From Natrinema salinisoli (lineage in GTDB: Archaea; Halobacteriota; Halobacteria; Halobacteriales; Natrialbaceae): 64,000 nucleotides of DNA. Below the pieces are notes generated by a model, which was given only the letters and a program-made list of their open reading frames with translations, had not been told where the DNA came from and made no database searches. The first letter of the stretch is position 1. Each line of letters begins with the position of its first letter. The stretch covers positions 3,162,001 to 3,226,000 of the forward strand of contig NZ_CP084469.1 in assembly GCF_020405205.1 (NCBI RefSeq), given 5' to 3'. Both the position numbers and the translations under genes were made by a program. Shown here in pieces: positions 1 through 64,000 of the stretch.

Positions 1-1
1 T

Positions 2-328
2 CTCTTCGGCAGGCACGGACGCATCGCCGCCGATCTCCACATCACTGCCGAGGACGGGGCGCTGGCGCTCTCGATCGGCACGCAGTGGATCCGAATGGGC
101 GGCCGATATTTCACGCTCTCCTCCCCGCTGGCGGTCGACGGACGGCTCCGCGACTGGTACGACGACGAGGACGACCGGTTTCGCGTTTCGGCCGCGATCA
201 CCTCCCCGTTGCTCGGCACCGTCTTCGAGTACGAGGGTGCGTTCCGGAACGAGTTCCGGCCGCTCGAGGACCACGCCACACCGCGGCCGGCCCTCGGCGG
301 CGTCGAGCTTCCGGGTGAGAACGCGTGA
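2..328 (+). CDS. DUF4166-like protein, C-terminal part
   Basis: The reading frame is open from the left edge of the window to a TGA at 326-328, so only the last 108 residues are seen. The visible part has a repeated beta-strand character (GRIAADLHITAED, LSIGTQWIRMGGRYF) and ends in a polar tail. Proteins of the DUF4166 type are commonly next to or fused with YndJ, and the following gene is YndJ-like and overlaps this one by four bases (GTGA), so the two are probably co-translated. The family name rests mainly on this neighbourhood. The function is unknown. Confidence 0.6.
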   Translation, partial: LFGRHGRIAADLHITAEDGALALSIGTQWIRMGGRYFTLSSPLAVDGRLRDWYDDEDDRFRVSAAITSPLLGTVFEYEGAFRNEFRPLEDHATPRPALGGVELPGENA

Positions 329-1350
329 GCGACCGCCAGACGACCGCTGCTCGAACACCGGCGCCGTCGACGACCGTTCGTCCCCGCCCCAGAATCGCCG
401 GGCGGCGCGTCACCGACCTGACCGCAGCGGCGGGCGGTGCGGTCTGGCTCGGACTCGTCGCGGGCACGCTCGGCGGCGTGATCTCTCTCGCTGCCCCGGG
501 ACTGTACGTGGCACTCGCTGCACTGGTCATCGTCCCCCTGGGCGTCGGGTTGGTCGACCTGCCTCGAGACGCGACCGCCGTGAGGGTGTCCTACCGAATC
601 GCCGTCCTCGGACAGCTGCCGGCCGCGCTGGCGATCGTCGCCGCGCTCGCCGCGCCGCAGGGATCGCTCGCCGCGGTCGCACTCGCCGTCCCGTGGCTCG
701 GCGTCACCGGCGCGGTCGCGCTCTGTGGACTCGGACGGTTCACCGCCCGCCGCGGCGGTCCGCTACCCGAACTCGCGATCGACGCCGGCTTGCTGTACGT
801 GCCGGTCGCTGCGACGTTTCTCTGCATGCACGCTGCCGGCGTCAGTCTCCGGTTCGCGCCGATCATCGTTCTGCTGACGGGCGTCCACTTCCACTACGCC
901 GGGTTCGCGTTGCCGCTCGTGGTCGGGCTGACTGGTCGAATCCTGACGGGAGAAGACGGCAGGTTTCCAGCGACGATCGCGGGACGAACGACGGCTGCGG
1001 GGACGGTCGTCATCGTCGCCGGCATCGTCCTGATCGCGATCGGAATCACGTTCTCGTCGCTGGTCGAGGTCGTCGCCGTCACCGCGTTCACCGCCGGCGT
1101 CGTGGGATTCGCGCTGCGCACGCTCCGAGACGCCGTGCCGGAAGTGCCACGACCGTCGGGTCTGTTGCTCGCCGTCGCTGCACTGTCGCTGTGCTGGACG
1201 ATGGCGCTGGCGGTCGCCTTCGCGTATTCCGCTGTTCCCGGGACGCCGTCGCTCGTCACGATTCCCGAGATGATCCGCTGGCACGGGAGCGTCAACGCCC
1301 TCGGATTCGCGCTCCCGGCCCTGCTGGCGTTCCGACTGCTCGAGGACTGA
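325..1350 (+). CDS. YndJ-like integral membrane protein
   Basis: This 341-residue protein starts with a GTG that overlaps the previous stop codon. A polar, Arg/Thr-rich N-terminus of about 35 residues is followed by eight or nine hydrophobic segments. The motif TGVHFHYAGFALPL near residue 190 is characteristic of the YndJ family, whose members are called putative transporters without biochemical proof. Two more conserved-looking spots are the CMHAAG segment and the C-terminal WHGSVNALGFALPAL segment. The gene ends 41 bases before the convergent CapA-like gene. No substrate can be inferred. Confidence 0.75.
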   Translation: MSDRQTTAARTPAPSTTVRPRPRIAGRRVTDLTAAAGGAVWLGLVAGTLGGVISLAAPGLYVALAALVIVPLGVGLVDLPRDATAVRVSYRIAVLGQLPAALAIVAALAAPQGSLAAVALAVPWLGVTGAVALCGLGRFTARRGGPLPELAIDAGLLYVPVAATFLCMHAAGVSLRFAPIIVLLTGVHFHYAGFALPLVVGLTGRILTGEDGRFPATIAGRTTAAGTVVIVAGIVLIAIGITFSSLVEVVAVTAFTAGVVGFALRTLRDAVPEVPRPSGLLLAVAALSLCWTMALAVAFAYSAVPGTPSLVTIPEMIRWHGSVNALGFALPALLAFRLLED

Positions 1351-1391
1351 CTCCGGCGACACGTCGATTCCATACCGCGAGGGCGTCCGAC

Positions 1392-2483
1392 TCACAGCGA
1401 GAGAACCAGATCGTCGCCGTCCCGATCGTAGGTCGTCTCGAACGGCGCCGATCGGTCGCGCATGGTTTCCTGAAGCCACGCCGCTGCGTCCGCGTCGGCT
1501 CGGTCGACGCGTCTGTCGTCGATGACGACCGGGACGAGCCGGAGCTCCTCGAGAGTCCCGCCCTCGAGCCCGACCTCGAAGAGGAAACTCCGGTCGTTTC
1601 GCAGGTCCTCCTTGGTAATATAATCGTCCACGATATCCCCTGTGTCGTGGAGAATGACGCCGTCCTCGTACCGCTCGACCCCCTGAACGACGTGGGCGCT
1701 GTGGCCGTGGACGAGGTCGACGCCCCGTTCGACGAGCCAGTGGCCGAACGCGACGAGCCGGTCGTCGGGGTACTCGACCCAGTTCGGCCCCCAGTGGACG
1801 GAGGCGACGACCAGATCCGGATCGGTCGCGTTCGCGCGGTCGATCGCATCTCCGACGATGCGACGCGTCTCCGGATCGTTCGGATCCATCCGTACGTAGG
1901 CCGTTCCGGGCCGATCCTCGGTCGCAGCGTACGTTGCGTAGTGATCCGCGAACGAGACGACGACGACGTCGACGTCGCCGATGGAAACCGTCGCTGGCGC
2001 GCGGGCCGCTGCCGGCGTCTCTCCGGCACCCGCCCGGTCGATCCCGCCCGCCTCGAGCGCGTCGATCGTGTCCCGTAGTGCGACCTGACCGTAGTCCATC
2101 GCGTGGTTGTTCGCCAGCGACGCGAATCGGACGTTCCCCGCCTCGAGCGCGGGGACCGCCCACTCGGGATCGGCTCGAAAGTAGTACGTCCGGTCGGGGA
2201 ACCGTTCGCCCCGCGTCGACAGGCAACACTCGAGGTTACAGCAGACGCCGTCGAGGGACGCGAGGCGGGATCGAAGGTCGCCCCAGACGCCCGCGGGATC
2301 GACGCCGGCGCGTCGGTAGCGACCGTCGACGTTGCGGCCGAGCATCGCGTCGCCGGCGAATCCGATCGTCGTTTCGTGTCGCTCGTGGTCTTCGAACGCG
2401 GTCGGCTCGGCCATCGGCGCTGTGCATCCGGCCGACGCTGCGGTTCCGACGGCCGCGAGGAACGCTCGGCGGTGTCGGCTCAT
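1392..2483 (-). CDS. CapA family protein, secreted lipoprotein
   Basis: A 363-residue protein of the CapA/PGA_cap metallophosphoesterase-like superfamily. The start at 2483 is chosen because it gives MSRHRRAFLAAVGTAASAGC, an Arg-rich head, hydrophobic core and Ala-Gly-Cys lipobox, indicating an exported (possibly Tat-dependent) lipoprotein. Longer upstream frames lack coding character. Family motifs are visible: GDAMLGRNVD near the mature N-terminus, NLECCLS, SLANNHAMDYG, VASVHWGPNWVEYP and HGHSAHVVQG, which carry the Asp, Asn and His residues expected to bind metal. CapA proteins take part in poly-gamma-glutamate or capsule metabolism in bacteria; the archaeal role is unproven. It lies 67 bases downstream of hemD. 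Confidence 0.85.
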   Translation of the reverse strand: MSRHRRAFLAAVGTAASAGCTAPMAEPTAFEDHERHETTIGFAGDAMLGRNVDGRYRRAGVDPAGVWGDLRSRLASLDGVCCNLECCLSTRGERFPDRTYYFRADPEWAVPALEAGNVRFASLANNHAMDYGQVALRDTIDALEAGGIDRAGAGETPAAARAPATVSIGDVDVVVVSFADHYATYAATEDRPGTAYVRMDPNDPETRRIVGDAIDRANATDPDLVVASVHWGPNWVEYPDDRLVAFGHWLVERGVDLVHGHSAHVVQGVERYEDGVILHDTGDIVDDYITKEDLRNDRSFLFEVGLEGGTLEELRLVPVVIDDRRVDRADADAAAWLQETMRDRSAPFETTYDRDGDDLVLSL

Positions 2484-2550
2484 CGGTTCGACGACCGAGC
2501 GCGTGTCCCTTCCCTCACGTCTCGAGCCGAGGACCGGGCTTTCGGGACCG

Positions 2551-3459
2551 TCATTCGTCGGTCGCCACCGTCGCTGCGTCGACCGTTTCGGCCGCGAGCC
2601 GGTCGAACGTGGCCTCGCTCGCGACCAGATCGACGTCGACGCCGTTCGCCGCGGCCGTCTCGGCCGTCGGCTCGCCGATGACGCCGACGACGGCGTCCGC
2701 AAGCCCCTCGAGCGTCTCCTCGCGGATTCCACGGTCGGCCGCAGCCTCGAGCAAATGGTCGACCGTCAACGAAGACGTGAAACAGGCGGCGTCGAGCGCG
2801 CCCTCGGCTGCCAGGGACGCCGACTCGCCGCTGCCGTCGGGTCGAACCAGCCGGTAGAGAATCGTTTCGTGGACGTACGCGCCCGCGTCCGCGAGGCCCT
2901 CGAGCAACACTGGACTGCCGTGATCGCTGCGGGCGACTTCGACGCGCGCGCCGTCGACCATGGCTCGCGGCTCATCGCCGTCGTCTCGCGGTGGTTCGGA
3001 AGCCGCTTCGCGGCTTCCGTCATCACGAGACGGCTTCGCCGTCTCGAACGACTTCGCCGCGTGACTGTCCGCGGAACTCCGTTCCGCGCTACTCGCTCGT
3101 TCCGCGGAGCGTGGCTCCGCGCCCCCCTCGAGCGCCGCGACCAGCCCGCTCGAGGTGAACTCCTCGGGGACGAGATCGACGTCGTACCCTTCCTCGCGAA
3201 GCGCGTCGGCCGTCGCGGGACCGATCGCACAGACGGTTTCGCCGGTCGGTTCCCAGCCCGCATCGGAGACGAGCTCCGCGCCGGTCTTGCTCGTGAAGAC
3301 GACGTAGTCGGCGTCGGTTCGGGGCGTCGCGCCGGTCGCCTCGACCGCGAGCATCGGATCGGGGACCGGGTCGGCTCCCAGCTCTGCGAGGAGGTCGACG
3401 GCTCGCTCGAGGCGATCGTCGTCGGGACGGAAGACGGCCACCGTGGGCGTGTCGCGCAT
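2551..3459 (-). CDS. hemD: uroporphyrinogen-III synthase
   Basis: HemD closes and rearranges hydroxymethylbilane to uroporphyrinogen III. The start at 3459 lies four bases after the cobA stop, with the Shine-Dalgarno-like GGGTGAACG in the end of cobA. The protein is 302 residues, longer than the usual 240-260. Typical two-domain motifs are present: AVFRPDDDR at the N-terminus, FTSKTGAEL, AIGPATADALREEG, CFTSSLTVDHLL and VIGEPTAETAAANG. Residues about 113-155 are a low-complexity Ala/Ser/Arg/Glu stretch encoded by four perfect DNA hairpins (2998-3121); it looks like an in-frame insertion in the linker between the two lobes. Last gene of the hemC-cobA-hemD set. Confidence 0.9.
   Translation of the reverse strand: MRDTPTVAVFRPDDDRLERAVDLLAELGADPVPDPMLAVEATGATPRTDADYVVFTSKTGAELVSDAGWEPTGETVCAIGPATADALREEGYDVDLVPEEFTSSGLVAALEGGAEPRSAERASSAERSSADSHAAKSFETAKPSRDDGSREAASEPPRDDGDEPRAMVDGARVEVARSDHGSPVLLEGLADAGAYVHETILYRLVRPDGSGESASLAAEGALDAACFTSSLTVDHLLEAAADRGIREETLEGLADAVVGVIGEPTAETAAANGVDVDLVASEATFDRLAAETVDAATVATDE
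2998..3121. repeat. cluster of four perfect palindromes inside hemD
   Basis: Four hairpins with three-base loops lie in a row: 2998-3018 (arm GGAAGCCGC, loop TTC), 3026-3046 (arm CGAGACGGC, loop TTC), 3070-3088 (arm CGCGGAAC, loop TCC) and 3103-3121 (arm CGCGGAGC, loop GTG). They have the same design as the array at 37453-37728. The whole segment stays in frame with hemD and adds about 42 residues. Confidence 0.85.
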
Positions 3460-3463
3460 TCGT

Positions 3464-4285
3464 TCACCCCTCCAGTTCGTTGTCGTTGCCGTCGCCATCG
3501 GCGGGCGTGCCGTAGTCGTTCTGCAGGAACTCGACGATCGAGTCCCGCGTCCCGGCGACGTCGCCGATCACGGTCACCGCGGGCGGCGAGATGTCCGCCT
3601 CGTCGCGGGCGTCGACGATGGTCTCGAGCGTCCCCGTCGCGACCTGCTGGCCGGGCCAGGTGCCGCGCTCGACGAGCGCGACCGGCGTCTCGGGGGCCAT
3701 CCCCGCCTCGAGCAGCGCTTTGGTGTAGTCCGGGAGCCGACCGACGCCCATCAGCACGACGATCGTCCCGCCGGTGGCGGCCAGGGCCTCCCAATCGACG
3801 GCCGACTCCTCCTTGGTGGGGTCCTCGTGGCCCGTGACGAAGGAAACCGAGGAGGCGTGATCGCGGTGGGTGACCGGAACCCCGGCCACCGCGGGCGCGG
3901 CGATGGCGGAGGTGACCGCGGGAACGACTTCGAAGGGGACCTCGTGAGCCGCCAGGTACTCGGCCTCTTCGCCGCCGCGACCGAAGACGAAGGAGTCGCC
4001 GCCCTTGAGTCGGACCACGGACTTCCCCTCGCGGGCGAGTTCGACCAGCCGCTCGTTGATCTCCGACTGGGGCGTGCGCTCGCCGCCGGCGCGCTTCCCG
4101 ACGTCCTCGCGGCGGTCGTTCGGCAGGGTCTCGATGATCTCCGGGCCGGGGAGTTTGTCGTGGAGGACGACGTCGGCGGTCTCGAGCAGCCGCTTCGCCT
4201 TGACGGTCAAAAGATCGGGGTCGCCGGGGCCGCTGCCGACGAGGTAGACGGTACCCGGTTCGGCGTCGATAGCGTTGTCTGACAT
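3464..4285 (-). CDS. cobA: uroporphyrinogen-III C-methyltransferase (SUMT)
   Basis: This 273-residue enzyme transfers two methyl groups from SAM to uroporphyrinogen III, giving precorrin-2, the entry to sirohaem and cobamides. Signature motifs are present: VYLVGSGPGDPDLLTVKA at the N-terminus, VVRLKGGDSFVFGRGGEE in the middle, GVPVTHRDHASSVSFVTGH, and ALVERGTWPGQQ. It sits 14 bases after hemC and 4 bases before hemD, so the three are very likely one transcript. A sirohaem enzyme (nirA-like, 61777) in the same window is a plausible consumer. The C-terminal tail after DYGTPADG is polar and probably disordered. Confidence 0.93.
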   Translation of the reverse strand: MSDNAIDAEPGTVYLVGSGPGDPDLLTVKAKRLLETADVVLHDKLPGPEIIETLPNDRREDVGKRAGGERTPQSEINERLVELAREGKSVVRLKGGDSFVFGRGGEEAEYLAAHEVPFEVVPAVTSAIAAPAVAGVPVTHRDHASSVSFVTGHEDPTKEESAVDWEALAATGGTIVVLMGVGRLPDYTKALLEAGMAPETPVALVERGTWPGQQVATGTLETIVDARDEADISPPAVTVIGDVAGTRDSIVEFLQNDYGTPADGDGNDNELEG

Positions 4286-4299
4286 TCGGTACTCGCTAG

Positions 4300-5442
4300 C
4301 TACTTCCCCTCGGGCTTATCTTCCTCGGAGACGCTCTCGTCGCCGTCACCCTCGGCGTCTTCGCGGGCCCGTTCGATCAGGGCCGCCGCCCCGCGGTCCG
4401 CGAGGTCCCGTGCGAACTCGCGGGCCGCTTCGGCGTGGGTTTCGATCGGGAGGTCCCGACTCCCGGTAACCGACTCCTCGCCGTCGCGGTCGAAGACGCT
4501 GACCGTCGCGTGGACGTACTCGCCCTGAACGACCGCGTAGATGCCGACCGGAGCGATACAGCCGCCGCCCAGTTCCGCCAGGATCGTCCGCTCGACGGTC
4601 GTCTCGACGCGACTCCGCGGGTGATCGATCGCGGTCTGAATATCGCGGGCCGTCTCCCCGTCGGGTGCGGTCACCGCGAGCGCCCCCTGTCCCGGCGCCG
4701 GGACGAACGTCGACGTCGGGAGCTCCTGGTAGTCGACGTGGTGGGCGAGCCCGCTGCGCTCGAGCCCGGCCCGCGCGAGGACGATCGCGTCGTACTCCGT
4801 CTCGACCTCGCGGCCGAGCGCGCCCTTCTCGAGTTCGGAGAGGTCGTCGAACCACTCGTCGGTGGTGCGGTCGTACTCGGCCTCGAAATCCTCGTCGCCT
4901 GTGTTCCCCTTGCGCTCCTTGTCGGCTTCCGTCCGCTTCCGGTGTTCCTCCTGCAGCGCGGGCGCGAGCAGCTTCTCGATGCGCGTATCGACGTTCCCGC
5001 GCAGCGGCTCGACCTCGATGTCCGACCGCTCCGAGAGCAGTTGCGCGCGCCGACGGAGACTCGAGGTGCCGACGGTCGCGCCGGCGGGCAGTTCCTCGAG
5101 CGTCGTCCCGTCGGGCGTGATGAGGACGTCACCCGGTCGTCCTCGCTCGGGAACCGCGGCGGTCACGAGCTCCGTCGGCTGTTCGGTCGGCATGTCCTTC
5201 ATCGAGTGGACCGCGGCGTCGAGCTCCCCCTCGAGGACCCGTTCGTCCAGCTCGCGGACGAACGCGCCCGTCTTCCCGAGCCGGTGAATCAACTCGTCTC
5301 TGATCTGGTCCCCGGTCGTGTCGACGGTGACGAGTTCGACCTCGTACCGGCGCTCCTCCAGGGCGTCTTGTACCAGCGAGGCCTGTCGCCGGGCGAGTGC
5401 GGACCCCCTCGTCGCCAGTCGCAGCGTCCCGCGCGTTCTCAT
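4300..5442 (-). CDS. hemC: hydroxymethylbilane synthase (porphobilinogen deaminase)
   Basis: HemC polymerises four porphobilinogen units. The start at 5442 gives MRTRGTLRLATRGSALA, the normal family N-terminus; an ATG two codons upstream (5448) is also possible. A TATA-like TTTTCATA near 5468-5475 would make the transcript nearly leaderless for either. Motifs: KTGAFVRELDERVL, AAVHSMKDMPTE, GTSSLRRRAQLL, PAPGQGALAV, and GGGCIAPVG with the Cys that carries the dipyrromethane cofactor. At 380 residues it is longer than the usual 310. The excess is a charged insert after LLAPALQEE, before ALGREVETEYDAIVLARAGL, plus an acidic C-terminal tail. First gene of hemC-cobA-hemD. Confidence 0.93.
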   Translation of the reverse strand: MRTRGTLRLATRGSALARRQASLVQDALEERRYEVELVTVDTTGDQIRDELIHRLGKTGAFVRELDERVLEGELDAAVHSMKDMPTEQPTELVTAAVPERGRPGDVLITPDGTTLEELPAGATVGTSSLRRRAQLLSERSDIEVEPLRGNVDTRIEKLLAPALQEEHRKRTEADKERKGNTGDEDFEAEYDRTTDEWFDDLSELEKGALGREVETEYDAIVLARAGLERSGLAHHVDYQELPTSTFVPAPGQGALAVTAPDGETARDIQTAIDHPRSRVETTVERTILAELGGGCIAPVGIYAVVQGEYVHATVSVFDRDGEESVTGSRDLPIETHAEAAREFARDLADRGAAALIERAREDAEGDGDESVSEEDKPEGK

Positions 5443-5624
5443 AGGCATCCGTCGGAGCCTCGAGTATGAAAAGCGCACGCTTGTCCGACGCGAGGGAGGC
5501 ATGAGAAACCAACACGAGCGATTTCGATCGAGAACCGATCGTCGGGGTCGTCCGGCCGGATCGACCGCAACGTTGTGGGTGGTATTCACACACAATATTT
5601 TTGCAAAACGGATTCGGGATGCTA

Positions 5625-5630
5625 TTTATA
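5625..5630 (+). promoter_or_regulatory. TATA box of the truncated haemoglobin gene
   Basis: TTTATA lies 28 bases before the ATG at 5658 in an AT-rich pocket. The spacing predicts a leaderless transcript and supports the 5658 start over the in-frame ATG at 5601. Confidence 0.6.
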
Positions 5631-5657
5631 CTACTTGAGACGAATATATTTCGACGG

Positions 5658-6023
5658 ATGGCAGAAACCCTCTACGAGCGACTCGGTGGCGAAGACGCGA
5701 TCACGGCCGTCGTCGACGAGTTCTACGACCGAGTCATGGCGGACGATCAGGTCGCAGGCTACTTCGACGACGTCGATATGCAGAAACAACGCGCACACCA
5801 GGCCCAGTTCATCAGTTCGGTCACCGGCGGCCCGGTCGAATACTCCGGCGGGGAGATGGAAGACGTTCACGCGGATATGGGCATCACGCCGGCGGACTTC
5901 CGGGCGATCGCGACCCACCTCGACGACGCGCTCGCCGAGTTCGACGTCGACGAGGACGACCGCGAGGCGGTCCTCGAGGAGATCGCGGGCTATCAGGACG
6001 CGATCGTCACGGCGGCCGACTGA
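5658..6023 (+). CDS. truncated haemoglobin, group I-like
   Basis: A 121-residue two-on-two globin. Family motifs in order: LYERLGGEDAI, VVDEFYDRVMAD (the FY carries the distal B10 Tyr), VDMQKQRAHQAQFI, VTGGPVEYSGG and MEDVHADMGI, where the His is the expected proximal haem ligand. Truncated globins commonly turn NO plus oxygen into nitrate or carry oxygen. The NO reductase gene 198 bases downstream on the same strand supports an NO-related role here. The longer upstream frame is rejected because the family starts at MAETLYER and the TATA box fits that start. Confidence 0.9.
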   Translation: MAETLYERLGGEDAITAVVDEFYDRVMADDQVAGYFDDVDMQKQRAHQAQFISSVTGGPVEYSGGEMEDVHADMGITPADFRAIATHLDDALAEFDVDEDDREAVLEEIAGYQDAIVTAAD

Positions 6024-6140
6024 CCCTGCCGCGGTGGATCGGTCCAGGCGGCGAACAGCGAATCGGTTCTCTTCTTCGCCCGCAAGCAATAGCGAACGGG
6101 GACACCACCGGCTACGAACTCCCCTCTCCTAACCGCTTTC

Positions 6141-6162
6141 GCGAACCTGTTCGCCCCTTTTT
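6141..6162 (+). terminator. hairpin plus T-run after the haemoglobin gene
   Basis: The inverted repeat GCGAAC/GTTCGC (6141-6154, loop CT) is followed by CCCCTTTTT. It sits between the haemoglobin and NO reductase genes and could end the first transcript. Confidence 0.4.
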
Positions 6163-6221
6163 CCAGATCGTAGGAATTCACGGGCCGTTTGACGGGGCTT
6201 TCCGTTCGAGTTGCAGGTGTC

Positions 6222-8540
6222 ATGCAGATATCCAGGAAACAACTCGCCACGTTTCTCGCGACGATCTTCGTCGTGAACCTCATCGTTATGGGCGGTGGGG
6301 CGTGGCTCTCGTATGCGAACGAACCGGCGATCCCCGACACGATCGTCGGGCCGGAGGGCGAAACGGTCGCGACGAGCGACGACGTCCAGTCCGGGAAGAC
6401 GGTGTTCCAGGAGAACGGCTTGATGAATCAGGGCTCGATTCTGGGCCACGGTAGTTACTACGACACCGACTACACCGCCAACGCGCTCGAGTTGAAGACC
6501 GAGCACATGCGCGAGTATTACGCGCAGGAGCGCCACGGCGAGGAGTACGCGGCCCTCGACGCGTCGACGCAGGCCGGGATCGACCAGCAGGTCCGGCAGG
6601 AACTCCAGTCGAGTAGTTACGAGCCCGAGCGGGTCGAATACTCCGCCGCCGAAGTCTACGCCCATCAGCAGGTCCGCGAGGAGTACGTCGAACGCTACCA
6701 CGAGGGCGACCGCGAGCGCGGGATCCCCGAGGGACAGGTGCCGAGCGCCGAGGAAGCGGAGGAGTTCGCTGACTTCGCGCTGTGGACCGCCTGGATCTCG
6801 CACACCGATCGCCCCGGATCCGAGGCGTCGTTCACCAACGACTGGCCGTACTCGCCCGCCGCGGGGAACGCGGCCGGCGGTCCGGTGATGACCTGGAGCG
6901 TCATCGCGATGGTGTTGCTGGTCGGCGGTGCGGGCGTCGCGATCTGGCTCTACCAGTCCATCGAGATCCCCGAGCCCGACGCCGCGGGCGTTTCGATCCC
7001 TCACCCCAGCGAAATCGATCTGACGCCGAGCCAGCTGTTGAGCACGCGGTTCATACTGATCGGCGCACTGCTGTTCGCCGCCCAGACGTTCCTCGGCGGC
7101 TTGCTCGCTCACTACTACGTCGAGCGCGACGGCTTCTTCGGGATGCGGGAGTTGATCGGTGTCGACATCCTCCAGTGGCTGCCCTGGTCGATCGCCCGGA
7201 CCTGGCACGTCGACCTCGGGGTCCTCTGGATCGCCACCATGTGGCTCGGCGCGGGCCTGTTCCTCGCCCCGCTGCTGACCGGTCGCGAACCGCCCAAACA
7301 GGCCCTGTATGTCAAGGGGCTGATCGGCGCGTTGCTCGTCGTCGCCGTTGGCGGACTGGCCGGCATCTGGCTCGGCATCCACAACTACTTCGGCGACCAG
7401 CTCTGGTGGCTGCTGGGTAACGAGGGCCTCGAGTACCTCGAGATCGGCCGCGTCTGGCAGTTCGGACTGCTCGCGGGCTTCCTCGGCTGGACCGCCCTCG
7501 TGGCCCGCGGGTTCAAGCCGCTGCTGGACCGCGAGCCCCGCTACGGGCTCGCCCACATGATCGTCTACGCCGGCGGCTCGATCGGCCTGCTGTTCATCGC
7601 CGGCTTCCTCTACACGCCCCAGACCAACATCGTCACCACCGAGTTCTGGCGCTGGTGGGTCGTCCACATGTGGGTCGAGGGCGTCTTCGAGTTCTTCATC
7701 GTCGTCGTCATCGCGCTCACGCTGGTCTCGATGAACCTCCTCGCCAAGAAGTCCGCCGAGAAGGCCGTCATCTTCCAGGCCGCCCTCGTCATGGGCAGTG
7801 GCATCATCGGCGTCTCCCACCACTACTGGTGGGTCGGCCTCCCCGAGGCCTGGCTGCCCATCGGCAGCGTCTTCTCGACGCTCGAGTTCATCCCGCTCCT
7901 GTTCATCCTCTACGAGGCGCTGGGACAATACCGCGCGATGGACACCGCGGGCACCGACTTCCCCTACCGGATGGCCTTCTACTTCATCGTGGCCTCGAGC
8001 GTCTGGAACTTCTTCGGCGCGGGGGTCATCGGCTTCTTCATCAACCTCCCGCTGATCAGCTACTACCAGACCGGGACCTACCTCACCGTGGCCCACGCCC
8101 ACGGCGCGATGTTCGGTGCGTTCGGCCTGCTCGCGATGGGGATGGCCGTCTACATCCTCCGGCTGACCACCCGCGCCGAGGCCTGGTCCAGCCGACGCCT
8201 GCGCTGGTCGTTCTGGTGCTGTAACGTCGGGCTGGCGCTGATGATCTTCCTCTCCCTGCTCCCCATCGGCTTCCTCCAGCTCGAGACCGCGTTCACCCAG
8301 AGCTACGCCGCGGCGCGCAGCCTCGAGTTCTACAGCGGCGGGCTGATCCAGACGCTGTTCTGGCTGCGCATGCCCGGCGACACGCTGTTGATCGCCGGTG
8401 CGGTCCTCTTCGCCTGGGACGTCGCCGCGAAGCTGCTCTTCCAGCGGAAGGCGACCGCCGGCGAGACGAGTAGCCACGTTATCGCCGACCGGATCTTCGG
8501 CGACCGCGACGCCGTCGAGCCGGTCGGCGACGACGACTGA
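6222..8540 (+). CDS. norB: quinol-dependent nitric oxide reductase (qNor type)
   Basis: A 772-residue single-subunit NO reductase of the haem-copper oxidase superfamily, expected to reduce 2 NO to N2O with electrons from the quinol pool. The N-terminal membrane helix and the large extracellular segment (residues about 35-220, with QENGLMNQGSILGHGSYY) match the qNor extension; there is no CxxCH haem-c site. About thirteen hydrophobic segments follow. GVSHHYWWVG near residue 531 supplies the two adjacent His ligands of the non-haem iron, EFIPL carries a conserved Glu, and VAHAHGAMFG near residue 625 supplies haem-ligand His. Start at 6222 (MQISRKQL) avoids the unlikely upstream extension. It sits with a truncated globin, suggesting NO detoxification or denitrification. 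Confidence 0.93.
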   Translation: MQISRKQLATFLATIFVVNLIVMGGGAWLSYANEPAIPDTIVGPEGETVATSDDVQSGKTVFQENGLMNQGSILGHGSYYDTDYTANALELKTEHMREYYAQERHGEEYAALDASTQAGIDQQVRQELQSSSYEPERVEYSAAEVYAHQQVREEYVERYHEGDRERGIPEGQVPSAEEAEEFADFALWTAWISHTDRPGSEASFTNDWPYSPAAGNAAGGPVMTWSVIAMVLLVGGAGVAIWLYQSIEIPEPDAAGVSIPHPSEIDLTPSQLLSTRFILIGALLFAAQTFLGGLLAHYYVERDGFFGMRELIGVDILQWLPWSIARTWHVDLGVLWIATMWLGAGLFLAPLLTGREPPKQALYVKGLIGALLVVAVGGLAGIWLGIHNYFGDQLWWLLGNEGLEYLEIGRVWQFGLLAGFLGWTALVARGFKPLLDREPRYGLAHMIVYAGGSIGLLFIAGFLYTPQTNIVTTEFWRWWVVHMWVEGVFEFFIVVVIALTLVSMNLLAKKSAEKAVIFQAALVMGSGIIGVSHHYWWVGLPEAWLPIGSVFSTLEFIPLLFILYEALGQYRAMDTAGTDFPYRMAFYFIVASSVWNFFGAGVIGFFINLPLISYYQTGTYLTVAHAHGAMFGAFGLLAMGMAVYILRLTTRAEAWSSRRLRWSFWCCNVGLALMIFLSLLPIGFLQLETAFTQSYAAARSLEFYSGGLIQTLFWLRMPGDTLLIAGAVLFAWDVAAKLLFQRKATAGETSSHVIADRIFGDRDAVEPVGDDD

Positions 8541-8591
8541 CGGCCGGCCCGTTCCGTGTCGTCGTCGGGTATCGCCCTCCGACGGCCGGAA

Positions 8592-8620
8592 CTGCTAACA
8601 GTGTCGACTGTCGTTAGCAG
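8592..8620. promoter_or_regulatory. nested inverted repeat just before the histidine kinase start
   Basis: CTGCTAAC (8592-8599) pairs with GTTAGCAG (8613-8620), and inside them ACAGT pairs with ACTGT around GTCG. The structure ends three bases before the ATG at 8624 and 51 bases after norB. It could be an operator, an RNA hairpin at the translation start, or part of norB termination. Confidence 0.45.
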
Positions 8621-8623
8621 GGT

Positions 8624-9805
8624 ATGCGATGGTCGTCGGACGGCAGTTTACTCTCGAGAGACCGGATTCCGACGTATTTGATCGGGTTTGGACTCTCACT
8701 GACGTCCGTCGTGCTCGGTGAAATCGCTCTCCTCTACGCGTTCGATCCGACATCCGTCGACGATAGCGAGTTCCTCGTCGGCGTCCTTACGACGATGCCG
8801 TTCCTGATCGGCATCACGTACGCCGGTTACTGGCTCCGTTCGTCCGCGCTCTCGTCGGCACGCTACCCGCGCATCGCGGGGTGGTGTCTCGGCGGCTTGC
8901 TCACCTTCCTGATCGTCAACGTCCTCCTCATGTTCGTCATTCCGTCCGGATCCTGGCTCGTCATCTTCTCGTGGGGTCGGTGGGCCGCGGCTTTCGGCGC
9001 TGGGACCGGATTGCTCATCGGCTGTCTCGAAGGCCGCGCCATCGAGCGCGCTCTGGCCGCCGAACGCGCGGCCCTCCGAACGGAACACGTCGAGGCTCAA
9101 CGGGACTACCTCGATTACCTCAACGGCATTCTCCGCCACGAGGTGTTGAACACCGCGACGGTCATCAACGGCTACGCGTCGCAGGTCCTCGAGGAGGAGT
9201 CGTCGCTGGACGACCGCAGCCGTCGGTGGCTCGAGATCGTCATCGATCACTCCGAGGACATGTCGACGGTGATCGACGACGTGCGTATCCTCCTCCAGAC
9301 CACCGACGGGAACTTCCAGCTCGAGCCGGTCAACGCCACTCGAGTGGTGCGGGCCGAAGTTCGAAAACTGGAGAACGCATGGGAAGAGATCGACGTGGAG
9401 GCCTCGATTCCGCCGGACGTCCTCGTCCGCGCCGACGACTTGCTCCCCCGTATCTTCGGCAATCTCCTCTCGAACGCGGTCGAGCACAACGACGCTGCGA
9501 CCCCGCGCGTCACGGTCACTGTCGAGCCCGGTCCCGACACCGTTCGGTTCGAAATCGCGGACAACGGTCCCGGGATCCCCGACTCGGAGATCGATTCGCT
9601 CTTCGACCGGGTCGAAAGTCACGGCAGCACGCACGGACTGGGACTCTACCTGGTCGACCAGCTGGTCAGCCGCTACGACGGGACCGTCGAACTCGTCGAC
9701 ACCGGTCCCGAGGGGAGCCGCTTCGTCGTCGAACTCCCGGCCGTCTCGCCCGAACCGGGCGGTTCGTCCGAAGAGAGCGGACTGGCAGCACTTTCGTCCG
9801 AGTGA
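8624..9805 (+). CDS. membrane histidine kinase
   Basis: A 393-residue sensor kinase. About five hydrophobic segments occupy residues 15-140 (a membrane sensor without a recognisable PAS domain), followed by a short coiled linker and the HisKA/HATPase core. The H-box is NGILRHEVLN (His near residue 171), the N-box NLLSNAVEHND, G1 EIADNGPGIPD and G2 HGLGLYLVDQ, so all catalytic elements are intact. No cognate response regulator gene is adjacent. It directly follows norB, so it might sense redox or NO conditions, but that is only positional. The membrane topology resembles other haloarchaeal orphan kinases. Confidence 0.88.
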   Translation: MRWSSDGSLLSRDRIPTYLIGFGLSLTSVVLGEIALLYAFDPTSVDDSEFLVGVLTTMPFLIGITYAGYWLRSSALSSARYPRIAGWCLGGLLTFLIVNVLLMFVIPSGSWLVIFSWGRWAAAFGAGTGLLIGCLEGRAIERALAAERAALRTEHVEAQRDYLDYLNGILRHEVLNTATVINGYASQVLEEESSLDDRSRRWLEIVIDHSEDMSTVIDDVRILLQTTDGNFQLEPVNATRVVRAEVRKLENAWEEIDVEASIPPDVLVRADDLLPRIFGNLLSNAVEHNDAATPRVTVTVEPGPDTVRFEIADNGPGIPDSEIDSLFDRVESHGSTHGLGLYLVDQLVSRYDGTVELVDTGPEGSRFVVELPAVSPEPGGSSEESGLAALSSE

Positions 9806-9835
9806 TCGACCTCGAGTCGCTCCGGTCGGATTCGA

Positions 9836-11182
9836 CTACAGCGCTTCCTTGTACGCCTCGAGCGTCTCTTCGACGTCCTCCTCGGTGTGGCCGTAACTGA
9901 CGAACTGACACTCGAACTGGTTCTGCGAGAGGAAGACGTCCTGCTCTTTCATTTTCCCCCAGAAGATGCGCCGCCAGCGTTCGGTTTCGGCGTTTTTGAC
10001 GTCCCCGGCGTTTTTCGGACAGTAGTCGTAACGGGGACAGGTCGGGTCCTGTCGACAGCCGGCCTCGCACTGTTCTTCCAGGGAATCCGGCCCCGGTCCG
10101 TCTCGGGTGAATATTACCTTGAACATGCTGTCGGTGCCGGTGACGGTGTAGCTGGGGGCCTGATCGGCGACGATGTCCTGTAGTCCGCTTCGGAGCCGGT
10201 GGCCGAGCCCGTTGACGTGGTCGTAGACGTCGTTTTCCGCGGCGAATTGCAGGGTCTCGAGGCCGGCGGCCATGGTGACGGGGTGGCCGGAGAAGGTACC
10301 GGCCTGGAAGACGTCGCCGGAGGGCGTGAAGCCCTCGACGATTTCGGCGCGGCCGCCGATCGCGCCGACGGGGAAGCCGCCGCCGATGATCTTCCCGAAG
10401 GTCGTCAGATCGGGCGTGATCCCGAACTCGCTCTGGGCGCAGCCGAGGCCGCCGACGCGGAAGCCGGTGATCACTTCGTCGAAGATCAGCAGGGAGCCGT
10501 ACTCGTCGGTGATATCGCGGAGGAATTCGTGGTAGCCCTCCTCGGGGTAGACGATACCGTAGTTGCCAAGAATGGGCTCGGTGAGGACGGCCGCGATATC
10601 GTCACCGTGTTTCTCGAAGGCGTCCCGCATCGCCTTCTCGTCGTTGAACGGCACCGGGATGGTGTGTTCGGCGAACGACTGCGGGATGCCCGCCGAGGAC
10701 GGCTTCGGATTCTCCGCGTCGCCCTCGACCAGCGTCGACTCCTGTGCGCCGTGGTAGCCGCCCTGCATGACGACGATCTTGTTCCGACCGGTATAGCCGC
10801 GCGCGAGTCGCACCGCCGAGACCGTCGCCTCGGTCCCGGAGTTGACGAAGCGGATCTTCTCGACGCTCGGCACGTGGCGGACGACGAACTCCGCGAGGTC
10901 AACTTCGACCTCCGTCGGGGTGCCGTACATCGGGCCTTCACTGGCCTTCTGCTGGACGGCCGCCCGAACCGGCTCGGGAAGGTCGTGACCCAGCAACAGC
11001 GGGCCCAGTCCCATCACCCAGTCGATGTAGCGATTGCCGTCCGCGTCGATAACGTGGCCGCCGTCTCCCTTTTGCACGAAAAACGGATACGGCTCGATCG
11101 CCGCGCGAACCGCGGAGTTGACGCCGCCGGGCATCACCGACAGCGCCCGGTCGTACAGCTCGCGTGAGTTGTCCTCGGTCAT
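9836..11182 (-). CDS. hemL: glutamate-1-semialdehyde 2,1-aminomutase
   Basis: A PLP enzyme of 448 residues that makes 5-aminolevulinate in the C5 pathway. The start at 11182 gives [20 protein letters not shown], as in the family. Motifs: [64 protein letters not shown], and [17 protein letters not shown] with the PLP-binding Lys. An unusual Cys-rich stretch near the C-terminus ([20 protein letters not shown]) is an insertion relative to bacterial HemL and carries four or five Cys, perhaps a metal site; haloarchaeal relatives also have it as far as I recall. The next hem gene on the strand is hemB at 13729, with amt between. Confidence 0.94.
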
Positions 11183-11569
11183 GCGCGGGCCTTCGGATTC
11201 GGGCGGCAAAGTAGTACCGAGGTCCGTCTCCGAACCGCCGACTCGCCGCCGAACGTGGCCCCCCTCACTCCCGCGTTTCGTCGGCGGACACGCGATACCC
11301 GCGGCTCGAGGTACGTTGATGGCACGCGAAAAGAGCGACACGGACTGCGTCGAACCCAGTACAGCGTGTCCGATCGAAACCACAGCGGACTACACGGGGT
11401 CGGCCGTGAACCGGAGTGCCCACAGCCGACGTGACGCCCGGTTCGGACGGGCGTCGAAGTGCCGAACGCTGATTGTCAGAGGTCACCGTGATACGTGGGT
11501 CGCGTGAGTCGCCTCACGTCGCGATCCGTCGGCGGGCGGATCGCGATCGATCGACCGCGCGGCCCGACC
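11183..11569. other. intergenic region upstream of hemL, no gene seen
   Basis: 387 bases without a convincing reading frame. A weak TATA-like element for hemL lies around 11205-11213 on the minus strand. A small hairpin (CGTGAG, loop TCGC, CTCACG) is at 11503-11518, downstream of amt. Nothing else was recognised. Confidence 0.5.
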
Positions 11570-13231
11570 TCAGACGGCGTCGGGACCGGTCTTGCCGGTG
11601 CGGATCTGGGTCGCGCCCTCGACGGGCATGACGAAGATCTTGCCGTCGCCGGGTTCGCCGGTTTCGGCACCCTCGCGGATGGCGTCGACGACTTCCTGCG
11701 CCGGGATGTCCGCGACGACGCACTCGATCTTGACTTTCTGGTGGAGATCGACCGTGTACTCCTCACCGCGCCACTGCCCTTTCTTCGCGGGTTGGGAGCC
11801 GCGACCGGAGACGTTGGTGACGGTCAGCGACGGCGCGCCGGCTTCGGCTAGCGACTGCTTGATCGCACCGAGGCGGTCGGGACGGACGATCGCGGTGACC
11901 ATCTTGATCTGGCCGTCATTGGGCTCGCCACCGTCGGCGCGAATGACCTCGTCGCCACCGTCGGTGGCGATGTCGGGCTGGCCGAACTCGGGGTAGGTGT
12001 CGACGCCGTGTTCGGAGACGTCGAGCCCGTCGCGTTCGTGTTCCTCGGAGACGCGGGCCTGGCCGGCAGCCTTCAGTGCACCGAACACGAGGGCAGTCGT
12101 GACGACCGTCCAGACGGTGATTGCCACGACGCCTGCGAGTTGTGCGATGAACGCGTTGACGACGTTATCGACGACGCCCGGCGCGGCCACGAACGGGAAC
12201 AGCAGGGTTCCGAGAACGCCAGCGGACCCGTGGACGGGGAAGACCGCACAGACGTCGTCGATCTTCAGGCGCTCCTCGACGAAGCTGAAGACGATCGGCA
12301 GCTGCGCGCCGGCGAGGAAGCCGACGACGATAGCGCCCCACCACGCGGCGACGTTGGGGATCGCCGTGATGCCGACGAGGCCGGCCAGCAGGCCGTTCGC
12401 CACGTAGAGCGTGTCGACTTTGCCCGTCTTCAGCAGGGCGACGGCACCGGAGCCGATTGCGCCCATCGCCATCGCCAGCGTCGTCGTCAGCGCGACGCGG
12501 CCGAGGACGGCACCGTTGAACACCATCTCTCCAGCGCTGTTCTCGACGAAGATCGAGGCCGTCCCGACGTTGAATCCGTACCAGCCGAAGGCGAGCACGA
12601 GCGTTCCCAGCACGGCGAAGGTCATCGAGTGGCCGGGAATGACGTTGACGCTACCGTCGCTGTTGTAGCGGTCCATGCGGGGTCCGAGCACCCACGCCGC
12701 GGTGAGGCCGGCGATGCCGCCCATCCCGTGGACGATCATCCCGCCGGCGAAGTCCTGGAAGCCGGTTCCGAGGAACTGGCTAACGTACGCACCGGACCAC
12801 GTGATCCCGGTGACGACGGGGTAGATGACCGCCGCCAGCAGAAGCGTGTAGGTCACGTACGCGCGGAGTTTCGCGCGTCCGGCGACGGCACCGGAGACGA
12901 TCGTCGCCGCCGTCATCGCGAAGACGGCCCCGTACAACCAGCCGTCGGCCCAGGATGCCGGATCGGTTCCGGCGACCCAGGTGAAGCCGCCGCCGCCGAC
13001 GAGACTGCTCACGCCGGCACCGACGAGGAAGAACGCCATCACGCCGACCGACCAGGTCAGCAGGTTCTTCGTCAGCTGGTTCGCGACGTTCTTCGAGCGA
13101 ACCTGACCCGCCTCCAGCATCGCGAAGCCCGCGTGCATGAAGAAGATCAGGAACGACACGACCAGAATCCACGTGTAGTTGAGCGCCCCTGCCAGCATTT
13201 CGGTATCGGCCTGCAGGATCGTCGGCTCCAT
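11570..13231 (-). CDS. amt: ammonium transporter fused to a P-II signalling domain
   Basis: 553 residues. Residues 1 to about 400 are an Amt/Mep/Rh ammonium channel with eleven hydrophobic helices; the twin-His pore residues lie in [14 protein letters not shown] and [13 protein letters not shown]. After an acidic linker, residues about 443-553 are a complete GlnB/GlnK-type domain: [20 protein letters not shown], then the T-loop with RGEEYTVD (Tyr at the site that is uridylylated in bacteria), VKIECVVAD, and a C-terminal [19 protein letters not shown]. Normally P-II is a separate protein that plugs Amt under nitrogen sufficiency; here it is covalently attached. No separate glnK is in the window. 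Its start codon overlaps the stop of a 26-codon ORF. Confidence 0.93.
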
Positions 13232-13311
13232 CAGGCATCCACCCCTCTCTCCTGGTCACTGCTACTCGAATCTGCCATACGTTCGTCCTCTTTCAGTGCA
13301 ATCTCGTTCAT
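13231..13311 (-). CDS. 26-residue ORF coupled to amt
   Basis: This minus-strand ORF reads [20 protein letters not shown] and ends ERGVDA; its TGA overlaps the amt ATG (TGATG). A strong Shine-Dalgarno sequence (AGGAGG) sits six bases before its ATG, and a TATA-like GCTTAAATGAT lies 40 bases upstream, so this, not amt itself, is placed to recruit the ribosome. It may be a leader peptide for translational coupling or a short regulatory peptide. An alternative is that it is only a 5' untranslated region, although the SD position favours translation. Confidence 0.5.
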
Positions 13312-13350
13312 GATCGTCCTCCTAATCACGTTAGAGGTTCTTGTACCTGT

Positions 13351-13361
13351 ATCATTTAAGC
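13351..13361 (-). promoter_or_regulatory. promoter of the amt transcript
   Basis: On the minus strand GCTTAAATGAT forms a TATA-like element. A start about 26 bases downstream leaves a leader of roughly 15 bases that contains AGGAGG before the ATG at 13311. The plus strand at 13380-13480 is AT-rich with several TATA-like words, which may hold nitrogen-responsive sites. Confidence 0.5.
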
Positions 13362-13380
13362 ATTAGCCTTTACAAATAGG

Positions 13381-13728
13381 CAAAATAATGCCTGTAATAG
13401 GTGTATCCGTCCAAAGCTAGAGCAGATTTAACGTATATAAGGGCATTCGAAATCACGTCTTTTTCGAGCAACGGTTATATTTTACCTGTTTGTCAACCGC
13501 CACTGAGCGACGAACCAGTTCGAAATCGAGACAATCGCCCCAAAATAGGCGCCAGTACGGGCGTATCGGCTGGGATGCGCTCGCGCGCGGCAGATATTGC
13601 CCACCCGTCGCGCCGGGACGGTCTGAGATTGACATTCGTCTAATCACGCGTCCCCAGCGAGAGAATGTGGTCGTTTTAGCCGCCTTTCCGGTCCCGCGAC
13701 GAGACTATCTCGGCCAACGCGGCCGATC
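13381..13728. other. AT-rich intergenic stretch between amt and hemB, no gene seen
   Basis: The first 110 bases are markedly AT-rich for this genome (ATATAAGG near 13435 and GGTTATATTTTACC near 13482), the rest is GC-rich. Frames crossing it start and stop without coding character. It separates the amt promoter from the end of hemB. Confidence 0.45.
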
Positions 13729-14739
13729 CTACAGCCGCTCCGCGATATCCTCGGCGAAATACGTCAGAATCAGGTCCGCACCCGCACGTTTGATCGACAG
13801 CAGCGATTCGGTGGCGGCCGCGTCGAGATCGAGCCACCCCTTCTCGGCGGCGGCGTGGAGCATCGCGTACTCGCCGGAGACGTTGTAGGCGGCGACGGGG
13901 TGGTCGAACTCCCGACGAACGTTAGCGATGATGTCGAGGTACGCCAGGGCGGGTTTGACCATCATCACGTCCGCGCCCTGCTCGGCGTCCAGCCGGACCT
14001 CCCGCATGGCTTCCCGCGAGTTCGCGGGATCCATCTGATAGTGTCTGCGGTTGCCGAAGGAAGGCGCGCCGTCGGCGGCGTCACGGAAGGGGCCGTAGAA
14101 CGCGCTCTCGTACTTGGCCGCGTAGCTCATGATCGGGACGTGTTCGAAGCCTGCCTCGTCCAGCGCCGAGCGAATGGCCCCGACCATGCCGTCCATCATC
14201 CCGCTCGGCGCGACCATGTCCGCGCCCGCACGGGCGTGCGAGACGGCGATCTGCTCGAGCGCGTCCAGGGTGGCGTCGTTGTCGACGGTCGTCGTCGGCT
14301 CGCAGGCGGGGCCGCCCTCGACGACCTCCTCGCTCCGGAGCTCCTCCTCGAGCGGGCCGCAGTGACCGTGATCGGTGTACTCACAGAGGCAGACGTCCGT
14401 GATGACGTACGCGTCGGTTTCGCTCGTGATCCGGCGGAGCGCCTCCTGAACGACGCCGTCCTCGGCCCAGGCGCGGGTGCCTTCGGAGTCTTTCGATTCC
14501 GGGATGCCGAAGAGCATGACCGCTTCGACGCCCGTCTCGAGGACTTCCTCGACGCGGGCGACGATCCCCTCGATCGGGACACGATCGTGACCGGGCATCG
14601 ACTCGATGGGCGTGCGCTCGTCGGTCGTGGCGTCGACGAACACCGGTGCGATGAGATCGGCCGGCTCGAGACTCGTCTCGCTGACGAGGTCCCGAACCCG
14701 GTCCTGTCGAAGGCGACGGGGACGGTGAGTGAGATCCAT
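13729..14739 (-). CDS. hemB: delta-aminolevulinic acid dehydratase
   Basis: A 336-residue porphobilinogen synthase that condenses two 5-aminolevulinate molecules. Motifs: RPRRLRQD, LIAPVFVDA, SMPGHDRVPIEG, VITDVCLCEYTDHGHCG with three Cys of the zinc site, DMVAPSGMMDGMVGAIR, and YAAKYESAFYGPFRDA with a Schiff-base Lys. The second Schiff-base Lys is in VMMVKPALAYLDII, and the C-terminal part contains SGEYAMLHAAAEKGW. An insert of about 20 residues (ELRSEEVVEGGPACE) follows the zinc loop. A minus-strand CTTTTGC about 27 bases before the ATG suggests a leaderless transcript. The path hemL-hemB-hemC-hemD is thus complete in this window except for glutamyl-tRNA reductase. Confidence 0.95.
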   Translation of the reverse strand: MDLTHRPRRLRQDRVRDLVSETSLEPADLIAPVFVDATTDERTPIESMPGHDRVPIEGIVARVEEVLETGVEAVMLFGIPESKDSEGTRAWAEDGVVQEALRRITSETDAYVITDVCLCEYTDHGHCGPLEEELRSEEVVEGGPACEPTTTVDNDATLDALEQIAVSHARAGADMVAPSGMMDGMVGAIRSALDEAGFEHVPIMSYAAKYESAFYGPFRDAADGAPSFGNRRHYQMDPANSREAMREVRLDAEQGADVMMVKPALAYLDIIANVRREFDHPVAAYNVSGEYAMLHAAAEKGWLDLDAAATESLLSIKRAGADLILTYFAEDIAERL

Positions 14740-14911
14740 ATCGGTGCATTTGCCGGGAGTCGCAAAAGCACCTCGCTCCGGAATCGATCAGTGCCGGTCG
14801 TCAGTCTTCGGCTTCGCTCGTCGGAATCGCCGCTCGATGCTCGAGCGGATCGCGACGGTCGTTGTTACGGCCGGAGTACACGACCTCTGACTCCCGCCGA
14901 ACTCACAACTC

Positions 14912-14919
14912 GCTTATAC
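14912..14919 (+). promoter_or_regulatory. TATA box of the 49-residue zinc ribbon gene
   Basis: CTTATACG lies about 27 bases before the ATG at 14943, the spacing for a leaderless transcript, which supports the short protein as a real gene. Confidence 0.5.
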
Positions 14920-14942
14920 GACCCGGCGGCGAAGAGCGCTCG

Positions 14943-15092
14943 ATGGCAGCGCAATCACGTCGGAAGGGCGCAGCACGGTGTACGGACTGCGGCAGAGCGT
15001 TGGCAGTCTGGCTCTCGGGGGACGAGGTTCGACCGATCGGGAGCGCCGACGGCTGTCCGTGCGGTGGTACGTCCTTTCGCGTGTTCTGGTAA
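14943..15092 (+). CDS. small zinc ribbon protein
   Basis: 49 residues, basic at the N-terminus (MAAQSRRKGAAR) and with two Cys pairs, CTDC and CPCGG, spaced about 21 residues apart, which form a classic zinc ribbon. A TATA box at the leaderless distance supports expression. It stands between hemB (divergent) and a TrmB-like regulator. Function unknown; such micro zinc proteins are common in haloarchaea and may bind nucleic acid or proteins. Confidence 0.65.
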   Translation: MAAQSRRKGAARCTDCGRALAVWLSGDEVRPIGSADGCPCGGTSFRVFW

Positions 15093-15156
15093 GGCTGTAT
15101 AGTAGGGTGGCCTGAGAAAGCCGCGTTCTTTCCCGACTCCGCGTCTAGGGACGACC

Positions 15157-15957
15157 GTGTCAAACGCCGAGGAAGCGGTCAGCGCCCTCGAGGGGCTCGG
15201 ACTAACCGAGTACGAAGCCCGCTGTTTCGTGGCGCTCGTCCGGATCTCGACGGGGACCGCCAAGGAGATCAGTCAGGTCGCGGACATCCCCCGTTCGCGG
15301 GTGTACGACACGATCGAACGGCTCGACCGAAAGGGGCTCGTCAGCGTCCAGCAGACCGAACCCCGTCAATACAAGGCCGTCCCGGTCGAGACGGCGTGTC
15401 GGCGAATCCGCGAAGACTACGACTCGCGGATCAACGCCGCCGAGCGCTCCCTCGGCCAACTCGAGGAACCCGACTCGCGGGACGACGAGGGAATGTGGGC
15501 GATCACCCAGAAGGAACACGTCACCGAACGCGTCGTCCGCTTCCTGGAGGAGGCCGAGGAGACGATTCACTACCTCGTCCCGGCGACGGAGGTGGTCGAT
15601 CGACCGATCCTCGACGGGCTTCAGTCGGCCGCCGATCGCGGCGTCAGCGTCTACATCGAAGTACCGACCGGAGACGATCGCGAGGAGTTCGCGGCGGCAG
15701 TTCCCGACGCCGACGTCGTCGTCGCACCCGACCTCGAGACGACCAGTACCGTCCACGACGAGTGGCCGGCACAGTTGCTCATGGCCGACCAGGAAGCGAT
15801 CGTCGCGGCCGGGGTCAAAGAGAGCGATCTCCCCGACGTGGTCAACGAGACGGCGGTCTGGACCTACGGCCGCGATCACGGGTTCGCCGTCTGGACTCGC
15901 GAACTGCTGGACGACCGGCTCGAGGAACGCGACGAGGACCGAACGACGGACGATTGA
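15157..15957 (+). CDS. TrmB family transcriptional regulator
   Basis: 266 residues starting with GTG. The N-terminal winged helix (LGLTEYEARCFVALV, then TAKEISQVADIPRSRVYDTIERLDRKGLVSV) is the TrmB DNA-binding domain, and QYKAVPVETACRRIREDYDSRI is the following coiled coil. The C-terminal part (residues about 115-255) resembles the phospholipase-D-like effector domain of shorter TrmB proteins, not the sugar-binding one, and its ligand is unknown. No target is evident. The 7Fe ferredoxin gene is the next one on the strand. Confidence 0.85.
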   Translation: MSNAEEAVSALEGLGLTEYEARCFVALVRISTGTAKEISQVADIPRSRVYDTIERLDRKGLVSVQQTEPRQYKAVPVETACRRIREDYDSRINAAERSLGQLEEPDSRDDEGMWAITQKEHVTERVVRFLEEAEETIHYLVPATEVVDRPILDGLQSAADRGVSVYIEVPTGDDREEFAAAVPDADVVVAPDLETTSTVHDEWPAQLLMADQEAIVAAGVKESDLPDVVNETAVWTYGRDHGFAVWTRELLDDRLEERDEDRTTDD

Positions 15958-15993
15958 GTCGTCCGTCGTCGTCCCCGCTCGAGGACGGGCTGA

Positions 15994-16443
<450 letters not shown>

Positions 16444-16445
16444 AA

Positions 16446-16610
16446 TTACTCGGCGCGATCCACGTCGACTTTCTCTTTCAGGCTCTCGAGCCCGTCGGCT
16501 TCGGCGAGCTCCTGGAGACGCTCGCGGAAGTGTTCCTCGCAGAGGCCAACCCTGAGCCCGTCTGACTCGGCGGCGAAGGCAGCCTCGCGGTCACAGTAGT
16601 GGCAGTTCAT
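16446..16610 (-). CDS. DUF6757-like small zinc-finger protein
   Basis: A 54-residue protein beginning MNCHYCDREAAFAAESDG, with a CxxC pair, then GLCEEHFRERLQEL with a further Cys and His; the four residues can form one zinc site (C4, C7, C33, H36 approximately). The C-terminal half is an amphipathic charged helix. I recognise the pattern as a widespread haloarchaeal small family (DUF6757), name given from memory. It overlaps no other gene and runs convergent to the ferredoxin gene, two bases from its stop codon. Function unknown. Confidence 0.72.
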   Translation of the reverse strand: MNCHYCDREAAFAAESDGLRVGLCEEHFRERLQELAEADGLESLKEKVDVDRAE

Positions 16611-16666
16611 ACCCGGCCGTTAGGACCACGATGCATTGAACCCTCCGCTAGCGGCCAGGGTTCAGG

Positions 16667-17446
16667 TCAGCCGACTGTCAACTCGAGGCGTTCGTACGCC
16701 CTCCTGGAGAGTCCGGCGACGCCGAGGCGCTCGTCGTGGGCGTCGCTGCCGCCGGTCGCGAGCAACCCGTGTCGCTCGATCGCTCGCTCGACGGGCGCGC
16801 GATCGACCTCGCGACCGTAGGGATACTCGAATTCGACGGCGTCGAGTTCGGCCGCCAGCGCGAGCGCGCTCTCGGGATCGCGGTACCGTAGCGGGTGGGC
16901 CAGCGAGACGAGCCGACACGATTCAGCCAATGCCGTCCGCCCCCGTTCGAACGAGGGGACGTCCCGAGGCACGTAGCACGGACAGTCGGAGCCGATGACG
17001 TGATCGAACGCGCCCTGATAGTCGTACTCGGTCTCGGGATGTGCCTCGATCGCCCGCGCGATGTGGGGCCGCCCGAACCCGCCGTCGACGGTCACGTCCA
17101 GATCGATGCCGAGCCGCGATTCCACGCAGTCGACGATCGCCCGCCCACGCTCTTTTCGGTTCGCCTGAATGTCCGCGAGAATCGCCTCGAGGTCCGCGCT
17201 CGGCTCGAGTCCGTATCCGAGCAGATCGAGCCGCTGGCCCCCCGGCGTCTCGACGCGAAGCTCGATCCCGTGAACGAGCGTCACGCCGTCACGCTCGACG
17301 ACTGGCCCGTCGAACGGCTGTACCCGATCGTGGTCGGTCACCGCGACGACCTCGACGCCGCCGCTGCGGGCGGCCTCGGGGACCGCCTCGAGTGCGAGGC
17401 TGCCGTCCGAGCGCGTCGTGTGGACGTGTAAGTCCGCGTAAGGCAT
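16667..17446 (-). CDS. PHP-domain metal-dependent phosphoesterase
   Basis: 259 residues. The PHP motifs are complete: ADLHVHTTRSDGS at the N-terminus, VTDHDRV, HGIELRVE, GRPHIARAIEAH, SLAHPLRYRD and the final GGSDAHDERLG. These provide the His and Asp residues of a three-metal site. Members act on phosphoesters such as nucleoside 3',5'-bisphosphates or histidinol phosphate; this protein most resembles the TrpH/YciV type, which is an inference from length and motif spacing. Two Cys (SDCPCYVP) are unusual for the family. Monocistronic by position. Confidence 0.88.
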   Translation of the reverse strand: MPYADLHVHTTRSDGSLALEAVPEAARSGGVEVVAVTDHDRVQPFDGPVVERDGVTLVHGIELRVETPGGQRLDLLGYGLEPSADLEAILADIQANRKERGRAIVDCVESRLGIDLDVTVDGGFGRPHIARAIEAHPETEYDYQGAFDHVIGSDCPCYVPRDVPSFERGRTALAESCRLVSLAHPLRYRDPESALALAAELDAVEFEYPYGREVDRAPVERAIERHGLLATGGSDAHDERLGVAGLSRRAYERLELTVG

Positions 17447-17570
17447 ACGATATCCGAACGCCCCCGCTCGTAAAGGCGTTTCTCCGGCCCTGCTGCCGGT
17501 TTTCGGAATCTCTAGAGCTGTATTAGGTATATTAGGTATCCAGTGCTACTAGGAAACATAGATGGACAAT

Positions 17571-17578
17571 GTTTATAA
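17571..17578 (+). promoter_or_regulatory. TATA box of the DUF5789-like gene
   Basis: GTTTATAA in an AT-rich stretch, 27-34 bases before the ATG at 17605. It gives a nearly leaderless start. Confidence 0.55.
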
Positions 17579-17604
17579 TTATCGTTCACGCAGGTTAGGG
17601 CGTA

Positions 17605-17892
17605 ATGCTGCTCAATGGCACCGGCGAGGTCATCGACGACCACGAGTACCCCGCGACGACCGAAGAAATGATCGAGGAGTACGGCGATCGCACCCTCGAA
17701 CTCCCGAACGGTAGCGAGACGGTCGGCGATGTACTCGCCCGCCTCGAGTCCGAGACCTTCGAAACACCGGAGGACGCCCGCTTCGCTGTCTACTCCGCCG
17801 TCAGCGACAAGGCGATCGGACGCGTCGGCTACAGCGACCGCGACCCGACCCCGGTCGGCAGCCCGTATTCGCCCGACGCGGTTTCCTTCTAA
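17605..17892 (+). CDS. DUF5789-like small acidic protein
   Basis: 95 residues, soluble, no Cys. The start MLLNGTGEVIDDHEYPATTEE and the motifs LELPNGSETVGDVL, ARFAVYSAVSDKAIGRVGYSDRDP recall a family found throughout haloarchaea (DUF5789 by memory, related in style to DUF2795). The core looks like a small helical fold that may bind nucleic acid, which is speculation. It has its own TATA box upstream and a T-run with a hairpin downstream, so it is probably monocistronic. Confidence 0.7.
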   Translation: MLLNGTGEVIDDHEYPATTEEMIEEYGDRTLELPNGSETVGDVLARLESETFETPEDARFAVYSAVSDKAIGRVGYSDRDPTPVGSPYSPDAVSF

Positions 17893-17895
17893 CAA

Positions 17896-17941
17896 ACTTT
17901 TTTAGCGGGGTCCTCCCTCGCTTCGCTCGGTCGAACCCCGC
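17896..17941 (+). terminator. T-run and hairpin after the DUF5789-like gene
   Basis: CTTTTTT at 17897-17903 follows the stop codon and is followed by the inverted repeat GCGGGGT/ACCCCGC (about 17905-17941) with an internal CTCGCTTCGCTCGG palindrome. Confidence 0.5.
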
Positions 17942-17962
17942 CAAAAAACTTTGATGAAAAAA

Positions 17963-17991
17963 GGCCGAGCGCTCGCTTCGCTCGCGCTCGG
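17963..17991. repeat. palindrome of the CGAGCG type
   Basis: CCGAGCGC pairs with GCGCTCGG around an 11-base loop rich in CTCG. It belongs to the same style of short GC-rich inverted repeats as those in hemD and at 37.5 kb. Confidence 0.5.
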
Positions 17992-18072
17992 TACAACTAC
18001 TTTGCCACGATGGCTACGGGTAGCGGAACACCGTTAGCATCCGCGAGCGAACGGAAGGAGGAGTGCTTTTAT

Positions 18073-18125
18073 ACTAAATTTTGCCGAGGGCGCGGCGAAG
18101 CCGCGCCCGCAGAGCAAAATTTAGT
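18073..18125 (-). terminator. long two-part hairpin at the end of the alcohol dehydrogenase gene
   Basis: ACTAAATTTTGC (18073-18084) pairs perfectly with GCAAAATTTAGT (18114-18125), and inside it GGGCGCGGC pairs with GCCGCGCCC (18088-18108, loop GAA). The outer arm overlaps the TAA of the gene at 18121. It could terminate transcription and is also one unit of the palindrome family with an AT-rich outer extension. Confidence 0.6.
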
Positions 18126-19185
18126 TGAAGTTGTCGATGACCGGAATGCCGACCGTCTCGAAGTCGGTCATCGACTCGAGTTTGTCGCTGACGTCTTCGA
18201 GGCCGATCGTTTCGGAGACGACTTTTTCCGGATGGAGTTTCCCCGTCGAGACCATGCGGAAGATCTCGTCGTAGCGGGTCGGCGGCATGCCCAGCGAGCC
18301 GATGAACTCGATCTCCTGCATGACCATCGCGTCGGTCGGCAGGGTGACCATACCCTGTTCGTCCTGCGTCGTGAGTCCGACCTGGATGTGCTGGCCGCGG
18401 GTACCGAGGCTCATCACGGAGTTCTGGCTCGTCGTTTCGATCCCCAGCGCGTCCATGGCGACGCCCGCCCCGCCGTTCGTGATCGACGTGACTTCGCCGG
18501 GCACGTCGTCGACGTCCTCGGCGTTGACCGTCTCGACGGCCCCGAGATCGCGGGCTTTCTCGAGCTTCTCGTCTTTGAGATCGACAGCGACGACGTTGCC
18601 GCCCAGCGCGTCGGCGATGTGGACCGCCGAGAGGCCGACGCCGCCGCAGCCGTGGATGGCGACCCAGTCGCCCGCGCCGACGTCGGCGCGGTGGGCCAGC
18701 GCGTGGAACGACGTCATGAACCGACAGCCGAGGCCGGCCATGTCGACGGACGAGACGCCGTCGGGGAGTTTCACGAGGTTGTGACCGGCCGACGGGACGT
18801 GGACCTGTTCGGCGAACGCGCCCTGCGCTTGCTCGATGAACCCCAGCGGCATCACGTTCTCGCAGGTGTTGGAATGGCCTCGCTGACACTGCGGGCAGGT
18901 TCCGTCGCCGAGGTTGAACGGGATCGCGACGTGATCGCCCTCCGCGACGCCCTCGACGTCCTCGCCGACGGCCACGACGTGACCGGCGGGCTCGTGGCCC
19001 AGAATCTGCCCCGGCTGCGTCTCGAGGCCGAGCCATCCCCAGTCGCCCTGCCAGCCGTGCCAGTCGCTCCGACAGACGCCACAGGCTTCGACGTCGACGA
19101 TCGCCCCGTCGGGTGCCGGCTCCGGCGCGTCGACGTCTTCGATCGAGAGCGGTTCGCCGTGTTCCTCGAGGACTGCTGCGCGCAT
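18121..19185 (-). CDS. zinc-dependent alcohol dehydrogenase (MDR family)
   Basis: 354 residues. The catalytic zinc site is seen in ACGVCRSDWHGW and LGHEPAGHV. The structural lobe reads DGTCPQCQRGHSNTC, so three of the four usual Cys are present and the first ligand position is Asp, which may still bind zinc. The Rossmann motif is HGCGGVGLSAVHIADALG, followed by VAVDLKDEKLE (Asp after the second strand suggests NAD rather than NADP). The substrate cannot be told; the Trp-rich DWHGWQGDWGW segment in the substrate cleft is typical of medium-chain dehydrogenases acting on primary alcohols or threonine-like compounds. Monocistronic with a strong hairpin at the end. Confidence 0.9.
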   Translation of the reverse strand: MRAAVLEEHGEPLSIEDVDAPEPAPDGAIVDVEACGVCRSDWHGWQGDWGWLGLETQPGQILGHEPAGHVVAVGEDVEGVAEGDHVAIPFNLGDGTCPQCQRGHSNTCENVMPLGFIEQAQGAFAEQVHVPSAGHNLVKLPDGVSSVDMAGLGCRFMTSFHALAHRADVGAGDWVAIHGCGGVGLSAVHIADALGGNVVAVDLKDEKLEKARDLGAVETVNAEDVDDVPGEVTSITNGGAGVAMDALGIETTSQNSVMSLGTRGQHIQVGLTTQDEQGMVTLPTDAMVMQEIEFIGSLGMPPTRYDEIFRMVSTGKLHPEKVVSETIGLEDVSDKLESMTDFETVGIPVIDNFN

Positions 19186-19283
19186 GGGTCTGCCTGACTA
19201 TACCACACTACAAATAGGTCACAGTCTGTTGCAGTACGTGACAGTGGACGGCCCGAGCAGCGTCGTCGGAGCGGACGCCCCGT

Positions 19284-20318
19284 TCAGTGCAGAAAGTCGA
19301 TCGCGTCGCTCAACTCGAGGGGAACCGACCCTTTCTGATAGCCTTCGACGTGGCCGTTCGGCCGGACGCGATAGACGACGGCGGGGCGGTGTCGGACGTC
19401 GGGTTGTTCGCCGCGAACGGCGGACCACGAATCGTCGCGGAAACTCGAGCAGTCGACGAAGAGGACGGCACCGCCGCCGTGTTCGGCCAGTTGGCCGTTG
19501 GTCTTGGTTTCGGCGGTGTCGCGGACGGCGGCGACGGGGCCGGACGCGACGCGGTTCCCCGGCGGCTGCGGTCGGGTGACTTCGACGAGGACGTTGGTAT
19601 CGTCGCTTTCGGCCCGGAAGTCCAGCGAGTGGCCGGTCGTGACCTCGATCTCCGGGACGACGTCGTAGCCCGCGTCCGTGAGGATCTTCGCGGCGATGAA
19701 CTCCGCCATCGCGGCGCTCATCCGGACGCGATCGACGTGGTCGCTGGTGCCGAGCTTGCCCGACATGACGTGTCGGTACTCGTCGAGGACGCCCGTTTTG
19801 AGGAAGTCCTCGAAGAACCGGGTCGTCTCCCGGCGGCCGGCGTCGGGAAACCCGGCGGCGTGCTCCCGGAAGAACGCACGGGTCGAGTGACGGCCGTCCT
19901 TGGACATGAACACCGGCAAAAAGAACCACGAGATGTGGGGATAGTCGGCGAGCCAGGGGTCTTCCTCGTGAAGCGTCGCAGTCAGTTCACGCTGAGCCCA
20001 CCGGGAGACGTGGTGTGGAACCTCCCGCCACCCGAACTTGTCGGTTTTCCACAGTGCGGAGGGCGTTTCGGTGTTGCCCATCCAGTAGGCGTCCGAGTCG
20101 TTACGTGCGAAGAGGGCGACGTCGCCGTTTTGCATCTCGAAGCGGTGTGTCTGCCAGTCGCCGCCGATCTTGAACCACGGCGAGACTGCCTCTGCGCCGA
20201 TATTGGACTGCAGCGGCTGGAGAATATCGTGTTTGACTCGCCCGTCGCTCCAGGACTGGGGCGAGTAACGAAAGCGAAGCGGCCGTGCCACGATCCACTC
20301 TATGGGGCGGGAGTGCAT
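19284..20318 (-). CDS. DUF5784-like protein with a nuclease-like C-terminal region
   Basis: 344 residues from the ATG at 20318 (MHSRPIEWIVARPLRFRYS); upstream ATGs at 20369 and 20381 are possible. The N-terminal 180 residues are rich in Trp and His (WFKIGGDWQTHRFE, YPHISWFFLPVFMSKDGRHS). The C-terminal part contains VVPEIEVTTGHSLDFRAESDD and LVEVTRPQPPGNR, an Asp plus Glu-x-Thr arrangement on two strands that resembles the PD-(D/E)xK nuclease core, with Lys replaced. I recognise the family as a conserved haloarchaeal DUF (DUF5784 from memory). A nuclease role is only an inference from this pattern. Confidence 0.7.
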   Translation of the reverse strand: MHSRPIEWIVARPLRFRYSPQSWSDGRVKHDILQPLQSNIGAEAVSPWFKIGGDWQTHRFEMQNGDVALFARNDSDAYWMGNTETPSALWKTDKFGWREVPHHVSRWAQRELTATLHEEDPWLADYPHISWFFLPVFMSKDGRHSTRAFFREHAAGFPDAGRRETTRFFEDFLKTGVLDEYRHVMSGKLGTSDHVDRVRMSAAMAEFIAAKILTDAGYDVVPEIEVTTGHSLDFRAESDDTNVLVEVTRPQPPGNRVASGPVAAVRDTAETKTNGQLAEHGGGAVLFVDCSSFRDDSWSAVRGEQPDVRHRPAVVYRVRPNGHVEGYQKGSVPLELSDAIDFLH

Positions 20319-20471
20319 ATATCGTTCGCTGTCAGGCGGGAGGCGGATTCGCCCGCTTGATCCGTGCATTCGGTCACTCACACCGATATCCGGGTGTCCG
20401 TTTCGGTGGCTGGCGATGTGATGGACCGTTACATTAATAGTTGCAAGCGCCCTACCTTGTTCATACCTACC

Positions 20472-20645
20472 ATGTCAATGGGTGCCTATGACGAGGACGA
20501 ACACGAGCGCCGCGAAAAGCAAGCCTCGACGGTCGACACGGACTTCGACGACGAGCGAACGATCTACCACGGGGAAGTTGAGTACGATTCGGGGGACTCT
20601 GCGGAGGAACTGCTAGATCAGTTCGAGCAGATCAAGTCGAACTAG
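20472..20645 (+). CDS. DUF5786-like small acidic protein
   Basis: 57 residues beginning MSMGAYDEDEHERREKQAS, ending EELLDQFEQIKSN. Extremely acidic and without Cys or hydrophobic core, probably disordered with a short C-terminal helix. The sequence type is highly conserved across haloarchaea (DUF5786 by memory). A TATA-like TTACATTAATA about 35 bases upstream supports the start at 20472; the second ATG at 20478 is possible. It is divergent from the DUF5784-like gene. Function unknown. Confidence 0.75.
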   Translation: MSMGAYDEDEHERREKQASTVDTDFDDERTIYHGEVEYDSGDSAEELLDQFEQIKSN

Positions 20646-20827
20646 CGGTGGTCGACGGGAATCGACTTTTTCCATCGCCGTCCTTGCAACAGGATCGAGA
20701 GCGTCGCAACGACGAGAACTACGACAGCGTGGCCGCCGAGCGCGACGAGTAACACGGGCTGTCCAGCGACTACCGGAAGCAACAGGAGTTGTACTGCCGC
20801 GATGCCGATATTGATAGCGTCGACGCG
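20642..20827 (-). pseudogene. remnant of a small two-helix membrane protein
   Basis: The minus frame is open from a stop at 20828-20830 to a TAG at 20642 and encodes a clear hydrophobic pattern: IGIAAVQLLLLPVVAG, then VLLVALGGHAVVVLVVATLS, then a basic tail (GRRWKKS). There is no ATG or GTG at its head, only internal alternative codons. It overlaps the 3' end of the preceding gene by four bases. It may be a decayed gene, or a gene using a TTG start. The hydrophobicity makes chance unlikely but not excluded. Confidence 0.35.
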
Positions 20828-20868
20828 CTAGTACGTCCTCGTCAGTCCGGGTTCCCCGCTCGCCTCCG

Positions 20869-21855
20869 TCACTCGAGGGCGTCCCAGTCCGGCGTTTCGG
20901 GCGCGCCCCGGTCCGTCTCGACGGCGTCGGCGACGGTTGGCGAGGGGACGGCCTTCCTGGACTCTCGGTAGCGCTGATACCAGTCGCGGATGGCCGGCCC
21001 GACCCACGACTCGCCGTCGGCCGAGTTGCCCTCGTTCGTCCCGAGCACCCGCGTTTTCGCCCGCTCGTAGTGGTGATCGGAGATCGCCGGCGTTCCGGGA
21101 CTCGAGGCGGCGGCGACCGCGATCAACTCGGCTCGATCCCGCCGCGTGAGCGCGCCGGCTGCGGCCCGGTCGACCACGCCCTCGAGGTCGTCCGGTCGCG
21201 GATGGCAGAAGAGCTTCGCGCCGATCGCCTGCGAGCCGAGCAACAGACCGCCGGGATCGTCGTGATCCGCCTCGAGCAGGCGGTCGCCGCCGAACGCCGA
21301 TTCGACGCGTTCGCATTCGGTCTCCTGCTCGAGCGCGAGATTGTGTTCCGGATACGCGCGACACTCGTCGGGATAGAGATCGCCGTCGTGGATTCGACAC
21401 TGCAGCGTGGTCGGGTCGAGAAAGACGCAGGTCGGCAGCCACGTCGGCTCCTCGCGACCGAACGGCGCGACCGGTTTCGGCGGCTTCCGGAGGCCGACGA
21501 AGAAGACCGGCCGACCCGCGACCGCAGCGACGGTTCGACCGTCGATTTCGACGCCCTCGCTCTCCGTCCGTGCGTGCCAGAACCGCGGTTGCAGGGCCGC
21601 GCCCATCCCCGACTCGAGGAACGCCCGCACCTCGTCGCGGGTCAGCGGGACGAAGTTGGTGTCGTCGTCGAGCGGCTCTCGGGACGCCTCCCGGTCGTCG
21701 TCGCGGCCGGCGAACGGCTTGCGAGCCCGCTGTCGGTCGGTCCTGCGACCGTCCCCGCCGTCGGCGTCTCGAGCGGTCGTCGACGCGTCACCGTCCGCGA
21801 GCAGTGACTGCCAGTCCATGCAACACCCCGCACAGTCCTCGCAGTTCACCTCCAT
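20869..21855 (-). CDS. YkgJ-like cysteine-cluster protein
   Basis: 328 residues. The start at 21855 gives MEVNCEDCAGCCMDW, the N-terminal Cys cluster of the YkgJ/CxxCxxCC family (putative zinc or iron chelator). Further ligands follow in LPTCVFLDPTTLQCRIHD and YPDECRAYPEHN, the standard second part of the family. Residues about 20-60 are a charged insert (ADGGDGRRTDRQRARK), and the last 120 residues have a helical extension without known motif. The family is often called Fe-S cluster or metal-binding, but no enzymatic role is settled. It faces a small Cys protein gene on the other strand. Confidence 0.82.
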   Translation of the reverse strand: MEVNCEDCAGCCMDWQSLLADGDASTTARDADGGDGRRTDRQRARKPFAGRDDDREASREPLDDDTNFVPLTRDEVRAFLESGMGAALQPRFWHARTESEGVEIDGRTVAAVAGRPVFFVGLRKPPKPVAPFGREEPTWLPTCVFLDPTTLQCRIHDGDLYPDECRAYPEHNLALEQETECERVESAFGGDRLLEADHDDPGGLLLGSQAIGAKLFCHPRPDDLEGVVDRAAAGALTRRDRAELIAVAAASSPGTPAISDHHYERAKTRVLGTNEGNSADGESWVGPAIRDWYQRYRESRKAVPSPTVADAVETDRGAPETPDWDALE

Positions 21856-21975
21856 GTGCGGCGGTACGTCACTGGACCGTATAACCGCTGTGCGGGATCT
21901 CGCCATCGGACGGCCACGCCGAACGGGCGACGGCGCGGGCGAACGACTTTGACCGTCGGGAACCCACCCTCCCGT

Positions 21976-22221
21976 ATGTCCAAGGACTCCTGTGACGGCT
22001 GCGGTCGAACGGTCACGGTTTCCGGCGGGATCGCCAACCTCTGGTCGTTCGGGACCGACGCCGGCACCGTCGGGACGGCGATAACGCTCGAGCTCGAGGA
22101 CGGGACGTCGCACCTGTTGTGTTACCCGTGTCTCGAGGCGGTTCCGGACTATCCGACGGCCGAGGACATCGAGCGCCTCGAGCAGGTCGACGGCGAAACC
22201 TCGCAATTGGGGCCGCTGTAG
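21976..22221 (+). CDS. small CxxC protein
   Basis: 81 residues starting MSKDSCDGCGRTVTVSGGIANLW. Two Cys pairs, CDGC near the start and CYPC around residue 50, can form a treble-clef or ribbon zinc site; the middle has short strands (ITLELEDGTSHLL). Similar proteins are annotated as hypothetical in haloarchaea. Divergent from the YkgJ-like gene, 120 bases apart, with no clear TATA box. Function unknown. Confidence 0.65.
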   Translation: MSKDSCDGCGRTVTVSGGIANLWSFGTDAGTVGTAITLELEDGTSHLLCYPCLEAVPDYPTAEDIERLEQVDGETSQLGPL

Positions 22222-22380
22222 CGGGATTTCCACCGTACCGGCGGCTCCGTATCGGCCGACGGTTCGAAAAATGGAGGATGTGGGGAGTGGAGGCGATACT
22301 GGCGGTACCGGCACACTGCACCGTTGTCAGCACGGACGCGTTTCTTCTGCAACGACCACGACAGCAACCGCAACCGGGAG

Positions 22381-22469
22381 CGGAAGGGGTGGGATTCGAA
22401 CGCCACGAGGCGAAATGCCGCCGCGGAACCAGGTGGCACCGCGGTGCTCTACCGCTGAGCGACCCTTCC
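22381..22469 (-). tRNA. tRNA-like gene with an aberrant anticodon arm
   Basis: On the minus strand an 89-base element has a perfect 7-bp acceptor stem (GGAAGGG with CCCTTCC), a normal D-arm (GCTC, AGCGGTA, GAGC) and a T-loop TTCGAAT. The T-stem pairs only with one bulged base (GTGGCG with CCCAC). The anticodon stem CCGCG/CGCGG encloses a 14-base loop where seven are expected, and a 14-base variable arm with a GGC/GCC stem follows, as in class II tRNAs. No anticodon can be assigned safely. It may be a pseudo-tRNA, a tRNA with a micro-insertion, or a recombination remnant. A TATA-like TTACAAAG lies about 35 bases upstream. Confidence 0.5.
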
Positions 22470-22658
22470 GCACTCCGTTCGACGGCGGATTTCGTCTTTG
22501 TAATCGGCCGACTACCGACCCGCCGAGCGCGCTCGCCGTTACGTAGGGGGCCGATACCGACGGGTAGACGGTGGTTTCCGTGTTGGGTATCTGCGCGCTC
22601 GAGTCGAGGGGTTTTCCGCGAGCGCGACACTCCGCAGGGTTTAGGACGCGGCCGCGCC

Positions 22659-24545
22659 GTGAGTCGAACGGTGAATCCCGAGCGGATCTTCGAGGAGTTC
22701 CCCGCGCCGAACTACCGGGGGACCCAACAGCAGGCCCTCCGCGACATTCGCGACGCCTTCGCGGCCGATAACGACGTCGTGCTCGTGCGCGCGCCGACGG
22801 GGAGCGGCAAGTCCCTGCTGGCCCGCGCCGTCGCCGGCTGCGCCAGACGGGCGGACGAGGGTGACCCGAGCGACGCCACGGGCGCATACTACACGACCCC
22901 GCAGGTCTCCCAGCTCGACGACGTCGCGGCCGACGATCTGCTGGCCGATCTCAACGTCATCCGCGGGAAGTCGAACTACACCTGCATTCTGCCGGAGGAA
23001 CGCGAGACGCCGGTCAATCAAGCGCCTTGCGTCCGCGAACGGGGCTACGACTGTTCGGTCAAACACCGGTGTCCGTACTTCTCGGACCGGGCCATCGCCT
23101 CGAACCGCGAAATCGCGGCGATGACGCTTGCCTACTTCATGCAGACCGCCGGGAGCGAGGTCTTCCGCAAGCGCGACGTCGTCGTCGTCGACGAGGCCCA
23201 CGGCCTCGCGGAGTGGGCCGAAATGTACGCGACCATTCAACTGGGACCGCGAACCGTCCCCTTCTGGGACGACCTTCGGGTTCCCGAGGTGGACGACGTC
23301 GAACGAGCCGTCCGATACGCCGAAAGCCTCGCACAGACCTGCACGCGTCGCAAAGACGACCTGCTCGCACAGGATGCGCTCTCCCCCGGCGAAGTACGCG
23401 AACGCGACCGCCTCCAGGAACTCATCGGCGAACTCGAGTGGTTCGTCTCGGACTACCGCGACCCCCAGAGCCCGACGACGTGGCTGGTCGATCAGTCCGA
23501 ACCGAGCGCTCGCGATGCCGGTGGGGATGGGAGCGACGACGACGGCGACGAGCCGCAGGGCGGCCCGCTGACGATCAAGCCGATGAACCCCGAGAAGTAC
23601 CTCCAGCACACCGTCTGGGACCGGGGCAACAAGTTCGCGCTCCTGTCGGCGACCATCCTCAACAAGGAAGCCTTCTGCCGGCAGGTCGGGCTCGACCCCG
23701 ACGGCGTCGCGCTGGTCGACGTCGACCACACGTTCCCCGTCGAGAACCGGCCGCTGTACGACGTCACGCAGGGGAAAATGACCTACGACGAGCGCGACGA
23801 GACGACGCCGAAGATCGCCCGCACGATCGTCCGTCTGATGCAACACCACCCCGACGAGAAGGGGCTAATCCACGCCCACTCCTACGACATTCAGGAGCGC
23901 CTCGCCGACCTCCTGACCGACTTCGGCGTCGGCGACCGGATCCGAACCCACGACCGCGACGGCCGCGACGCGGCACTCGACGCGTGGAAGGCCAGCGACG
24001 ACCCCGACGTCTTCCTCTCGGTGAAGATGGAGGAGGCGCTGGACCTCAAGGGTGATCTCTGCCGCTGGCAGGTCATCTGCAAAGCGCCGTTTCTCAACAC
24101 CGGCGACTCGCGGGTGGCCCACCGACTCGAGGAAGGTCAGTGGGCCTGGTACTACCGAACGACGCTCCGAACCGTCATTCAGGCCTGCGGGCGGGTCGTC
24201 CGCGCCCCCGACGACTACGGCGCGACGTATCTGGCGGACTCGAGTCTGGTGGATTGCTTCGATCGCGCTCGAACGGACATGCCCGAGTGGTTCGAGGCGC
24301 AGGTCGACCGCATGTCTCGGCCGGATCTGCCGGCGTTCGAGCCGCGGGCCGCACTCGGTGACTCCGCGGCCGGCTCGACCGGACGGACGGAAGCGGGCTC
24401 CGGAACGGGGTCGTCGCGCCGGAATCGAGCGAGCGAGACGGACGCCAGCGGCGGGAGCGACGGCCGCTCGTCGTCGCGATCGAGTCGATCCGGTCGATCA
24501 TCCCGCTCGAGTCCCCTCGCGGACGTCTGGGACACGGACGAGTAA
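22659..24545 (+). CDS. XPD/Rad3-like superfamily 2 DNA helicase
   Basis: About 628 residues from the GTG at 22659 (a second GTG at 22671 is equally possible). Motif I is VRAPTGSGKSLLARA, motif II VVVVDEAHGLAEW. Between them lies the iron-sulfur domain with four Cys: YTCILPEE, APCVRERGYDCS and RCPYF. Motif III-like LLSATILN, motif V/VI region QACGRVVRAPDDYG complete the core. The C-terminal 85 residues are Ser/Arg/Gly-rich and probably disordered. Such proteins unwind DNA 5' to 3' and act in repair; haloarchaea have several paralogues, so the specific role is open. An acidic insert (DDDGDEPQGG) lies in the second half. Confidence 0.9.
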   Translation: MSRTVNPERIFEEFPAPNYRGTQQQALRDIRDAFAADNDVVLVRAPTGSGKSLLARAVAGCARRADEGDPSDATGAYYTTPQVSQLDDVAADDLLADLNVIRGKSNYTCILPEERETPVNQAPCVRERGYDCSVKHRCPYFSDRAIASNREIAAMTLAYFMQTAGSEVFRKRDVVVVDEAHGLAEWAEMYATIQLGPRTVPFWDDLRVPEVDDVERAVRYAESLAQTCTRRKDDLLAQDALSPGEVRERDRLQELIGELEWFVSDYRDPQSPTTWLVDQSEPSARDAGGDGSDDDGDEPQGGPLTIKPMNPEKYLQHTVWDRGNKFALLSATILNKEAFCRQVGLDPDGVALVDVDHTFPVENRPLYDVTQGKMTYDERDETTPKIARTIVRLMQHHPDEKGLIHAHSYDIQERLADLLTDFGVGDRIRTHDRDGRDAALDAWKASDDPDVFLSVKMEEALDLKGDLCRWQVICKAPFLNTGDSRVAHRLEEGQWAWYYRTTLRTVIQACGRVVRAPDDYGATYLADSSLVDCFDRARTDMPEWFEAQVDRMSRPDLPAFEPRAALGDSAAGSTGRTEAGSGTGSSRRNRASETDASGGSDGRSSSRSSRSGRSSRSSPLADVWDTDE

Positions 24546-24615
24546 TAGCGGCGGTGGGAGCGACCGCTCGATACGGACTCGCTCCCGACCGGCGAAGCGC
24601 CGGGTGACCGTCGCG

Positions 24616-24702
24616 TCAGAAGATCGCCGTCGCGCCCCAGGCGACCATCGAAGTCACCATGAGCAGCGCGAAGAGAAGGGCGATGAGCTGATTCGTTTCC
24701 AT
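24616..24702 (-). CDS. 28-residue single-pass membrane microprotein
   Basis: The minus-strand ORF encodes METNQLIALLFALLMVTSMV followed by AWGATAIF. The whole protein is one hydrophobic helix with a short polar head. Similar micro-ORFs occur in other haloarchaeal genomes as far as I recall, and the sequence is too ordered in hydrophobicity to be chance in GC-rich DNA. No promoter is obvious. Function unknown, perhaps a subunit or regulator of a membrane complex. Confidence 0.6.
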   Translation of the reverse strand: METNQLIALLFALLMVTSMVAWGATAIF

Positions 24703-24778
24703 ACTCCGTGTGAAATCGCTCCGCGAGTATCAATCCCACGACAACGTGTCCGTCCGATCGATCACGAGCCGGAGCCGC

Positions 24779-25948
24779 TCACTCGAAGCGGGCGTCGACG
24801 ACGACGTGTGCGACGCCTGCGCTGTGGCTCTTCACTCGCCGTTTCTCGAGGATCTCGAGTTCGCGTCCCGCCGCGTCGGCGGCCGCCTCGAGCCGCTCGA
24901 GCGGCCGATCCCACAGTCGCGATTCGGGGGTCGCCTCGTGATAGTGGACGACGCCGCCGGGAACCAGCGCGGCGAGAGCGTCCTCGAGGAAGTCGTGTGC
25001 CTCGTCGGTTCGGTTCCCGGCGTCTTTGGTGCCGTTCCCATCTGAAATCCCGTAGTACCCCATGACCACCCGATCGACCTCGAGGTCGCCCGCGAGGTCG
25101 CGGCAGTCGGTCATGTAGGCGTCGACTCGGTCGTCGACCTCGTTGAGTACGGCGTTCTCGAGCAGGTACCGAAATGCGGTCGGATTGATCTCCGTGGCCG
25201 TCACCTGCGCGCCCGCTCGGGCCAGCGGCAGGGTGAAGTAGCCGATGCCGGCGAACATGTCGAAGACGCGCTCACCGTCGACGTCCAGCTCTCCCATTCG
25301 GGCGCGTTCGGCCTGATTCCCGGGCGAGAACATCACTTTGGCGGGATCGAGCCCGTACCGGGTCCCGTGCTCCGTATGGATCGTCTCCGTGTCGCCGTCT
25401 CCGGCGATCAGCCGGGTCCGCGGCTCGCGGTAGGTGCCGGCCGCGCCGTCGTTCGCGATCCCCTCGTCGGCCAGCACGCTGTCGGCCTCGCCGTGGAGTT
25501 CGAGCAGGGCCTCGCCCAGTTCGGACTCGTTGGGACATCCATCGGGCACCGTCGCGAGGATCACTGATCCGATCACCGCCCACGAACCCGGGGCCGACTC
25601 GAGGTCGGCCTCGCTCCAGCCCCGTTCGGCCAGCAGTCCCTCGAGGTTCGGGCTCCGGGGCTCGGGGTCGAGCTGTTTGACGACCTCGAGGACCGCCGTC
25701 TCGGTCGGCGGCTCCGTGATGGGGAGGGCGACCCGTTCGGGGCCGTCCTCTAGGACGTGCCTCGAGTCGTCGTAGACGCCCTCGGCGCGCAGCGACTCGA
25801 TCGCCGTCTCCGCGCGCGATTTGGCGACGATCACCGCGAGGGGTCCGTCCGCCGTCGCCGGCTCGAGGACGTCGTCGACCGCGGCCTCGAGATCGTGGGA
25901 TTCCTCCGCTGCTGGCTGGTCGCCGGTATCCGCGTCTTCCTCAGTCAT
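24779..25948 (-). CDS. taw2: Taw2-like tRNA wybutosine-pathway enzyme (Trm5/TYW2 family)
   Basis: 389 residues. The C-terminal half is a class I SAM-binding domain: MFSPGNQAERARMGEL, FDMFAGIGYFTLPLAR (motif I), TATEINPTAFRYLLENA (motif II), and DRVVMGYYG at motif IV where Trm5 has an NLP-type motif. The MGY pattern fits TYW2/Taw2, which transfers the aminocarboxypropyl group of SAM to the tricyclic base of tRNA-Phe. The N-terminal 130 residues are an acidic variable region. Its start codon overlaps the end of nmd3 by eight bases, so the two are translated together. Trm5-like methylation cannot be excluded. Confidence 0.82.
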   Translation of the reverse strand: MTEEDADTGDQPAAEESHDLEAAVDDVLEPATADGPLAVIVAKSRAETAIESLRAEGVYDDSRHVLEDGPERVALPITEPPTETAVLEVVKQLDPEPRSPNLEGLLAERGWSEADLESAPGSWAVIGSVILATVPDGCPNESELGEALLELHGEADSVLADEGIANDGAAGTYREPRTRLIAGDGDTETIHTEHGTRYGLDPAKVMFSPGNQAERARMGELDVDGERVFDMFAGIGYFTLPLARAGAQVTATEINPTAFRYLLENAVLNEVDDRVDAYMTDCRDLAGDLEVDRVVMGYYGISDGNGTKDAGNRTDEAHDFLEDALAALVPGGVVHYHEATPESRLWDRPLERLEAAADAAGRELEILEKRRVKSHSAGVAHVVVDARFE

Positions 25949-27065
25949 CGCTCTCGTCTGGGAGGACGTGCAATCCGGCGCGGCTCTTCAACACGGGAAC
26001 GGTCTCGGCCTCTGGATCGAAGTAGTCCGGCCGGGAGACGGTTTTCGCCTGGAACGTCTCGGGGTCGAGTATCTGCACGGCGTTGTCGTCCTCGACGGTG
26101 ACGACCGTCGCCTCGACCGCGTCCTCGAGATCGCCGAGTCTCCGTGCGTCCGGCGAATTGCCTTCCTCGTAGCTCGCCTCGTAGCGCTCGCCGGTCGTCA
26201 CGCGGACGCCCTTGAGGTTGCCGCGGGCGCTGCGGACGAGGACGGGACCGCCGTCGTCGTCGGCGAGGTCGATGACGTCGCCGGGGGTGTACGGCGGCAG
26301 GCGGACGGCGAACGTGACCCGGTAGACCTCGTTGCCGTCTTCGTCCTCCGTGACGAGGGTTTCGGCGTCGTTGACGGTGCCGCCGAACTCCTCGAGCATC
26401 TTGTTCGAGATCTTCTTGCCGATCTTGTTGGTCGAGACCTTGATGTTCAGGCCGTCGTCGGTTTCGCCGACTTCGGTGACGAAGGCGTTGCGGTCGCCCG
26501 TGGCCTCCATGTCTTCGACGATCTGGTTCGCGATCTCTTTCGCGCGTTCGGTCTCTTCGGTCGTGGGGGTTCGATCCTCGGCGCGGATTTGCACGATGCT
26601 GGCGTAGTAGTCGCCGGCGATCCGCCCGCAGCGGGTACAGGTCTGGCGGGCGATCTTGACCGGGACCGTCACCTGCTCTTCGACCGGCGTTCCCCGCACC
26701 ACGCCCGTGAAGAAACAGTGCATCCGGATCGTGTTCTGATCGACCTGCTCGGGGTCGATCTGCCAGGCGACGTCCTCGACGTCGACGTGGACGGCCAGCG
26801 CCTCGCTGACCTCTTCGATGGCGATGTCCGTGTAATCTTCCGCGCCGACGTCGACCCATCGATTCCCCCGATAGACCGCACCACAGCGGGAGCAGACGCG
26901 AACGTCGATCCGGTCCGGCGCGTCCACGAAGTCGAAGTCCTCGAAGTAACACGAATCGCAGAGTTCGACCTCCGCACCGGGCCGCAGCGGATCGTTCGCG
27001 TCGCTCGCCGACCGCTCGGGTACCGCATCCCCGCACCGGGGACAGAACGCACGCGACTCACTCAT
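25941..27065 (-). CDS. nmd3: NMD3-related ribosome-biogenesis protein
   Basis: 374 residues, start at 27065 (MSESRAFCPRCGDAVPERS). Three or four zinc-binding pairs are seen: CPRCG, CDSCYF, CSRCGAVYRG and CTRCGRIAGD, as in the N-terminal domain of eukaryotic NMD3, the adaptor of large-subunit export. A central region (STNKIGKKISNKMLEEFGG) and the eIF5A-like beta part (FAVRLPPYTPGDVIDL) follow. Archaeal versions lack the nuclear export signal and presumably act in 50S assembly. First gene of the nmd3-taw2 pair. Confidence 0.9.
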   Translation of the reverse strand: MSESRAFCPRCGDAVPERSASDANDPLRPGAEVELCDSCYFEDFDFVDAPDRIDVRVCSRCGAVYRGNRWVDVGAEDYTDIAIEEVSEALAVHVDVEDVAWQIDPEQVDQNTIRMHCFFTGVVRGTPVEEQVTVPVKIARQTCTRCGRIAGDYYASIVQIRAEDRTPTTEETERAKEIANQIVEDMEATGDRNAFVTEVGETDDGLNIKVSTNKIGKKISNKMLEEFGGTVNDAETLVTEDEDGNEVYRVTFAVRLPPYTPGDVIDLADDDGGPVLVRSARGNLKGVRVTTGERYEASYEEGNSPDARRLGDLEDAVEATVVTVEDDNAVQILDPETFQAKTVSRPDYFDPEAETVPVLKSRAGLHVLPDESDD

Positions 27066-27405
27066 TGCCCCCGTTTGGAACCTCGGGGAGTTAAGCGGCC
27101 TGTTGTGGCCCCTCGAGTCGCACGGGGTCGCTCGAATCGGCCACCGGGTCACCCTCGCGGCCCGCGATCGGTCCCGTCTCGTGACTGTCCCTCCTCTCTA
27201 CGCGAAACGGAGGGGGTCCTCGATAGAAGTAGTCAGACGACTGTCAGACAATGCTACAATTCACTGTCGTCAGACGTGACCACGTCACGCGGTCTCCATC
27301 CGAAACGAAGGGGTTAGAAAATGCAATGGATGCAGTATTTGATTGAGCGAAGACGGCGCTAAAAGTAATGTCTATATGACAGTTTCGATGTCGGTGGCGG
27401 TATCT
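27066..27405. other. intergenic stretch upstream of nmd3, no gene seen
   Basis: 340 bases. The part 27300-27380 is AT-rich for this genome (TTAGAAAATGCAATGG, then AAAAGTAATGTCTATATGAC) and has no sustained frame. Together with the adjoining truncated frame at 27406-27522 it looks like debris of a lost gene. Confidence 0.4.
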
Positions 27406-27522
27406 CTATTCGTTCTGCTCATTGCTCTCTCGAGGATCATCGACGAGTTCGTAGACTCTCGTGTCGTAGCGGTCGTGGATGTGCTCGTGCTCGGCTAGCC
27501 GAGTAAACCGGCTCGAGGACGA
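27406..27522 (-). pseudogene. C-terminal remnant of an unidentified gene
   Basis: The minus frame reads RFTRLAEHEHIHDRYDTRVY, then ELVDDPRESNEQNE and a TAG at 27406, but a TGA closes the frame only 39 codons upstream and there is no start codon. The His/Tyr/Asp-rich text looks like the tail of a haloarchaeal regulator. It is too short for a family call. Confidence 0.3.
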
Positions 27523-27580
27523 TCAGCCTCCACCGTCGTTTTCTACTAGCGTAACGGTCTCCGAACGTAGCGTCAATGTA

Positions 27581-27588
27581 CTTATTTT
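27581..27588 (+). promoter_or_regulatory. TATA box of htpX
   Basis: CTTATTTT is centred 26 bases before the ATG at 27611, which supports that start and a leaderless htpX-pspAB transcript. Confidence 0.6.
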
Positions 27589-27610
27589 TCCGGAGCCCCT
27601 CGGTTACGGT

Positions 27611-28498
27611 ATGAACTGGCAGGCGGACTGGGGATTGCGGTTTCGGATGTTCGTGACGATGTTCCTGCTGTTCGCGCTGTACATCGTCTTCGCCGGAGTG
27701 ATCACCGCTTACGTCGGCGGTGGGCTGTTGCTCTTTGGACTCATGTTCGGCGGATTCTCGCTCGTCCAGTACTACTTCAGCGACACGCTCACCCTCCGAA
27801 GCATGGGCGCGAAGACGGTCTCGGCCGACGAGTATCCGCAACTGCACGCCTCGATCGAACGGCTCTCTCAGCAGGCCGACCTTCCGAAACCGAAGGTGGC
27901 GGTCGTCGACTCGAAGGTTCCCAACGCCTTCGCGACCGGACGCAACCAGAAAAACGCGGCCGTCTGTGTGACGTCCGGGCTCATGAACTCGCTCGAGCAG
28001 GACGAACTCGACGGCGTCCTCGCACACGAACTCGCGCACGTGAAGAACCGCGACATGATGGTGATGACGATCGCCTCGTTCCTCTCGACCATCGCGTTCA
28101 TGATGGTCCGCTGGGGCGCGTTCTTCGGCGGCGGTCACGGCCGCGGTCGCGGCGGCGGGGGCGGCGGCATCGTCGTCGCCATCCTCGTCTCGCTGGTCGT
28201 CTGGATCATCAGCTACCTGCTCATTCGGGCGCTCTCCCGGTACCGCGAGTACGCCGCCGACCGCGGGGCCGCCGCCATCACCGGTAACCCCTCCGCGCTG
28301 GCCTCGGCGCTGCTGAAAATCTCGGGCGAGATGGACAAGGTCCCGAAAGACGACCTGCGCGAGGAGGCCGAGATGAACGCCTTCTTCATCATCCCGATCA
28401 AGTCCGGCATCGTCGGGCGGCTCTTCTCGACGCACCCGCCGACCGAGCGCCGCGTCGAACAGCTCCGCGACCTCGAGCGCGAAATGCAGTCCTTCTAA
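27611..28498 (+). CDS. htpX: HtpX-like membrane zinc protease (M48)
   Basis: 295 residues. Two N-terminal hydrophobic helices (FVTMFLLFALYIVFAG, GGLLLFGLMFGGFS) precede the catalytic domain. The zinc motif is GVLAHELAHVKNRD, with the third ligand Glu expected in YREYAADRGAAAI. A Gly-rich loop (GGGHGRGRGGGGGG) precedes the third membrane helix. HtpX degrades damaged membrane proteins. It is followed after 24 bases by pspAB, and the pair is probably an envelope-stress unit. Confidence 0.93.
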   Translation: MNWQADWGLRFRMFVTMFLLFALYIVFAGVITAYVGGGLLLFGLMFGGFSLVQYYFSDTLTLRSMGAKTVSADEYPQLHASIERLSQQADLPKPKVAVVDSKVPNAFATGRNQKNAAVCVTSGLMNSLEQDELDGVLAHELAHVKNRDMMVMTIASFLSTIAFMMVRWGAFFGGGHGRGRGGGGGGIVVAILVSLVVWIISYLLIRALSRYREYAADRGAAAITGNPSALASALLKISGEMDKVPKDDLREEAEMNAFFIIPIKSGIVGRLFSTHPPTERRVEQLRDLEREMQSF

Positions 28499-28522
28499 GG
28501 GATCTCCCACCTCACACGACCT

Positions 28523-29128
28523 ATGGGACTACTTGACGGACTCCGCGCGATCCTCGGCTCGCGCGCCGAGGCCGACGCTGGCCGCGACGCCGACCCCGAC
28601 GACCTCTTCGGGATGAGCACGGCCTACCTCACGATGGAGGCCGATCTGGGCTACGACTCGCTGGACGTCGGCGCGCTCTGTTTCTCCGGCGTCGACTCGA
28701 GCGACTTCCGGGACGCCGTCGACGAGGTCGAGGCGATCCTCGAGGCCGGACAGGAAGAGACCGGGACCGGCTTTTCGGTCACCGCGGACGATCACGGCTA
28801 TCACTGGGTGATCTTGGAGGACGACGACCCGGAGGATCTGATCACGAGCATGCACTTCGCCGCGGACACCTTCATCGAGCACGGCTACGGGTCGCGGCTG
28901 CTGGCGGCCGTCTTTGCGTACGAAAATCGGGATGGCCCCGCCTACTGGATCTACTCCTTCCGCCGGGGGCGGTTCTATCCGTTCGTTCCGCGGTCCGGTC
29001 GGGAGCGCGACTCGAGCGCGGAGTTCACCCTCGAGTCGGCGCTGGACGGGGAACTCGAGATCGAGCGCGAGAAGGAGTACTGGTATCCGCTCTGGCCCAG
29101 CGAGCGCGGGACGCATCCCTGGGAATGA
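28523..29128 (+). CDS. pspAB: PspA-associated protein PspAB
   Basis: 201 residues. Starts MGLLDGLRAILGSRAE and has a soluble alpha/beta pattern with many aromatic residues in the second half (YWIYSFRRGRFYPFVP and EKEYWYPLWPSERGTHPWE). I recognise the PspAB pattern, which is found beside HtpX in haloarchaea and actinobacteria. It probably modulates the membrane-stress response with the protease. No catalytic motif is visible. The name rests on recalled family appearance and on the htpX neighbour. Confidence 0.8.
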   Translation: MGLLDGLRAILGSRAEADAGRDADPDDLFGMSTAYLTMEADLGYDSLDVGALCFSGVDSSDFRDAVDEVEAILEAGQEETGTGFSVTADDHGYHWVILEDDDPEDLITSMHFAADTFIEHGYGSRLLAAVFAYENRDGPAYWIYSFRRGRFYPFVPRSGRERDSSAEFTLESALDGELEIEREKEYWYPLWPSERGTHPWE

Positions 29129-29622
29129 GTGCTGGGCGGGCGGGAGTGGCGGCGGCTCTCGCTTTGCGGTCCGTGTCCGGCTCCTCGTTCGGCTGACTCC
29201 CAAAGCATGTTGGAGTCACTGGTAATGCGGTGGCGCGTATAGACAGGAGTACGCGGCAGGAAGCCACATCATCACAACTGCGCCATACACCAGTTGCCCC
29301 CCTTTTCCTGCCGCAGCCGTTTCTTCGGTACCGAGCCGTCGGCTCGAGCGGAGTCGGGTATCGGCTCGAGAATGGCTGTCGAGTAGTCACGAATACGGAC
29401 TCGATAGCTGTCGTGCTGGCAACACGGAGTTGCCACACCCTCCCCACCCGATTCGTTCGCTCCGAAGTCGCTCACTCATCCCTCGCACGGCTTTGTTCCG
29501 CGATTCGCTTTTCGCTCACGGTTCCCGTCGGTCACCGTTCGCGTTTCGAGGCCTCACTTCGTTCGACCTCGCATCGCTCATCGCGTCCCAGCGCGCGCCA
29601 CCGCACGCCGGTGTCACCCACT
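29129..29622. other. intergenic region of about 490 bases, no gene seen
   Basis: No frame has coding character. A small hairpin GGCAAC/GTTGCC lies at 29418-29434. The rest is plain GC-rich sequence with CTCG/CGAG-rich words. The promoter of the next gene is at its right end. Confidence 0.45.
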
Positions 29623-29630
29623 GTTATACC
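29623..29630 (+). promoter_or_regulatory. TATA box of the propeller protein gene
   Basis: GTTATACC is centred 27 bases before the GTG at 29654, supporting this GTG start as the 5' end of a leaderless mRNA. Confidence 0.55.
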
Positions 29631-29653
29631 GGTTCGGTGGGTAGCCGCGACCA

Positions 29654-30871
29654 GTGACCGAGTGGAACCAGTACAAGGGAGATTCGCACAATTCGGGGCT
29701 TCGGCGCGACCTCGAGGGGCCGGCACGCGTGGGCGAGGCGTGGACGGCCGACCTCGCCGAATCGGTCGGGTCGCCGGTGCTCGATCGGGACACCGTCTAC
29801 GTCGGCACGAGTCGCGGCAACTGCTACGCCCTCGAGCGGGAGACGGGTCGCCGTCGGTGGACGTTCGAGACGACGGCGGCGACCGACGCGACGCCGGTCG
29901 TCACCCGCGAGCGGCTGTATCTGGGGACGAACGACGGCACGCTCTACGCGCTCGATCCTCCCACCGGCGAAGCGGAGTGGCAGGCCGAGCTACCGGGGTC
30001 GCTCGAGTCCGCGCTCGCCCTCTCCGACGGCCGACTCTACGCCGGCCACGTGGGCGGGTTGTCCGCGCTCGAGGCCGAGACGGGAACGGTCCTGTGGACG
30101 CACGAGACTGAGTCGGCAGTGGTCGGCTCGCCGGCCATCGCGGACGGCCGGGAGGGCGGACAGCGCCGGTCGGCGCTGGACGAGCACCGGGACGACGAGC
30201 TGGTTGATTCGATGGAGGGGTCGATGATGGTCGATTCCGAGCGGGGACAGGAACTGGAACCGGATCGACGGTGGGAGATCGATCAGGAGCGGGTGTTCGC
30301 CGGGACCGCGGACGGGACGGTGCTCGCGCTCGAGGCCGAGTCGGGCGAGGAGGTCTGGACTGCGCCGGTCGGCGGTGGCGTCGCGAGCGGGCCGACGATC
30401 GCCGACGGTCGCGTTTACGTCGGAGACGATGGGGGGACGATGCTCGCACTCGACGCGAACGCCGGTCACTCGTGGTTCACCTACGAGATCGCCGACGCGT
30501 TCACCACGTCCGCGACCGTGCTCGCGGACGCGGAGACGACGTTCATCGGTGCCGGAGACGGCTACCTCCACGTCACCGACACGACCGTCGGCCGCCGCAA
30601 ACTTCGCGGCTGGCTCTTTTCGCGCAAGGGGGTCGAACTCGACGGGCCGGTTCGGTCCTGTCCCGTCGTCGCCGGAAACGTCCTCTGCGTCGGCGATGCG
30701 ACCGGCTCTCTCTACGGAATCGACGTCGCCGATCCGGAGCCGCTGTGGCGGTTCACGGCCGACGAGGCCATCAGCGGAACGCCCGCGCTCGCCCCCGAAC
30801 GGCTGTACGTCGGCAGCGCGGACGAGCGCCTCTACTGTCTCGAGTGGGACGCCGAGGTACCACTGCGCTGA
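29654..30871 (+). CDS. PQQ-like beta-propeller protein
   Basis: 405 residues from GTG. About seven repeats of the pattern VYVGTSRGNCYALERETGRRRW, SPVLD.., LYLGTNDGTLYALDPPTG, SPAIADG, VFAGTADGTVLALEAESG and GTPALAPERLYVGSADERLYCLEW mark a BamB/quinoprotein-type propeller. There is no signal peptide, so it is probably cytoplasmic, unlike BamB. A polar insertion (residues about 175-215, QRRSALDEHRDDELVDS) interrupts one blade. No PQQ-ligand set can be assigned. It may be a scaffold for protein interaction. Upstream of radA but with its own promoter. Confidence 0.85.
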   Translation: MTEWNQYKGDSHNSGLRRDLEGPARVGEAWTADLAESVGSPVLDRDTVYVGTSRGNCYALERETGRRRWTFETTAATDATPVVTRERLYLGTNDGTLYALDPPTGEAEWQAELPGSLESALALSDGRLYAGHVGGLSALEAETGTVLWTHETESAVVGSPAIADGREGGQRRSALDEHRDDELVDSMEGSMMVDSERGQELEPDRRWEIDQERVFAGTADGTVLALEAESGEEVWTAPVGGGVASGPTIADGRVYVGDDGGTMLALDANAGHSWFTYEIADAFTTSATVLADAETTFIGAGDGYLHVTDTTVGRRKLRGWLFSRKGVELDGPVRSCPVVAGNVLCVGDATGSLYGIDVADPEPLWRFTADEAISGTPALAPERLYVGSADERLYCLEWDAEVPLR

Positions 30872-30988
30872 GACCGCCCCTCCGATTCGCGTCGTCGTGA
30901 CGCCCCTTCACTTCTAAATTCACTGTACCGATTTCGATTTCCCCCGCTTCCTGCCGGCACTTTCACTTTCACTCTCCTGTTAACGAGG

Positions 30989-30995
30989 GTTTATG
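30989..30995 (+). promoter_or_regulatory. TATA box of radA
   Basis: GTTTATG is centred about 28 bases before the ATG at 31020; an ATG inside the element (30993) is therefore not the start. Confidence 0.55.
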
Positions 30996-31019
30996 AGGGG
31001 TCCGGCACAACGAGGGAGT

Positions 31020-32051
31020 ATGCCCGAATCAGATCTCGAGGAACTCCCCGGCGTCGGACCGGCAACCGCAGACAAACTTCACGAGGCAGGCTTCGATTCG
31101 TATCAGAGCCTCGCCGTCGCCGCGCCGGCGGAGCTGTCGAACACGGCCGACGTCGGCGAGTCCACGGCCGCGGACATCGTTCGCGCAGCCCGGGGCGCCG
31201 CCGACATCGGCGGCTTCGAAACCGGCTCGACGGTACTCGAGCGACGAAACGAGATCGGCAAGCTGAGCTGGCACATCGACGAGGTCGACGACCTGCTCGG
31301 CGGCGGGATCGAGACGCAGTCGATCACCGAAGTGTACGGCGAGTTCGGTGCCGGCAAGTCCCAGGTCACCCACCAGATGGCGGTCAACGTCCAGCTCCCC
31401 CAGGAAGTCGGCGGCCTCCACGGGAGCGCCATCTTCGTGGACTCCGAGGACACTTTCCGTCCGGAGCGAATCGACGACATGGTTCGCGGGCTCCCGGACG
31501 AGGCCATCGACGCGACGCTCGAGGACCGCGAGATCGAGGGCTCGGCCGACGACGAAGAGGCGGTCGACGCGCTCGTCGAGGACGTCCTCGAGAAGATCCA
31601 CGTCGCGAAGGCGTTCAACTCCAACCACCAGATGCTGCTCGCCGAGAAGGCGAAGGAGCTCGCGGGCGAACACGAGGATTCCGAGTATCCCGTTCGACTG
31701 CTCTGTGTCGACTCGCTGACCGCCCACTTCCGCGCGGAGTACGTCGGTCGTGGCGAGCTCGCGGACCGACAGCAGAAGCTCAACAAGCACCTCCACGACC
31801 TCGACAAGGTCGGGAACCTCTACAACGCCGCCGTCATCGTCACGAACCAGGTCGCTTCGAACCCCGACTCCTACTTCGGCGACCCGACCCAGCCGATCGG
31901 TGGCAACATTCTGGGCCACAAGTCGACGTTCCGGATCTACCTCCGCAAGTCCAAGGGCGACAAGCGGATCGTCCGACTGGTCGACGCGCCGAACCTGGCC
32001 GACGGCGAGGCTGTCATGCGCGTTCAGGACGAAGGCCTAAAGCCGGAATAG
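31020..32051 (+). CDS. radA: DNA repair and recombination protein RadA
   Basis: 343 residues, the archaeal Rad51/RecA recombinase that forms filaments on single-stranded DNA and exchanges strands. An N-terminal helix-hairpin-helix domain ([35 protein letters not shown]) is followed by the linker with [12 protein letters not shown]. Walker A is [14 protein letters not shown], Walker [14 protein letters not shown], and the L2 region [18 protein letters not shown] is present. The start at 31020 fits both the family N-terminus and the TATA box. No intein is present. Confidence 0.97.
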
Positions 32052-32147
32052 TCGGGCCGTCCGTTCTCTCTCGACCGATCGGGAGAGTCGCTCGGCCGAC
32101 CACCAGTTGCCGGACCGTCGGCCCGGATCGACGCGACGCGGGGACCG

Positions 32148-32155
32148 TTTTTATG
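32148..32155 (+). promoter_or_regulatory. TATA box of the epimerase gene
   Basis: TTTTTATG is centred 26 bases before the ATG at 32178. Confidence 0.55.
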
Positions 32156-32177
32156 CGCCTGTAACGAACCACGCACT

Positions 32178-33074
32178 ATGACCGGGACGGTTGTCGTCAC
32201 CGGTGGAAATGGTCGCATCGGTCGGGCCGTACTCGCGCACCTGTCCGACGAGGGGTACCGGACCGTCGACTGCGCGCGAGGCAAGCGACGCGAGGAGCGA
32301 TCGGACGAGTACCTCACGACGGACCTGCTCGACGCCGGCGAGGTCTACGGCTCGCTCGCGAAAAGCGACGCCGACGCCGTCGTTCACCTCGGAATGGTCC
32401 CGTCACCGGAGTCGACGCCGGGATTTCGGACCTACGAGAGCAACGCGATGTCGAGTTACCACGTCCTCGAGGCCGTGGGCGAACTCGGCATCGAGACGGT
32501 GACGCTGGCCTCGAGTCTCAGCGCGCTGGGCGGGGGGTACGAGCCCGAGCCGATCAGCGTCGACTACCTGCCCGTCGACGAGGACCACCGTCTCACGCCG
32601 TCGACCGCCTACGGCATCGGCAAGCAGACGCTCGAGATCGCGGCCGATGGGGTCGCACGTCGGCGTCGGGACCAACCGCGGACGATCACCTCTCTCCGAT
32701 TTCCGTGGATCGTCGACGACGAACGGGCCCGCGAGACCTTCCTCGAAGCCGACCGGACGCTGGCGGGACTGCGCGAGTCGGAGGCGTTCCACACCCAGCG
32801 CAACACGCTGTTTACATACGTCCACGTGACGGACGCAGTCGATCTGGTGCGCCGGACCGTCGAGGCGACGTTCGACGGCCACGAGCGCGTCTGGGTGTCG
32901 GCACCCGACACCAGCGTCGAGACCCCCAGCCGCGAGCTGGCGGCGGAGTGTTTCCCCGACGCTGAGGTTCGCGATGCGCTTCCGGAACGCGAGTACGCGC
33001 CGCTGGTCGACGTCTCGAGGGCGGAGACGCTGTTCGACTGGCGTCCGGAGTGGAGCTGGCGGCGGTCGATCTGA
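32178..33074 (+). CDS. NAD-dependent epimerase/dehydratase family protein
   Basis: 298 residues of the extended short-chain dehydrogenase type. The nucleotide-binding motif is VVVTGGNGRIGRAVL, the Ser of the triad lies in TLASSLSALG, and Tyr and Lys are in STAYGIGKQTLE. TSLRFPWIVDD follows as in sugar epimerases. The protein ends in DVSRAETLFDWRPEWSW, a typical NDP-sugar epimerase-like tail. Substrate unknown. It is downstream of radA but has its own TATA box. Confidence 0.87.
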   Translation: MTGTVVVTGGNGRIGRAVLAHLSDEGYRTVDCARGKRREERSDEYLTTDLLDAGEVYGSLAKSDADAVVHLGMVPSPESTPGFRTYESNAMSSYHVLEAVGELGIETVTLASSLSALGGGYEPEPISVDYLPVDEDHRLTPSTAYGIGKQTLEIAADGVARRRRDQPRTITSLRFPWIVDDERARETFLEADRTLAGLRESEAFHTQRNTLFTYVHVTDAVDLVRRTVEATFDGHERVWVSAPDTSVETPSRELAAECFPDAEVRDALPEREYAPLVDVSRAETLFDWRPEWSWRRSI

Positions 33075-33332
33075 CCGTCTCGGGTCGACGTCGTCGGGAT
33101 GGGAAGGGATTTCCACGCCGCTCCGGACCAACGCGGCGTTCGACGATCCTCGCCGTGACGGATATTCAAATCAGCCGCGGCGCTCGAGGTCCCGAGATCC
33201 ACCGGGGAGCTTCTCGAGCGATCGCTCACCGCGATCGATGCTGACGCCAGTCGTTACGTCTTGGTCCGAATCCTCGAGCGATAGAATAGAACGCGACTCC
33301 CGATGCTCGGTCGACGTCGGAGACGAAGCCGC

Positions 33333-33752
33333 TCAGTCCTCGGTCGTCGTCTTGTCGACGTCGAGTTCGCCCTGGTAGATCTCCGCGCCGTCCTGTGCGA
33401 CCTTCTCGGCCAACACCGCGCACTTGATCCGCATCGGCGAGATGTCGACGCCGAGCATGTCGATGACGTCGTCGCGATCCATCTCGTGGAGTTCCTCGAT
33501 CGTCTTCCCGGCGAGTTTCCCCGAGAGCATGCTGGCAGAGGCCTGACTGATCGCACAGCCGTCACCCTGGAAGGCAACCCGCTCGATCGTCTCCTCGTCG
33601 TCGGCGAGCTTGACGTCCATGCGAATCTCATCGCCGCACATCGGGTTCTCCCCGATGTGGGTAAACGTCGGATCCTCGAGTTCCCCGTAGTTCCGGGGGT
33701 TCTTGTAGTGGTCGAGAATCTGCTGTCGGTACATATCGGAGCCCAGTCCCAT
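33333..33752 (-). CDS. sufU: SufU/IscU-like iron-sulfur scaffold
   Basis: 139 residues. The three scaffold Cys are in ENPMCGDEIRM, FQGDGCAISQASAS and RIKCAVLAEK; the Asp in MCGD is conserved in this family. It starts MGLGSDMYRQQILDHYKNPR as usual. A TATA-like TTTTACAA (33778-33785) on the minus strand predicts a leaderless mRNA. Its normal partner, cysteine desulfurase sufS, lies 4 kb upstream on the same strand, separated by accessory genes, whereas in other haloarchaea the two are usually side by side. Confidence 0.93.
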   Translation of the reverse strand: MGLGSDMYRQQILDHYKNPRNYGELEDPTFTHIGENPMCGDEIRMDVKLADDEETIERVAFQGDGCAISQASASMLSGKLAGKTIEELHEMDRDDVIDMLGVDISPMRIKCAVLAEKVAQDGAEIYQGELDVDKTTTED

Positions 33753-33908
33753 CGTTGGATACGGATAGGCCAGTGAGTTGTAAAAGGGTTCCGGGGCCGG
33801 AACGGGCGGTCAGACCGGAATTCGGCGGGTTCGAGGCTGCTGGTCGACTTTCGCCGACTCGGGGACCCGGCCGTGGTCACACCTGTTGTTGGTGCGTTTT
33901 GCTCCGAG

Positions 33909-34541
33909 TCACGTCTCGCCCGCGACTTCTCCGTCGAACCGCTCGAGGTACTCGCGAACGAATCCCGCCCGATCCGCGGCGAGGTCCCGACCGACGTCGG
34001 TGTACATCCGTTCCGGGAGGTCGAGAATCTTCTTGTGGACGTGATTGTACTGGGTCGCACCGGCGTCGGTGTCGTCATCTTCGACCGGTCGAGCGGGGTC
34101 GTGGATCGGATCGCCGAGCTCGCCGCCGTAAGCGAACACGCGGGCGATGCCGACCGCGCCGAGCGCGTCGAGGTTGTCCGCGTCGGAGACGAGTTTCGCC
34201 TCGAGCGTCGCGGGGTCGATATCGGTCGAGTAGCGGTGGGCGCGGATACAGTGCTGGACGCGTTCGATCGTGTCCGTCGCCGCGCCGAGATCGAGCAGGA
34301 TCCGTCCGCCCTCCCGGGCACCCCAGCTCGCGTGGTCGTCGATCTCGCCGCAGTCCTCCCGGGTCCGGCCGATATCGTGGAGGGCGACGGCGAGGTGGAC
34401 GACTCGCTCGTCGACCGGTTCGGGATGTCGGTCGACGAGCGTCTCGGCGAGCGTGTCGACCCGCTGGACGTGGTGCCAGTCGTGGGCCGGCGACGCGTCG
34501 ATGAAATACGACCGGGCGCGGTCGCGGACTGCCTCGAGCAT
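33909..34541 (-). CDS. HD-domain phosphohydrolase
   Basis: 210 residues. The first His is in SPAHDWHHVQRV, the HD pair in LAVALHDIGRT, further metal ligands in DHASWGAREG, and the Asp in KLVSDADNLDALG. This is the YpgQ/YedJ-like HD fold acting on nucleotides or related phosphates. The protein ends with VREYLERFDGEV. Substrate unknown. It lies between sufU and a receiver protein, in the stretch that separates sufU from sufS. Confidence 0.88.
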   Translation of the reverse strand: MLEAVRDRARSYFIDASPAHDWHHVQRVDTLAETLVDRHPEPVDERVVHLAVALHDIGRTREDCGEIDDHASWGAREGGRILLDLGAATDTIERVQHCIRAHRYSTDIDPATLEAKLVSDADNLDALGAVGIARVFAYGGELGDPIHDPARPVEDDDTDAGATQYNHVHKKILDLPERMYTDVGRDLAADRAGFVREYLERFDGEVAGET

Positions 34542-34600
34542 CGTCGGTCGTGTTCGGGCGACCGGCTGATAAGCGCGCCGTCATCGACGGCGATCGTCGG

Positions 34601-35080
34601 TCAGTTCCGATTCGAATCGTTCAGCGGTTGCTCAGTTGATTTCTGGACGATCGCGACCCAGAACTCCTCGATCGACCGGACGAAGTCGACGAAGTCCCCG
34701 GGCTCGAGGGGCTTTTGCATGTAGCTGTCCGCCTCGATCCCGTGCGATTGCACGATCCGTTCCCCCGCGTCCGAACTCGTGAGGACGATGACCGGAATAT
34801 CGCTCAACCCGGGGTCGTTTTTCAGTTCCGAGAGGACCTCGATCCCGCTCTTGCCGGGAAGCTGGGGCTCGAGGAGGACGATGTCCGGACACGGCCTGTC
34901 CGCGTACTCGTTTCGCTGGTGGACGAAATCGAGCGCTTCCTCCCCGTCGGGGACGATATCGACGGTGTTGACGAGCTTTCCGTCTCTGAAATTCTCCTCG
35001 AAGAGGCGGCTGTCGCCGGGATTCGGCTCGACCAGGAGGATATCGATCGGTTCGTCCGGTTGCTCCTCGTCTGTACTCAT
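34601..35080 (-). CDS. single-domain receiver protein with Glu at the phosphorylation site
   Basis: 159 residues from ATG 35080 (MSTDEEQPDEPIDILLVEPN). The CheY-like fold is clear: ILLVEPNPGDSRL, IVLLEPQLPGKSGIEVL, VIVLTSSDAGE, and SYMQKPLEPGDFVDFV with the conserved Lys. The phospho-acceptor Asp is replaced by Glu (residue 71), and the acidic pair before NPGD is Glu-Pro in place of Glu-Asp. The protein therefore may be locked in an active-like or phosphorylation-independent state. A minus-strand TATA GGTTTTAACCCC sits 26 bases upstream. No kinase is adjacent. Confidence 0.87.
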   Translation of the reverse strand: MSTDEEQPDEPIDILLVEPNPGDSRLFEENFRDGKLVNTVDIVPDGEEALDFVHQRNEYADRPCPDIVLLEPQLPGKSGIEVLSELKNDPGLSDIPVIVLTSSDAGERIVQSHGIEADSYMQKPLEPGDFVDFVRSIEEFWVAIVQKSTEQPLNDSNRN

Positions 35081-35100
35081 TTCCCACACGTAGGAATTAG

Positions 35101-35112
35101 GGGGTTAAAACC
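35101..35112 (-). promoter_or_regulatory. TATA box of the receiver gene
   Basis: GGTTTTAACCCC on the minus strand, centred 26 bases before the ATG at 35080. Confidence 0.55.
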
Positions 35113-35301
35113 TCGATGTCGGCCGAATTGGAAAGTCTCAATCCGCGAACACTCACGAAATCGAGCGCAGCGACCCTGACGACGAGTCGGGTGAGTCACT
35201 GTGCGCTGGGATGGGGTGATTCCGGAGGCACTCGATGCACTGTCGGCTAGTTATCCGTCACATTAGCAGTAGATATAAGTAACTATAGGTAAACGATCTA
35301 A

Positions 35302-35410
35302 TCGGAAGGAAGGCTCCAAACGCGAGAGCGGAGGGGGCGTGCTCCGAAACGCCCCGGGTGATACCAGCACCCGAGACTTGCTTCCAATCCCATCCAGGGA
35401 TTTGAAAGCA
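35302..35410 (+). ncRNA. candidate structured RNA with three consecutive hairpins
   Basis: A TATA-like AGATATAAGT (35271-35280) precedes a stretch with no coding frame. It contains GGGGCGT/ACGCCCC (35334-35355), directly followed by GGGTG/CACCC around ATACCAG (35356-35372), then an imperfect 12-bp stem (35380-35409, CCAATCCC/GGGATTTG). A second TATA (GGATATAAAC, 35431-35440) starts right after. It may be a small RNA. A leader for the zinc-ribbon gene at 35523 is an alternative. No known RNA family was recognised. Confidence 0.4.
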
Positions 35411-35430
35411 TGACTGCGTACATCCTACCG

Positions 35431-35440
35431 GGATATAAAC
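35431..35440 (+). promoter_or_regulatory. TATA box upstream of the zinc-ribbon gene
   Basis: GGATATAAAC would start transcription near 35462 and leave a leader of about 60 bases with GGAGG six to ten bases before the ATG at 35523. It argues against the upstream GTG at 35454. Confidence 0.5.
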
Positions 35441-35522
35441 GTCCCGCACGACAGTGGAATCAACCCCGAGAACCAGCGGCTGCTCCGACTCTGTCCCGCG
35501 TTCGCGACCCGCGGAGGGCGCG

Positions 35523-35747
35523 ATGAGTGACCGCGGCGAGGCGGGCAGCGACTCGAGCGGCGACGACCGGTCCGACCCCGACGAGACGGGTGAAGCGCCC
35601 GAGCCCTGGGTGCTCTCCCTCCCCGACTGCCCCGTGTGCGGCCAGCCCGTCACGAACGTGACCGTCACCGGCCCGCGCAGCGGGACCGCCGAACCCTGCG
35701 GTTGTTCGGTGCTGCCGAGCACCCTTGATCGGACGCCACGGGGCTGA
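35523..35747 (+). CDS. small zinc-ribbon protein
   Basis: 74 residues from the ATG at 35523, which has GGAGG just upstream. The N-terminal half is Ser/Asp/Gly-rich and acidic (SDRGEAGSDSSGDDRSDPDE). The C-terminal half holds CPVCGQPV and EPCGCSV, a four-Cys zinc ribbon. The frame is open back to a GTG at 35454, but the TATA box and ribosome-binding site favour the shorter protein. Function unknown; it is part of the accessory stretch between sufU and sufS. Confidence 0.6.
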   Translation: MSDRGEAGSDSSGDDRSDPDETGEAPEPWVLSLPDCPVCGQPVTNVTVTGPRSGTAEPCGCSVLPSTLDRTPRG

Positions 35748-35809
35748 GTCGAGGCTCGAGTCGAGTAGAGACCGGGACGAACATCGAGCGTCGGCCAGTG
35801 GGCCGATGG

Positions 35810-36625
35810 TTATTCGATTTCGAGATCCCACTGAGTCGGTGACTCGAGCGCAAGTTCCCGGACTGCCTCTCGGAGATCAGATTCGCTGTGCCACGTGAGA
35901 CATCGGTTCGCTTCTTCGAAACGTCGAAACAGAGCGAGATGCACCCAGCTGTACGACGGACTGTCGGCAGGCCTCTCTGACAGTGCCTCTTCGAGGTACT
36001 CCGTGAGCTCGTGTTCCGTGATCCGGATGCCGCCACGCTGTGCGGTTGCGATCAGGCCCCGTAGCTCCGCTTTCTTTTGGCTACCGTCCAAATCATCGGC
36101 AAAGGCGATTTGACGTCCTATCTGTAGTACTTCGTTTTTCGTGTCGACGGTTCCGTGTCCGCTCCCATAGTAATCACGCGGCAACACAACCGTCTGGGTG
36201 AAGCATCGCTCGTGGCCGAGCAACCCGAGTTCGACGGCTTCACCGCCGGATTCTTTCTCGTAAATGGCAACGTTCGTGTCGCCGAATTCCGTGAGGAGGT
36301 GGAACTTGAGTTCGAACTCCAGCGGGTCGGTCCGGCCCTGTCCGATGGTAAGTCCAAGCGGTGGCGTATCGCCGAGAACGATCGCGTTCGCAGTAGTCGG
36401 TTTCGCGAGCTCGTACTGAGCGATTCTGAGCGATGTGTGGTACTTCCCCCGATAACTCCCGAAGACGATGTACGATGTGTATCCCGCAGCCTGAAGCTGC
36501 GGTAGTTCTTCGTTTATCCAGTTTCGGAGCGTCGTATAGTCCTCACTCGGCAGTGTCACTCCCGAAAGCGCACGCTGGAGTGCCGCATGCACCCGTTGTC
36601 GATGCTCGTCATCTCGAGTTGGCAT
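35810..36625 (-). CDS. uncharacterised protein, possible TIR/deoxyribosyltransferase-like fold
   Basis: 271 residues; no family recognised. Residues 50-60 (TSYIVFGSYRG), 80-87 (NAIVLGDT) and 117-135 (TNVAIYEKESGGEAVELGLL) form a strand-helix order in which a Glu/Ser-Gly-Gly-x-x-x-Glu-Leu-Gly pattern follows a hydrophobic strand. That order resembles nucleotide hydrolases of the nucleoside 2-deoxyribosyltransferase/TIR type. The last 90 residues are helical (AELRGLIATAQRGGIRITEHELTEYLEEAL). Base composition is lower in GC than in neighbours, hinting at transfer. It is divergent from a winged-helix regulator 123 bases away. The fold call is inference only. Confidence 0.6.
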   Translation of the reverse strand: MPTRDDEHRQRVHAALQRALSGVTLPSEDYTTLRNWINEELPQLQAAGYTSYIVFGSYRGKYHTSLRIAQYELAKPTTANAIVLGDTPPLGLTIGQGRTDPLEFELKFHLLTEFGDTNVAIYEKESGGEAVELGLLGHERCFTQTVVLPRDYYGSGHGTVDTKNEVLQIGRQIAFADDLDGSQKKAELRGLIATAQRGGIRITEHELTEYLEEALSERPADSPSYSWVHLALFRRFEEANRCLTWHSESDLREAVRELALESPTQWDLEIE

Positions 36626-36748
36626 CTCTTATTATCACGATTGGTGATGCGATCAAATCAATGCTTCGACTATGACGGCTATCTAATATAGAATCGTCAT
36701 GGTCTACCCGAAACATTTACCGAACTGGCTCCATTAGCTGCTAATATC

Positions 36749-37399
36749 ATGAGCCGTCGCTCGGACGTTTTGACTGATCAGGGCGTTTCTGTCGGGGAAC
36801 CCCGCATCGAGCGTCTCTTCGGTGTGGACGATACGGCACCGTACGAAACCCAGCGGGCTGTTCAGCGGTATCTCTCCCAGGAGACTCGTCACAACATCCT
36901 CCAGGTGATCCTCGGCCACCCGGAGCATCTGGTTTCGGTCACGGAGTTCGATTACTACGTTCCGAAGAGCCGCTCGACCATCAGCGAGCAGCTTGCAGAT
37001 CTTGCGGATCACGAAATCGTCACGCGGTATCATCACGAGTCGAACGCAGACGTACGGGACATCCCCGACGACTTCTGGGGACTCACCGAGTTCGGCGTCG
37101 ATCTGCTCGAGGAATACAAGTATCTGCGGGGCCTGCCCGTCATGCGTGCGGTCCACGACGCGACGCACAGAACCGATACCGTCCAGCGCCACGAAAACGC
37201 GCCTCGACCGGCGCTACCCGATGCGGTCCGCGAGGCCATCGACTACGACGAACCGGACCCGGACGACGGCCCGCTATCGGGCGAGACGTCGCTCGAAGAG
37301 TTGCGCGAGCAAACGTTCTACGCAGATGCGGCTCCGGCCGATCCCGACGTGTTGAACGAGGATGCGGACGGTAACCGATCGCTCGACGAGCTCTTCTAA
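36749..37399 (+). CDS. winged-helix (ArsR/MarR-like) regulator
   Basis: 216 residues. The DNA-binding part is ETRHNILQVILGHPEHLVSV, then KSRSTISEQLADLADHEIVTRYH, a winged helix with a recognition helix beginning at Arg-Ser-Thr-Ile. DDFWGLTEFGVDLLEEYKYLRG is the following helical part, and the acidic C-terminal tail (residues about 150-216) looks disordered. Homologues are frequent in haloarchaeal accessory regions. It faces the unknown gene at 35810, so it probably controls it or the adjoining palindrome-rich region. An AT-rich stretch with CATTTACC lies about 30 bases before the start. Confidence 0.78.
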   Translation: MSRRSDVLTDQGVSVGEPRIERLFGVDDTAPYETQRAVQRYLSQETRHNILQVILGHPEHLVSVTEFDYYVPKSRSTISEQLADLADHEIVTRYHHESNADVRDIPDDFWGLTEFGVDLLEEYKYLRGLPVMRAVHDATHRTDTVQRHENAPRPALPDAVREAIDYDEPDPDDGPLSGETSLEELREQTFYADAAPADPDVLNEDADGNRSLDELF

Positions 37400-37452
37400 C
37401 TTCTTGCTATCCAGAGACCCGCGTTCAGGAACATCAAATACTGACAATCAGC

Positions 37453-37728
37453 GTTCGCTTACGCGAACAATTGACGCGCCTGGCGAGAGCGAAGCTCTCG
37501 CTGGCCTCCGCTCACTTCGTTCGCGAAGACATCTACGAAGCGGCGAAGCCGCTTCGAGCCTTGCCTCGTGGTTCGAGAGACCAAAGGTCTCTCGTCATGC
37601 TGCAAGACCGGAGGTCTTGCATAGATCGCAAACGCTTCGCGTTTGCTCACTCACGAAACGGCGGAGCCGTTTCGAACGACGGTGCTCGGCAAGACGTCCC
37701 TCGCGCGTCAGCTAAAGAGCTGACGCGC
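37453..37728. repeat. array of nine short perfect palindromes
   Basis: Nine hairpins stand in a row: 37453-37468 (GTTCGC), 37483-37501 (GCGAGAGC), 37515-37528 (CTTCG), 37536-37556 (CGAAGCGGC), 37574-37594 (CGAGAGACC), 37601-37621 (TGCAAGACC), 37628-37646 (GCAAACGC), 37654-37674 (CGAAACGGC) and 37703-37728 (GCGCGTCAGCT). Arms of 5-11 bases enclose loops of three or four bases, such as GAA, AAA, GGA or TTC. The last overlaps the sufS stop codon. No gene is contained in 37400-37707. Confidence 0.9.
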
Positions 37729-38952
37729 ATCGTCGATGGCGTCGACCAACTTGTCGACTTCCTCCTTCGTGTTGTAGACGTAGAAGGAGGCTCGAGCCGA
37801 CGCCGCGACGCCCAGTTTATCGTGGAGCGGCTGGGTACAGTGGTCGCCGGCGCGGATCGCGACCGCGTGGTCGTTCATGATCGAGGCGAGGTCGTGGGCG
37901 TGGACGCTCTCGAGGTTGAAGCCGACGAGCCCGCCCCGGTCGGGGCCGGGTTCGGGACCGTAGATCTCGACGTCGTCTTCGGCCGCCAGTTGTTCGTATG
38001 CGTAGCGGGCCATCTCCTCCTCGTGGGCCTCGATGCGCTCCATGCCGATGTCCTCGAGGTAGTCGATCGCGGCGACGAGGCCGACGGCTTCGGCGATCTG
38101 TGGCGTCCCGGCCTCGAACTTCCAGGGGAGATCGTTCCAGGTCGACTCCTCGTAGGTGACCTTCGTGATCATGTCGCCGCCGTAGAGGTACGGCTGCATC
38201 GACTCGAGGATCTCCTGTTTGCCGTAGAGGACGCCGATCCCGGTGGGGCCGGCCATCTTGTGGCCGGAGAAGGCGTAGAAGTCGGCATCTATTGCCTCGA
38301 CGTCGACGGGGCGGTTGGGGACGGCCTGCGCGCCGTCGATGAACGCCAGCGCGTCGTGGTCGTGGGCGATATCGACGAGCTCGGAGACGGGATTGACGGT
38401 GCCGAGGGTGTTCGAGACGTGGACCGCCGAGACCATCGCGGTGTCGTCGGTGATGAGCTCGCGGGCGTGATCCATGTCGAGGCGGCCGTCCTCCGTGACC
38501 CGGATGTACTTGACGTCGGCACCCGTGCGCTTGCCGATCTGCTGCCACGTGACCAGCGAGGCGTGGTGTTCCATCTCGGTGAGGACGACCTCGTCGCCGG
38601 GGCCGAGTTCGTTCAGCCCCCACGAGTAGCCGACCAGGTTCTCGGCTTCGGTCGTGTTCTTGGTGAAGACGATCTCCTCGCGGCCGTCGGCGCCGATGAA
38701 GTCGGCGACGCGGTCGTGGGCCTCCTCGTAAGCGATCGAGGCCTCCTGGCTGAGGTGGTGGATGCCGCGGTGGACGTTGGCGTTGTACTCGCGGTAGTAG
38801 TCGCTCATCGCGTCGACGACCGGATCCGGCGTCTGGGTCGTCGCCGCGTTGTCGAGGTAGACGAGCTGCTCGCCGTTGAACTCCCGCTGGAGGATCGGAA
38901 ACTCCTCCCGGATCGCCCCGACGTCGAGCGACTCGAGGTTCTGTTGACTCAT
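37708..38952 (-). CDS. sufS: cysteine desulfurase SufS
   Basis: 414 residues of the class V PLP family that takes sulfur from Cys for Fe-S cluster assembly. Motifs: VYLDNAATTQTPDPV, NVHRGIHHLSQEA, VFTKNTTEAENLV, LTEMEHHASLV, AFIDGAQAVPNRPVD, DFYAFSGHKMAGPTGIGVLYG (PLP Lys in SGHK), and RAGDHCTQPLHDKLG with the catalytic Cys. The scaffold gene sufU is 4 kb downstream on the same strand. The stop codon is inside a perfect 11-bp hairpin. Confidence 0.95.
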   Translation of the reverse strand: MSQQNLESLDVGAIREEFPILQREFNGEQLVYLDNAATTQTPDPVVDAMSDYYREYNANVHRGIHHLSQEASIAYEEAHDRVADFIGADGREEIVFTKNTTEAENLVGYSWGLNELGPGDEVVLTEMEHHASLVTWQQIGKRTGADVKYIRVTEDGRLDMDHARELITDDTAMVSAVHVSNTLGTVNPVSELVDIAHDHDALAFIDGAQAVPNRPVDVEAIDADFYAFSGHKMAGPTGIGVLYGKQEILESMQPYLYGGDMITKVTYEESTWNDLPWKFEAGTPQIAEAVGLVAAIDYLEDIGMERIEAHEEEMARYAYEQLAAEDDVEIYGPEPGPDRGGLVGFNLESVHAHDLASIMNDHAVAIRAGDHCTQPLHDKLGVAASARASFYVYNTKEEVDKLVDAIDDARQLFS

Positions 38953-39289
38953 TGGTGACTAGCAGGGACCGGACACAAAACACTCCTTCGGTCCGGACGT
39001 GGCGGGATTTTCCGGCATCTCGACGAACCGGCTCGAATTGCGCCGTCGGAGTTCGATACCGGTTCTCGAGCCCGGTCGACGACGCGAAACGGTAGGTGGG
39101 TGGGAGCGGGCGGAGACGGGGTTGGGGAGGTGAACGGCAGGGGTCGGTGGGGGAGGGGGTGGTCTGGTGGGTGCCCCTGCCGCAATGCATCGGTAAGGGT
39201 TCCCTTGACATATCAGTGTTCCCAAACGATTTTGGTACCGGTCGGATCGCCACCGGGGAGCGACCGTCCGCGGTCGAACGGCCGACGCG
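38953..39289. other. G-rich intergenic region upstream of sufS
   Basis: 337 bases without a gene. The plus strand at 39091-39172 is a run of G-tracts (GGTGGGTGGGAGCGGGCGG, GACGGGGTTGGGGAGG, GGTGGGGGAGGGGGTGG), a candidate for G-quadruplex formation. The rest, near 39180-39240, has AT-rich words and may hold the promoter of the divergent or upstream gene. Confidence 0.6.
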
Positions 39290-40153
39290 TTACCGGTCGA
39301 CGGCTCGGCTGACGATCGACGGCTGCGTGTACCCCAATAGCAGTTCCGCATATCGGGCGGACAACCACGCGACGGCGTTGAGAAGGTGCAAGACGACGAG
39401 TCCGACGAGGACGCCGACCGCCGTGACGGCCAGGGCCGCCGGAAGCGAGTCGACGTACAGCGAAACCAACTCGCCGTCGGCGATCGAGAGCGCAACCGGG
39501 GAGACGTCGATGGTCCAGCCGTCGTGCTGGTACGTGAGCTCGGGGATCAACTCGATCGGATCGCCGACGTGGATGCCGACCAGATCGTTCCGGTAGTGCA
39601 ACGGTGCGGCGACCAGCACGTACGTGAACGCGAAACTAACGGTGAGGAGGAGAAACGAGACGAATCCCAGTACGAACTTGCTGAACAGGTACCCGAGCCC
39701 CTTCCACGTCCCGCGATCCGAGACGAGCCGTCGCACCCGCTCGCGAACGCCTCGAGGCGGTTCGGACGTCGGAATGTCGGCGTCGAGCAACCGACCGGCG
39801 AGGACTCGCTCGAGGGCGGTCAACTCGATCGAGACGAACAGAGTGAACAGGACGCTCGGAACCCCCATGCACAAGAATACGAGCGCGAGCGGAATCCCGG
39901 CGAACAGGATCGCGACGGGTTCCGACGTAGCCATCTCGACGAACGCGAACGCGAGACCGATCGGGATCGCGAATCCGGTAAGGAGGACGGTGAAGTAGCC
40001 CATCCCCAGCGGGAACGCGAGCAAGAGATACAGGAGGTTGTAGTACGTCTGTTCTCGAACGGCGACGCCGAAGAACCAGCGGCTCGCGGTTCGAGCGCGT
40101 TCGAGTGCTGTTCCGACCGCGGCGAGGGGCGATGACGGACGTGTCGATCTCAT
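39290..40153 (-). CDS. putative-sensor-domain membrane protein
   Basis: 287 residues. Pairs of hydrophobic segments (YNLLYLLLAFPLGMGYFTVLL, ILFAGIPLALVFLCMG, and two near the C-terminus) flank soluble loops. Motif TYYNLLYLLLAFPLGMGYF and IELTALERVLAGRLLDADIP resemble the putative sensor (Pfam sensor-type) domain found in haloarchaeal and actinobacterial membrane proteins. The start at 40153 overlaps the previous stop by four bases (ATGA). Last of a four-gene operon with a winged-helix regulator. No ligand is known. Confidence 0.75.
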   Translation of the reverse strand: MRSTRPSSPLAAVGTALERARTASRWFFGVAVREQTYYNLLYLLLAFPLGMGYFTVLLTGFAIPIGLAFAFVEMATSEPVAILFAGIPLALVFLCMGVPSVLFTLFVSIELTALERVLAGRLLDADIPTSEPPRGVRERVRRLVSDRGTWKGLGYLFSKFVLGFVSFLLLTVSFAFTYVLVAAPLHYRNDLVGIHVGDPIELIPELTYQHDGWTIDVSPVALSIADGELVSLYVDSLPAALAVTAVGVLVGLVVLHLLNAVAWLSARYAELLLGYTQPSIVSRAVDR

Positions 40154-40515
40154 CTGGAATCGGGCCTCCTGAACGAGCGAACGATCGCGAGCAGTCCGAG
40201 CAGGTGGCAGGCGGTGACGACGAGTAGCACCGTCGCATCGGCCGCGTCGGTCGCCCAATCGATCGCGTGTGACAGCACGAAGGGGACGACGGTGAGGAAG
40301 GCGACACCGACGGCCAGGAACAGCATCGGCCGGCTGGCGTTGCGAGCGTACCCTCGATAGGCGGTCCAGGTCACGACCGTTCCGAGCGCGGCGCTCGCCA
40401 TCCCGGCGAAGAAGATCGTCGTCGTCTCGTCCAGCCCGTCCACCGTCGTCATCACCTCGAGGAGGGAGACGACGGCGGCACCGAGCGGAGTGGTACTCGC
40501 GGTCACTGGTGGCAC
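40150..40515 (-). CDS. DUF7521-like small membrane protein
   Basis: 121 residues, GTG start. Three hydrophobic segments: IFFAGMASAALGTVVTW, MLFLAVGVAFLTVVPFVLS and ATVLLVVTACHLLGLLAIV, with the motif YRGYARNASRPMLFLAVG between them. It is a paralogue of the next gene upstream (same YxGYRxxxxxPxLxLAxG pattern). The family name DUF7521 is recalled, not searched. Part of the operon controlled by the regulator at 40873. Confidence 0.7.
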   Translation of the reverse strand: MPPVTASTTPLGAAVVSLLEVMTTVDGLDETTTIFFAGMASAALGTVVTWTAYRGYARNASRPMLFLAVGVAFLTVVPFVLSHAIDWATDAADATVLLVVTACHLLGLLAIVRSFRRPDSR

Positions 40516-40549
40516 CTCCGGCGATCGGAGCGATCGGTAGCGTCCCCTC

Positions 40550-40867
40550 TCACGGCCGGCCGTAGACGGTGTAGAGGATCGCCGTGAGGCCGACGATCTC
40601 GCTGAGGCTCGCGAGGACCGTCGTGGTTACCGACGCCGCTCCGAAGACTGTCGGGAGCAGGAAGCGAAGGATCGTCGGTACTGCGGCGAGCAGCGTAATG
40701 CCGAGTGCGAGCCAGAGCAGCGGGGGCCGCCGGGAGTCCCTGTACCCGTCGTAGGCGCGTTTCGCGATCCAACACGCGATCGCGAACGCGGTCGCCTGTC
40801 CGGCGAAGACGGCGATCGCGACCGCCGCCGTGCCGCCGTCGACGGTCTGAATAGGGAAGCCGAGCAT
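40550..40867 (-). CDS. DUF7521-like small membrane protein, paralogue
   Basis: 105 residues from the ATG at 40867 (MLGFPIQTVDGGTAAVAIAV). Three hydrophobic segments and the motif RAYDGYRDSRRPPLLWLALG match the neighbour at 40150, so a tandem duplication is likely. Five bases separate it from the regulator stop and 34 from the paralogue. The role is unknown, perhaps a small membrane partner of the sensor-domain protein downstream. Confidence 0.7.
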   Translation of the reverse strand: MLGFPIQTVDGGTAAVAIAVFAGQATAFAIACWIAKRAYDGYRDSRRPPLLWLALGITLLAAVPTILRFLLPTVFGAASVTTTVLASLSEIVGLTAILYTVYGRP

Positions 40868-40872
40868 GCCGA

Positions 40873-41214
40873 TCACAGGTCCTCGAATAACCGGGTGAAC
40901 CGGTCGGCCGGATCCTCGTCGCGACGATACACGTCCATCTCCATCGACCCCTCGGCGATCTCGATCGCAACGCGCTCGAGTCGGGTGCTGTAGGTCTTGT
41001 AGTGGTGTCCATCTGGATCGAGCTCCTGGTATTCGTCGAGGAACCCCTGGTCCGCGAGCCGTTCGATCCGCCGATAGATCGTCGGCGGGGAGGCGTCGCA
41101 ACACTCGGTGAGTCGGTCGACGGACATCGGTTCCTCGCTCGCGGCGATGAGGATGCGGCGCGCGTACTCGTCGTCGAGGAGTGCGAGCACTTCCCGATCC
41201 TCATCGTCGGTCAT
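40873..41214 (-). CDS. ArsR-like winged-helix regulator
   Basis: 113 residues, start at 41214 (MTDDEDREVLALLDDEYARR). The helix-turn-helix is MSVDRLTECCDASPPTIYRRIERLADQGFL and the wing YQELDPDGHHYKTYST. Leaderless by TATA position (TTTTATATC, 27 bases upstream). It heads the operon with two DUF7521-like proteins and a sensor-domain protein, and the gene faces an ABC exporter across 102 bases that hold a shared TATA box and a palindrome, so it probably represses or senses for both sides. Confidence 0.85.
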   Translation of the reverse strand: MTDDEDREVLALLDDEYARRILIAASEEPMSVDRLTECCDASPPTIYRRIERLADQGFLDEYQELDPDGHHYKTYSTRLERVAIEIAEGSMEMDVYRRDEDPADRFTRLFEDL

Positions 41215-41235
41215 TCGGTCGTTCGTATGACAGGA

Positions 41236-41278
41236 TGATATAAAAGAACCCACAGTTTCGGAGCGTGAAACCGTGGGT
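41236..41278. promoter_or_regulatory. shared divergent TATA box with adjoining palindrome
   Basis: GATATAAAAG (41237-41246) reads as a TATA box in both directions. Next to it lies ACCCAC-a-GTTTC, seven bases, GAAAC-c-GTGGGT (41248-41278), an inverted repeat with one mismatch. The plus-strand start of transcription would fall inside the palindrome. This is a likely operator of the regulator at 40873. Confidence 0.6.
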
Positions 41279-41316
41279 CCCGGATTACCTTCCCACAGCA
41301 CGTAGCGACGACCGGA

Positions 41317-42294
41317 ATGACTGCGATCGAGACGTCCGGGTTGACGAAGGAGTACGGGGACATCACCGCCGTCGACGACCTCGACCTCACCGTCGCCGAC
41401 GGCGAGGTGTTCGGCTTTTTAGGCCCCAACGGGGCGGGGAAGTCGACGACGATCAACATGTTACTGGACTTGACGCGCCCGACTGCGGGATCGGCGACGG
41501 TGCTGGGATACGACGCCCAGGACGAGAGCGACGATATCAGTCCTCGCGTCGGCGTGTTGCCGGAGGGGTTCGACGTGTATCCCCGCCTGTCGGGTCGACG
41601 CCACGTCGAGTTCGCCGGGAAGACGAAAGGGACCGACGACGATCCGGACGAAATTCTGGCACGCGTCGGGCTCTCGGCCGAGGACGGCGACCGGCCGGCG
41701 GGCGACTACTCCAAAGGAATGCGCCAGCGGCTCGCGACCGGGATGGCCCTGGTCGGCGATCCCGACCTCCTCATCATGGACGAACCCTCCACGGGGCTCG
41801 ACCCCCACGGCATCCGCGAGATGCAGGACCTCGTCCGCAGCGAAGCCGAGCGCGGGACGACCGTCTTCTTCTCGAGTCACATCCTCGAGCACGTCGAGGC
41901 GGTCTGTGACCGCGTCGGCGTGTTGAACGAGGGCGAACTCGTCGCCGTCGACACGATCGATGGACTCCGCGCGGAGCTCGGCGGCGGTGCGACGATGACG
42001 GTGACGCTCGCGGATCCCGCCGAGTGGGCCCGCGATCTCGTCACCTCGATCGAAGGAGTCGCCGATACGACGGCCTCCGGACGCACCCTCGAGCTATCGG
42101 TCGTCGATCCGGCGGCGAAGGCGACCGTCGTAACCGCGCTCGCCGACGCGGGGGCGACGATTCGGGATCTGCGGATCGAGGAGGTCTCCCTCGAGTCGCT
42201 GTTTACCGCGCTGACGAACGGCGACGAGGGCCGATCCGGGACGGGAGCGGGGACGAACGATGCGGTGACGACCGAAACGGAGGCGGCGCGATGA
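41317..42294 (+). CDS. ABC transporter ATP-binding protein
   Basis: 325 residues. Walker A FLGPNGAGKSTTINM, Q-loop region LPEGFD, signature YSKGMRQRLATGMAL, Walker B DLLIMDEPSTGLDPHG and switch His in FFSSHILEHVEAV are intact. The C-terminal 100 residues (TMTVTLADPAEWARDLV and IEEVSLESLFTAL) are the usual extension of export-type ATPases. ATGA overlap with the permease gene. Divergent from a winged-helix regulator. Substrate unknown. Confidence 0.93.
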   Translation: MTAIETSGLTKEYGDITAVDDLDLTVADGEVFGFLGPNGAGKSTTINMLLDLTRPTAGSATVLGYDAQDESDDISPRVGVLPEGFDVYPRLSGRRHVEFAGKTKGTDDDPDEILARVGLSAEDGDRPAGDYSKGMRQRLATGMALVGDPDLLIMDEPSTGLDPHGIREMQDLVRSEAERGTTVFFSSHILEHVEAVCDRVGVLNEGELVAVDTIDGLRAELGGGATMTVTLADPAEWARDLVTSIEGVADTTASGRTLELSVVDPAAKATVVTALADAGATIRDLRIEEVSLESLFTALTNGDEGRSGTGAGTNDAVTTETEAAR

Positions 42295-43166
42295 CCTCGC
42301 ACATCGCGACCGTCGCTCGCAAGGAGTTCGACGACGCCGGCCGATCGAAGCTCCTCTGGTCGCTGATCGGGCTGCTCGTCGGACTCGTCGCCATCGGCTA
42401 CGTCGCCATCTGGTACACGGTCGACGATATCACCGCTGCCGAAGTCCTCAGCTTCCTCGGCGTCCCGCTGCAAGTGATCCTCCCGATCGCCGCGCTGATC
42501 ACCGGGTACATGGCCGTCGTCGGGGAGCGCCAGTCGGGAAGCATCAAGCTCCTGCTCGGCCTGCCGCCGAACCGAACCGACGTCGTCTTCGGCAAGCTGC
42601 TCGGTCGAACGGCCGTCGTGGGGCTCGCCATCGGGCTCGCCTTCCTCGTCTCGCTGGTCTTCGGGGCGGTCCTCTTCGGCTCGGTTCCGTTCCTCGACTG
42701 GCTCGGCTTCGCCGCCGTGTCGCTGCTCTTCGGGACGGCGTTCGTCGGCCTGGCCGTCGGCGTCTCCGCCGGCGTCCCCACGCGGGGCAAGTCGATGGCC
42801 ATCGTGGTCGGGCTCTACGTCGTGTTCGTCGCGCTGTGGGAACTGCTCACCGCCGGGCCGTACTACCTCATCTACGATGAACCCGTGCCGGTCGAGGCCG
42901 AGACGTGGTACCTGGTGCTCGAGCAGTTCAATCCGATCTTCGCGTACGCCAACGTGGCGACCACGATCGTCGAGGGCTCGATCTTCCCGTTCAAGTTCCA
43001 GTACGGCCTCCAATCGATGGAGGCCAACGGGATGACGCCGGCCGAGCGCTACCCGGGCGACGCGCCGTTCTATCTCCAGGACTGGTTCGGCATCGTCGTC
43101 CTGGTCGTCTGGGCGGTCGTGCCCGTCGCGATCGGCTACTATCGGTTCCAGCGAACCGATCTCTAG
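42291..43166 (+). CDS. ABC-2 type permease
   Basis: 291 residues with six hydrophobic segments. The N-terminus (IATVARKEFDDAGRSKLLW), the cytoplasmic motif VVGERQSGSIKLLLGLPPNRTDVVFGKL and the long outer loop (EAETWYLVLEQFNPIFAY) match NosY-like or ABC-2 exporters of haloarchaea. Overlaps the ATPase gene. It would form the membrane part of the exporter; NosY-like copper or other small substrate is possible, but nothing here specifies it. Confidence 0.9.
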   Translation: MTSHIATVARKEFDDAGRSKLLWSLIGLLVGLVAIGYVAIWYTVDDITAAEVLSFLGVPLQVILPIAALITGYMAVVGERQSGSIKLLLGLPPNRTDVVFGKLLGRTAVVGLAIGLAFLVSLVFGAVLFGSVPFLDWLGFAAVSLLFGTAFVGLAVGVSAGVPTRGKSMAIVVGLYVVFVALWELLTAGPYYLIYDEPVPVEAETWYLVLEQFNPIFAYANVATTIVEGSIFPFKFQYGLQSMEANGMTPAERYPGDAPFYLQDWFGIVVLVVWAVVPVAIGYYRFQRTDL

Positions 43167-43270
43167 GCGCTCGAGTCGCGGGCTCTCGATCCGTCGAATC
43201 GGTCGCAGAATAGCGGTCCTCGCTGTCGCTCGATCGGATCCCGCCGGCGCTCAGTCGCGGTCCGCTTCGG

Positions 43271-43564
43271 TCACTGCATCTGCAGCAACTGCGCGTGCAG
43301 CGTCGTCCCGACCTCGAGGACGTTCGCCTCGTCGACGAACCCCTCCTCGACGGCGAGTTCGACCGCGCGGGTGCCGACGATGTTCGCGACGGCCGCCTCG
43401 CCGAGGCTCTCGAGGACCGCGCGTTCGTCGACCGCGTCGCCGCCGTAGAACTCCTCGGTGACGGTCAGGGAGAGCTCGCCCTCCTCGAACGTCTCGCCGA
43501 GGACGTCCTCGTCACAGACGGCGACCAGCAACCCCTCCGGGGTCTCCCGTTCGTTGACGATCAT
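43271..43564 (-). CDS. DUF424 protein
   Basis: 97 residues. MIVNERETPEGLLVAVCDED, EEFYGGDAVDERAV, VANIVGTRAVELAVEEGFV and VLEVGTTLHAQLLQM are the DUF424 pattern, a small archaeal family often next to translation genes. No catalytic residues are known. The start is four bases after the TPR gene stop, so the two are co-transcribed and probably co-translated. Confidence 0.88.
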   Translation of the reverse strand: MIVNERETPEGLLVAVCDEDVLGETFEEGELSLTVTEEFYGGDAVDERAVLESLGEAAVANIVGTRAVELAVEEGFVDEANVLEVGTTLHAQLLQMQ

Positions 43565-43568
43565 CCGA

Positions 43569-44540
43569 TCACTCGAGCTCCCACTCGCGGTCCTCGTCCT
43601 CCTCGTCGTCTTCCTCGCCGATACCGAGATCCGCGACGCCGAGATCGTCCAGTCCGATGTCGCCACCTCGCTGGGGCGACTGGCGGTTCGCGCCGCGACC
43701 GCCCAGCCCGGCGCCGGCACCGCCCGGTCGGCCTCCCGCACCGCCGCGTCCGGCACCCGGACCGCCGCCAGCACCGCCGCCGCCCTGCCCGTACATCTCC
43801 TCGCGGTCGTCCATCATCTCCTGTTCGGCCTGCTCGCGCATCTGATTGGCCTCTTCCGCGATCTCCTCGGCCTGGTCGAACTCGCCGAGCTCCTCGAGGA
43901 TCTCGGCTTTCGTCTCGAGGACCTTCGCGTTGCGCAGGCCGAGTCGGATCGCGTTGTCGACGCAGTTGAGCGCCTCTTCGGCCAGCCCGCGCTCCGAGAG
44001 GAAGAACGCGCGGTTGAACCAGCCCGCCGCGAACCGCTCGTCGATCTCGATGGCGCGTTCGGCGTGCTCGAGGGCCTCGCTCGTCTCGCCGAACTCCCAG
44101 AGCGCGTAGGCGAGGTTCGTCTCGGCGGTGGCCGCGTGTTCGCTCGAGTCGTCGATCCGCAGGGCCTCACGGTGAGCGCCGATCGCCTCGTCCCACTCCT
44201 CGAGTTCGCCGTGGGCGACGCCCTTGTTCACCCACGCTTCCTGCTCGAGTTTCTCGTCCTCGGCGTAGCGGGCGGTCCGCTCGAAGGCGTCGGTTGCCTG
44301 CTCGTAGCGGTTGATCTGCATGTAGTTCAGGCCGACGTCGAGCAGTTCGCTCGCGTCGACGTCGTCCTGATCGATGTTGTGCTTGTCGAGCGTGTCGGTG
44401 ACGACGCGGGAGTCGACGGGGTCGACCTTCGACGGGTCGACGCCGAGCTCCGGCGGGTCCAGGTCGAACTCCTCGTACGGATCGCCGAATCCCTCTCCCT
44501 CGGAGAAGCGATGGTCGCGATCGTCGTCTCGGTCAGTCAT
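43569..44540 (-). CDS. TPR-repeat protein with Gly-rich tail
   Basis: 323 residues. An acidic head is followed by four or five tetratricopeptide units (ASELLDVGLNYMQINRYEQA, EAWVNKGVAHGELEEWDEA, AATAETNLAYALWEFGETSEA, AAGWFNRAFFLSERGLAEEA, AKVLETKAEILEELGEFDQA). After a coiled stretch (NQMREQAEQEMMDDREEMY) comes a Gly/Ala/Arg-rich segment (residues about 250-295) and an acidic end. TPR proteins scaffold complexes; the Gly/Arg tail could bind RNA, which is speculation. Pairs with DUF424. Confidence 0.88.
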   Translation of the reverse strand: MTDRDDDRDHRFSEGEGFGDPYEEFDLDPPELGVDPSKVDPVDSRVVTDTLDKHNIDQDDVDASELLDVGLNYMQINRYEQATDAFERTARYAEDEKLEQEAWVNKGVAHGELEEWDEAIGAHREALRIDDSSEHAATAETNLAYALWEFGETSEALEHAERAIEIDERFAAGWFNRAFFLSERGLAEEALNCVDNAIRLGLRNAKVLETKAEILEELGEFDQAEEIAEEANQMREQAEQEMMDDREEMYGQGGGGAGGGPGAGRGGAGGRPGGAGAGLGGRGANRQSPQRGGDIGLDDLGVADLGIGEEDDEEDEDREWELE

Positions 44541-44631
44541 TAGTTGAATGTCGCGGCGACGACTGTTAAGGGCTGCGACCCGGGTATCGGCGGGATTCGG
44601 AGAGCGGCGAACTCCCTCCGGAACGCGGCTC

Positions 44632-46257
44632 TCAGACTCGGTTGCCGAGGCGTCTAGTGACTCCCCGAAGGGACTGCGTTACCTCCGCCGGGTGCGGCAG
44701 TCCGAGCCGGTACCGGACCCGATCCTGTCGCTTGAGCGGGTCGAACACCGCGGGCTCTCTGAGCTCCCAGACCTGCGCCCGGCCCCGTCCACCGTGTCGG
44801 TCGAGGATCGCGTTCGCCGCGCGGCGGCCGGCCTCGTTGGCCGACTCCATCGACGCCAGATCGGCGTTCGTTCGGACGTAGTCGCTCGCCAGGGTGAGGT
44901 TTCCCACGCCGACGTCGGCCGGCGGCCGCTTCCGGAGCGACCCCACGGTGTTGATCAACAGCGGCGATCGGTTTTCGACTCCGGCATCCGTTTCGACGAT
45001 CGAGGGATCGAGGAACCAGTCGACCAGCATGTCGTCCCGCAGCCGCCGGTCGGGCCCGTTCAGGTGGGTCTTCAGCTGCGCCCAGATCTCCTCGGCGATC
45101 TCTTCACGGGTACATTCCCTGGCCGGCTTTTCGTGGTAGAGTCCCGGCGTGTCCCAGTCGGAGGCGATAACTGAGAGAACGCCCTCGACCTCGTCGGGAC
45201 CGCGGCCCTCGAGGTCGTAGCCCGTCCAGAACTGGCGCTGGGAGATCGAAGTCAGCGCCCAGGGGGCGTCGGCGTAGACCTGGTGGCCGCGGCTCAGTTC
45301 GACGTCGTCGGTGAGGTAGAACTGGATCCCGTTCATCCAGGCGGTATCGAGCCGATCGATCCGCCCCAGTTCCGGCGCTTCCCGGCGTAGCTCCGGCGTG
45401 ACGAACTCGGGGGCGACCTCGACGGGGACGGCCAGCACGAACTCGTCGGCCGCGACCGTTCGTCCGTCGGCCAGCTCGGCGTCGGTCACGCGTCGCCCGT
45501 CGAACGCGAGGCCCCGAACAGGGGTGTTCGGTCGGAACTCGACGCCCAGCGTCTCGAGATGGCGGACCCACGGATCGATCCAGGCCTCGTTCGTCGGGGC
45601 GTTCAGGACCCGTTCGGTCGGCTCGGTCGGATCGAGCTGGCCGAACAGCAACTGCAGGTAGATGGTGCCGACCGTCCGTGCGCTCCCGACCTGCGGCCGG
45701 AGCGCGACGAGCGCCTGCGTCGCGTACGCGAGCCGGTCGCGAAACTCCTGCGAACGGTTCTCGGCGTCGATGAACTCCCACCAGGAGACGTCGTCGAGCT
45801 CCTCCTCGCGACGCTCATCGCAGGCGGTCAGCAGGTACAGCAGTCGCTCGAGCAGGAATCGGACGTCACTGCGGGGCAGGTCCTCGGCGAAGGCCGGACG
45901 GAGCGCCTCGAGCCAGCCCCGAACCGAGTCGGGCGTGCGGGTCTCCGCGATCCGCCCCGAATCCGCGGTGCTCGCGATCAGCGTCGCTTCGGTCTCGACG
46001 AGGTTGTCCGCGACGGTTCCGGCACCGTCGGGGATCCGCTCCATGGTATCGACGACGTGGCGGTAGAACGCCGGAAAGAACCGGAACCCGTGTTCGCCGT
46101 GGAGCGCGGCCGGATCGTCCGCGATCGGCATCGATCGGGCCTTCCCGCCGAAGCGGTCGTTCGCCTCGAAGACGGTCACGTCGTGCCCGCGCTCGGCGAG
46201 TTCGTGCGCCGCCGTGAGGCCGCCGATTCCGCCACCGAGTACGGCAACGTCGGTCAT
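44632..46257 (-). CDS. FAD-dependent amine oxidase/phytoene desaturase-like protein
   Basis: 541 residues from ATG 46257. The dinucleotide motif is DVAVLGGGIGGLTAAHELAERGHDVTVFE followed by GGKARSMP and HGEHGFRFFPAFYRHV, the pattern of the flavin amine oxidase / hydroxysqualene dehydroxylase / carotenoid desaturase clan. A C-terminal FAD region (NLTLASDYVRTNADLASMESANEAGRRA) is present. The substrate may be an isoprenoid. A minus-strand TATA GTTATGT 27 bases upstream makes the mRNA leaderless. Convergent arrangement with nothing nearby helps little in assigning the role. Confidence 0.85.
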   Translation of the reverse strand: MTDVAVLGGGIGGLTAAHELAERGHDVTVFEANDRFGGKARSMPIADDPAALHGEHGFRFFPAFYRHVVDTMERIPDGAGTVADNLVETEATLIASTADSGRIAETRTPDSVRGWLEALRPAFAEDLPRSDVRFLLERLLYLLTACDERREEELDDVSWWEFIDAENRSQEFRDRLAYATQALVALRPQVGSARTVGTIYLQLLFGQLDPTEPTERVLNAPTNEAWIDPWVRHLETLGVEFRPNTPVRGLAFDGRRVTDAELADGRTVAADEFVLAVPVEVAPEFVTPELRREAPELGRIDRLDTAWMNGIQFYLTDDVELSRGHQVYADAPWALTSISQRQFWTGYDLEGRGPDEVEGVLSVIASDWDTPGLYHEKPARECTREEIAEEIWAQLKTHLNGPDRRLRDDMLVDWFLDPSIVETDAGVENRSPLLINTVGSLRKRPPADVGVGNLTLASDYVRTNADLASMESANEAGRRAANAILDRHGGRGRAQVWELREPAVFDPLKRQDRVRYRLGLPHPAEVTQSLRGVTRRLGNRV

Positions 46258-46349
46258 TAGCCGTTTTGGGGCACGGATCGACATAACGGGCGTCCCTAAC
46301 TACGAATCCCTCGAGATGGAAAACGATCGTCCCCGGCCATGCGCGGTCG

Positions 46350-46985
46350 TCAGTCGTCGCCGGCGAGGTGCTCGAGGACCGCGTCGGTCGTCACGACGTC
46401 GCCGTACTTGGCGTCGATGTCGAGGAGGTTCGCCCTGTGTGGCCCCTCGGCTCTGTCGCCGACCGCGTCGGCCGGGACGATCGTGCGGTAGCCGTGCTGG
46501 AGGCTGTCGACCGCCGTCGCGCGGACGCAGCCGCTGGTCGTGACGCCGACGATGACGAGAGTGTCCACGCGGCTGGTGGTCAGCTCCGACTGGAGATCGG
46601 TCCCGAAGAAAGCGCTGGCGTACTTCTTCAGGATCACGCGTTCGTCGTCGAGGGGCGCGATCCGATCGTCCACCTCGACGCGGTCGGTCCCGAGGCGGAG
46701 CTCTTTGAGCGCGGGGACCTTCTCGACGAACATGCCCGCGTCGCCGTAGGATTCCTCGAACGCGACGGTCGTGAAGTACCGCGGCAAGTCGCGTTCTCGG
46801 AACGCCTCGAGCAGCCGCGCCGTCTGCTCGAGGACGTCGTCGACGTCCGACCCGAGATTCGAGTCCGGGTCGGTGAAGGCGTTGATCAGGTCGATGACGA
46901 GCAGCGCCGGGCGCTCTCCGATGCCGACGCTCTCGCCGAACTCTCGGTCGTCGTAGCGGTCCTCGGTGTCGTTGATCCAGTCCAT
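46350..46985 (-). CDS. isochorismatase-family amidohydrolase
   Basis: 211 residues. The cysteine hydrolase triad is visible: Asp in LLVIDLINAFTD, Lys in VILKKYASAFFGTDL, Cys in VGVTTSGCVRATAVDSL. This fold covers nicotinamidase, N-carbamoylsarcosine amidase and related C-N hydrolases; the sequence style (ending YGDVVTTDAVLEHL) is closest to N-carbamoylsarcosine amidohydrolase-like proteins, by inference. It is third in the hyuA-hyuB transcript, 43 bases after hyuB. The context suggests it acts on the ring-opened product of HyuAB. Confidence 0.87.
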   Translation of the reverse strand: MDWINDTEDRYDDREFGESVGIGERPALLVIDLINAFTDPDSNLGSDVDDVLEQTARLLEAFRERDLPRYFTTVAFEESYGDAGMFVEKVPALKELRLGTDRVEVDDRIAPLDDERVILKKYASAFFGTDLQSELTTSRVDTLVIVGVTTSGCVRATAVDSLQHGYRTIVPADAVGDRAEGPHRANLLDIDAKYGDVVTTDAVLEHLAGDD

Positions 46986-47028
46986 AATGTGCGTCTGTGG
47001 GGTAGCTACGCGAACGATCGGGTGCGGT

Positions 47029-48897
47029 TCAGTTGTGCCGATCGTCGAACTCGTCGCGCTCGGCGGCGATCCGGTCGGCGAGTTCGTCGTCGTCCGGCAG
47101 CGGTCCGTAGTCGAACTCCGCGAGGTCCTCGCGCGTTTCGCGCTGGTCCGCCCGGCGCTCTTCCGTCGCGGCCTCGTCGAGGGTCCCGTCGTCACCGACG
47201 ACGACGCCGTACTCCTCGCGGGCGGCGTCGGTCGAGATGAGCCCCTGCCGGATCTCCTCGGCGACGAGTTCCGGGTCCCGCTCGAGCGGGTCCCCCAGTC
47301 CGCCGCCGCCGGCGGTTCGGAAGACGAGTTTGTCGCCGGCCGCAACGGCGACGTTCTCGACCTTGGAGGGGAGTTCCTCCTCGGTCCCGTCGGTCCGGAG
47401 GAGCTTCTTCTCGCTGGTCTGGGCGTGTTTTCCGCCGTCGACGCCCCACGGGTACGTGTGCGCCCGGTCGTCCTGGAAGGTGATCGCGCCGTCCTCCTCG
47501 AAGGTGTAGACCTTCGTGATGCCGTGGCCGCCGCGGAACTCCCCGGCACCGCCGGTGTCGGTCCGGGTGCTGTACTCGTCGATCGTGAGCGGGTAGTAGG
47601 CCTCTTGGTACTCGGCGGGAACGGTCCGGAACAGCGGCCACCAGGAGTGGCCGTCGAGGCCGTCGCCGCCCGGGCGGGCGGGGATGCCACCGTAGAGGAT
47701 CTCGAGCATCTGGAAGTCGTTGCCCTCGGAGTCGGTGCCCGCGTAGACCAGATTCGGCGAGGTCCCGTAGCTGCCGGCGACGCTGAAGTCGTCGATGAGC
47801 TTCGAGAAGGTGGCCTGCAGGACGTCGAACTGGCGGGCCATCAGCGGCAGGCGGTTGCCCAGTGCGGCCGGGAACTCCGGCTGGACGACGGTCCCCTCGG
47901 GCAGGTTGACCTCGAAGAGGTCGTAGTAGCCGTCGTTGAACGTCAGCAGCGGGTCGAAGGCCATGATGAGGAAGACCCCCGTGAACATCTTGAACATCTT
48001 CTCGTTCAGGAGGAAGTTCACCGTCCCGGGAACCTGATCGTCGGTCCCCTCCCAGTCGAGGTAGACGGTGTCGCCCTCGCGGTAGATCTCGAGGTGGAGC
48101 TTGATCGGCCCGTTGCCCATCCCGTCGTCGTCGACGTAGTCCTCGAAGGTGTAGCGTTCGCCTTCGGGCACGAACTCGCGGATGAGATTGATCATGCCGT
48201 CGCGAGTGCGGTCGAGAATGGCGTCACAGCCCTCGAGGTAGGTCTCCTTTCCGAAGCGATCACAGAGTTCCTGCACGCGGGATTCGGCGACGGCCGTGCC
48301 GGCCGCGAGCGCTTTGATGTCTGCCTCGGCGTGCTCGGGGAGGCGCGTGTTGTGCGCGAACGTTTCGAGGAGTTCGCTGTCGAACTCGCCGCCCTTGTAG
48401 AGCTTGACCGGCGGAAGGCGCATCCCCTCCTCGAAGACGGTCGTCGCCTGGACGGGCATGCTGCCGGGGGTCTTCCCGCCGACGTCCATCAGGTTCCCCC
48501 ACTGGCTGCCGAAGCCGACGAGGTCGCCCTCGTAGAAGATCGGCCGGAGCAACAGCATGTCCGGCGTGTGCGAGACCGCGCCGGCGCACATGTAGGGGTC
48601 GTTGGTGGCGATGACGTCGCCCTCGTTCAGCTCGTCCCAGCCGAAGGGGGCGTTCTCGATAATCGTGTCGATGGCGCTGCCGAACTGGCCCATGACCATC
48701 CGTCCCTGCGGGTCGGCGATCAGGGGGAACTGGTCTGACTGCTCACGGATGACCGGACTGATGGCGGTCGTCTCGAGAACGCGGTCCATCTCGTGGCGCG
48801 TGTTCGAGAGCGTGTTCTCGATGATGTCGAGGGTCGTCGCGTCGATGTCGTGGTCCCCGACGAAGTCGGGGGTGGCGTCGGCTGCGTGCTGGCTCAT
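47029..48897 (-). CDS. hyuB: hydantoinase B / oxoprolinase family subunit
   Basis: 622 residues. Motifs typical of HyuB: DIIENTLSNTRHEMDRVLETTAISPVIREQSDQF, GDVIATNDPYMCAGAVSHTPDM, GFGSQWGNLMDVGG, GNGPIKLHL and the Gly-rich FRTAGGGGLGDPLERDP at the C-terminus. The family comprises ATP-dependent N-methylhydantoinase, 5-oxoprolinase and acetone/acetophenone carboxylase beta subunits. ATGA overlap with hyuA. The polar C-terminal 90 residues are haloarchaeal style. Confidence 0.93.
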   Translation of the reverse strand: MSQHAADATPDFVGDHDIDATTLDIIENTLSNTRHEMDRVLETTAISPVIREQSDQFPLIADPQGRMVMGQFGSAIDTIIENAPFGWDELNEGDVIATNDPYMCAGAVSHTPDMLLLRPIFYEGDLVGFGSQWGNLMDVGGKTPGSMPVQATTVFEEGMRLPPVKLYKGGEFDSELLETFAHNTRLPEHAEADIKALAAGTAVAESRVQELCDRFGKETYLEGCDAILDRTRDGMINLIREFVPEGERYTFEDYVDDDGMGNGPIKLHLEIYREGDTVYLDWEGTDDQVPGTVNFLLNEKMFKMFTGVFLIMAFDPLLTFNDGYYDLFEVNLPEGTVVQPEFPAALGNRLPLMARQFDVLQATFSKLIDDFSVAGSYGTSPNLVYAGTDSEGNDFQMLEILYGGIPARPGGDGLDGHSWWPLFRTVPAEYQEAYYPLTIDEYSTRTDTGGAGEFRGGHGITKVYTFEEDGAITFQDDRAHTYPWGVDGGKHAQTSEKKLLRTDGTEEELPSKVENVAVAAGDKLVFRTAGGGGLGDPLERDPELVAEEIRQGLISTDAAREEYGVVVGDDGTLDEAATEERRADQRETREDLAEFDYGPLPDDDELADRIAAERDEFDDRHN

Positions 48898-50957
48898 TGT
48901 GAATCACTCCGCGTTATTTCCAGGTTCGCGTACCGATCGACCGTCGCCGTGTGGTCTGGCTGGACGACGACCGTCGAGTCGTCGTCGGTGACGATCGCCG
49001 GCCCGGCGATCGCGTTGCCGGGTCGCATCTGTGCGCGGTCGTAGATCGGCGTCTCGTGGTAGCTGTCGTCGAAGAAGACCTCCTGTGTGCCGACTTCCGC
49101 CCCGCTCGCGTCCTCGCCGCCGAGGTCGCTCTCCTCTAACGTGACGCCCTGGATCGTTCCCTTGCCGATGACTCGGAGGTTCGCGATCTCGAGGGGCGCG
49201 TCGAGGGAGAAGCCGAAGCGCTGGTCGTGGCGCGACTCGAAGTCGTCTTTGATCTCCGCGATGCCCTCCTCGGTCCGGAGGTTCGAGAGGTCGATCGGGA
49301 TCGACATCTGGACGTCCTGGCGGTAGTACCGGCAGTCGGCGTAGTACTCGAAGGCGTGGTTCGCCTCGCCGACGCCCTCCGAGACGAGCCAGTCGGTCGC
49401 CTCCGCTCGCAGGTCCTGGTAGGCCTCGTACACTTCCTCGCCGTCGACGTCCTGATCCGTCTTCAGGTAGGTCTCGGAGAACTCGTTTTGCACGTCGCTC
49501 GTCAGGAAGCCGAAGGCGCTCATGACGCCCGGTCCCGGCGGGACGATCAGCGGGTAGGCGTCCATCACGTCCGCCAGCGCGTTCGCGTGCATCGGGCCGG
49601 CACCGCCGAACGCGACGAGCCCGAAGTCCCGCGGATCGTAGCCGCGCTCGACGGAGACGACCCGGAGCGCGCCGTACATGTTCTCGTTGACGATGTCGAG
49701 GATCGCCTGAGCGGCCTCCTCGACCGTGCTGTCGCGCTCGTCGGCGACCGTCCGGATCGCGTCACGGGCCGCCTCGCGATCGAGTTCCATGCTCCCGCCG
49801 AGCCGGACGTTCGACGGAATGCGGCCGAGCACGACGTTCGCGTCGGTCACCGTCGGCTCCTCGCCGCCCTGTCCGTAGCAGGCCGGCCCCGGATCGGCCC
49901 CGGCGCTCTCGGGCCCGACCTGGAGCGATCCCGACAGTTGGACGCGAGCGATCGAGCCCCCGCCCGCGCCGACCGTGTTGACGTCGACGGCTCGAGACTT
50001 GAACTCACGGTAGCCGACCTTCGTCTGGCGCGTCGTCTCGGGTTTGCCGTCCTCGACCAGCGAGACGTCCGTCGAGGTGCCGCCCATATCGAGCGTGAGC
50101 ACGTCGGGAACGCCCTTCTTCTCCGCGATGGTCGCCGCGCCGACGACGCCGCCGGACGGCCCCGACAGGGCGAGTTCCACCGGCCGGTGTTTCGCGGCGT
50201 CGGAGCTCATCAGCCCGCCGTCCGAGCGCACGACGTTCATCTTCGCGGTCGAGCCGGCCGCCTCGAGCGAGTCGTCGAGGTCGTCGAGGTAGTCGATCAC
50301 TTGCGGCCGCGCGTAGTCGTTGATGACTGTCGTCAGCGTCCGCTCGTACTCGCCGTACTCCGGAACGATCTCCGCGGAGATCGACACCGGGAGATCCGGA
50401 CACTCGTCCTGAATGATGTCCCGGACCTGCCGTTCGTGGGCCGGATTCAGATACGAGTTCAGCAGGGCGACGGTCAGCGACTCGACGCCCGAGTCGGCGA
50501 GCTCCCGGACCGCCGCTCGGACCGCTTCTTCGTCGATCGGTTCCTGCTCCGATCCGTCGGGCGACGTGATCCGGCCGCCGACGCTTCGCGTATCGACGAG
50601 ATCGGCCAGGGGCGTCGGTTTCTCCATGTCCATCCACCCGTAGAGCGGCCCGGGCGTCCACGCCCGCGCCAGATGGAGGACGTCCTCGTGGCCCTCGCTG
50701 GTGATCAGTCCGACTCGGGAGCCGGTCTCCTCGAGCAGCATGTTCGTCACGACGGTCGTCCCGTGAAACAACAGGTTCAGTTCGCCGACGGACGTGTCGG
50801 CCTTGTCGACGGCCTCCTCGATCCCGTTGATCACGCCCTCCGACGGGTTCGCCGGCGTGGAGAGCACCTTGTCGATCGTGAGTTCGCGGGTGTCCTCGTC
50901 GAAGACGATGACGTCCGTGAACGTCCCACCCACGTCCACTCCTAGGTTGTGTGCCAT
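48894..50957 (-). CDS. hyuA: hydantoinase A / oxoprolinase family subunit
   Basis: 687 residues from ATG 50957 (MAHNLGVDVGGTFTDVIVFD), the ASKHA-type ATP-binding subunit. Other motifs: LLFHGTTVVTNMLLE, SGPSGGVVGAATIAEKKG, LTLDMGGTSTDVSLVEDG, DVNTVGAGGGSIARV, GPACYGQGGEEPTVTDANVVLGR, and FGGAGPMHANALAD. These are complete, so ATP-dependent amide-ring opening or carboxylation is expected together with HyuB. First gene of a three-gene transcript. The long upstream frame to 51233 is not coding. Confidence 0.94.
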   Translation of the reverse strand: MAHNLGVDVGGTFTDVIVFDEDTRELTIDKVLSTPANPSEGVINGIEEAVDKADTSVGELNLLFHGTTVVTNMLLEETGSRVGLITSEGHEDVLHLARAWTPGPLYGWMDMEKPTPLADLVDTRSVGGRITSPDGSEQEPIDEEAVRAAVRELADSGVESLTVALLNSYLNPAHERQVRDIIQDECPDLPVSISAEIVPEYGEYERTLTTVINDYARPQVIDYLDDLDDSLEAAGSTAKMNVVRSDGGLMSSDAAKHRPVELALSGPSGGVVGAATIAEKKGVPDVLTLDMGGTSTDVSLVEDGKPETTRQTKVGYREFKSRAVDVNTVGAGGGSIARVQLSGSLQVGPESAGADPGPACYGQGGEEPTVTDANVVLGRIPSNVRLGGSMELDREAARDAIRTVADERDSTVEEAAQAILDIVNENMYGALRVVSVERGYDPRDFGLVAFGGAGPMHANALADVMDAYPLIVPPGPGVMSAFGFLTSDVQNEFSETYLKTDQDVDGEEVYEAYQDLRAEATDWLVSEGVGEANHAFEYYADCRYYRQDVQMSIPIDLSNLRTEEGIAEIKDDFESRHDQRFGFSLDAPLEIANLRVIGKGTIQGVTLEESDLGGEDASGAEVGTQEVFFDDSYHETPIYDRAQMRPGNAIAGPAIVTDDDSTVVVQPDHTATVDRYANLEITRSDSQ

Positions 50958-51010
50958 TTGGTATCGTACAGGTATCTCCACCGTAGCCGTTCGAGTAAGC
51001 GTTCTCCCAA

Positions 51011-51040
51011 CCAGTGGGGGGCGTTTATATACTTCCGTCG
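51011..51040 (-). promoter_or_regulatory. hyuA promoter element (TATA plus CCACTGG)
   Basis: Read on the minus strand, AAGTATATAAACGCCC is followed by CCCCACTGG. The same 30-base design appears in the promoter of the divergent CoA-transferase gene at 51152-51181. A leader of about 40 bases to hyuA is predicted. Confidence 0.65.
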
Positions 51041-51151
51041 GGCCGAGTCGACACCGGGGGCCGATTCTCGGACGCGGTACGCGTCCGGTGGGTCCGCGTT
51101 GTAGCGCTGACTCTCGTCTCGACGCTTCGTCGCATCCCGGTCGGAGCCCCA

Positions 51152-51181
51152 CCGTCCGAGTATATAAACGGCCTACACTGG
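51152..51181 (+). promoter_or_regulatory. CoA-transferase promoter element (TATA plus CACTGG)
   Basis: CCGTCCGAGTATATAAACGG is followed by CCTACACTGG. It matches the element at 51011-51040 in inverted orientation in about 22 of 30 positions, including the TATA core and the CACTGG end. The predicted leader to the ATG at 51224 is about 30 bases. Confidence 0.65.
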
Positions 51182-51223
51182 GTGGACCAACTGTCTTCGG
51201 TCGAGGGGGAGTGGTACAGGGAA

Positions 51224-52441
51224 ATGGCAGCACGAGAACGAACCGGTCCCCTCGACGGACTCCGGGTCATCGACATGTCCGGCATGATAAGCGGTGCCTT
51301 CGCGACGACGATGATGGGCGACTTCGGCGCGGACGTCGTGATGGTCGAACACCCCGAGACCGGCGACCCGATCCGCGAGTGGCCCCAGAAGACCGAGGAG
51401 GGGGAATCGCTGGCCTGGAAGTCGCTGGGCCGCAACAAGCGTTGTATCACGCTCGATCTCGGCTCCGAGCGCGGGCGCGAGATCGCCCTCCTGTTGATCG
51501 AGGACGCTGACGTCGTCTTCGAGAACTTCCGCCCGGGAACGATGGAACGGTGGGGACTCGGCCCCGACGACGTCCACGCGGTCAACGAGGAGGCGATCAT
51601 GGTCCGCCTCTCGGGGTACGGCCAGACGGGGCCGAAGTCCCAGAAGCCCGGCTTCGGAACCATTGCAGAGGGCATCTCCGGTTGGGCGCACGCGAACGGC
51701 TTCCCGGACAGCGAGCCGCTCCTTCCGCCGATCAGTCTCGCGGACCTGACGGCGGCCCAGTTCGCGATGCAGGCCACGATGATGGCGATCTTCGAGCGCG
51801 ACGTGGGCCGCGGCGGGAGCGGCGAGGGTCAGGTGATCGACGTCTCCCTCATCGAACCGCTCTGGCGGCTCTTCTTCGGCGAGGTCGAGGCGTACGACCG
51901 GATGGACCACGTCCGCGAACGGACCGGTAACCAGCACCCGAGCACGGCCCCGCGTAACATCTACGAGACCGCCGACGGCTACATGACGCTGTCCGCGTCG
52001 AATCAGAAGATCTTCGAGCGCGTCGCCGCGGCAATCGACAAGCCCGAACTGATCGAGGATCCTCGCTTCGACGACAACGAAGCCCGCGTCGAGAACAGCG
52101 ACCCGCTCAACGCGGCGATCGAGGAGTGGACGAGCCAACGGACGACCGAGGAGGCGACCGAGATCCTCGAGGCCCACGACGCCATCGTCGGTCCCGTTTA
52201 CGACATGGCCGACATCTTCGCGGACGAACATTTTCAGGCTCGAGACAGCATTATCGAGGTCGAGGACCCCGACGTGGGATCGATCAAGACTTTCGCTCCC
52301 ATCCCGAAGTTCTCACGGACGCCCGGCGAGGTCGAGTTCCTCGGGCCGGGACACGGCGAGCACAACGAGGACGTCTATCGGGGCGAACTCGGGATGACCG
52401 CCGAGGAGTACACGGAACTGGAAGAGAAGGGGATCATATAG
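51224..52441 (+). CDS. class III CoA-transferase (CaiB/BaiF family)
   Basis: 405 residues from ATG 51224. Motifs: LDGLRVIDMSGMISGAFATT, MMGDFGADVVMVEHPETGDP, RNKRCITLDLGSERGRE, FENFRPGTMERWGLGPDDV, RLSGYGQTGP and SLADLTAAQFAMQ with the catalytic Asp. It moves CoA between acids, so a CoA thioester is part of this pathway. The HMGL-like gene begins right at its stop codon (52441/52442). Divergent from hyuA-hyuB. Confidence 0.93.
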   Translation: MAARERTGPLDGLRVIDMSGMISGAFATTMMGDFGADVVMVEHPETGDPIREWPQKTEEGESLAWKSLGRNKRCITLDLGSERGREIALLLIEDADVVFENFRPGTMERWGLGPDDVHAVNEEAIMVRLSGYGQTGPKSQKPGFGTIAEGISGWAHANGFPDSEPLLPPISLADLTAAQFAMQATMMAIFERDVGRGGSGEGQVIDVSLIEPLWRLFFGEVEAYDRMDHVRERTGNQHPSTAPRNIYETADGYMTLSASNQKIFERVAAAIDKPELIEDPRFDDNEARVENSDPLNAAIEEWTSQRTTEEATEILEAHDAIVGPVYDMADIFADEHFQARDSIIEVEDPDVGSIKTFAPIPKFSRTPGEVEFLGPGHGEHNEDVYRGELGMTAEEYTELEEKGII

Positions 52442-53533
52442 ATGCAGCTGACCGACGTGACGCTCCGCGAAGGCGACCAGATGCCGGGTCGCGAGTACAG
52501 CGCGGAGCAAAAGATCGAGTGCGTCCGCGCGCTCGACGACCTCGGCGTTCCGTTCGTCCAGCCCGCTTTTCCCGCGACGGGTGAGAAGGACCAGACCGTC
52601 GTCTCCGAACTGAGCGGCACGACCGACGCGGAGATCGTCGCTCTGGCCAGAGCGCTCGAGCGCGACATCGACGCCGCGGTCGACGCGGGCGCCGACGTGG
52701 TCGAGACGTTCGTATCGGTCTCGGATCGACACCTCGAGCACCTCCTCGACGCCTCTCGCGAGGAGATGCTGACGATGCTGACCGAGGCGGTCGACTACAT
52801 CGTCGACCGGGGCGGCACACCGCACGTCACGCTCGCGGACGCGTTTCGCACCGACCACGACGACCTGGTCGAGGTGTTCGAAGCGATCCCGAACGTGCCG
52901 TTCGTCACCCTCGCGGACTCCGTCGGTGCGCGGACGCCGGCGACCGTCGGATCGTCGCTCGATCGGCTCGGCGACGACGTCGACCTCTCCCGCGTCGGCG
53001 TCCACTTCCACGACGACATGGGCTGTGGGACGGCCAACGCCCTGACGGCCTATCAGGCCGGCGTCGCCAAGGCCGACGTGAGCGTCGCGTCCCTCGGCGA
53101 ACGAGCGGGTAACAGTTCGCTCGAGGAGGTCGTCGTCGCCTGCGCCGTCGACCTGGGGGACGACCTCGGTATCGAGACGGACGAACTCGTTCCCGTCTGC
53201 CGGGACGTGCTCGACACGCTCGGTGAAGAGTACGGCGACCGGAAGGCAATCCTCGGCGAGGAGATCTCGGAACACGAATCGGGGATCCACACCGCGGCGA
53301 TGCTCAGCGATCCCGCAACGCTCGAGCCGTTCGATCCCGCGGCCTTCGGCGGCGAACGTCGGCTCGTGTTCGGCAAATCGACCGGAAAGGACGGCGCGCG
53401 CAAACTCCTTGAGCGGGCGGGCATCGAGGCCGACGACGCGACCGTCTCGGCGTTCAAATCGGCGCTGGCGGACCGCGGCCCGCTCGAGCTGGACGAGGCC
53501 GTCGCCCTCGCGAAGCGGGAGTTCGGGGACTGA
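52442..53533 (+). CDS. HMGL-like / isopropylmalate synthase-type enzyme
   Basis: 363 residues. The barrel motifs are LTDVTLREGDQMPGREYS (Arg and Asp of the active site), VSDRHLEHLLDASREEML, VTLADSVGARTPATV, VGVHFHDDMGCGTANAL (metal-binding His pair) and SLGERAGNSSLEEVV. HESGIHTAAML resembles the post-barrel part of LeuA/NifV. The C-terminal helical domain is short and the allosteric LeuA domain is absent. It is probably an acyl-CoA condensing enzyme or a lyase; homocitrate or re-citrate type specificity is unknown. Immediately follows the CoA-transferase. Confidence 0.85.
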   Translation: MQLTDVTLREGDQMPGREYSAEQKIECVRALDDLGVPFVQPAFPATGEKDQTVVSELSGTTDAEIVALARALERDIDAAVDAGADVVETFVSVSDRHLEHLLDASREEMLTMLTEAVDYIVDRGGTPHVTLADAFRTDHDDLVEVFEAIPNVPFVTLADSVGARTPATVGSSLDRLGDDVDLSRVGVHFHDDMGCGTANALTAYQAGVAKADVSVASLGERAGNSSLEEVVVACAVDLGDDLGIETDELVPVCRDVLDTLGEEYGDRKAILGEEISEHESGIHTAAMLSDPATLEPFDPAAFGGERRLVFGKSTGKDGARKLLERAGIEADDATVSAFKSALADRGPLELDEAVALAKREFGD

Positions 53534-53631
53534 TCGACGCGGATCCGCCGTCCGAGCCAACACTGGTCGGGTGTATTTACGGAACCGTTATGTCGTGGTG
53601 GTCTGTAGCATACGGACAACGACTGGCGACG

Positions 53632-54273
53632 ATGTTTCAAGCCGAAATCCACCTCCAACAGGAGAAAGCCTGCGTCCTCGACGACTTCGCGGATCACTTC
53701 GGTACGTCCTTCGACGTCAACATCGAGGAACTCCACGACCACCTCGTGACGTTTACCATCCGGATGGAGGAGTCACGCGAGGAGTTCCTCGAGTTCTTCA
53801 GGAACGCCAAGCAGGTCGAGCACGTCGAACGCCTCGACGAGTCGACCTACCTGATCACGAAGACCTCGTGTGGCGCGTACTCGGCGGTCGATCGGAACCA
53901 CGGCGTCCTCCGTCGACAGAGCCGGGTCCGCGGCGATCGCCGCGTCTACACCGTCCTGTTCTTCCGCCGGGAGGACCTGCGGGCCATGATCGACGATTTC
54001 AACCGGATCGGGACCGTCACGCTGGGCAAACTCACCGAGTTCGATCGATCGAAATCGATGCTCACCGACCGGCAACTCGAGGTCGTCACGCGCGCCCTCG
54101 AGGAGGGGTACTTCGAGTGGCCGCGGACGATCGACAGCGAGGAGCTCGCCGACGAGCTGGGGATTAGCCGAACCACGATGCTCGAGCACCTCCGGAAGGC
54201 GCAGTCGAAGCTGCTGACCAGTGCCATCGAGGAGAACGACCGATCGAATCCGATGGAACGGATCGAACGGTAG
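53632..54273 (+). CDS. HTH-10 (bacterio-opsin-activator-like) regulator
   Basis: 213 residues from ATG 53632 (MFQAEIHLQQEKACVLDDFA); an in-frame ATG at 53590 lies only 19 bases from a TATA-like TGTATTTAC and so is less likely. The N-terminal half is the Bat-type sensor-like domain. The C-terminal HTH is SMLTDRQLEVVTRALEEGYF, then DSEELADELGISRTTMLEHLRKAQSKLL. It stands directly after the catabolic genes and is a good candidate for their pathway-specific regulator. Confidence 0.85.
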   Translation: MFQAEIHLQQEKACVLDDFADHFGTSFDVNIEELHDHLVTFTIRMEESREEFLEFFRNAKQVEHVERLDESTYLITKTSCGAYSAVDRNHGVLRRQSRVRGDRRVYTVLFFRREDLRAMIDDFNRIGTVTLGKLTEFDRSKSMLTDRQLEVVTRALEEGYFEWPRTIDSEELADELGISRTTMLEHLRKAQSKLLTSAIEENDRSNPMERIER

Positions 54274-54317
54274 GTCGACCGTACGTTCAATACCCGCTCG
54301 CTCGAACACCCTCGTGT

Positions 54318-54875
54318 ATGCGACTGTTCGTCAGCGTCGACCTCCCCGACGATCTCGCCGACGCGGTCGCCGACCTGCAAGCCGAGTTCGACGGTGCGAG
54401 CGGGCTCAATGTCACCGATCCCGAGCAGGCCCACGTGACGATGAAGTTCCTCGGCGAGGTAGACGAGGACCGAGTACCCGACCTCGAGCGGGAACTCGCG
54501 GCTGCCGTCGACGATGCCGCCGTCGAACCCTTCACCGCTCGATACGGCGGCTTGGGCGTCTTCCCGTCGCTCGACTACATCAGCGTCGTCTGGCTGGGCG
54601 TCGAAGACGGCGGCGCGGAACTCACTCGGCTCCACGAAGCCATCGAGGATCGGACGACGGCGATGGGATTCGAGGCCGAGGATCACGACTTCACGCCCCA
54701 CGTCACGCTCGCGCGAATGGAACACGCCGGCGGGAAGGACTTGGTCCAGGAACTCGTACAGGAGCGCGACCCGACAATCGGCGAGACTCGAGTCGACGAG
54801 GTTCGGCTGACCGAGAGCACCCTCACGGACGAGGGGCCGGTGTATTCGACGGTCGAGTCGTTCCCGCTCGAGTGA
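54318..54875 (+). CDS. thpR: RNA 2',3'-cyclic phosphodiesterase
   Basis: 185 residues of the 2H phosphoesterase superfamily. The two HxTx motifs are AHVTMKFLGEV (His near residue 40) and PHVTLARMEHAGG (near residue 128). MRLFVSVDLPDDLADAV is the family start. The enzyme opens 2',3'-cyclic phosphates and was once called 2'-5' RNA ligase. TTCAATAC about 30 bases upstream is a weak TATA candidate. Not obviously linked to the neighbours. Confidence 0.92.
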   Translation: MRLFVSVDLPDDLADAVADLQAEFDGASGLNVTDPEQAHVTMKFLGEVDEDRVPDLERELAAAVDDAAVEPFTARYGGLGVFPSLDYISVVWLGVEDGGAELTRLHEAIEDRTTAMGFEAEDHDFTPHVTLARMEHAGGKDLVQELVQERDPTIGETRVDEVRLTESTLTDEGPVYSTVESFPLE

Positions 54876-55077
54876 GCCTGCCGTCGTCGAGTGGACTCTC
54901 AGTCGGATCGTGTGCGGCCGTCGAGGGCGGTATGGGCGGCCGACGGTGTTCGATTCGGCTGCGTTCTCGAGAGACGACTATTAGCTGAAATGACGTATTG
55001 TGTCGCTCGCACCCGGTATAGTCAGGAAATACAGAACTGAGTATCAAGACCGGGTCCGTCGTAGCGAGTCCGAGACC

Positions 55078-56046
55078 ATGGGTCCCGTGTTCGACGACCG
55101 TCCGTCGGAGCCCGCGAGCGGTCGATGGCGCGTGACGCGGCGCGAGGCCCTCGCCGCGATCGGGGGTGCGACCATCGCGTCCTCGATCGGTACGTCGCGG
55201 ACGGCAACCGACCCGGACCGCGACGCCCCCGTTCGCGTCCGGGTCTATCCCGGTGCCGTTCCGCACCAGGCCCGACTGCGGTACGGACTCGACGCCCTGT
55301 ACCGCGACTGGCCGGTTCCACTCCGGGACGCGGTGGCGGCTATCGAGTCGGCGTTCGAGCAGGTACTCACATACGCCCGCGACCGCACCCGACTCGAGTC
55401 CCTCGAGATCAGCGTCGAGCGCGGTAGGCCAATTCGGATCCCGCCGTCGGCGACGCCGCTCTCGGCCGATGCCGTGCTTCCGTCGCTCGAGACTCTCCTC
55501 GAGCGCTTTCGCGAGCGGCTGCGGAACCGCGACGCGCTCACCGGCGGGGCCTGTCACGTCTTCCTGCCCTGGTCGCCGCTGAATTTCCGCGTCGGCTACG
55601 GCGGGACGCTGGCACCGAACTCGATCACCGGCGAAGGGGGCGCCGGCGACAGCGGCGATGCACAGACCGTCGCGAACGTCGGCGCGACCGAGGTCTGGGA
55701 CTCTCGAGCGGTGACGAGAAACATGGCGATTCACGAGACGATTCACACGTTCCTTCCGAACGACATCGTCGCGGCCGTCGGCGACGCGTACTGCGATCAC
55801 GAACTCGGAACGGCCGTCCGGACGGAGGAGGAAACGCTGGAAATCTCTCCGATGGCGACGGCCTACGCCGGCCCGGACCGGATCGGCGGCGGCACCCGTT
55901 TCCACGGCACCGGCTGCTCTGATCGGGACCGATTCTCTCGCCACGACGGCAACGAGGGCATCGAGAACTGGACCTACACCACCGAACTCAGTGACGCGAC
56001 GTGCGAGGGCGTGACGCGTTTTCTCGAACGGTGGAGCGCACCGTGA
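55078..56046 (+). CDS. exported protein with an HExxH motif, putative metalloprotease
   Basis: 322 residues. A twin-Arg-like signal (WRVTRREALAAIGGATIASS) suggests Tat export. No family was recognised. Near residue 219 the motif MAIHETIHTFLPND contains HExxH, followed by a possible third ligand region (GDAYCDHELGTA) about 20 residues later, then SPMATAYAG, where a Met-turn-like Met occurs. This is the pattern of a metzincin-like zinc protease. Two other Cys (GGACHVF and GTGCSD, DATCEG) could form disulfides. The start at 55078 is chosen for the signal; a GTG at 55000 is possible. Confidence 0.68.
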   Translation: MGPVFDDRPSEPASGRWRVTRREALAAIGGATIASSIGTSRTATDPDRDAPVRVRVYPGAVPHQARLRYGLDALYRDWPVPLRDAVAAIESAFEQVLTYARDRTRLESLEISVERGRPIRIPPSATPLSADAVLPSLETLLERFRERLRNRDALTGGACHVFLPWSPLNFRVGYGGTLAPNSITGEGGAGDSGDAQTVANVGATEVWDSRAVTRNMAIHETIHTFLPNDIVAAVGDAYCDHELGTAVRTEEETLEISPMATAYAGPDRIGGGTRFHGTGCSDRDRFSRHDGNEGIENWTYTTELSDATCEGVTRFLERWSAP

Positions 56047-56060
56047 CAGTTTATAGAAAT

Positions 56061-56080
56061 ATTATTGCCGAATAATAGGG
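56061..56080. terminator. small hairpin after the HExxH protein gene
   Basis: ATTATT (56061-56066) pairs with AATAAT (56071-56076) around GCCG, in an AT-rich pocket just after the stop codon at 56046. The plus strand continues with a G-run, so it is not a classic U-tract terminator. Confidence 0.3.
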
Positions 56081-56216
56081 GGGTCGCTAGTCGGATTCAT
56101 ATGCTTTCGTTCGTTTCTATCGGTAGCGCGTTTCACGTCGGTCCGAACAGGTGACTGACCCCGTTCGGCGTGTGTTCGGTCGGCCCCACCGGACTCCGCC
56201 GCTTAGATGGACAAGA

Positions 56217-56224
56217 TTTTAAGC
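56217..56224 (+). promoter_or_regulatory. TATA box of the L39e operon
   Basis: TTTTAAGC is centred 28-29 bases before the ATG at 56249, giving a leaderless mRNA for rpl39e-rpl31e-eif6. Confidence 0.6.
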
Positions 56225-56248
56225 CACCGCGGGCTACGTCCGGCTACT

Positions 56249-56401
56249 ATGGGTAAAAAATCGAAGGGCAAGAAGAAGCGACTTGCCAAACTCGAGAACC
56301 AGAACAGCCGCGTCCCGGCGTGGGTTATGATGAAGACGGACATGGAAGTCCAGCGCAACCCGAAACGACGCAACTGGCGGCGCAACGACACTGACGAGTA
56401 A
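56249..56401 (+). CDS. rpl39e: 50S ribosomal protein L39e
   Basis: 50 residues, strongly basic: [20 protein letters not shown], then [26 protein letters not shown]. This is the full family length. It lines the exit tunnel of the large subunit. First of three genes, with L31e two bases downstream. The upstream in-frame ATG at 56207 lies before the TATA box and is not used. Confidence 0.96.
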
Positions 56402-56403
56402 CG

Positions 56404-56682
56404 ATGAGTGCAAGTGATTTCGAGGAACGCGTCGTAACCGTTCCGCTGCGCGACGTCAAGAAGGGGGCCAACCACGAGGCCGCCGACTACGCGATGCGAC
56501 TGGTCCGCGAACACCTCGCCAAACACTTCGCGGTCGACGAAGACGCCATCCGTCTGGACCCCTCGATCAACGAGACGGTCTGGGCGAACGGGCGCTCCAA
56601 CCCGCCGCGAAAGCTGCGCGTCCGCGCAGCCCGCTTCGACGAAGAGGGTGAAGCCGTCGTCGAGGCCGAGGTCGCAGACTAA
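56404..56682 (+). CDS. rpl31e: 50S ribosomal protein L31e
   Basis: 92 residues. [63 protein letters not shown] are the family signature. It sits near the tunnel exit. Two bases separate it from L39e and two from eif6, consistent with one conserved archaeal operon. Confidence 0.96.
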
Positions 56683-56684
56683 AC

Positions 56685-57350
56685 TTGCAACGCCTCGCAT
56701 TCGCCGGGTCGGCCTACGTCGGCGTCTTCGCCCGCGCGACCGACTCGTGCGTACTCGTTCGCCGCGACGTCGACGACGACGTTGCCGCCGCCCTGACCGA
56801 CGAACTCGAGGTGCCCGCCATCCAGACGACCGTCGGCGGTTCCTCGACGGTCGGCGCGTTAGCGATGGGTAACGAGAACGGACTGCTCGTCAGCTCCCGG
56901 GTCCTCGAGTACGAGCGCGAGACGCTCGAGGAGACGGTCGATCTTCCCGTCGCCGAACTGCCGGGAAACATCAACGCCGCCGGTAACGTCGTCCTCGCGA
57001 ACGATTACGGGGCCTACGTCCACCCGGACCTGCCCCGCGAGGCGATCCAGATCGTCAAGGACACCCTCGACGTTCCCGTCGAGCGCGGCGACCTCGCTGG
57101 CGTCCGCACCGTCGGCACCGCCGCGGTGGCGACCAACACCGGGGTGCTCTGTCACCCTAAGGCGACCGACGAGGAACTCGATACGCTCGAGGACGTCCTC
57201 GATGTCCGGGCCGACGTCGGCACGGTCAACTACGGCGCACCGCTGGTCGGCTCCGGGCTGATCGCCAACGAGGCCGGCTACGTCGTCGGCGAGGATACGA
57301 CCGGCCCCGAACTGGGCCGGATCGAGGACGCGCTGGGCTATCTCGACTGA
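56685..57350 (+). CDS. eif6: translation initiation factor aIF6
   Basis: 221 residues with a TTG start two bases after L31e. The fivefold pseudo-symmetric repeat is visible: [79 protein letters not shown] and [17 protein letters not shown]. aIF6 binds the 50S subunit and blocks joining. The closely spaced gene order L39e-L31e-IF6 is general in archaea. Confidence 0.96.
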
Positions 57351-57480
57351 CCCGCTGCAACCGGGTGCGACCCCGATTTCTCCACGTCTCTTCGACCGGA
57401 CTCGAGCGGCCGCCATCGACGCAGTTCGATCCGGTTAGCGACCGCGAAAATCATCCGACTGTGCCCGTTTCGGACCGACA

Positions 57481-57488
57481 TTTATATT
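57481..57488 (+). promoter_or_regulatory. TATA box of the small membrane protein gene
   Basis: TTTATATT is centred 28 bases before the ATG at 57513. Confidence 0.55.
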
Positions 57489-57512
57489 CACTCGACAGCG
57501 AGTACTCGCTGT

Positions 57513-57818
57513 ATGGTCTGGCAGGACGGTATCTTCATGGCTGGTAGTTTGCTCTCGGTCGTCTTTCTCGCGCCCGCGCTCCGGAACGTGAACACGCGGC
57601 TTCCCCTCGCGACGACGGTCCCCAAGATGGCACTGGGTGTCGTTTACGCGGTGACGTTCGCCACGATGGGGATGTCGCTCGCTGCGGGCGGCCTGCTGGC
57701 TACTGGGGGCATGTGGTTCCTGCTTGCCGCCTACCGCTCGCCGCGTTCGGCTGTATCACCGCGTTCGTCACAGGAGACGGACTGCGAGCGTGTCCCCGCC
57801 TCGGGCCCGCCCCGATAG
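57513..57818 (+). CDS. small membrane protein, unknown
   Basis: 101 residues. MVWQDGIFMAGSLLSVVFLAP, then LATTVPKMALGVVYAVTFATM and SLAAGGLLATGGMWFLLAAYR give three hydrophobic segments; the C-terminal 30 residues are polar. A TATA box at the leaderless distance supports expression. The pattern is seen in other haloarchaeal hypothetical proteins with names such as DUF-type membrane protein, but I recognise no family. It is inserted between the IF6 and L18a clusters. Confidence 0.65.
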   Translation: MVWQDGIFMAGSLLSVVFLAPALRNVNTRLPLATTVPKMALGVVYAVTFATMGMSLAAGGLLATGGMWFLLAAYRSPRSAVSPRSSQETDCERVPASGPPR

Positions 57819-57879
57819 CGCGTGACAGGCAGCCCGATTTGCGATCGCTCGACGACTGGCTGGAGCGATTCGTTTTCGC

Positions 57880-58191
57880 CTAGTGCTGTTCGAATCGGTG
57901 TAACACGACCTCGCTGTCGTCGTCCCACTCGAAATTGTCGTGAGCACGCTCGAGCATGCGCCGATACCCCTCGAGGTCGTCCATCCCTTCGGCCTGGGCG
58001 TCCTCGTCGGTCAGGTCCCCGAGCGTCCGCTCGCGGATCTCAGTCACTTCGAAGGTCGTTCCGTCGATCGTGAACGTGTCCCCTTCGTCCGCGTACTGAT
58101 GCCCGCGGTGGATCTGGGTGACGTCTCCGTCGAGGGCCTGCGTTTGCATCCGCTCGCTGGGCAACAGCTCGCTCGGATCGAGTTCGCTCAT
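57880..58191 (-). CDS. ASCH-domain protein
   Basis: 103 residues. The ASCH fold is seen in ALDGDVTQIHRGHQYADEGDTFTIDGTTFEV, then EIRERTLGDLTDEDAQAEGMDDLEGYRRML and a final strand. ASCH domains bind RNA or act as N-acetylcytidine amidohydrolases; the conserved Asp-Glu and Gly residues are present but function is not assigned. Encoded opposite to its neighbours between IF6 and L18a. Confidence 0.8.
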   Translation of the reverse strand: MSELDPSELLPSERMQTQALDGDVTQIHRGHQYADEGDTFTIDGTTFEVTEIRERTLGDLTDEDAQAEGMDDLEGYRRMLERAHDNFEWDDDSEVVLHRFEQH

Positions 58192-58315
58192 GGTCGCCGA
58201 TTCGGCGTCGTGTGGTAAAATCGTTGACCCTCCGCTCGTCGGCTATCCGTGGTTGCGGCGCGCCTCTCGGCCTGTTCCGCCGGATACGCCCGTCGGGATG
58301 GGAAGGGAAGATTCT

Positions 58316-58334
58316 TCCGGCTGCCTGCCGGAGG
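58316..58334 (+). promoter_or_regulatory. hairpin touching the L18a ribosome-binding site
   Basis: TCCGGC (58316-58321) pairs with GCCGGA (58327-58332); the right arm overlaps GGAGG (58330-58334), which is seven bases before the ATG at 58342. If formed in the mRNA it would hide part of the ribosome-binding site. Confidence 0.35.
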
Positions 58335-58341
58335 AATAGGC

Positions 58342-58518
58342 ATGAGTCAATTTACGGTCAGTGGTCGGTTCAAGAGCCGCGACGGGTTCGCGGAGTTCGA
58401 GACGACGATCGACGCCGAAAACGAGAACGTCGCCCGCGAACACACGCTCTCCCAGTTCGGGAGTCAGCACGGGCTGAAACGTAGCGAGATCGAGCTTGAG
58501 GAGGTATCCCAGCAATGA
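58342..58518 (+). CDS. rpl18a: 50S ribosomal protein L18a/LX
   Basis: 58 residues: MSQFTVSGRFKSRDGFAEFE, then NENVAREHTLSQFGSQHGLKRSEIELEEV. This is the short archaeal LX form. A strong GGAGG ribosome-binding site precedes it. Its last codons overlap the prefoldin alpha start by four bases (ATGA). Confidence 0.94.
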   Translation: MSQFTVSGRFKSRDGFAEFETTIDAENENVAREHTLSQFGSQHGLKRSEIELEEVSQQ

Positions 58519-58970
58519 GTCAGCAGCAACTTCAGCAGCTGTCCCAGGAGCTTCAGGAGATCGAAGAACAGATCGAGGGTCTTCAGGCGAACGTCGAGGC
58601 CGTCCAGCAGGAGAAGACCGAAGTCGACGAGGCCATCGAGGCCCTCGGCACGCTCGAGACGGGTTCGACCGTCCAGATGCCCCTCGGCGGCGGCGCGTAC
58701 CTCCGAACGACCATCGAGAACATCGACGAAGTGATCGTCGACCTCGGTGCCGATTACGCCGCGGAGTTCGAGGAAGACGACGCCGTCGACGCCCTCGAGA
58801 ACAAGAAAGAGCACCTCGACGAGCAGATCGACGAGCTCAACGAGGAGATCGCCGAACTCGAGACTGAAAGCGACGAACTCGAGCAGCAGGCCCAGCAGCT
58901 CCAGCAGCAGGCGATGCAACAGCAGATGCAGGGAATGGGTCAGGGTCAGGGCCAGGGCCCCGACGAGTAA
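58515..58970 (+). CDS. pfdA: prefoldin alpha subunit (GimC alpha)
   Basis: 151 residues. Two long coiled-coil helices (QQLSQELQEIEEQIEGLQANVEAVQ and NKKEHLDEQIDELNEEIAELETESDELEQQ) frame the beta hairpin region PLGGGAYLRTTIENIDEVIVDLGADYAAE. The Gln/Gly-rich tail is haloarchaeal. Prefoldin passes unfolded chains to the thermosome. Overlaps L18a by four bases and precedes ftsY by 27. Confidence 0.94.
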   Translation: MSQQQLQQLSQELQEIEEQIEGLQANVEAVQQEKTEVDEAIEALGTLETGSTVQMPLGGGAYLRTTIENIDEVIVDLGADYAAEFEEDDAVDALENKKEHLDEQIDELNEEIAELETESDELEQQAQQLQQQAMQQQMQGMGQGQGQGPDE

Positions 58971-58997
58971 CGCGGCGCAGGCAGTCTTATCGATACC

Positions 58998-60593
58998 ATG
59001 TTCGACAACCTGAAGGACAAACTCGGTAGCTTCCGCGAAGACGCCGAAGCGGCCGCCGACGAGAACGTCGAGGAGGTCGACGAAGACGAACTCGAGGACG
59101 AGGACGTCGAGCCGGACGTAGCGGCGGAGTCGGCCGACGCGGAAGCTACCGATACTACCTCCGAAACGGTGGCCACCGAACCGACCGAACCGGCAGCCCC
59201 ATCGTCGTCTGCGGTCGAGCCTGATGCCGAGGGAGCGTCGGAGCAATCGGCGACGAGCGAGTCCGCTACTGCAGACGCGGCCGAGTCCGCGGGACAGGAG
59301 CCGGCGACCGATCCCGAACCCGATACTCTCGACTCCGAGCCGGAATCGGAGGAGACGGTCCGTGACGAGGAGGCGGCCGCTGAAGCGGCCGTCGATGAGG
59401 ACGTGGATGAGGATGGGAACGACGACGTGGCTGATGAAGCGGCCGTCGACGGGGACGAGGAAGACGATGCCGACGACGGCGGCAGGACCGGCCTCGGTGC
59501 CAAAGCCAGATCTCTCATCACGGGGACGGACGACGAGTCCGAATCGGACGAGGCGTCCTCCGACGCGGAATTAGCCGAGTCGGTCGAGGAAGAATCGGAG
59601 GAACCGGCGGAGCCGGCCGTCGAAACGGAGCCGTCCGTCGACGAAGAACCGGTCGACGAGGGGACGGCCGAGGATGACGATGACGACGAGGGCGGCAACT
59701 CGACCGGGTTCGGCACGAAGGCTAAATCCCTCGTCAAGGGGAAGTTCGTCATCGAAGAAGAGGACCTCGAGGGGCCGCTCCACGAACTCGAGATGGCGCT
59801 GCTCTCGAGCGACGTCGAGATGGGCGTCGCCGAGGAGATCCTCGACAACATCCGCGACGAACTGGTCGGCGAGACGCGGACCTTCACGACCTCGACCGGC
59901 GAGGTCGTCGAGGAGGCGCTGCGTAACGCGATCTACGACGTGATTAGCGTCGGTCAGTTCGACTTCGACGAGCGGATCGCCGCCGAGGACAAACCGGTCA
60001 CCATCATCTTCACGGGCGTCAACGGGGTCGGAAAGACCACCTCGATCGCCAAGCTGAGCCGCTACTTCGAGGAGCGGGGCTACTCGTCGGTGATGGCGAA
60101 CGGCGACACCTACCGTGCCGGGGCGAACCAGCAGATTCAGGAACACGCCGACGCCCTGGACACGAAGTGTATCAGTCACGAACAGGGCGGTGACCCAGCA
60201 GCGGTGCTGTACGACGCCGTCGAGTACGCCGAAGCCAACGACGTCGACGTCGTGCTGGGCGATACGGCGGGACGGCTCCACACCGACGAGGGCCTGATGG
60301 ACCAACTCGAGAAGATCGGCCGCGTCGTCGATCCCGACATGACGCTGTTCGTCGACGAGGCCGTCGCCGGGCAGGACGCGGTCAACCGCGCTCGCGAGTT
60401 CAACGAGGCCGCGGAGATCGACGGGACGATCCTGACGAAGGCCGACGCCGACTCCAACGGCGGTGCGGCGATCTCGGTCGCCCACGTCACCGGGAAGCCG
60501 ATCCTGTTCCTCGGCGTCGGACAGGGGTACGACGATTTAGAGCGGTTCGATCCCGACGAGATGGTCGATCGGCTGCTCGCCGACGAGGAGTAG
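58998..60593 (+). CDS. ftsY: signal recognition particle receptor FtsY
   Basis: 531 residues. The first 235 or so are an acidic A domain (EEVDEDELEDEDVEPDVAAE and similar Asp/Glu/Ser/Ala runs) that may touch the membrane. The NG domain begins near KGKFVIEEEDLEGPLHELE. G1 is FTGVNGVGKTTSIAKL (near residue 340), DTYRAGANQQI is G2-like, VVLGDTAGRLHTDEGL is G3, TKADADSNGGAAIS is G4/G5, and LGVGQGYDDLERFD ends it. It docks the SRP-ribosome complex. The N-terminal region is longer than in most archaea. Confidence 0.95.
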   Translation: MFDNLKDKLGSFREDAEAAADENVEEVDEDELEDEDVEPDVAAESADAEATDTTSETVATEPTEPAAPSSSAVEPDAEGASEQSATSESATADAAESAGQEPATDPEPDTLDSEPESEETVRDEEAAAEAAVDEDVDEDGNDDVADEAAVDGDEEDDADDGGRTGLGAKARSLITGTDDESESDEASSDAELAESVEEESEEPAEPAVETEPSVDEEPVDEGTAEDDDDDEGGNSTGFGTKAKSLVKGKFVIEEEDLEGPLHELEMALLSSDVEMGVAEEILDNIRDELVGETRTFTTSTGEVVEEALRNAIYDVISVGQFDFDERIAAEDKPVTIIFTGVNGVGKTTSIAKLSRYFEERGYSSVMANGDTYRAGANQQIQEHADALDTKCISHEQGGDPAAVLYDAVEYAEANDVDVVLGDTAGRLHTDEGLMDQLEKIGRVVDPDMTLFVDEAVAGQDAVNRAREFNEAAEIDGTILTKADADSNGGAAISVAHVTGKPILFLGVGQGYDDLERFDPDEMVDRLLADEE

Positions 60594-60659
60594 ACTCCTG
60601 CGTTCGATCGCCGTCCTGTCAGCTGTTCTCTATTACAGAAGACACTTATTAGCTGTCTA

Positions 60660-60671
60660 AGAAGTCGGCGT
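60660..60671 (+). other. short gap before the Tat-type secreted gene
   Basis: CTTATTAG at 60644-60651 in the preceding bases is a TATA candidate about 26 bases before the ATG at 60672. Confidence 0.4.
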
Positions 60672-61310
60672 ATGAACCGCCCGCTGTCTCGGCGAGCCCT
60701 CCTCGCGTCGGTCGCAACGACCACGGCGGTCGCGACGGGTGGGTTCGAGTCCGACCCGAGTGACGCTCCCGAGCCGTCGCTCGAGTCGAAAGCCCTCCCC
60801 CCTGACCGGTACGACTGCAGCGACGTCGACCGTCCCGAGCCCGATCCGCCGGCAGACGAGGACGCACTCGAGCCGCGGCCGTACCCGGAACGACCGTCTG
60901 AGACGCGTCTCGAGGAAACGAACGAGGTATCGGACCGCGTACCGGCGTCGGTCCCGCTGTACGGGACGGATCGGTACGTCATCGACTTCGAGCGGGCGTA
61001 TCGACGGAACGCCTTCGTCGCCCAGTATGGGCCCATCGCGCGGCGCTTCGAGTTCCGGAACACGGCGTCCCGAACGGTACCGATCGATTCGGCTGCAGAC
61101 GGGGCCGCCCTTCTGGTGGTGATTCTCTACGACGTGACGACCGGAACGCGACAGGCGATGGGGGGAAGCCGCAACGAGTGGGACGTTCGCGTCACGTACT
61201 ACGTCGACGAGAACGTCGTGCTCCGTGCGCGATACGACGGCGTTGCGGAAGAACTGACGTTCGATCCCGATCCGCGGAGGCAGGGCGACCTCGTCGCGTG
61301 CGTCGACTGA
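60672..61310 (+). CDS. Tat-exported protein of unknown function
   Basis: 212 residues. The N-terminus PLSRRALLASVATTTAVATGG has the double Arg and hydrophobic core of a Tat signal. A Pro/Glu/Asp-rich spacer (DRPEPDPPADEDALEPRPYP) follows, then a beta-rich domain (RYVIDFERAYRRNAFVAQYG, DVRVTYYVDENVVLRARYDG). No family was recognised. Only two Cys (DCSD and ACVD at the end) could form a disulfide. It has a probable TATA box upstream and no clear operon partner. Confidence 0.68.
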   Translation: MNRPLSRRALLASVATTTAVATGGFESDPSDAPEPSLESKALPPDRYDCSDVDRPEPDPPADEDALEPRPYPERPSETRLEETNEVSDRVPASVPLYGTDRYVIDFERAYRRNAFVAQYGPIARRFEFRNTASRTVPIDSAADGAALLVVILYDVTTGTRQAMGGSRNEWDVRVTYYVDENVVLRARYDGVAEELTFDPDPRRQGDLVACVD

Positions 61311-61756
61311 GCGCGGCCGTCAGGGCCGCTACCAGCGATGGTTTTCCGGGAGCCGTTCGACACGCTCACCCTCCCGCCCGCCGCTGTTCTCGAGCACGTC
61401 GTGCCGTCTACCGGGGCGGTTCGTCGCGTCCGTGTAGCGACGTCATGGTAGCGGATAGTGTTGCCCGTATCACCGACGCGTACGTCGCCGGTGATGGCCG
61501 CCGGTGGAGCGTTCCGGCGTGTTCGAAGGGGTTTCCGTCCGTCCCCGTCGTCGGTAGCCGAACGATGCAGCAATATTCGCCGGTGAAAACGATCCACGTC
61601 ATGATTCGCCGAGTTGCGGGGGTGTATAGGTGTGGGGTTGTATTACCCGTCAAACAATGGTCTTTGAAGATAGTGTTATCAGTCACGAGAGTGCTGCATC
61701 GAGCAGCGGCGGTGGTTCGCATGCGTAGCGAAAGCGCAGATTCTTCCGACTCCGCA
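61311..61756. other. intergenic region upstream of the nitrite/sulfite reductase, no gene seen
   Basis: About 445 bases. GTGTTATCAG near 61673 is the best TATA candidate and would give a leader of about 75 bases to the reductase. GCTGC/GCAGC-type short repeats lie around 61690-61710. No convincing frame. Confidence 0.45.
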
Positions 61757-61775
61757 CGAACCACGAGGTGGTTCG
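61757..61775. repeat. single palindrome of the three-base-loop family at the reductase start
   Basis: CGAACCAC and GTGGTTCG enclose GAG. The right arm contains the GTG at 61768, and the next GTG (61777) is directly after it, so the element lies in the leader or at the start codon. Confidence 0.7.
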
Positions 61776-61776
61776 C

Positions 61777-63477
61777 GTGAATACGACGGAACAATACAAA
61801 CAGAACAAGCATCCGCTCGACGTTATCGACGACGTCTACGACTACGCCGACGAGGAACTCTCCTTCGACGAGATCGAGGAGCGCGCCGGCGGCGGCGAGT
61901 GGGAGCGCCTGAAGTGGGCCGGTATGTACGCCCAGAAGCAGGAGGGCTACTTCATGATCCGGACCAAGGTGCCCGGCGGGAAGCTCACGCCGGAGCAGGC
62001 CGAAGTGATCGGCGAGGTCACCGACGACCTCGCAGTCGCCCCCGAAGAGTACGGCGGCGAGGAACAGAACGAACTCTGGGGCGACGCGTATCTCGACATC
62101 ACGACCCGACAGGACATTCAGAAACACTGGATTCGCGTCGAGGACGTCCCCGAGATGTGGGACCGCTACGACGAGGTCGGCCTGACGACGGTCCAGGGCT
62201 GCGGTGACTCCGCCCGGAACGTCCTGGGCTGCCCCGCGGCCGGACTCGACGACCACGAGTGTTTCAACGCACAGCCGGTCATCGACGCCGTCTCGGACTT
62301 CTTCACCGAGAACCGCGAGTACGCCAACCTCCCGCGGAAGTTCAAGATCACGATCACCGGCTGCGCCCACGACTGCGCGCAGTCCCAGATCAACGACGTC
62401 GGACTCGTCCCCGCAAAGAAGGAAATCGACGGGGAGCACTACTACGGCTTCCACGCCCGCGTCGGCGGCGGCCTCTCCGACGGCCCGCGAATGGGATCGG
62501 AGCTCGACGTCTTCATTCAGCCCGAAGACGCCGTCGAGTTCTGCCGCGCCGTCGCACAGACGTTCAAGGAGCTCGGCGACCGCAACAACCGCGGCGTCTG
62601 CCGCATGCGCTACCTCGTCGAGCAGATGGGTCCCGAGAAGTTCGAGGAAGCGATCCGCGACCGCAGCACCGTCGACCTGCTCGAGGCCGGTGAGAACCTG
62701 ACGGTCGGCTACCAGGGCGACCACGTCGGCGTCCACGAGCAGAAACAGGACGGCCTCAACTACGTCGGCTTCAACGTCATCGCGGGCCGAATGGGCGGCG
62801 ATGAGTTCGCCGCTGCAGCCCGCGCCGCCGAGAAGTACGGGACCGAGGACGCCTCCGTGCGCCTCGCGACCGACCAGAACTTCCTGATCACGCACATTCC
62901 CGACGAGAACGTCGACGACCTCCTCGCGGAGCCGTTCGCCCAGGAGTACAGCCCCGATCCGGGGCCGTTCTCGCGGGGCGCGGTCGGCTGTACGGGCAAC
63001 GAGTTCTGTAACTACGCCATCATCGAGACGAAGAAACGCACCAAGCGCTGGGCCCGCGAGCTCGACGAGCGCATCGACGTGCCCGACGACATCGGCGCCA
63101 TCCGGATGCACATGTCCGGCTGCTCGGCCTCCTGTGCCCAACCTCAGATCGCAGACATCGGGTTCCGTGGTGAGACGGTCAAACTCGAGGACGAGAACAG
63201 TACCAACGCGGAAGGCGACAACATCGTCGAAGGGATGGACTTCGGTCTGGGCGGCTCGCTGGGTGCCGACAACGAGTTCCTCGACTGGGTCGAGAGCGCC
63301 GTACCCGCCGACTCCGTGATCCCGGCCCTCGAGCAGCTGTTCGAGGCCTACTCCGCGGACCGTGATGAGGGCGAGAAGTTCTACGAGTGGTGCCGCGGCG
63401 TCGACAACGGCGAACTCCGGTCGATCATGCAAGAGGCGGACGCACCGGTTGCACGAGGTGTCGCCCATGGGGACTGA
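61777..63477 (+). CDS. nirA: sirohaem ferredoxin-dependent nitrite/sulfite reductase (NirA-like)
   Basis: 566 residues from GTG 61777 (a GTG at 61768 lies inside a hairpin). The two ferredoxin-like half-repeats typical of the family are present (KVPGGKLTPEQAEVI and GFNVIAGRMGGDEFAAAAR). The sirohaem/4Fe-4S ligands are GCTGNEFCNYAI and MSGCSASCAQPQIADIG. An earlier GCAHDCAQSQIND is the substrate-side duplicate. The sirohaem precursor pathway (cobA) is elsewhere in the window. Nitrite (assimilatory) is favoured by haloarchaeal precedent, but sulfite reduction cannot be excluded from sequence. The next gene overlaps its end by 12 bases. Confidence 0.92.
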   Translation: MNTTEQYKQNKHPLDVIDDVYDYADEELSFDEIEERAGGGEWERLKWAGMYAQKQEGYFMIRTKVPGGKLTPEQAEVIGEVTDDLAVAPEEYGGEEQNELWGDAYLDITTRQDIQKHWIRVEDVPEMWDRYDEVGLTTVQGCGDSARNVLGCPAAGLDDHECFNAQPVIDAVSDFFTENREYANLPRKFKITITGCAHDCAQSQINDVGLVPAKKEIDGEHYYGFHARVGGGLSDGPRMGSELDVFIQPEDAVEFCRAVAQTFKELGDRNNRGVCRMRYLVEQMGPEKFEEAIRDRSTVDLLEAGENLTVGYQGDHVGVHEQKQDGLNYVGFNVIAGRMGGDEFAAAARAAEKYGTEDASVRLATDQNFLITHIPDENVDDLLAEPFAQEYSPDPGPFSRGAVGCTGNEFCNYAIIETKKRTKRWARELDERIDVPDDIGAIRMHMSGCSASCAQPQIADIGFRGETVKLEDENSTNAEGDNIVEGMDFGLGGSLGADNEFLDWVESAVPADSVIPALEQLFEAYSADRDEGEKFYEWCRGVDNGELRSIMQEADAPVARGVAHGD

Positions 63478-64000
63478 TAGCGAGGACGAACGCAGTGAGT
63501 CCTCGGATGAGCGAGCGGGAGCGAAGCGACACGCGAGCCGCGAGGACGAGCAGCGCTTCCCCCACGTTCCGGCCTCGGACGACGATGACGACGCCGTCAT
63601 CGTCCCCGACGCCGAGGGTGGCGCATCCCGGTCCCGAGAGAACACGGATCACGCTCGAGAGGGTGCCATCGCCACGGACGGCGGTAACGATGCCGCCGAA
63701 GCCAGCGGCGAGAGCTGCTCGCCGAACACCTGCACCTGCGGCGAGAAAACGGCTGCCGACACCGATGCCGAGTCCGAAACGCCGCCCGTCGCGACCGACG
63801 GCGCCGGCGTCGCCAACGTCGACGAGATGGGCGAACTCGGCGACCTCGAGTTCACCGAGCCAGCGGAGAACGTCAGCCAGGACGTCGACAACGGCTCGCC
63901 CGACACGCGCGTCGGGATTCCGGACGGCGTCGACCTCGAGACGCCCGATTACTCGATCCGGTCGCAGATGAACGACATCGAGACGCCTGACGAGAAGACC
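63466..64000 (+). CDS. acidic Cys-rich protein downstream of nirA, cut by the window edge
   Basis: The frame opens with ATG 63466, twelve bases inside the end of the reductase gene, and stays open to the right edge (178 residues seen). The head is highly charged (MGTDSEDERSESSDERAG), then come ESCSPNTCTCGEKT, with three Cys in a short cluster, and DGAGVANVDEMGELG, then GIPDGVDLETPDYSI. The three-Cys motif may bind a metal or cluster. Translational coupling to the reductase implies a role in the same pathway, such as electron delivery or cofactor handling. No family recognised. Confidence 0.6.

Follow-up and report, generated by a model that had tools for sequence, protein, structure and literature searches.

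The window analyzed here, a 64,000-nucleotide stretch of the Natrinema salinisoli genome, carries at 46350-54273 all six genes that the first-pass annotation had described there: hyuA, hyuB, and ISO, the last encoding an isochorismatase-fold cysteine amidase, on one strand, and genes for a class III CoA-transferase, a LeuA/homocitrate-synthase-like TIM barrel protein (the barrel), and an HTH-10 regulator on the other (Table 1). In profile searches all six proteins scored far above their Pfam cutoffs, and the Pfam domains of HyuA and HyuB are nearly full length. The hyuA and hyuB genes overlap by 4 bases, the ATG of the barrel gene immediately follows the stop codon of the CoA-transferase gene, and an alternative upstream ATG of the HTH-10 gene is possible at 53590. 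Since the predicted catalytic residues that were checked are all kept, barring one HyuB metal ligand, the six genes look intact. Relatives in Natrinema show 96% and 88% protein identity. The divergent layout noted earlier is present in the window but is not general: most relatives outside Natrinema have the genes on the same strand, and we therefore regard it as a local trait.

Table 1. Genes and promoter features of the cluster (positions in the window)
Feature	Position	Strand	Description	Profile match or sequence observation
ISO, isochorismatase-fold cysteine amidase gene	46350-46985	minus	211 aa	Pfam Isochorismatase, 129 bits
hyuB	47029-48897	minus	HyuB, 622 aa, metal-bearing subunit of predicted ATP-dependent ring-opening hydrolase	Pfam Hydantoinase_B, 459 bits
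hyuA	48894-50957	minus	HyuA, 687 aa, ATP-binding subunit	Pfam Hydantoinase_A, 316 bits
Divergent promoter region, hyuA/CoA-transferase gene	50958-51223	both directions		Aligned in four Natrinema-type loci
TATA box and operator	51001-51029	minus	hyuA-hyuB-ISO transcript	One mismatch to operator pattern
TATA box and operator	51163-51191	plus	CoA-transferase-barrel-regulator transcript	Zero mismatch, to be read in light of the pattern having been derived from these same promoters
Class III CoA-transferase gene	51224-52441	plus	405 aa	Pfam CoA_transf_3, 393 bits
LeuA/homocitrate-synthase-like TIM barrel gene	52442-53533	plus	363 aa	Pfam HMGL-like, 197 bits; HCS_D2, 51 bits
HTH-10 (Bat-like) regulator gene	53632-54273	plus		Pfam HTH_10 (PF04967), 82 bits (cutoff, 23)

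In HyuA, residues Asp8, Asp290, and Pro356 of the ATP motifs DxGGTxTD, DxGGT, and GxxPGP are kept in 35 to 36 of 36 homologues, and the best solved relative is a chain named N-methylhydantoinase (485 bits). HyuB keeps Asp55, His110, and Asp113, and Asn135 replaces the second metal-site His in 30 of 38 homologues; a solved chain named N-methylhydantoinase has Gln at this fourth-ligand position. An alternative suggested earlier starts with carboxylation of a ketone by HyuAB; the keto acid formed would be activated by the CoA-transferase and then condensed or split by the barrel. HyuA and HyuB do belong to the superfamily of acetone and acetophenone carboxylases, but these enzymes are marked by a gamma subunit that sets them apart from two-gene hydantoinases (PMC5214803), and no gamma-subunit gene lies inside or beside hyuA-hyuB-ISO; by this criterion the two-gene pair groups with the hydantoinases/oxoprolinases. 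Moreover, scores of about 346, 233, and 142 bits lie far under the NCBIfam equivalog cutoffs for acetone/acetophenone carboxylases (1500, 1250, and 1500, respectively), the second metal-site His is Asn, and the amidase would have no role. We rejected a ketone carboxylase as highly improbable because of the gene content, the profile scores, and the metal site, while retaining the idea that the CoA-transferase feeds a C-C enzyme. Caprolactamase CapAB (PMC8453981) shares with HyuAB the architecture, the ATP motifs, and three of the four metal ligands. However, the last member of the Asp-His-Asp-His tetrad of its B subunit, His124, corresponds to Asn135 here, the CapAB profiles gave 537 and 227 bits against cutoffs of 1000, and CapAB hydrolyzes a lactam, so that an amidase partner would be superfluous. 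Judged by sequence, HyuAB is classed as a HyuAB-like hydrolase and not as CapAB.

The predicted role of ISO is hydrolysis of what HyuAB forms, a half-amide or else an N-carbamoyl compound. Its catalytic triad (Asp32, Lys120, and Cys153) and Arg178 are kept across 54 homologues, its best solved relative is a chain named N-carbamoylsarcosine amidohydrolase (E 6e-56), and it is approximately 48 to 51% identical to plasmid genes annotated with the same name. Arg178 was considered as a discriminator between carbamoylsarcosine and maleamate activity and dropped, since solved amidases of several names carry the same Arg, which makes it uninformative on specificity. The combination of HyuAB with an isochorismatase-fold cysteine amidase recalls N-methylhydantoin degradation by HyuAB and N-carbamoylsarcosine amidohydrolase, for instance in Clostridium sp. 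FS41 (PMC4417704), and the best solved relatives of HyuA, HyuB, and ISO bear the names of that route's enzymes. That route, however, includes no CoA-transferase or C-C lyase. The first-pass annotation had offered it as one of two models; HyuAB feeding ISO is upheld, but the route as formulated is unsupported because its product, sarcosine, gives the CoA-transferase, the LeuCD hydratase of related clusters (see below), and a malate-type lyase no substrate. In a broader version, HyuAB would act on hydantoins with substituents or on other cyclic ureides, ring opening would yield an N-carbamoyl acid for ISO to decarbamoylate, and the CoA-transferase and barrel would take the skeleton after steps encoded elsewhere. 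The relatives just named fit this reading, as does the dihydropyrimidinase/D-hydantoinase family of the enzyme that substitutes for HyuAB in some clusters, but we regard it as unlikely: an amino acid product would be an unusual substrate for the downstream enzymes, no linking sarcosine oxidase or aminotransferase occurs in the clusters examined, and LeuCD, HMGL, and the lyase X (introduced below) indicate maleate/malate-type diacids.

The CoA-transferase has its catalytic Asp174 kept in 75 of 77 homologues, and its best solved relative is succinate-hydroxymethylglutarate CoA-transferase (E 2.5e-56); its best score with the named class III subfamilies (mesaconate, glutarate, formyl, oxalate, and carnitine) is 223 bits against a cutoff of 700. 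The barrel, assigned earlier to an HMGL/LeuA type, is nearer to the isopropylmalate/homocitrate synthase branch (274 bits; cutoff, 517; no synthase cutoff reached) than to HMG-CoA lyase (56 bits with profile PRK05692; listed cutoff, 246). Its AlphaFold model (pLDDT 79) finds its closest solved folds among homocitrate/isopropylmalate-type synthases, and the HxH metal site and the GERAGN and HESGIH motifs are likewise common to isopropylmalate, homocitrate, and citramalate synthases. The barrel differs from these enzymes in falling under all their cutoffs, in lacking the LeuA C-terminal regulatory domain, in its linkage to a CoA-transferase, and in the conserved Glu of FSxEDAxR, which is Ala here and Ala, Val, Ile, Leu, or Met across the barrel family. 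We dropped the missing Glu as proof of lyase action: it is weak evidence, as Met stands at this position in one of the genome's own LeuA-type paralogues.

We propose that the barrel is a 2-alkylmalyl-CoA lyase. A counterpoint is its place in the synthase branch by sequence; this grouping, the fold, and the RefSeq name of some relatives ("citramalate synthase") would suit a real citramalate/homocitrate-like synthase that uses acyl-CoA supplied by the CoA-transferase, in which case the cluster would be biosynthetic or anaplerotic. We consider such a synthase quite unlikely given that the regulatory domain is missing, that the barrel's place beside related CoA-transferases can be taken by a true HMG-CoA lyase or, once, by a CitE/RipC-like one, that X substitutes for the CoA-transferase and barrel in HyuAB clusters, and that related CoA-transferase and barrel pairs are tied to uptake systems.

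The same six genes, in three gene orders, occur in Halobacteriales of several families. Of the 243 genomes sampled, the 21 with a HyuA orthologue are also those with an ISO orthologue, and all have hyuA-hyuB-isochorismatase; a close CoA-transferase is present in 13 of these 21 against 1 of the 222 others (Fisher p 2e-15, a value that ignores kinship). Thirteen of the 21 carry the CoA-transferase and barrel only, seven carry only the protein that we call X, one (G040) carries both, and none carries neither. X is a member of the isocitrate lyase/PEP mutase superfamily, the known lyases of which cleave 2-hydroxy dicarboxylates; its nearest profile is methylisocitrate lyase (220 bits), and 2,3-dimethylmalate lyase and petal death protein are among its relatives of solved structure. 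A C-C lyase adjoins 41 of 44 CoA-transferase loci (37 genomes), being LeuA-like in about 25, a true HMG-CoA lyase in 15, and CitE/RipC-like in 1. At the other end of the putative route, a dihydropyrimidinase-family enzyme takes the place of HyuAB in 14 haloarchaeal clusters and in one on a Halorubrum plasmid; these also carry the CoA-transferase, HMG-CoA lyase, and LeuC, and nearly all have ISO and LeuD. Bacterial plasmids likewise combine CoA-transferase, HyuAB, and isochorismatase, in the orders ISO-HyuA-HyuB-CoA-transferase-HMGL-LeuC-LeuD (Geobacillus), HMGL|CoA-transferase-HyuA-HyuB-ISO (Acidiphilium), and CoA-transferase-HyuA-HyuB-ISO (Rubrobacter), with HMG-CoA lyase in two of the three and LeuCD in one. 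By eye, neighbors at three loci (L035, L036, and L047) include a LivFGHM-type transporter, an enoyl-CoA hydratase, and a TIM-barrel amidohydrolase; the neighbors of single clusters are too variable for naming a substrate.

Aligning the divergent promoter region revealed two TATA/operator blocks as its conserved parts, each block being overlapped by one arm (51007-51033 and 51159-51185) of an 85% inverted repeat. The operator, CCAAC-N4-GTTGG with at most 2 mismatches, is present in 26 of 26 hyuA promoters compared with 47 of 959 control upstream regions (5%), and it lies upstream of CoA-transferase genes with a promoter to themselves, the unlinked loci of G040 among them. In a scan of the N. 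salinisoli genome for further operator sites that might mark a transporter, sites with 0 to 1 mismatch turned up at the two divergent promoters only, and a single site with 2 mismatches (L149) had no evident target gene. Relatives retain an HTH-10 homologue next to hyuA or the CoA-transferase gene, and in most X-type clusters, without CoA-transferase and barrel, one adjoins hyuA. The HTH-10 protein is, by this genomic association, the probable local regulator of both promoters and our candidate for the operator-binding protein, whose identity we infer.

Independent occurrence of the two halves had been named as a test of their relationship. The CoA-transferase and barrel do occur without HyuAB, as in G167, and many related pairs accompany transporters (TctABC, ABC, or SSS) instead; HyuAB-ISO is also found without them. 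These cases could mean two independent functions sharing a neighborhood and a regulator, namely, salvage of ring or amide nitrogen on the one hand and use of a hydroxy acid taken up from outside on the other. This seems highly improbable to us, since the operator is common even to the unlinked G040 loci, X is complementary to the CoA-transferase and barrel, all three arrangements keep the genes together, and bacteria hold parallel assemblies. Conserved linkage, the common operator, and the replacement of CoA-transferase and barrel by X favor one unit over chance neighbors, and we rejected two unrelated halves on these grounds. Gene content, integrity, linkage, operator, and replacement patterns are shown by the analysis, which supports combining in one pathway the first half of one earlier model (HyuAB feeding ISO) with the second half of the other (a CoA-transferase feeding a C-C enzyme).

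By a slight balance of probability, we believe that the six genes encode one coregulated catabolic pathway of imide opening, deamidation, CoA activation, and C-C cleavage, of which we infer every reaction and the substrate. HyuAB would open a five- or six-membered N-heterocycle at the expense of ATP, the best fit being a cyclic imide (succinimide or maleimide with alkyl or hydroxy groups), with a ureide as the alternative; the names of the solved relatives of HyuA, HyuB, and ISO would favor the latter. ISO would then hydrolyze the amide that is left, releasing ammonia. The product would be a malate-type dicarboxylic acid (2-hydroxy and probably 2-alkyl), formed either at once or after an enzyme from outside the cluster has added water. 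The gene set of the window includes no hydratase or oxidoreductase gene, so a hydroxyl-bearing substrate or an outside enzyme must be assumed. The CoA-transferase would convert the acid to its CoA ester, and the barrel would cleave this, in the reverse of citramalate/isopropylmalate synthesis, to a 2-oxoacid and acetyl- or propionyl-CoA, with the HTH-10 protein governing both promoters through the common operator. A more specific version, in which the cluster degrades substituted maleimides from chlorophyll/heme breakdown and a LeuA-family enzyme runs backwards as a CoA-ester lyase, is a long shot. Candidates would be methyl-, methyl-ethyl-, and methyl-vinyl-maleimide and hematinic acid, by way of imide opening, ammonia loss, and alkylmalate cleavage.

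Every enzyme kind in the cluster is already known. The literature searched held no description of the assembled route and nothing relevant on the gene combination or on imide degradation. A conserved pathway of patchy distribution, in which several ring-openers and several C-C lyases can stand in for one another, seems to have escaped description in that literature; its parts are annotated separately, and the label "citramalate synthase" is probably wrong. If the catabolic reading is true, the clusters provide a well-delimited panel of candidate enzymes for cyclic imides or ureides and show a LeuA-family enzyme serving as a catabolic lyase, and metabolic reconstructions in which these barrels stand for citramalate or leucine biosynthesis need correcting. 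With similar assemblies in Geobacillus, Acidiphilium, and Rubrobacter, the reading is also testable outside halophiles.

Among known systems, the 2,3-dimethylmalate branch of nicotinate fermentation uses a LeuCD-type hydratase, a PrpF-type protein, and an ICL-superfamily lyase, without HyuAB or an amidase. Genes for these three lie close together at one locus (L112), whereas the window has HyuAB and amidase together with CoA-transferase and barrel. The first-pass annotation had held that the gene combination fits no single pathway, a claim softened by anaerobic indoleacetate degradation in Aromatoleum, whose iaa operon encodes both a HyuAB-type ring hydrolase and a CoA-transferase (PMC8360864, PMC8453981); that operon has neither amidase nor LeuA/HMGL lyase, and its route goes on with a mutase followed by a dehydrogenase. 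The degradation of itaconate and citramalate (PMC12290011) employs a CoA-transferase, a hydratase, and a citramalyl-CoA lyase. By comparison, the lyase of the window is LeuA-like rather than CitE-like, and ring opening and deamidation would come first. The two nonetheless have in common the activation of a branched diacid (C5 in the itaconate route) by a CoA-transferase followed by C-C cleavage, and a CitE/RipC-like lyase adjoins a related CoA-transferase at one locus (L109).

The six genes that the first-pass annotation assigned to this interval are all present there and intact (see the table). The four-base overlap of hyuA with hyuB and the CoA-transferase stop codon, directly followed by the ATG of the LeuA/HMGL-type barrel gene, fit a two-transcript organisation. 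On the plus strand, the regulator gene is followed by one for an RNA 2',3'-cyclic phosphodiesterase, which is unrelated. Downstream of ISO, the isochorismatase-fold cysteine amidase gene, a FAD-dependent amine-oxidase-fold protein retained in Natrinema loci has hydroxysqualene dehydroxylase HpnE as its best, weak match; it too is probably unrelated.

Genes and repeats of the cluster and its flanks (window coordinates)
Feature	Position	Strand	Remark
FAD-dependent amine-oxidase-fold protein	44632-46284	-	
ISO	46350-46985	-	intact
hyuB	47029-48897	-	intact
hyuA	48894-50957	-	intact
Inverted-repeat arm	51007-51033		hyuA/CoA-transferase gap
Inverted-repeat arm	51159-51185		hyuA/CoA-transferase gap
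Class III CoA-transferase	51224-52441	+	intact
LeuA/HMGL-type barrel	52442-53533	+	intact
HTH-10 regulator	53632-54273	+	intact
RNA 2',3'-cyclic phosphodiesterase	54318	+	

The six genes form one unit, not two. The first-pass annotation had envisaged independent occurrence of the two halves as a counter-finding; relatives retrieved with the barrel protein speak instead for linkage, with the same six genes in three layouts, divergent in Natrinema, co-directional (hyuA-hyuB-ISO-CoA-transferase-barrel-HTH-10, sometimes with one or two intervening genes) in most other relatives, and CoA-transferase-barrel-HTH-10-hyuA-hyuB-ISO in Halomarina (L040) and also at locus L054. In one set of 243 sampled Halobacteriales genomes, with presence defined by E-value and identity thresholds, HyuA and ISO orthologues occupied an identical set of 21; a CoA-transferase of at least 80% identity accompanied them in 13 of the 21 versus 1 of the 222 others (Fisher p 2e-15, relatedness ignored). 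The distribution is patchy, covering for example 2 of 13 members of the organism's own genus. Genes in relatives were called with a simple composition-based caller, and a hyuA split over two frames (L037:3963-6019, J07HX64 assembly) and a CoA-transferase with two in-frame stops (G099:C61:42553-43698) reflect decay or assembly errors.

The 266 bases that separate hyuA from the CoA-transferase gene hold two mirrored blocks, the arms of an inverted repeat (see the table). Each is a TATA box followed by an operator copy, and these are the conserved parts in four Natrinema-type loci. In other genera too, hyuA is preceded at a distance of about 60 bases by a TATA-like box and CCAAC-N4-GTTGG. Within two mismatches, this motif occurs in 26/26 hyuA promoters versus 47/959 upstream regions of other genes at the same loci, a measure of enrichment and not an independent discovery, since the motif was recognised in hyuA promoters before counting. 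It also precedes 10 of 19 CoA-transferase genes; the remainder are mostly inside a transcript or have an over-long start call, and the window's own copy falls within such a call. In genome G040, whose halves lie on separate contigs (L043, L105), both promoters carry it. At zero or one mismatch, the organism's own genome contains only the two divergent-promoter sites, from which the pattern was derived, and a reversed control pattern none. The halves thus very probably constitute one local regulon, with HTH-10 as the putative operator-binding protein.

All seven HyuAB-ISO genomes without CoA-transferase and barrel carry, after ISO, a lyase (X; 312-315 aa, ~79-96% mutual identity) of the isocitrate lyase/PEP mutase superfamily, whose known lyases split malate-type 2-hydroxy dicarboxylates. 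Its nearest profile is methylisocitrate lyase, and solved relatives include dimethylmalate lyase and petal death protein. X was found in 0/13 CoA-transferase-only genomes; both endings occur in G040 only and neither in 0/21 (G144 being counted as a CoA-transferase genome on a 67% match). Likewise, related CoA-transferases (44 loci in 37 genomes) adjoin differing lyases: a LeuA-like barrel at about 25, true HMG-CoA lyase at 15, a CitE/RipC-like lyase at 1 and none at 3; an automated count gave 40 loci, departing from this hand count mainly through omitted sets. Most simply, CoA-transferase plus barrel on the one hand and X on the other would be alternative ways of splitting one kind of acid, and the barrel would therefore be a lyase in function, although its sequence and fold are of the synthase branch. 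It might run citramalate or isopropylmalate synthesis in reverse, at the CoA-ester stage; by its title, the solved HMG-CoA lyase 6nds contains CoA and 3-methylmalate, an indication that acids of this type can be accommodated by the fold. RefSeq labels several related barrels (matches H31, H34-H39) 'citramalate synthase', and their neighbourhoods suggest a catabolic enzyme instead.

X also occurs in other settings. At L152:6146-7093 (G164) and L153:9766-10713 (G156), it is retained with an apparent ISO 3' end just upstream, which looks like what a deletion left of an earlier HyuAB-ISO-X operon. An orphan X (86% identity; L111:9001-9948) lies beside an Orc1/Cdc6 gene on a Haloterrigena salifodinae plasmid, with no HyuAB or ISO nearby. 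A Natribaculum plasmid and a related genome (L124 and L146) hold a further variant of the combination, with X at 65%, distant HyuAB at 29-38% and ISO at 43-44%.

What HyuAB does was left between hydantoin-type ring opening and ketone carboxylation by the first-pass annotation. By published criteria, two-gene hydAB sets are classed as hydrolases, whereas a gamma-subunit gene is also present in ketone carboxylase clusters (PMC5214803). In the window there are just the two genes, scoring far below carboxylase cut-offs in profile comparison, and in HyuB the second His of the metal site known from CapB and the carboxylases (PMC8453981) is replaced by Asn; the carboxylase model is thus discarded. 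A solved chain named N-methylhydantoinase has Gln at that position. Opening a lactam would leave ISO without an amide to act on; a cyclic imide would yield a half-amide and a hydantoin an N-carbamoyl acid, and only with these two would an amidase have to follow. Maleate/malate-type dicarboxylates are suggested alike by HMGL, CitE, X and LeuCD, the last being hydratases that act on maleate-type acids; an imide would give rise to such dicarboxylates, but a simple hydantoin would not. We therefore rank a cyclic imide first and a ureide second, even though the nearest solved relatives, by their names, favour the ureide. Natural substrates exist, since chlorophyll breakdown in leaves and lake sediments is reported to yield maleimides and hematinic acid (PMC7318184); none of the present results ties the cluster to them.

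Elsewhere, the barrel and CoA-transferase core lies beside transporters in place of HyuAB, an arrangement that would make sense were the acid also taken up from outside. These are exchangeably TctABC, two ABC kinds or an SSS symporter (L052, L056-L059, L061-L063, L065-L076), and the LeuA-like barrel is sometimes paired there with a second CoA-transferase type. Among bacteria, surveyed through plasmid records only, a Geobacillus plasmid carries ISO-HyuA-HyuB-CoA-transferase-HMGL-LeuC-LeuD, an Acidiphilium plasmid HMGL adjoining CoA-transferase-HyuA-HyuB-ISO, and a Rubrobacter plasmid CoA-transferase-HyuA-HyuB-ISO. Identities to the window proteins (39-49% for the first two; 56/61/52/39% for Rubrobacter HyuA/HyuB/ISO/CoA-transferase) point to old or repeated associations. 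Finally, 14 sampled clusters in many haloarchaea and one on a Halorubrum plasmid (L125, L127-L140) combine a dihydropyrimidinase-family cyclic amidohydrolase with CoA-transferase, HMG-CoA lyase and LeuC, ISO and LeuD each being present in all but one, and usually also hold a flavin oxidoreductase and an LLM enzyme. Apparently, these clusters represent a pathway of the same kind in more complete form, with a different ring-opener in the position that HyuAB takes in the window.
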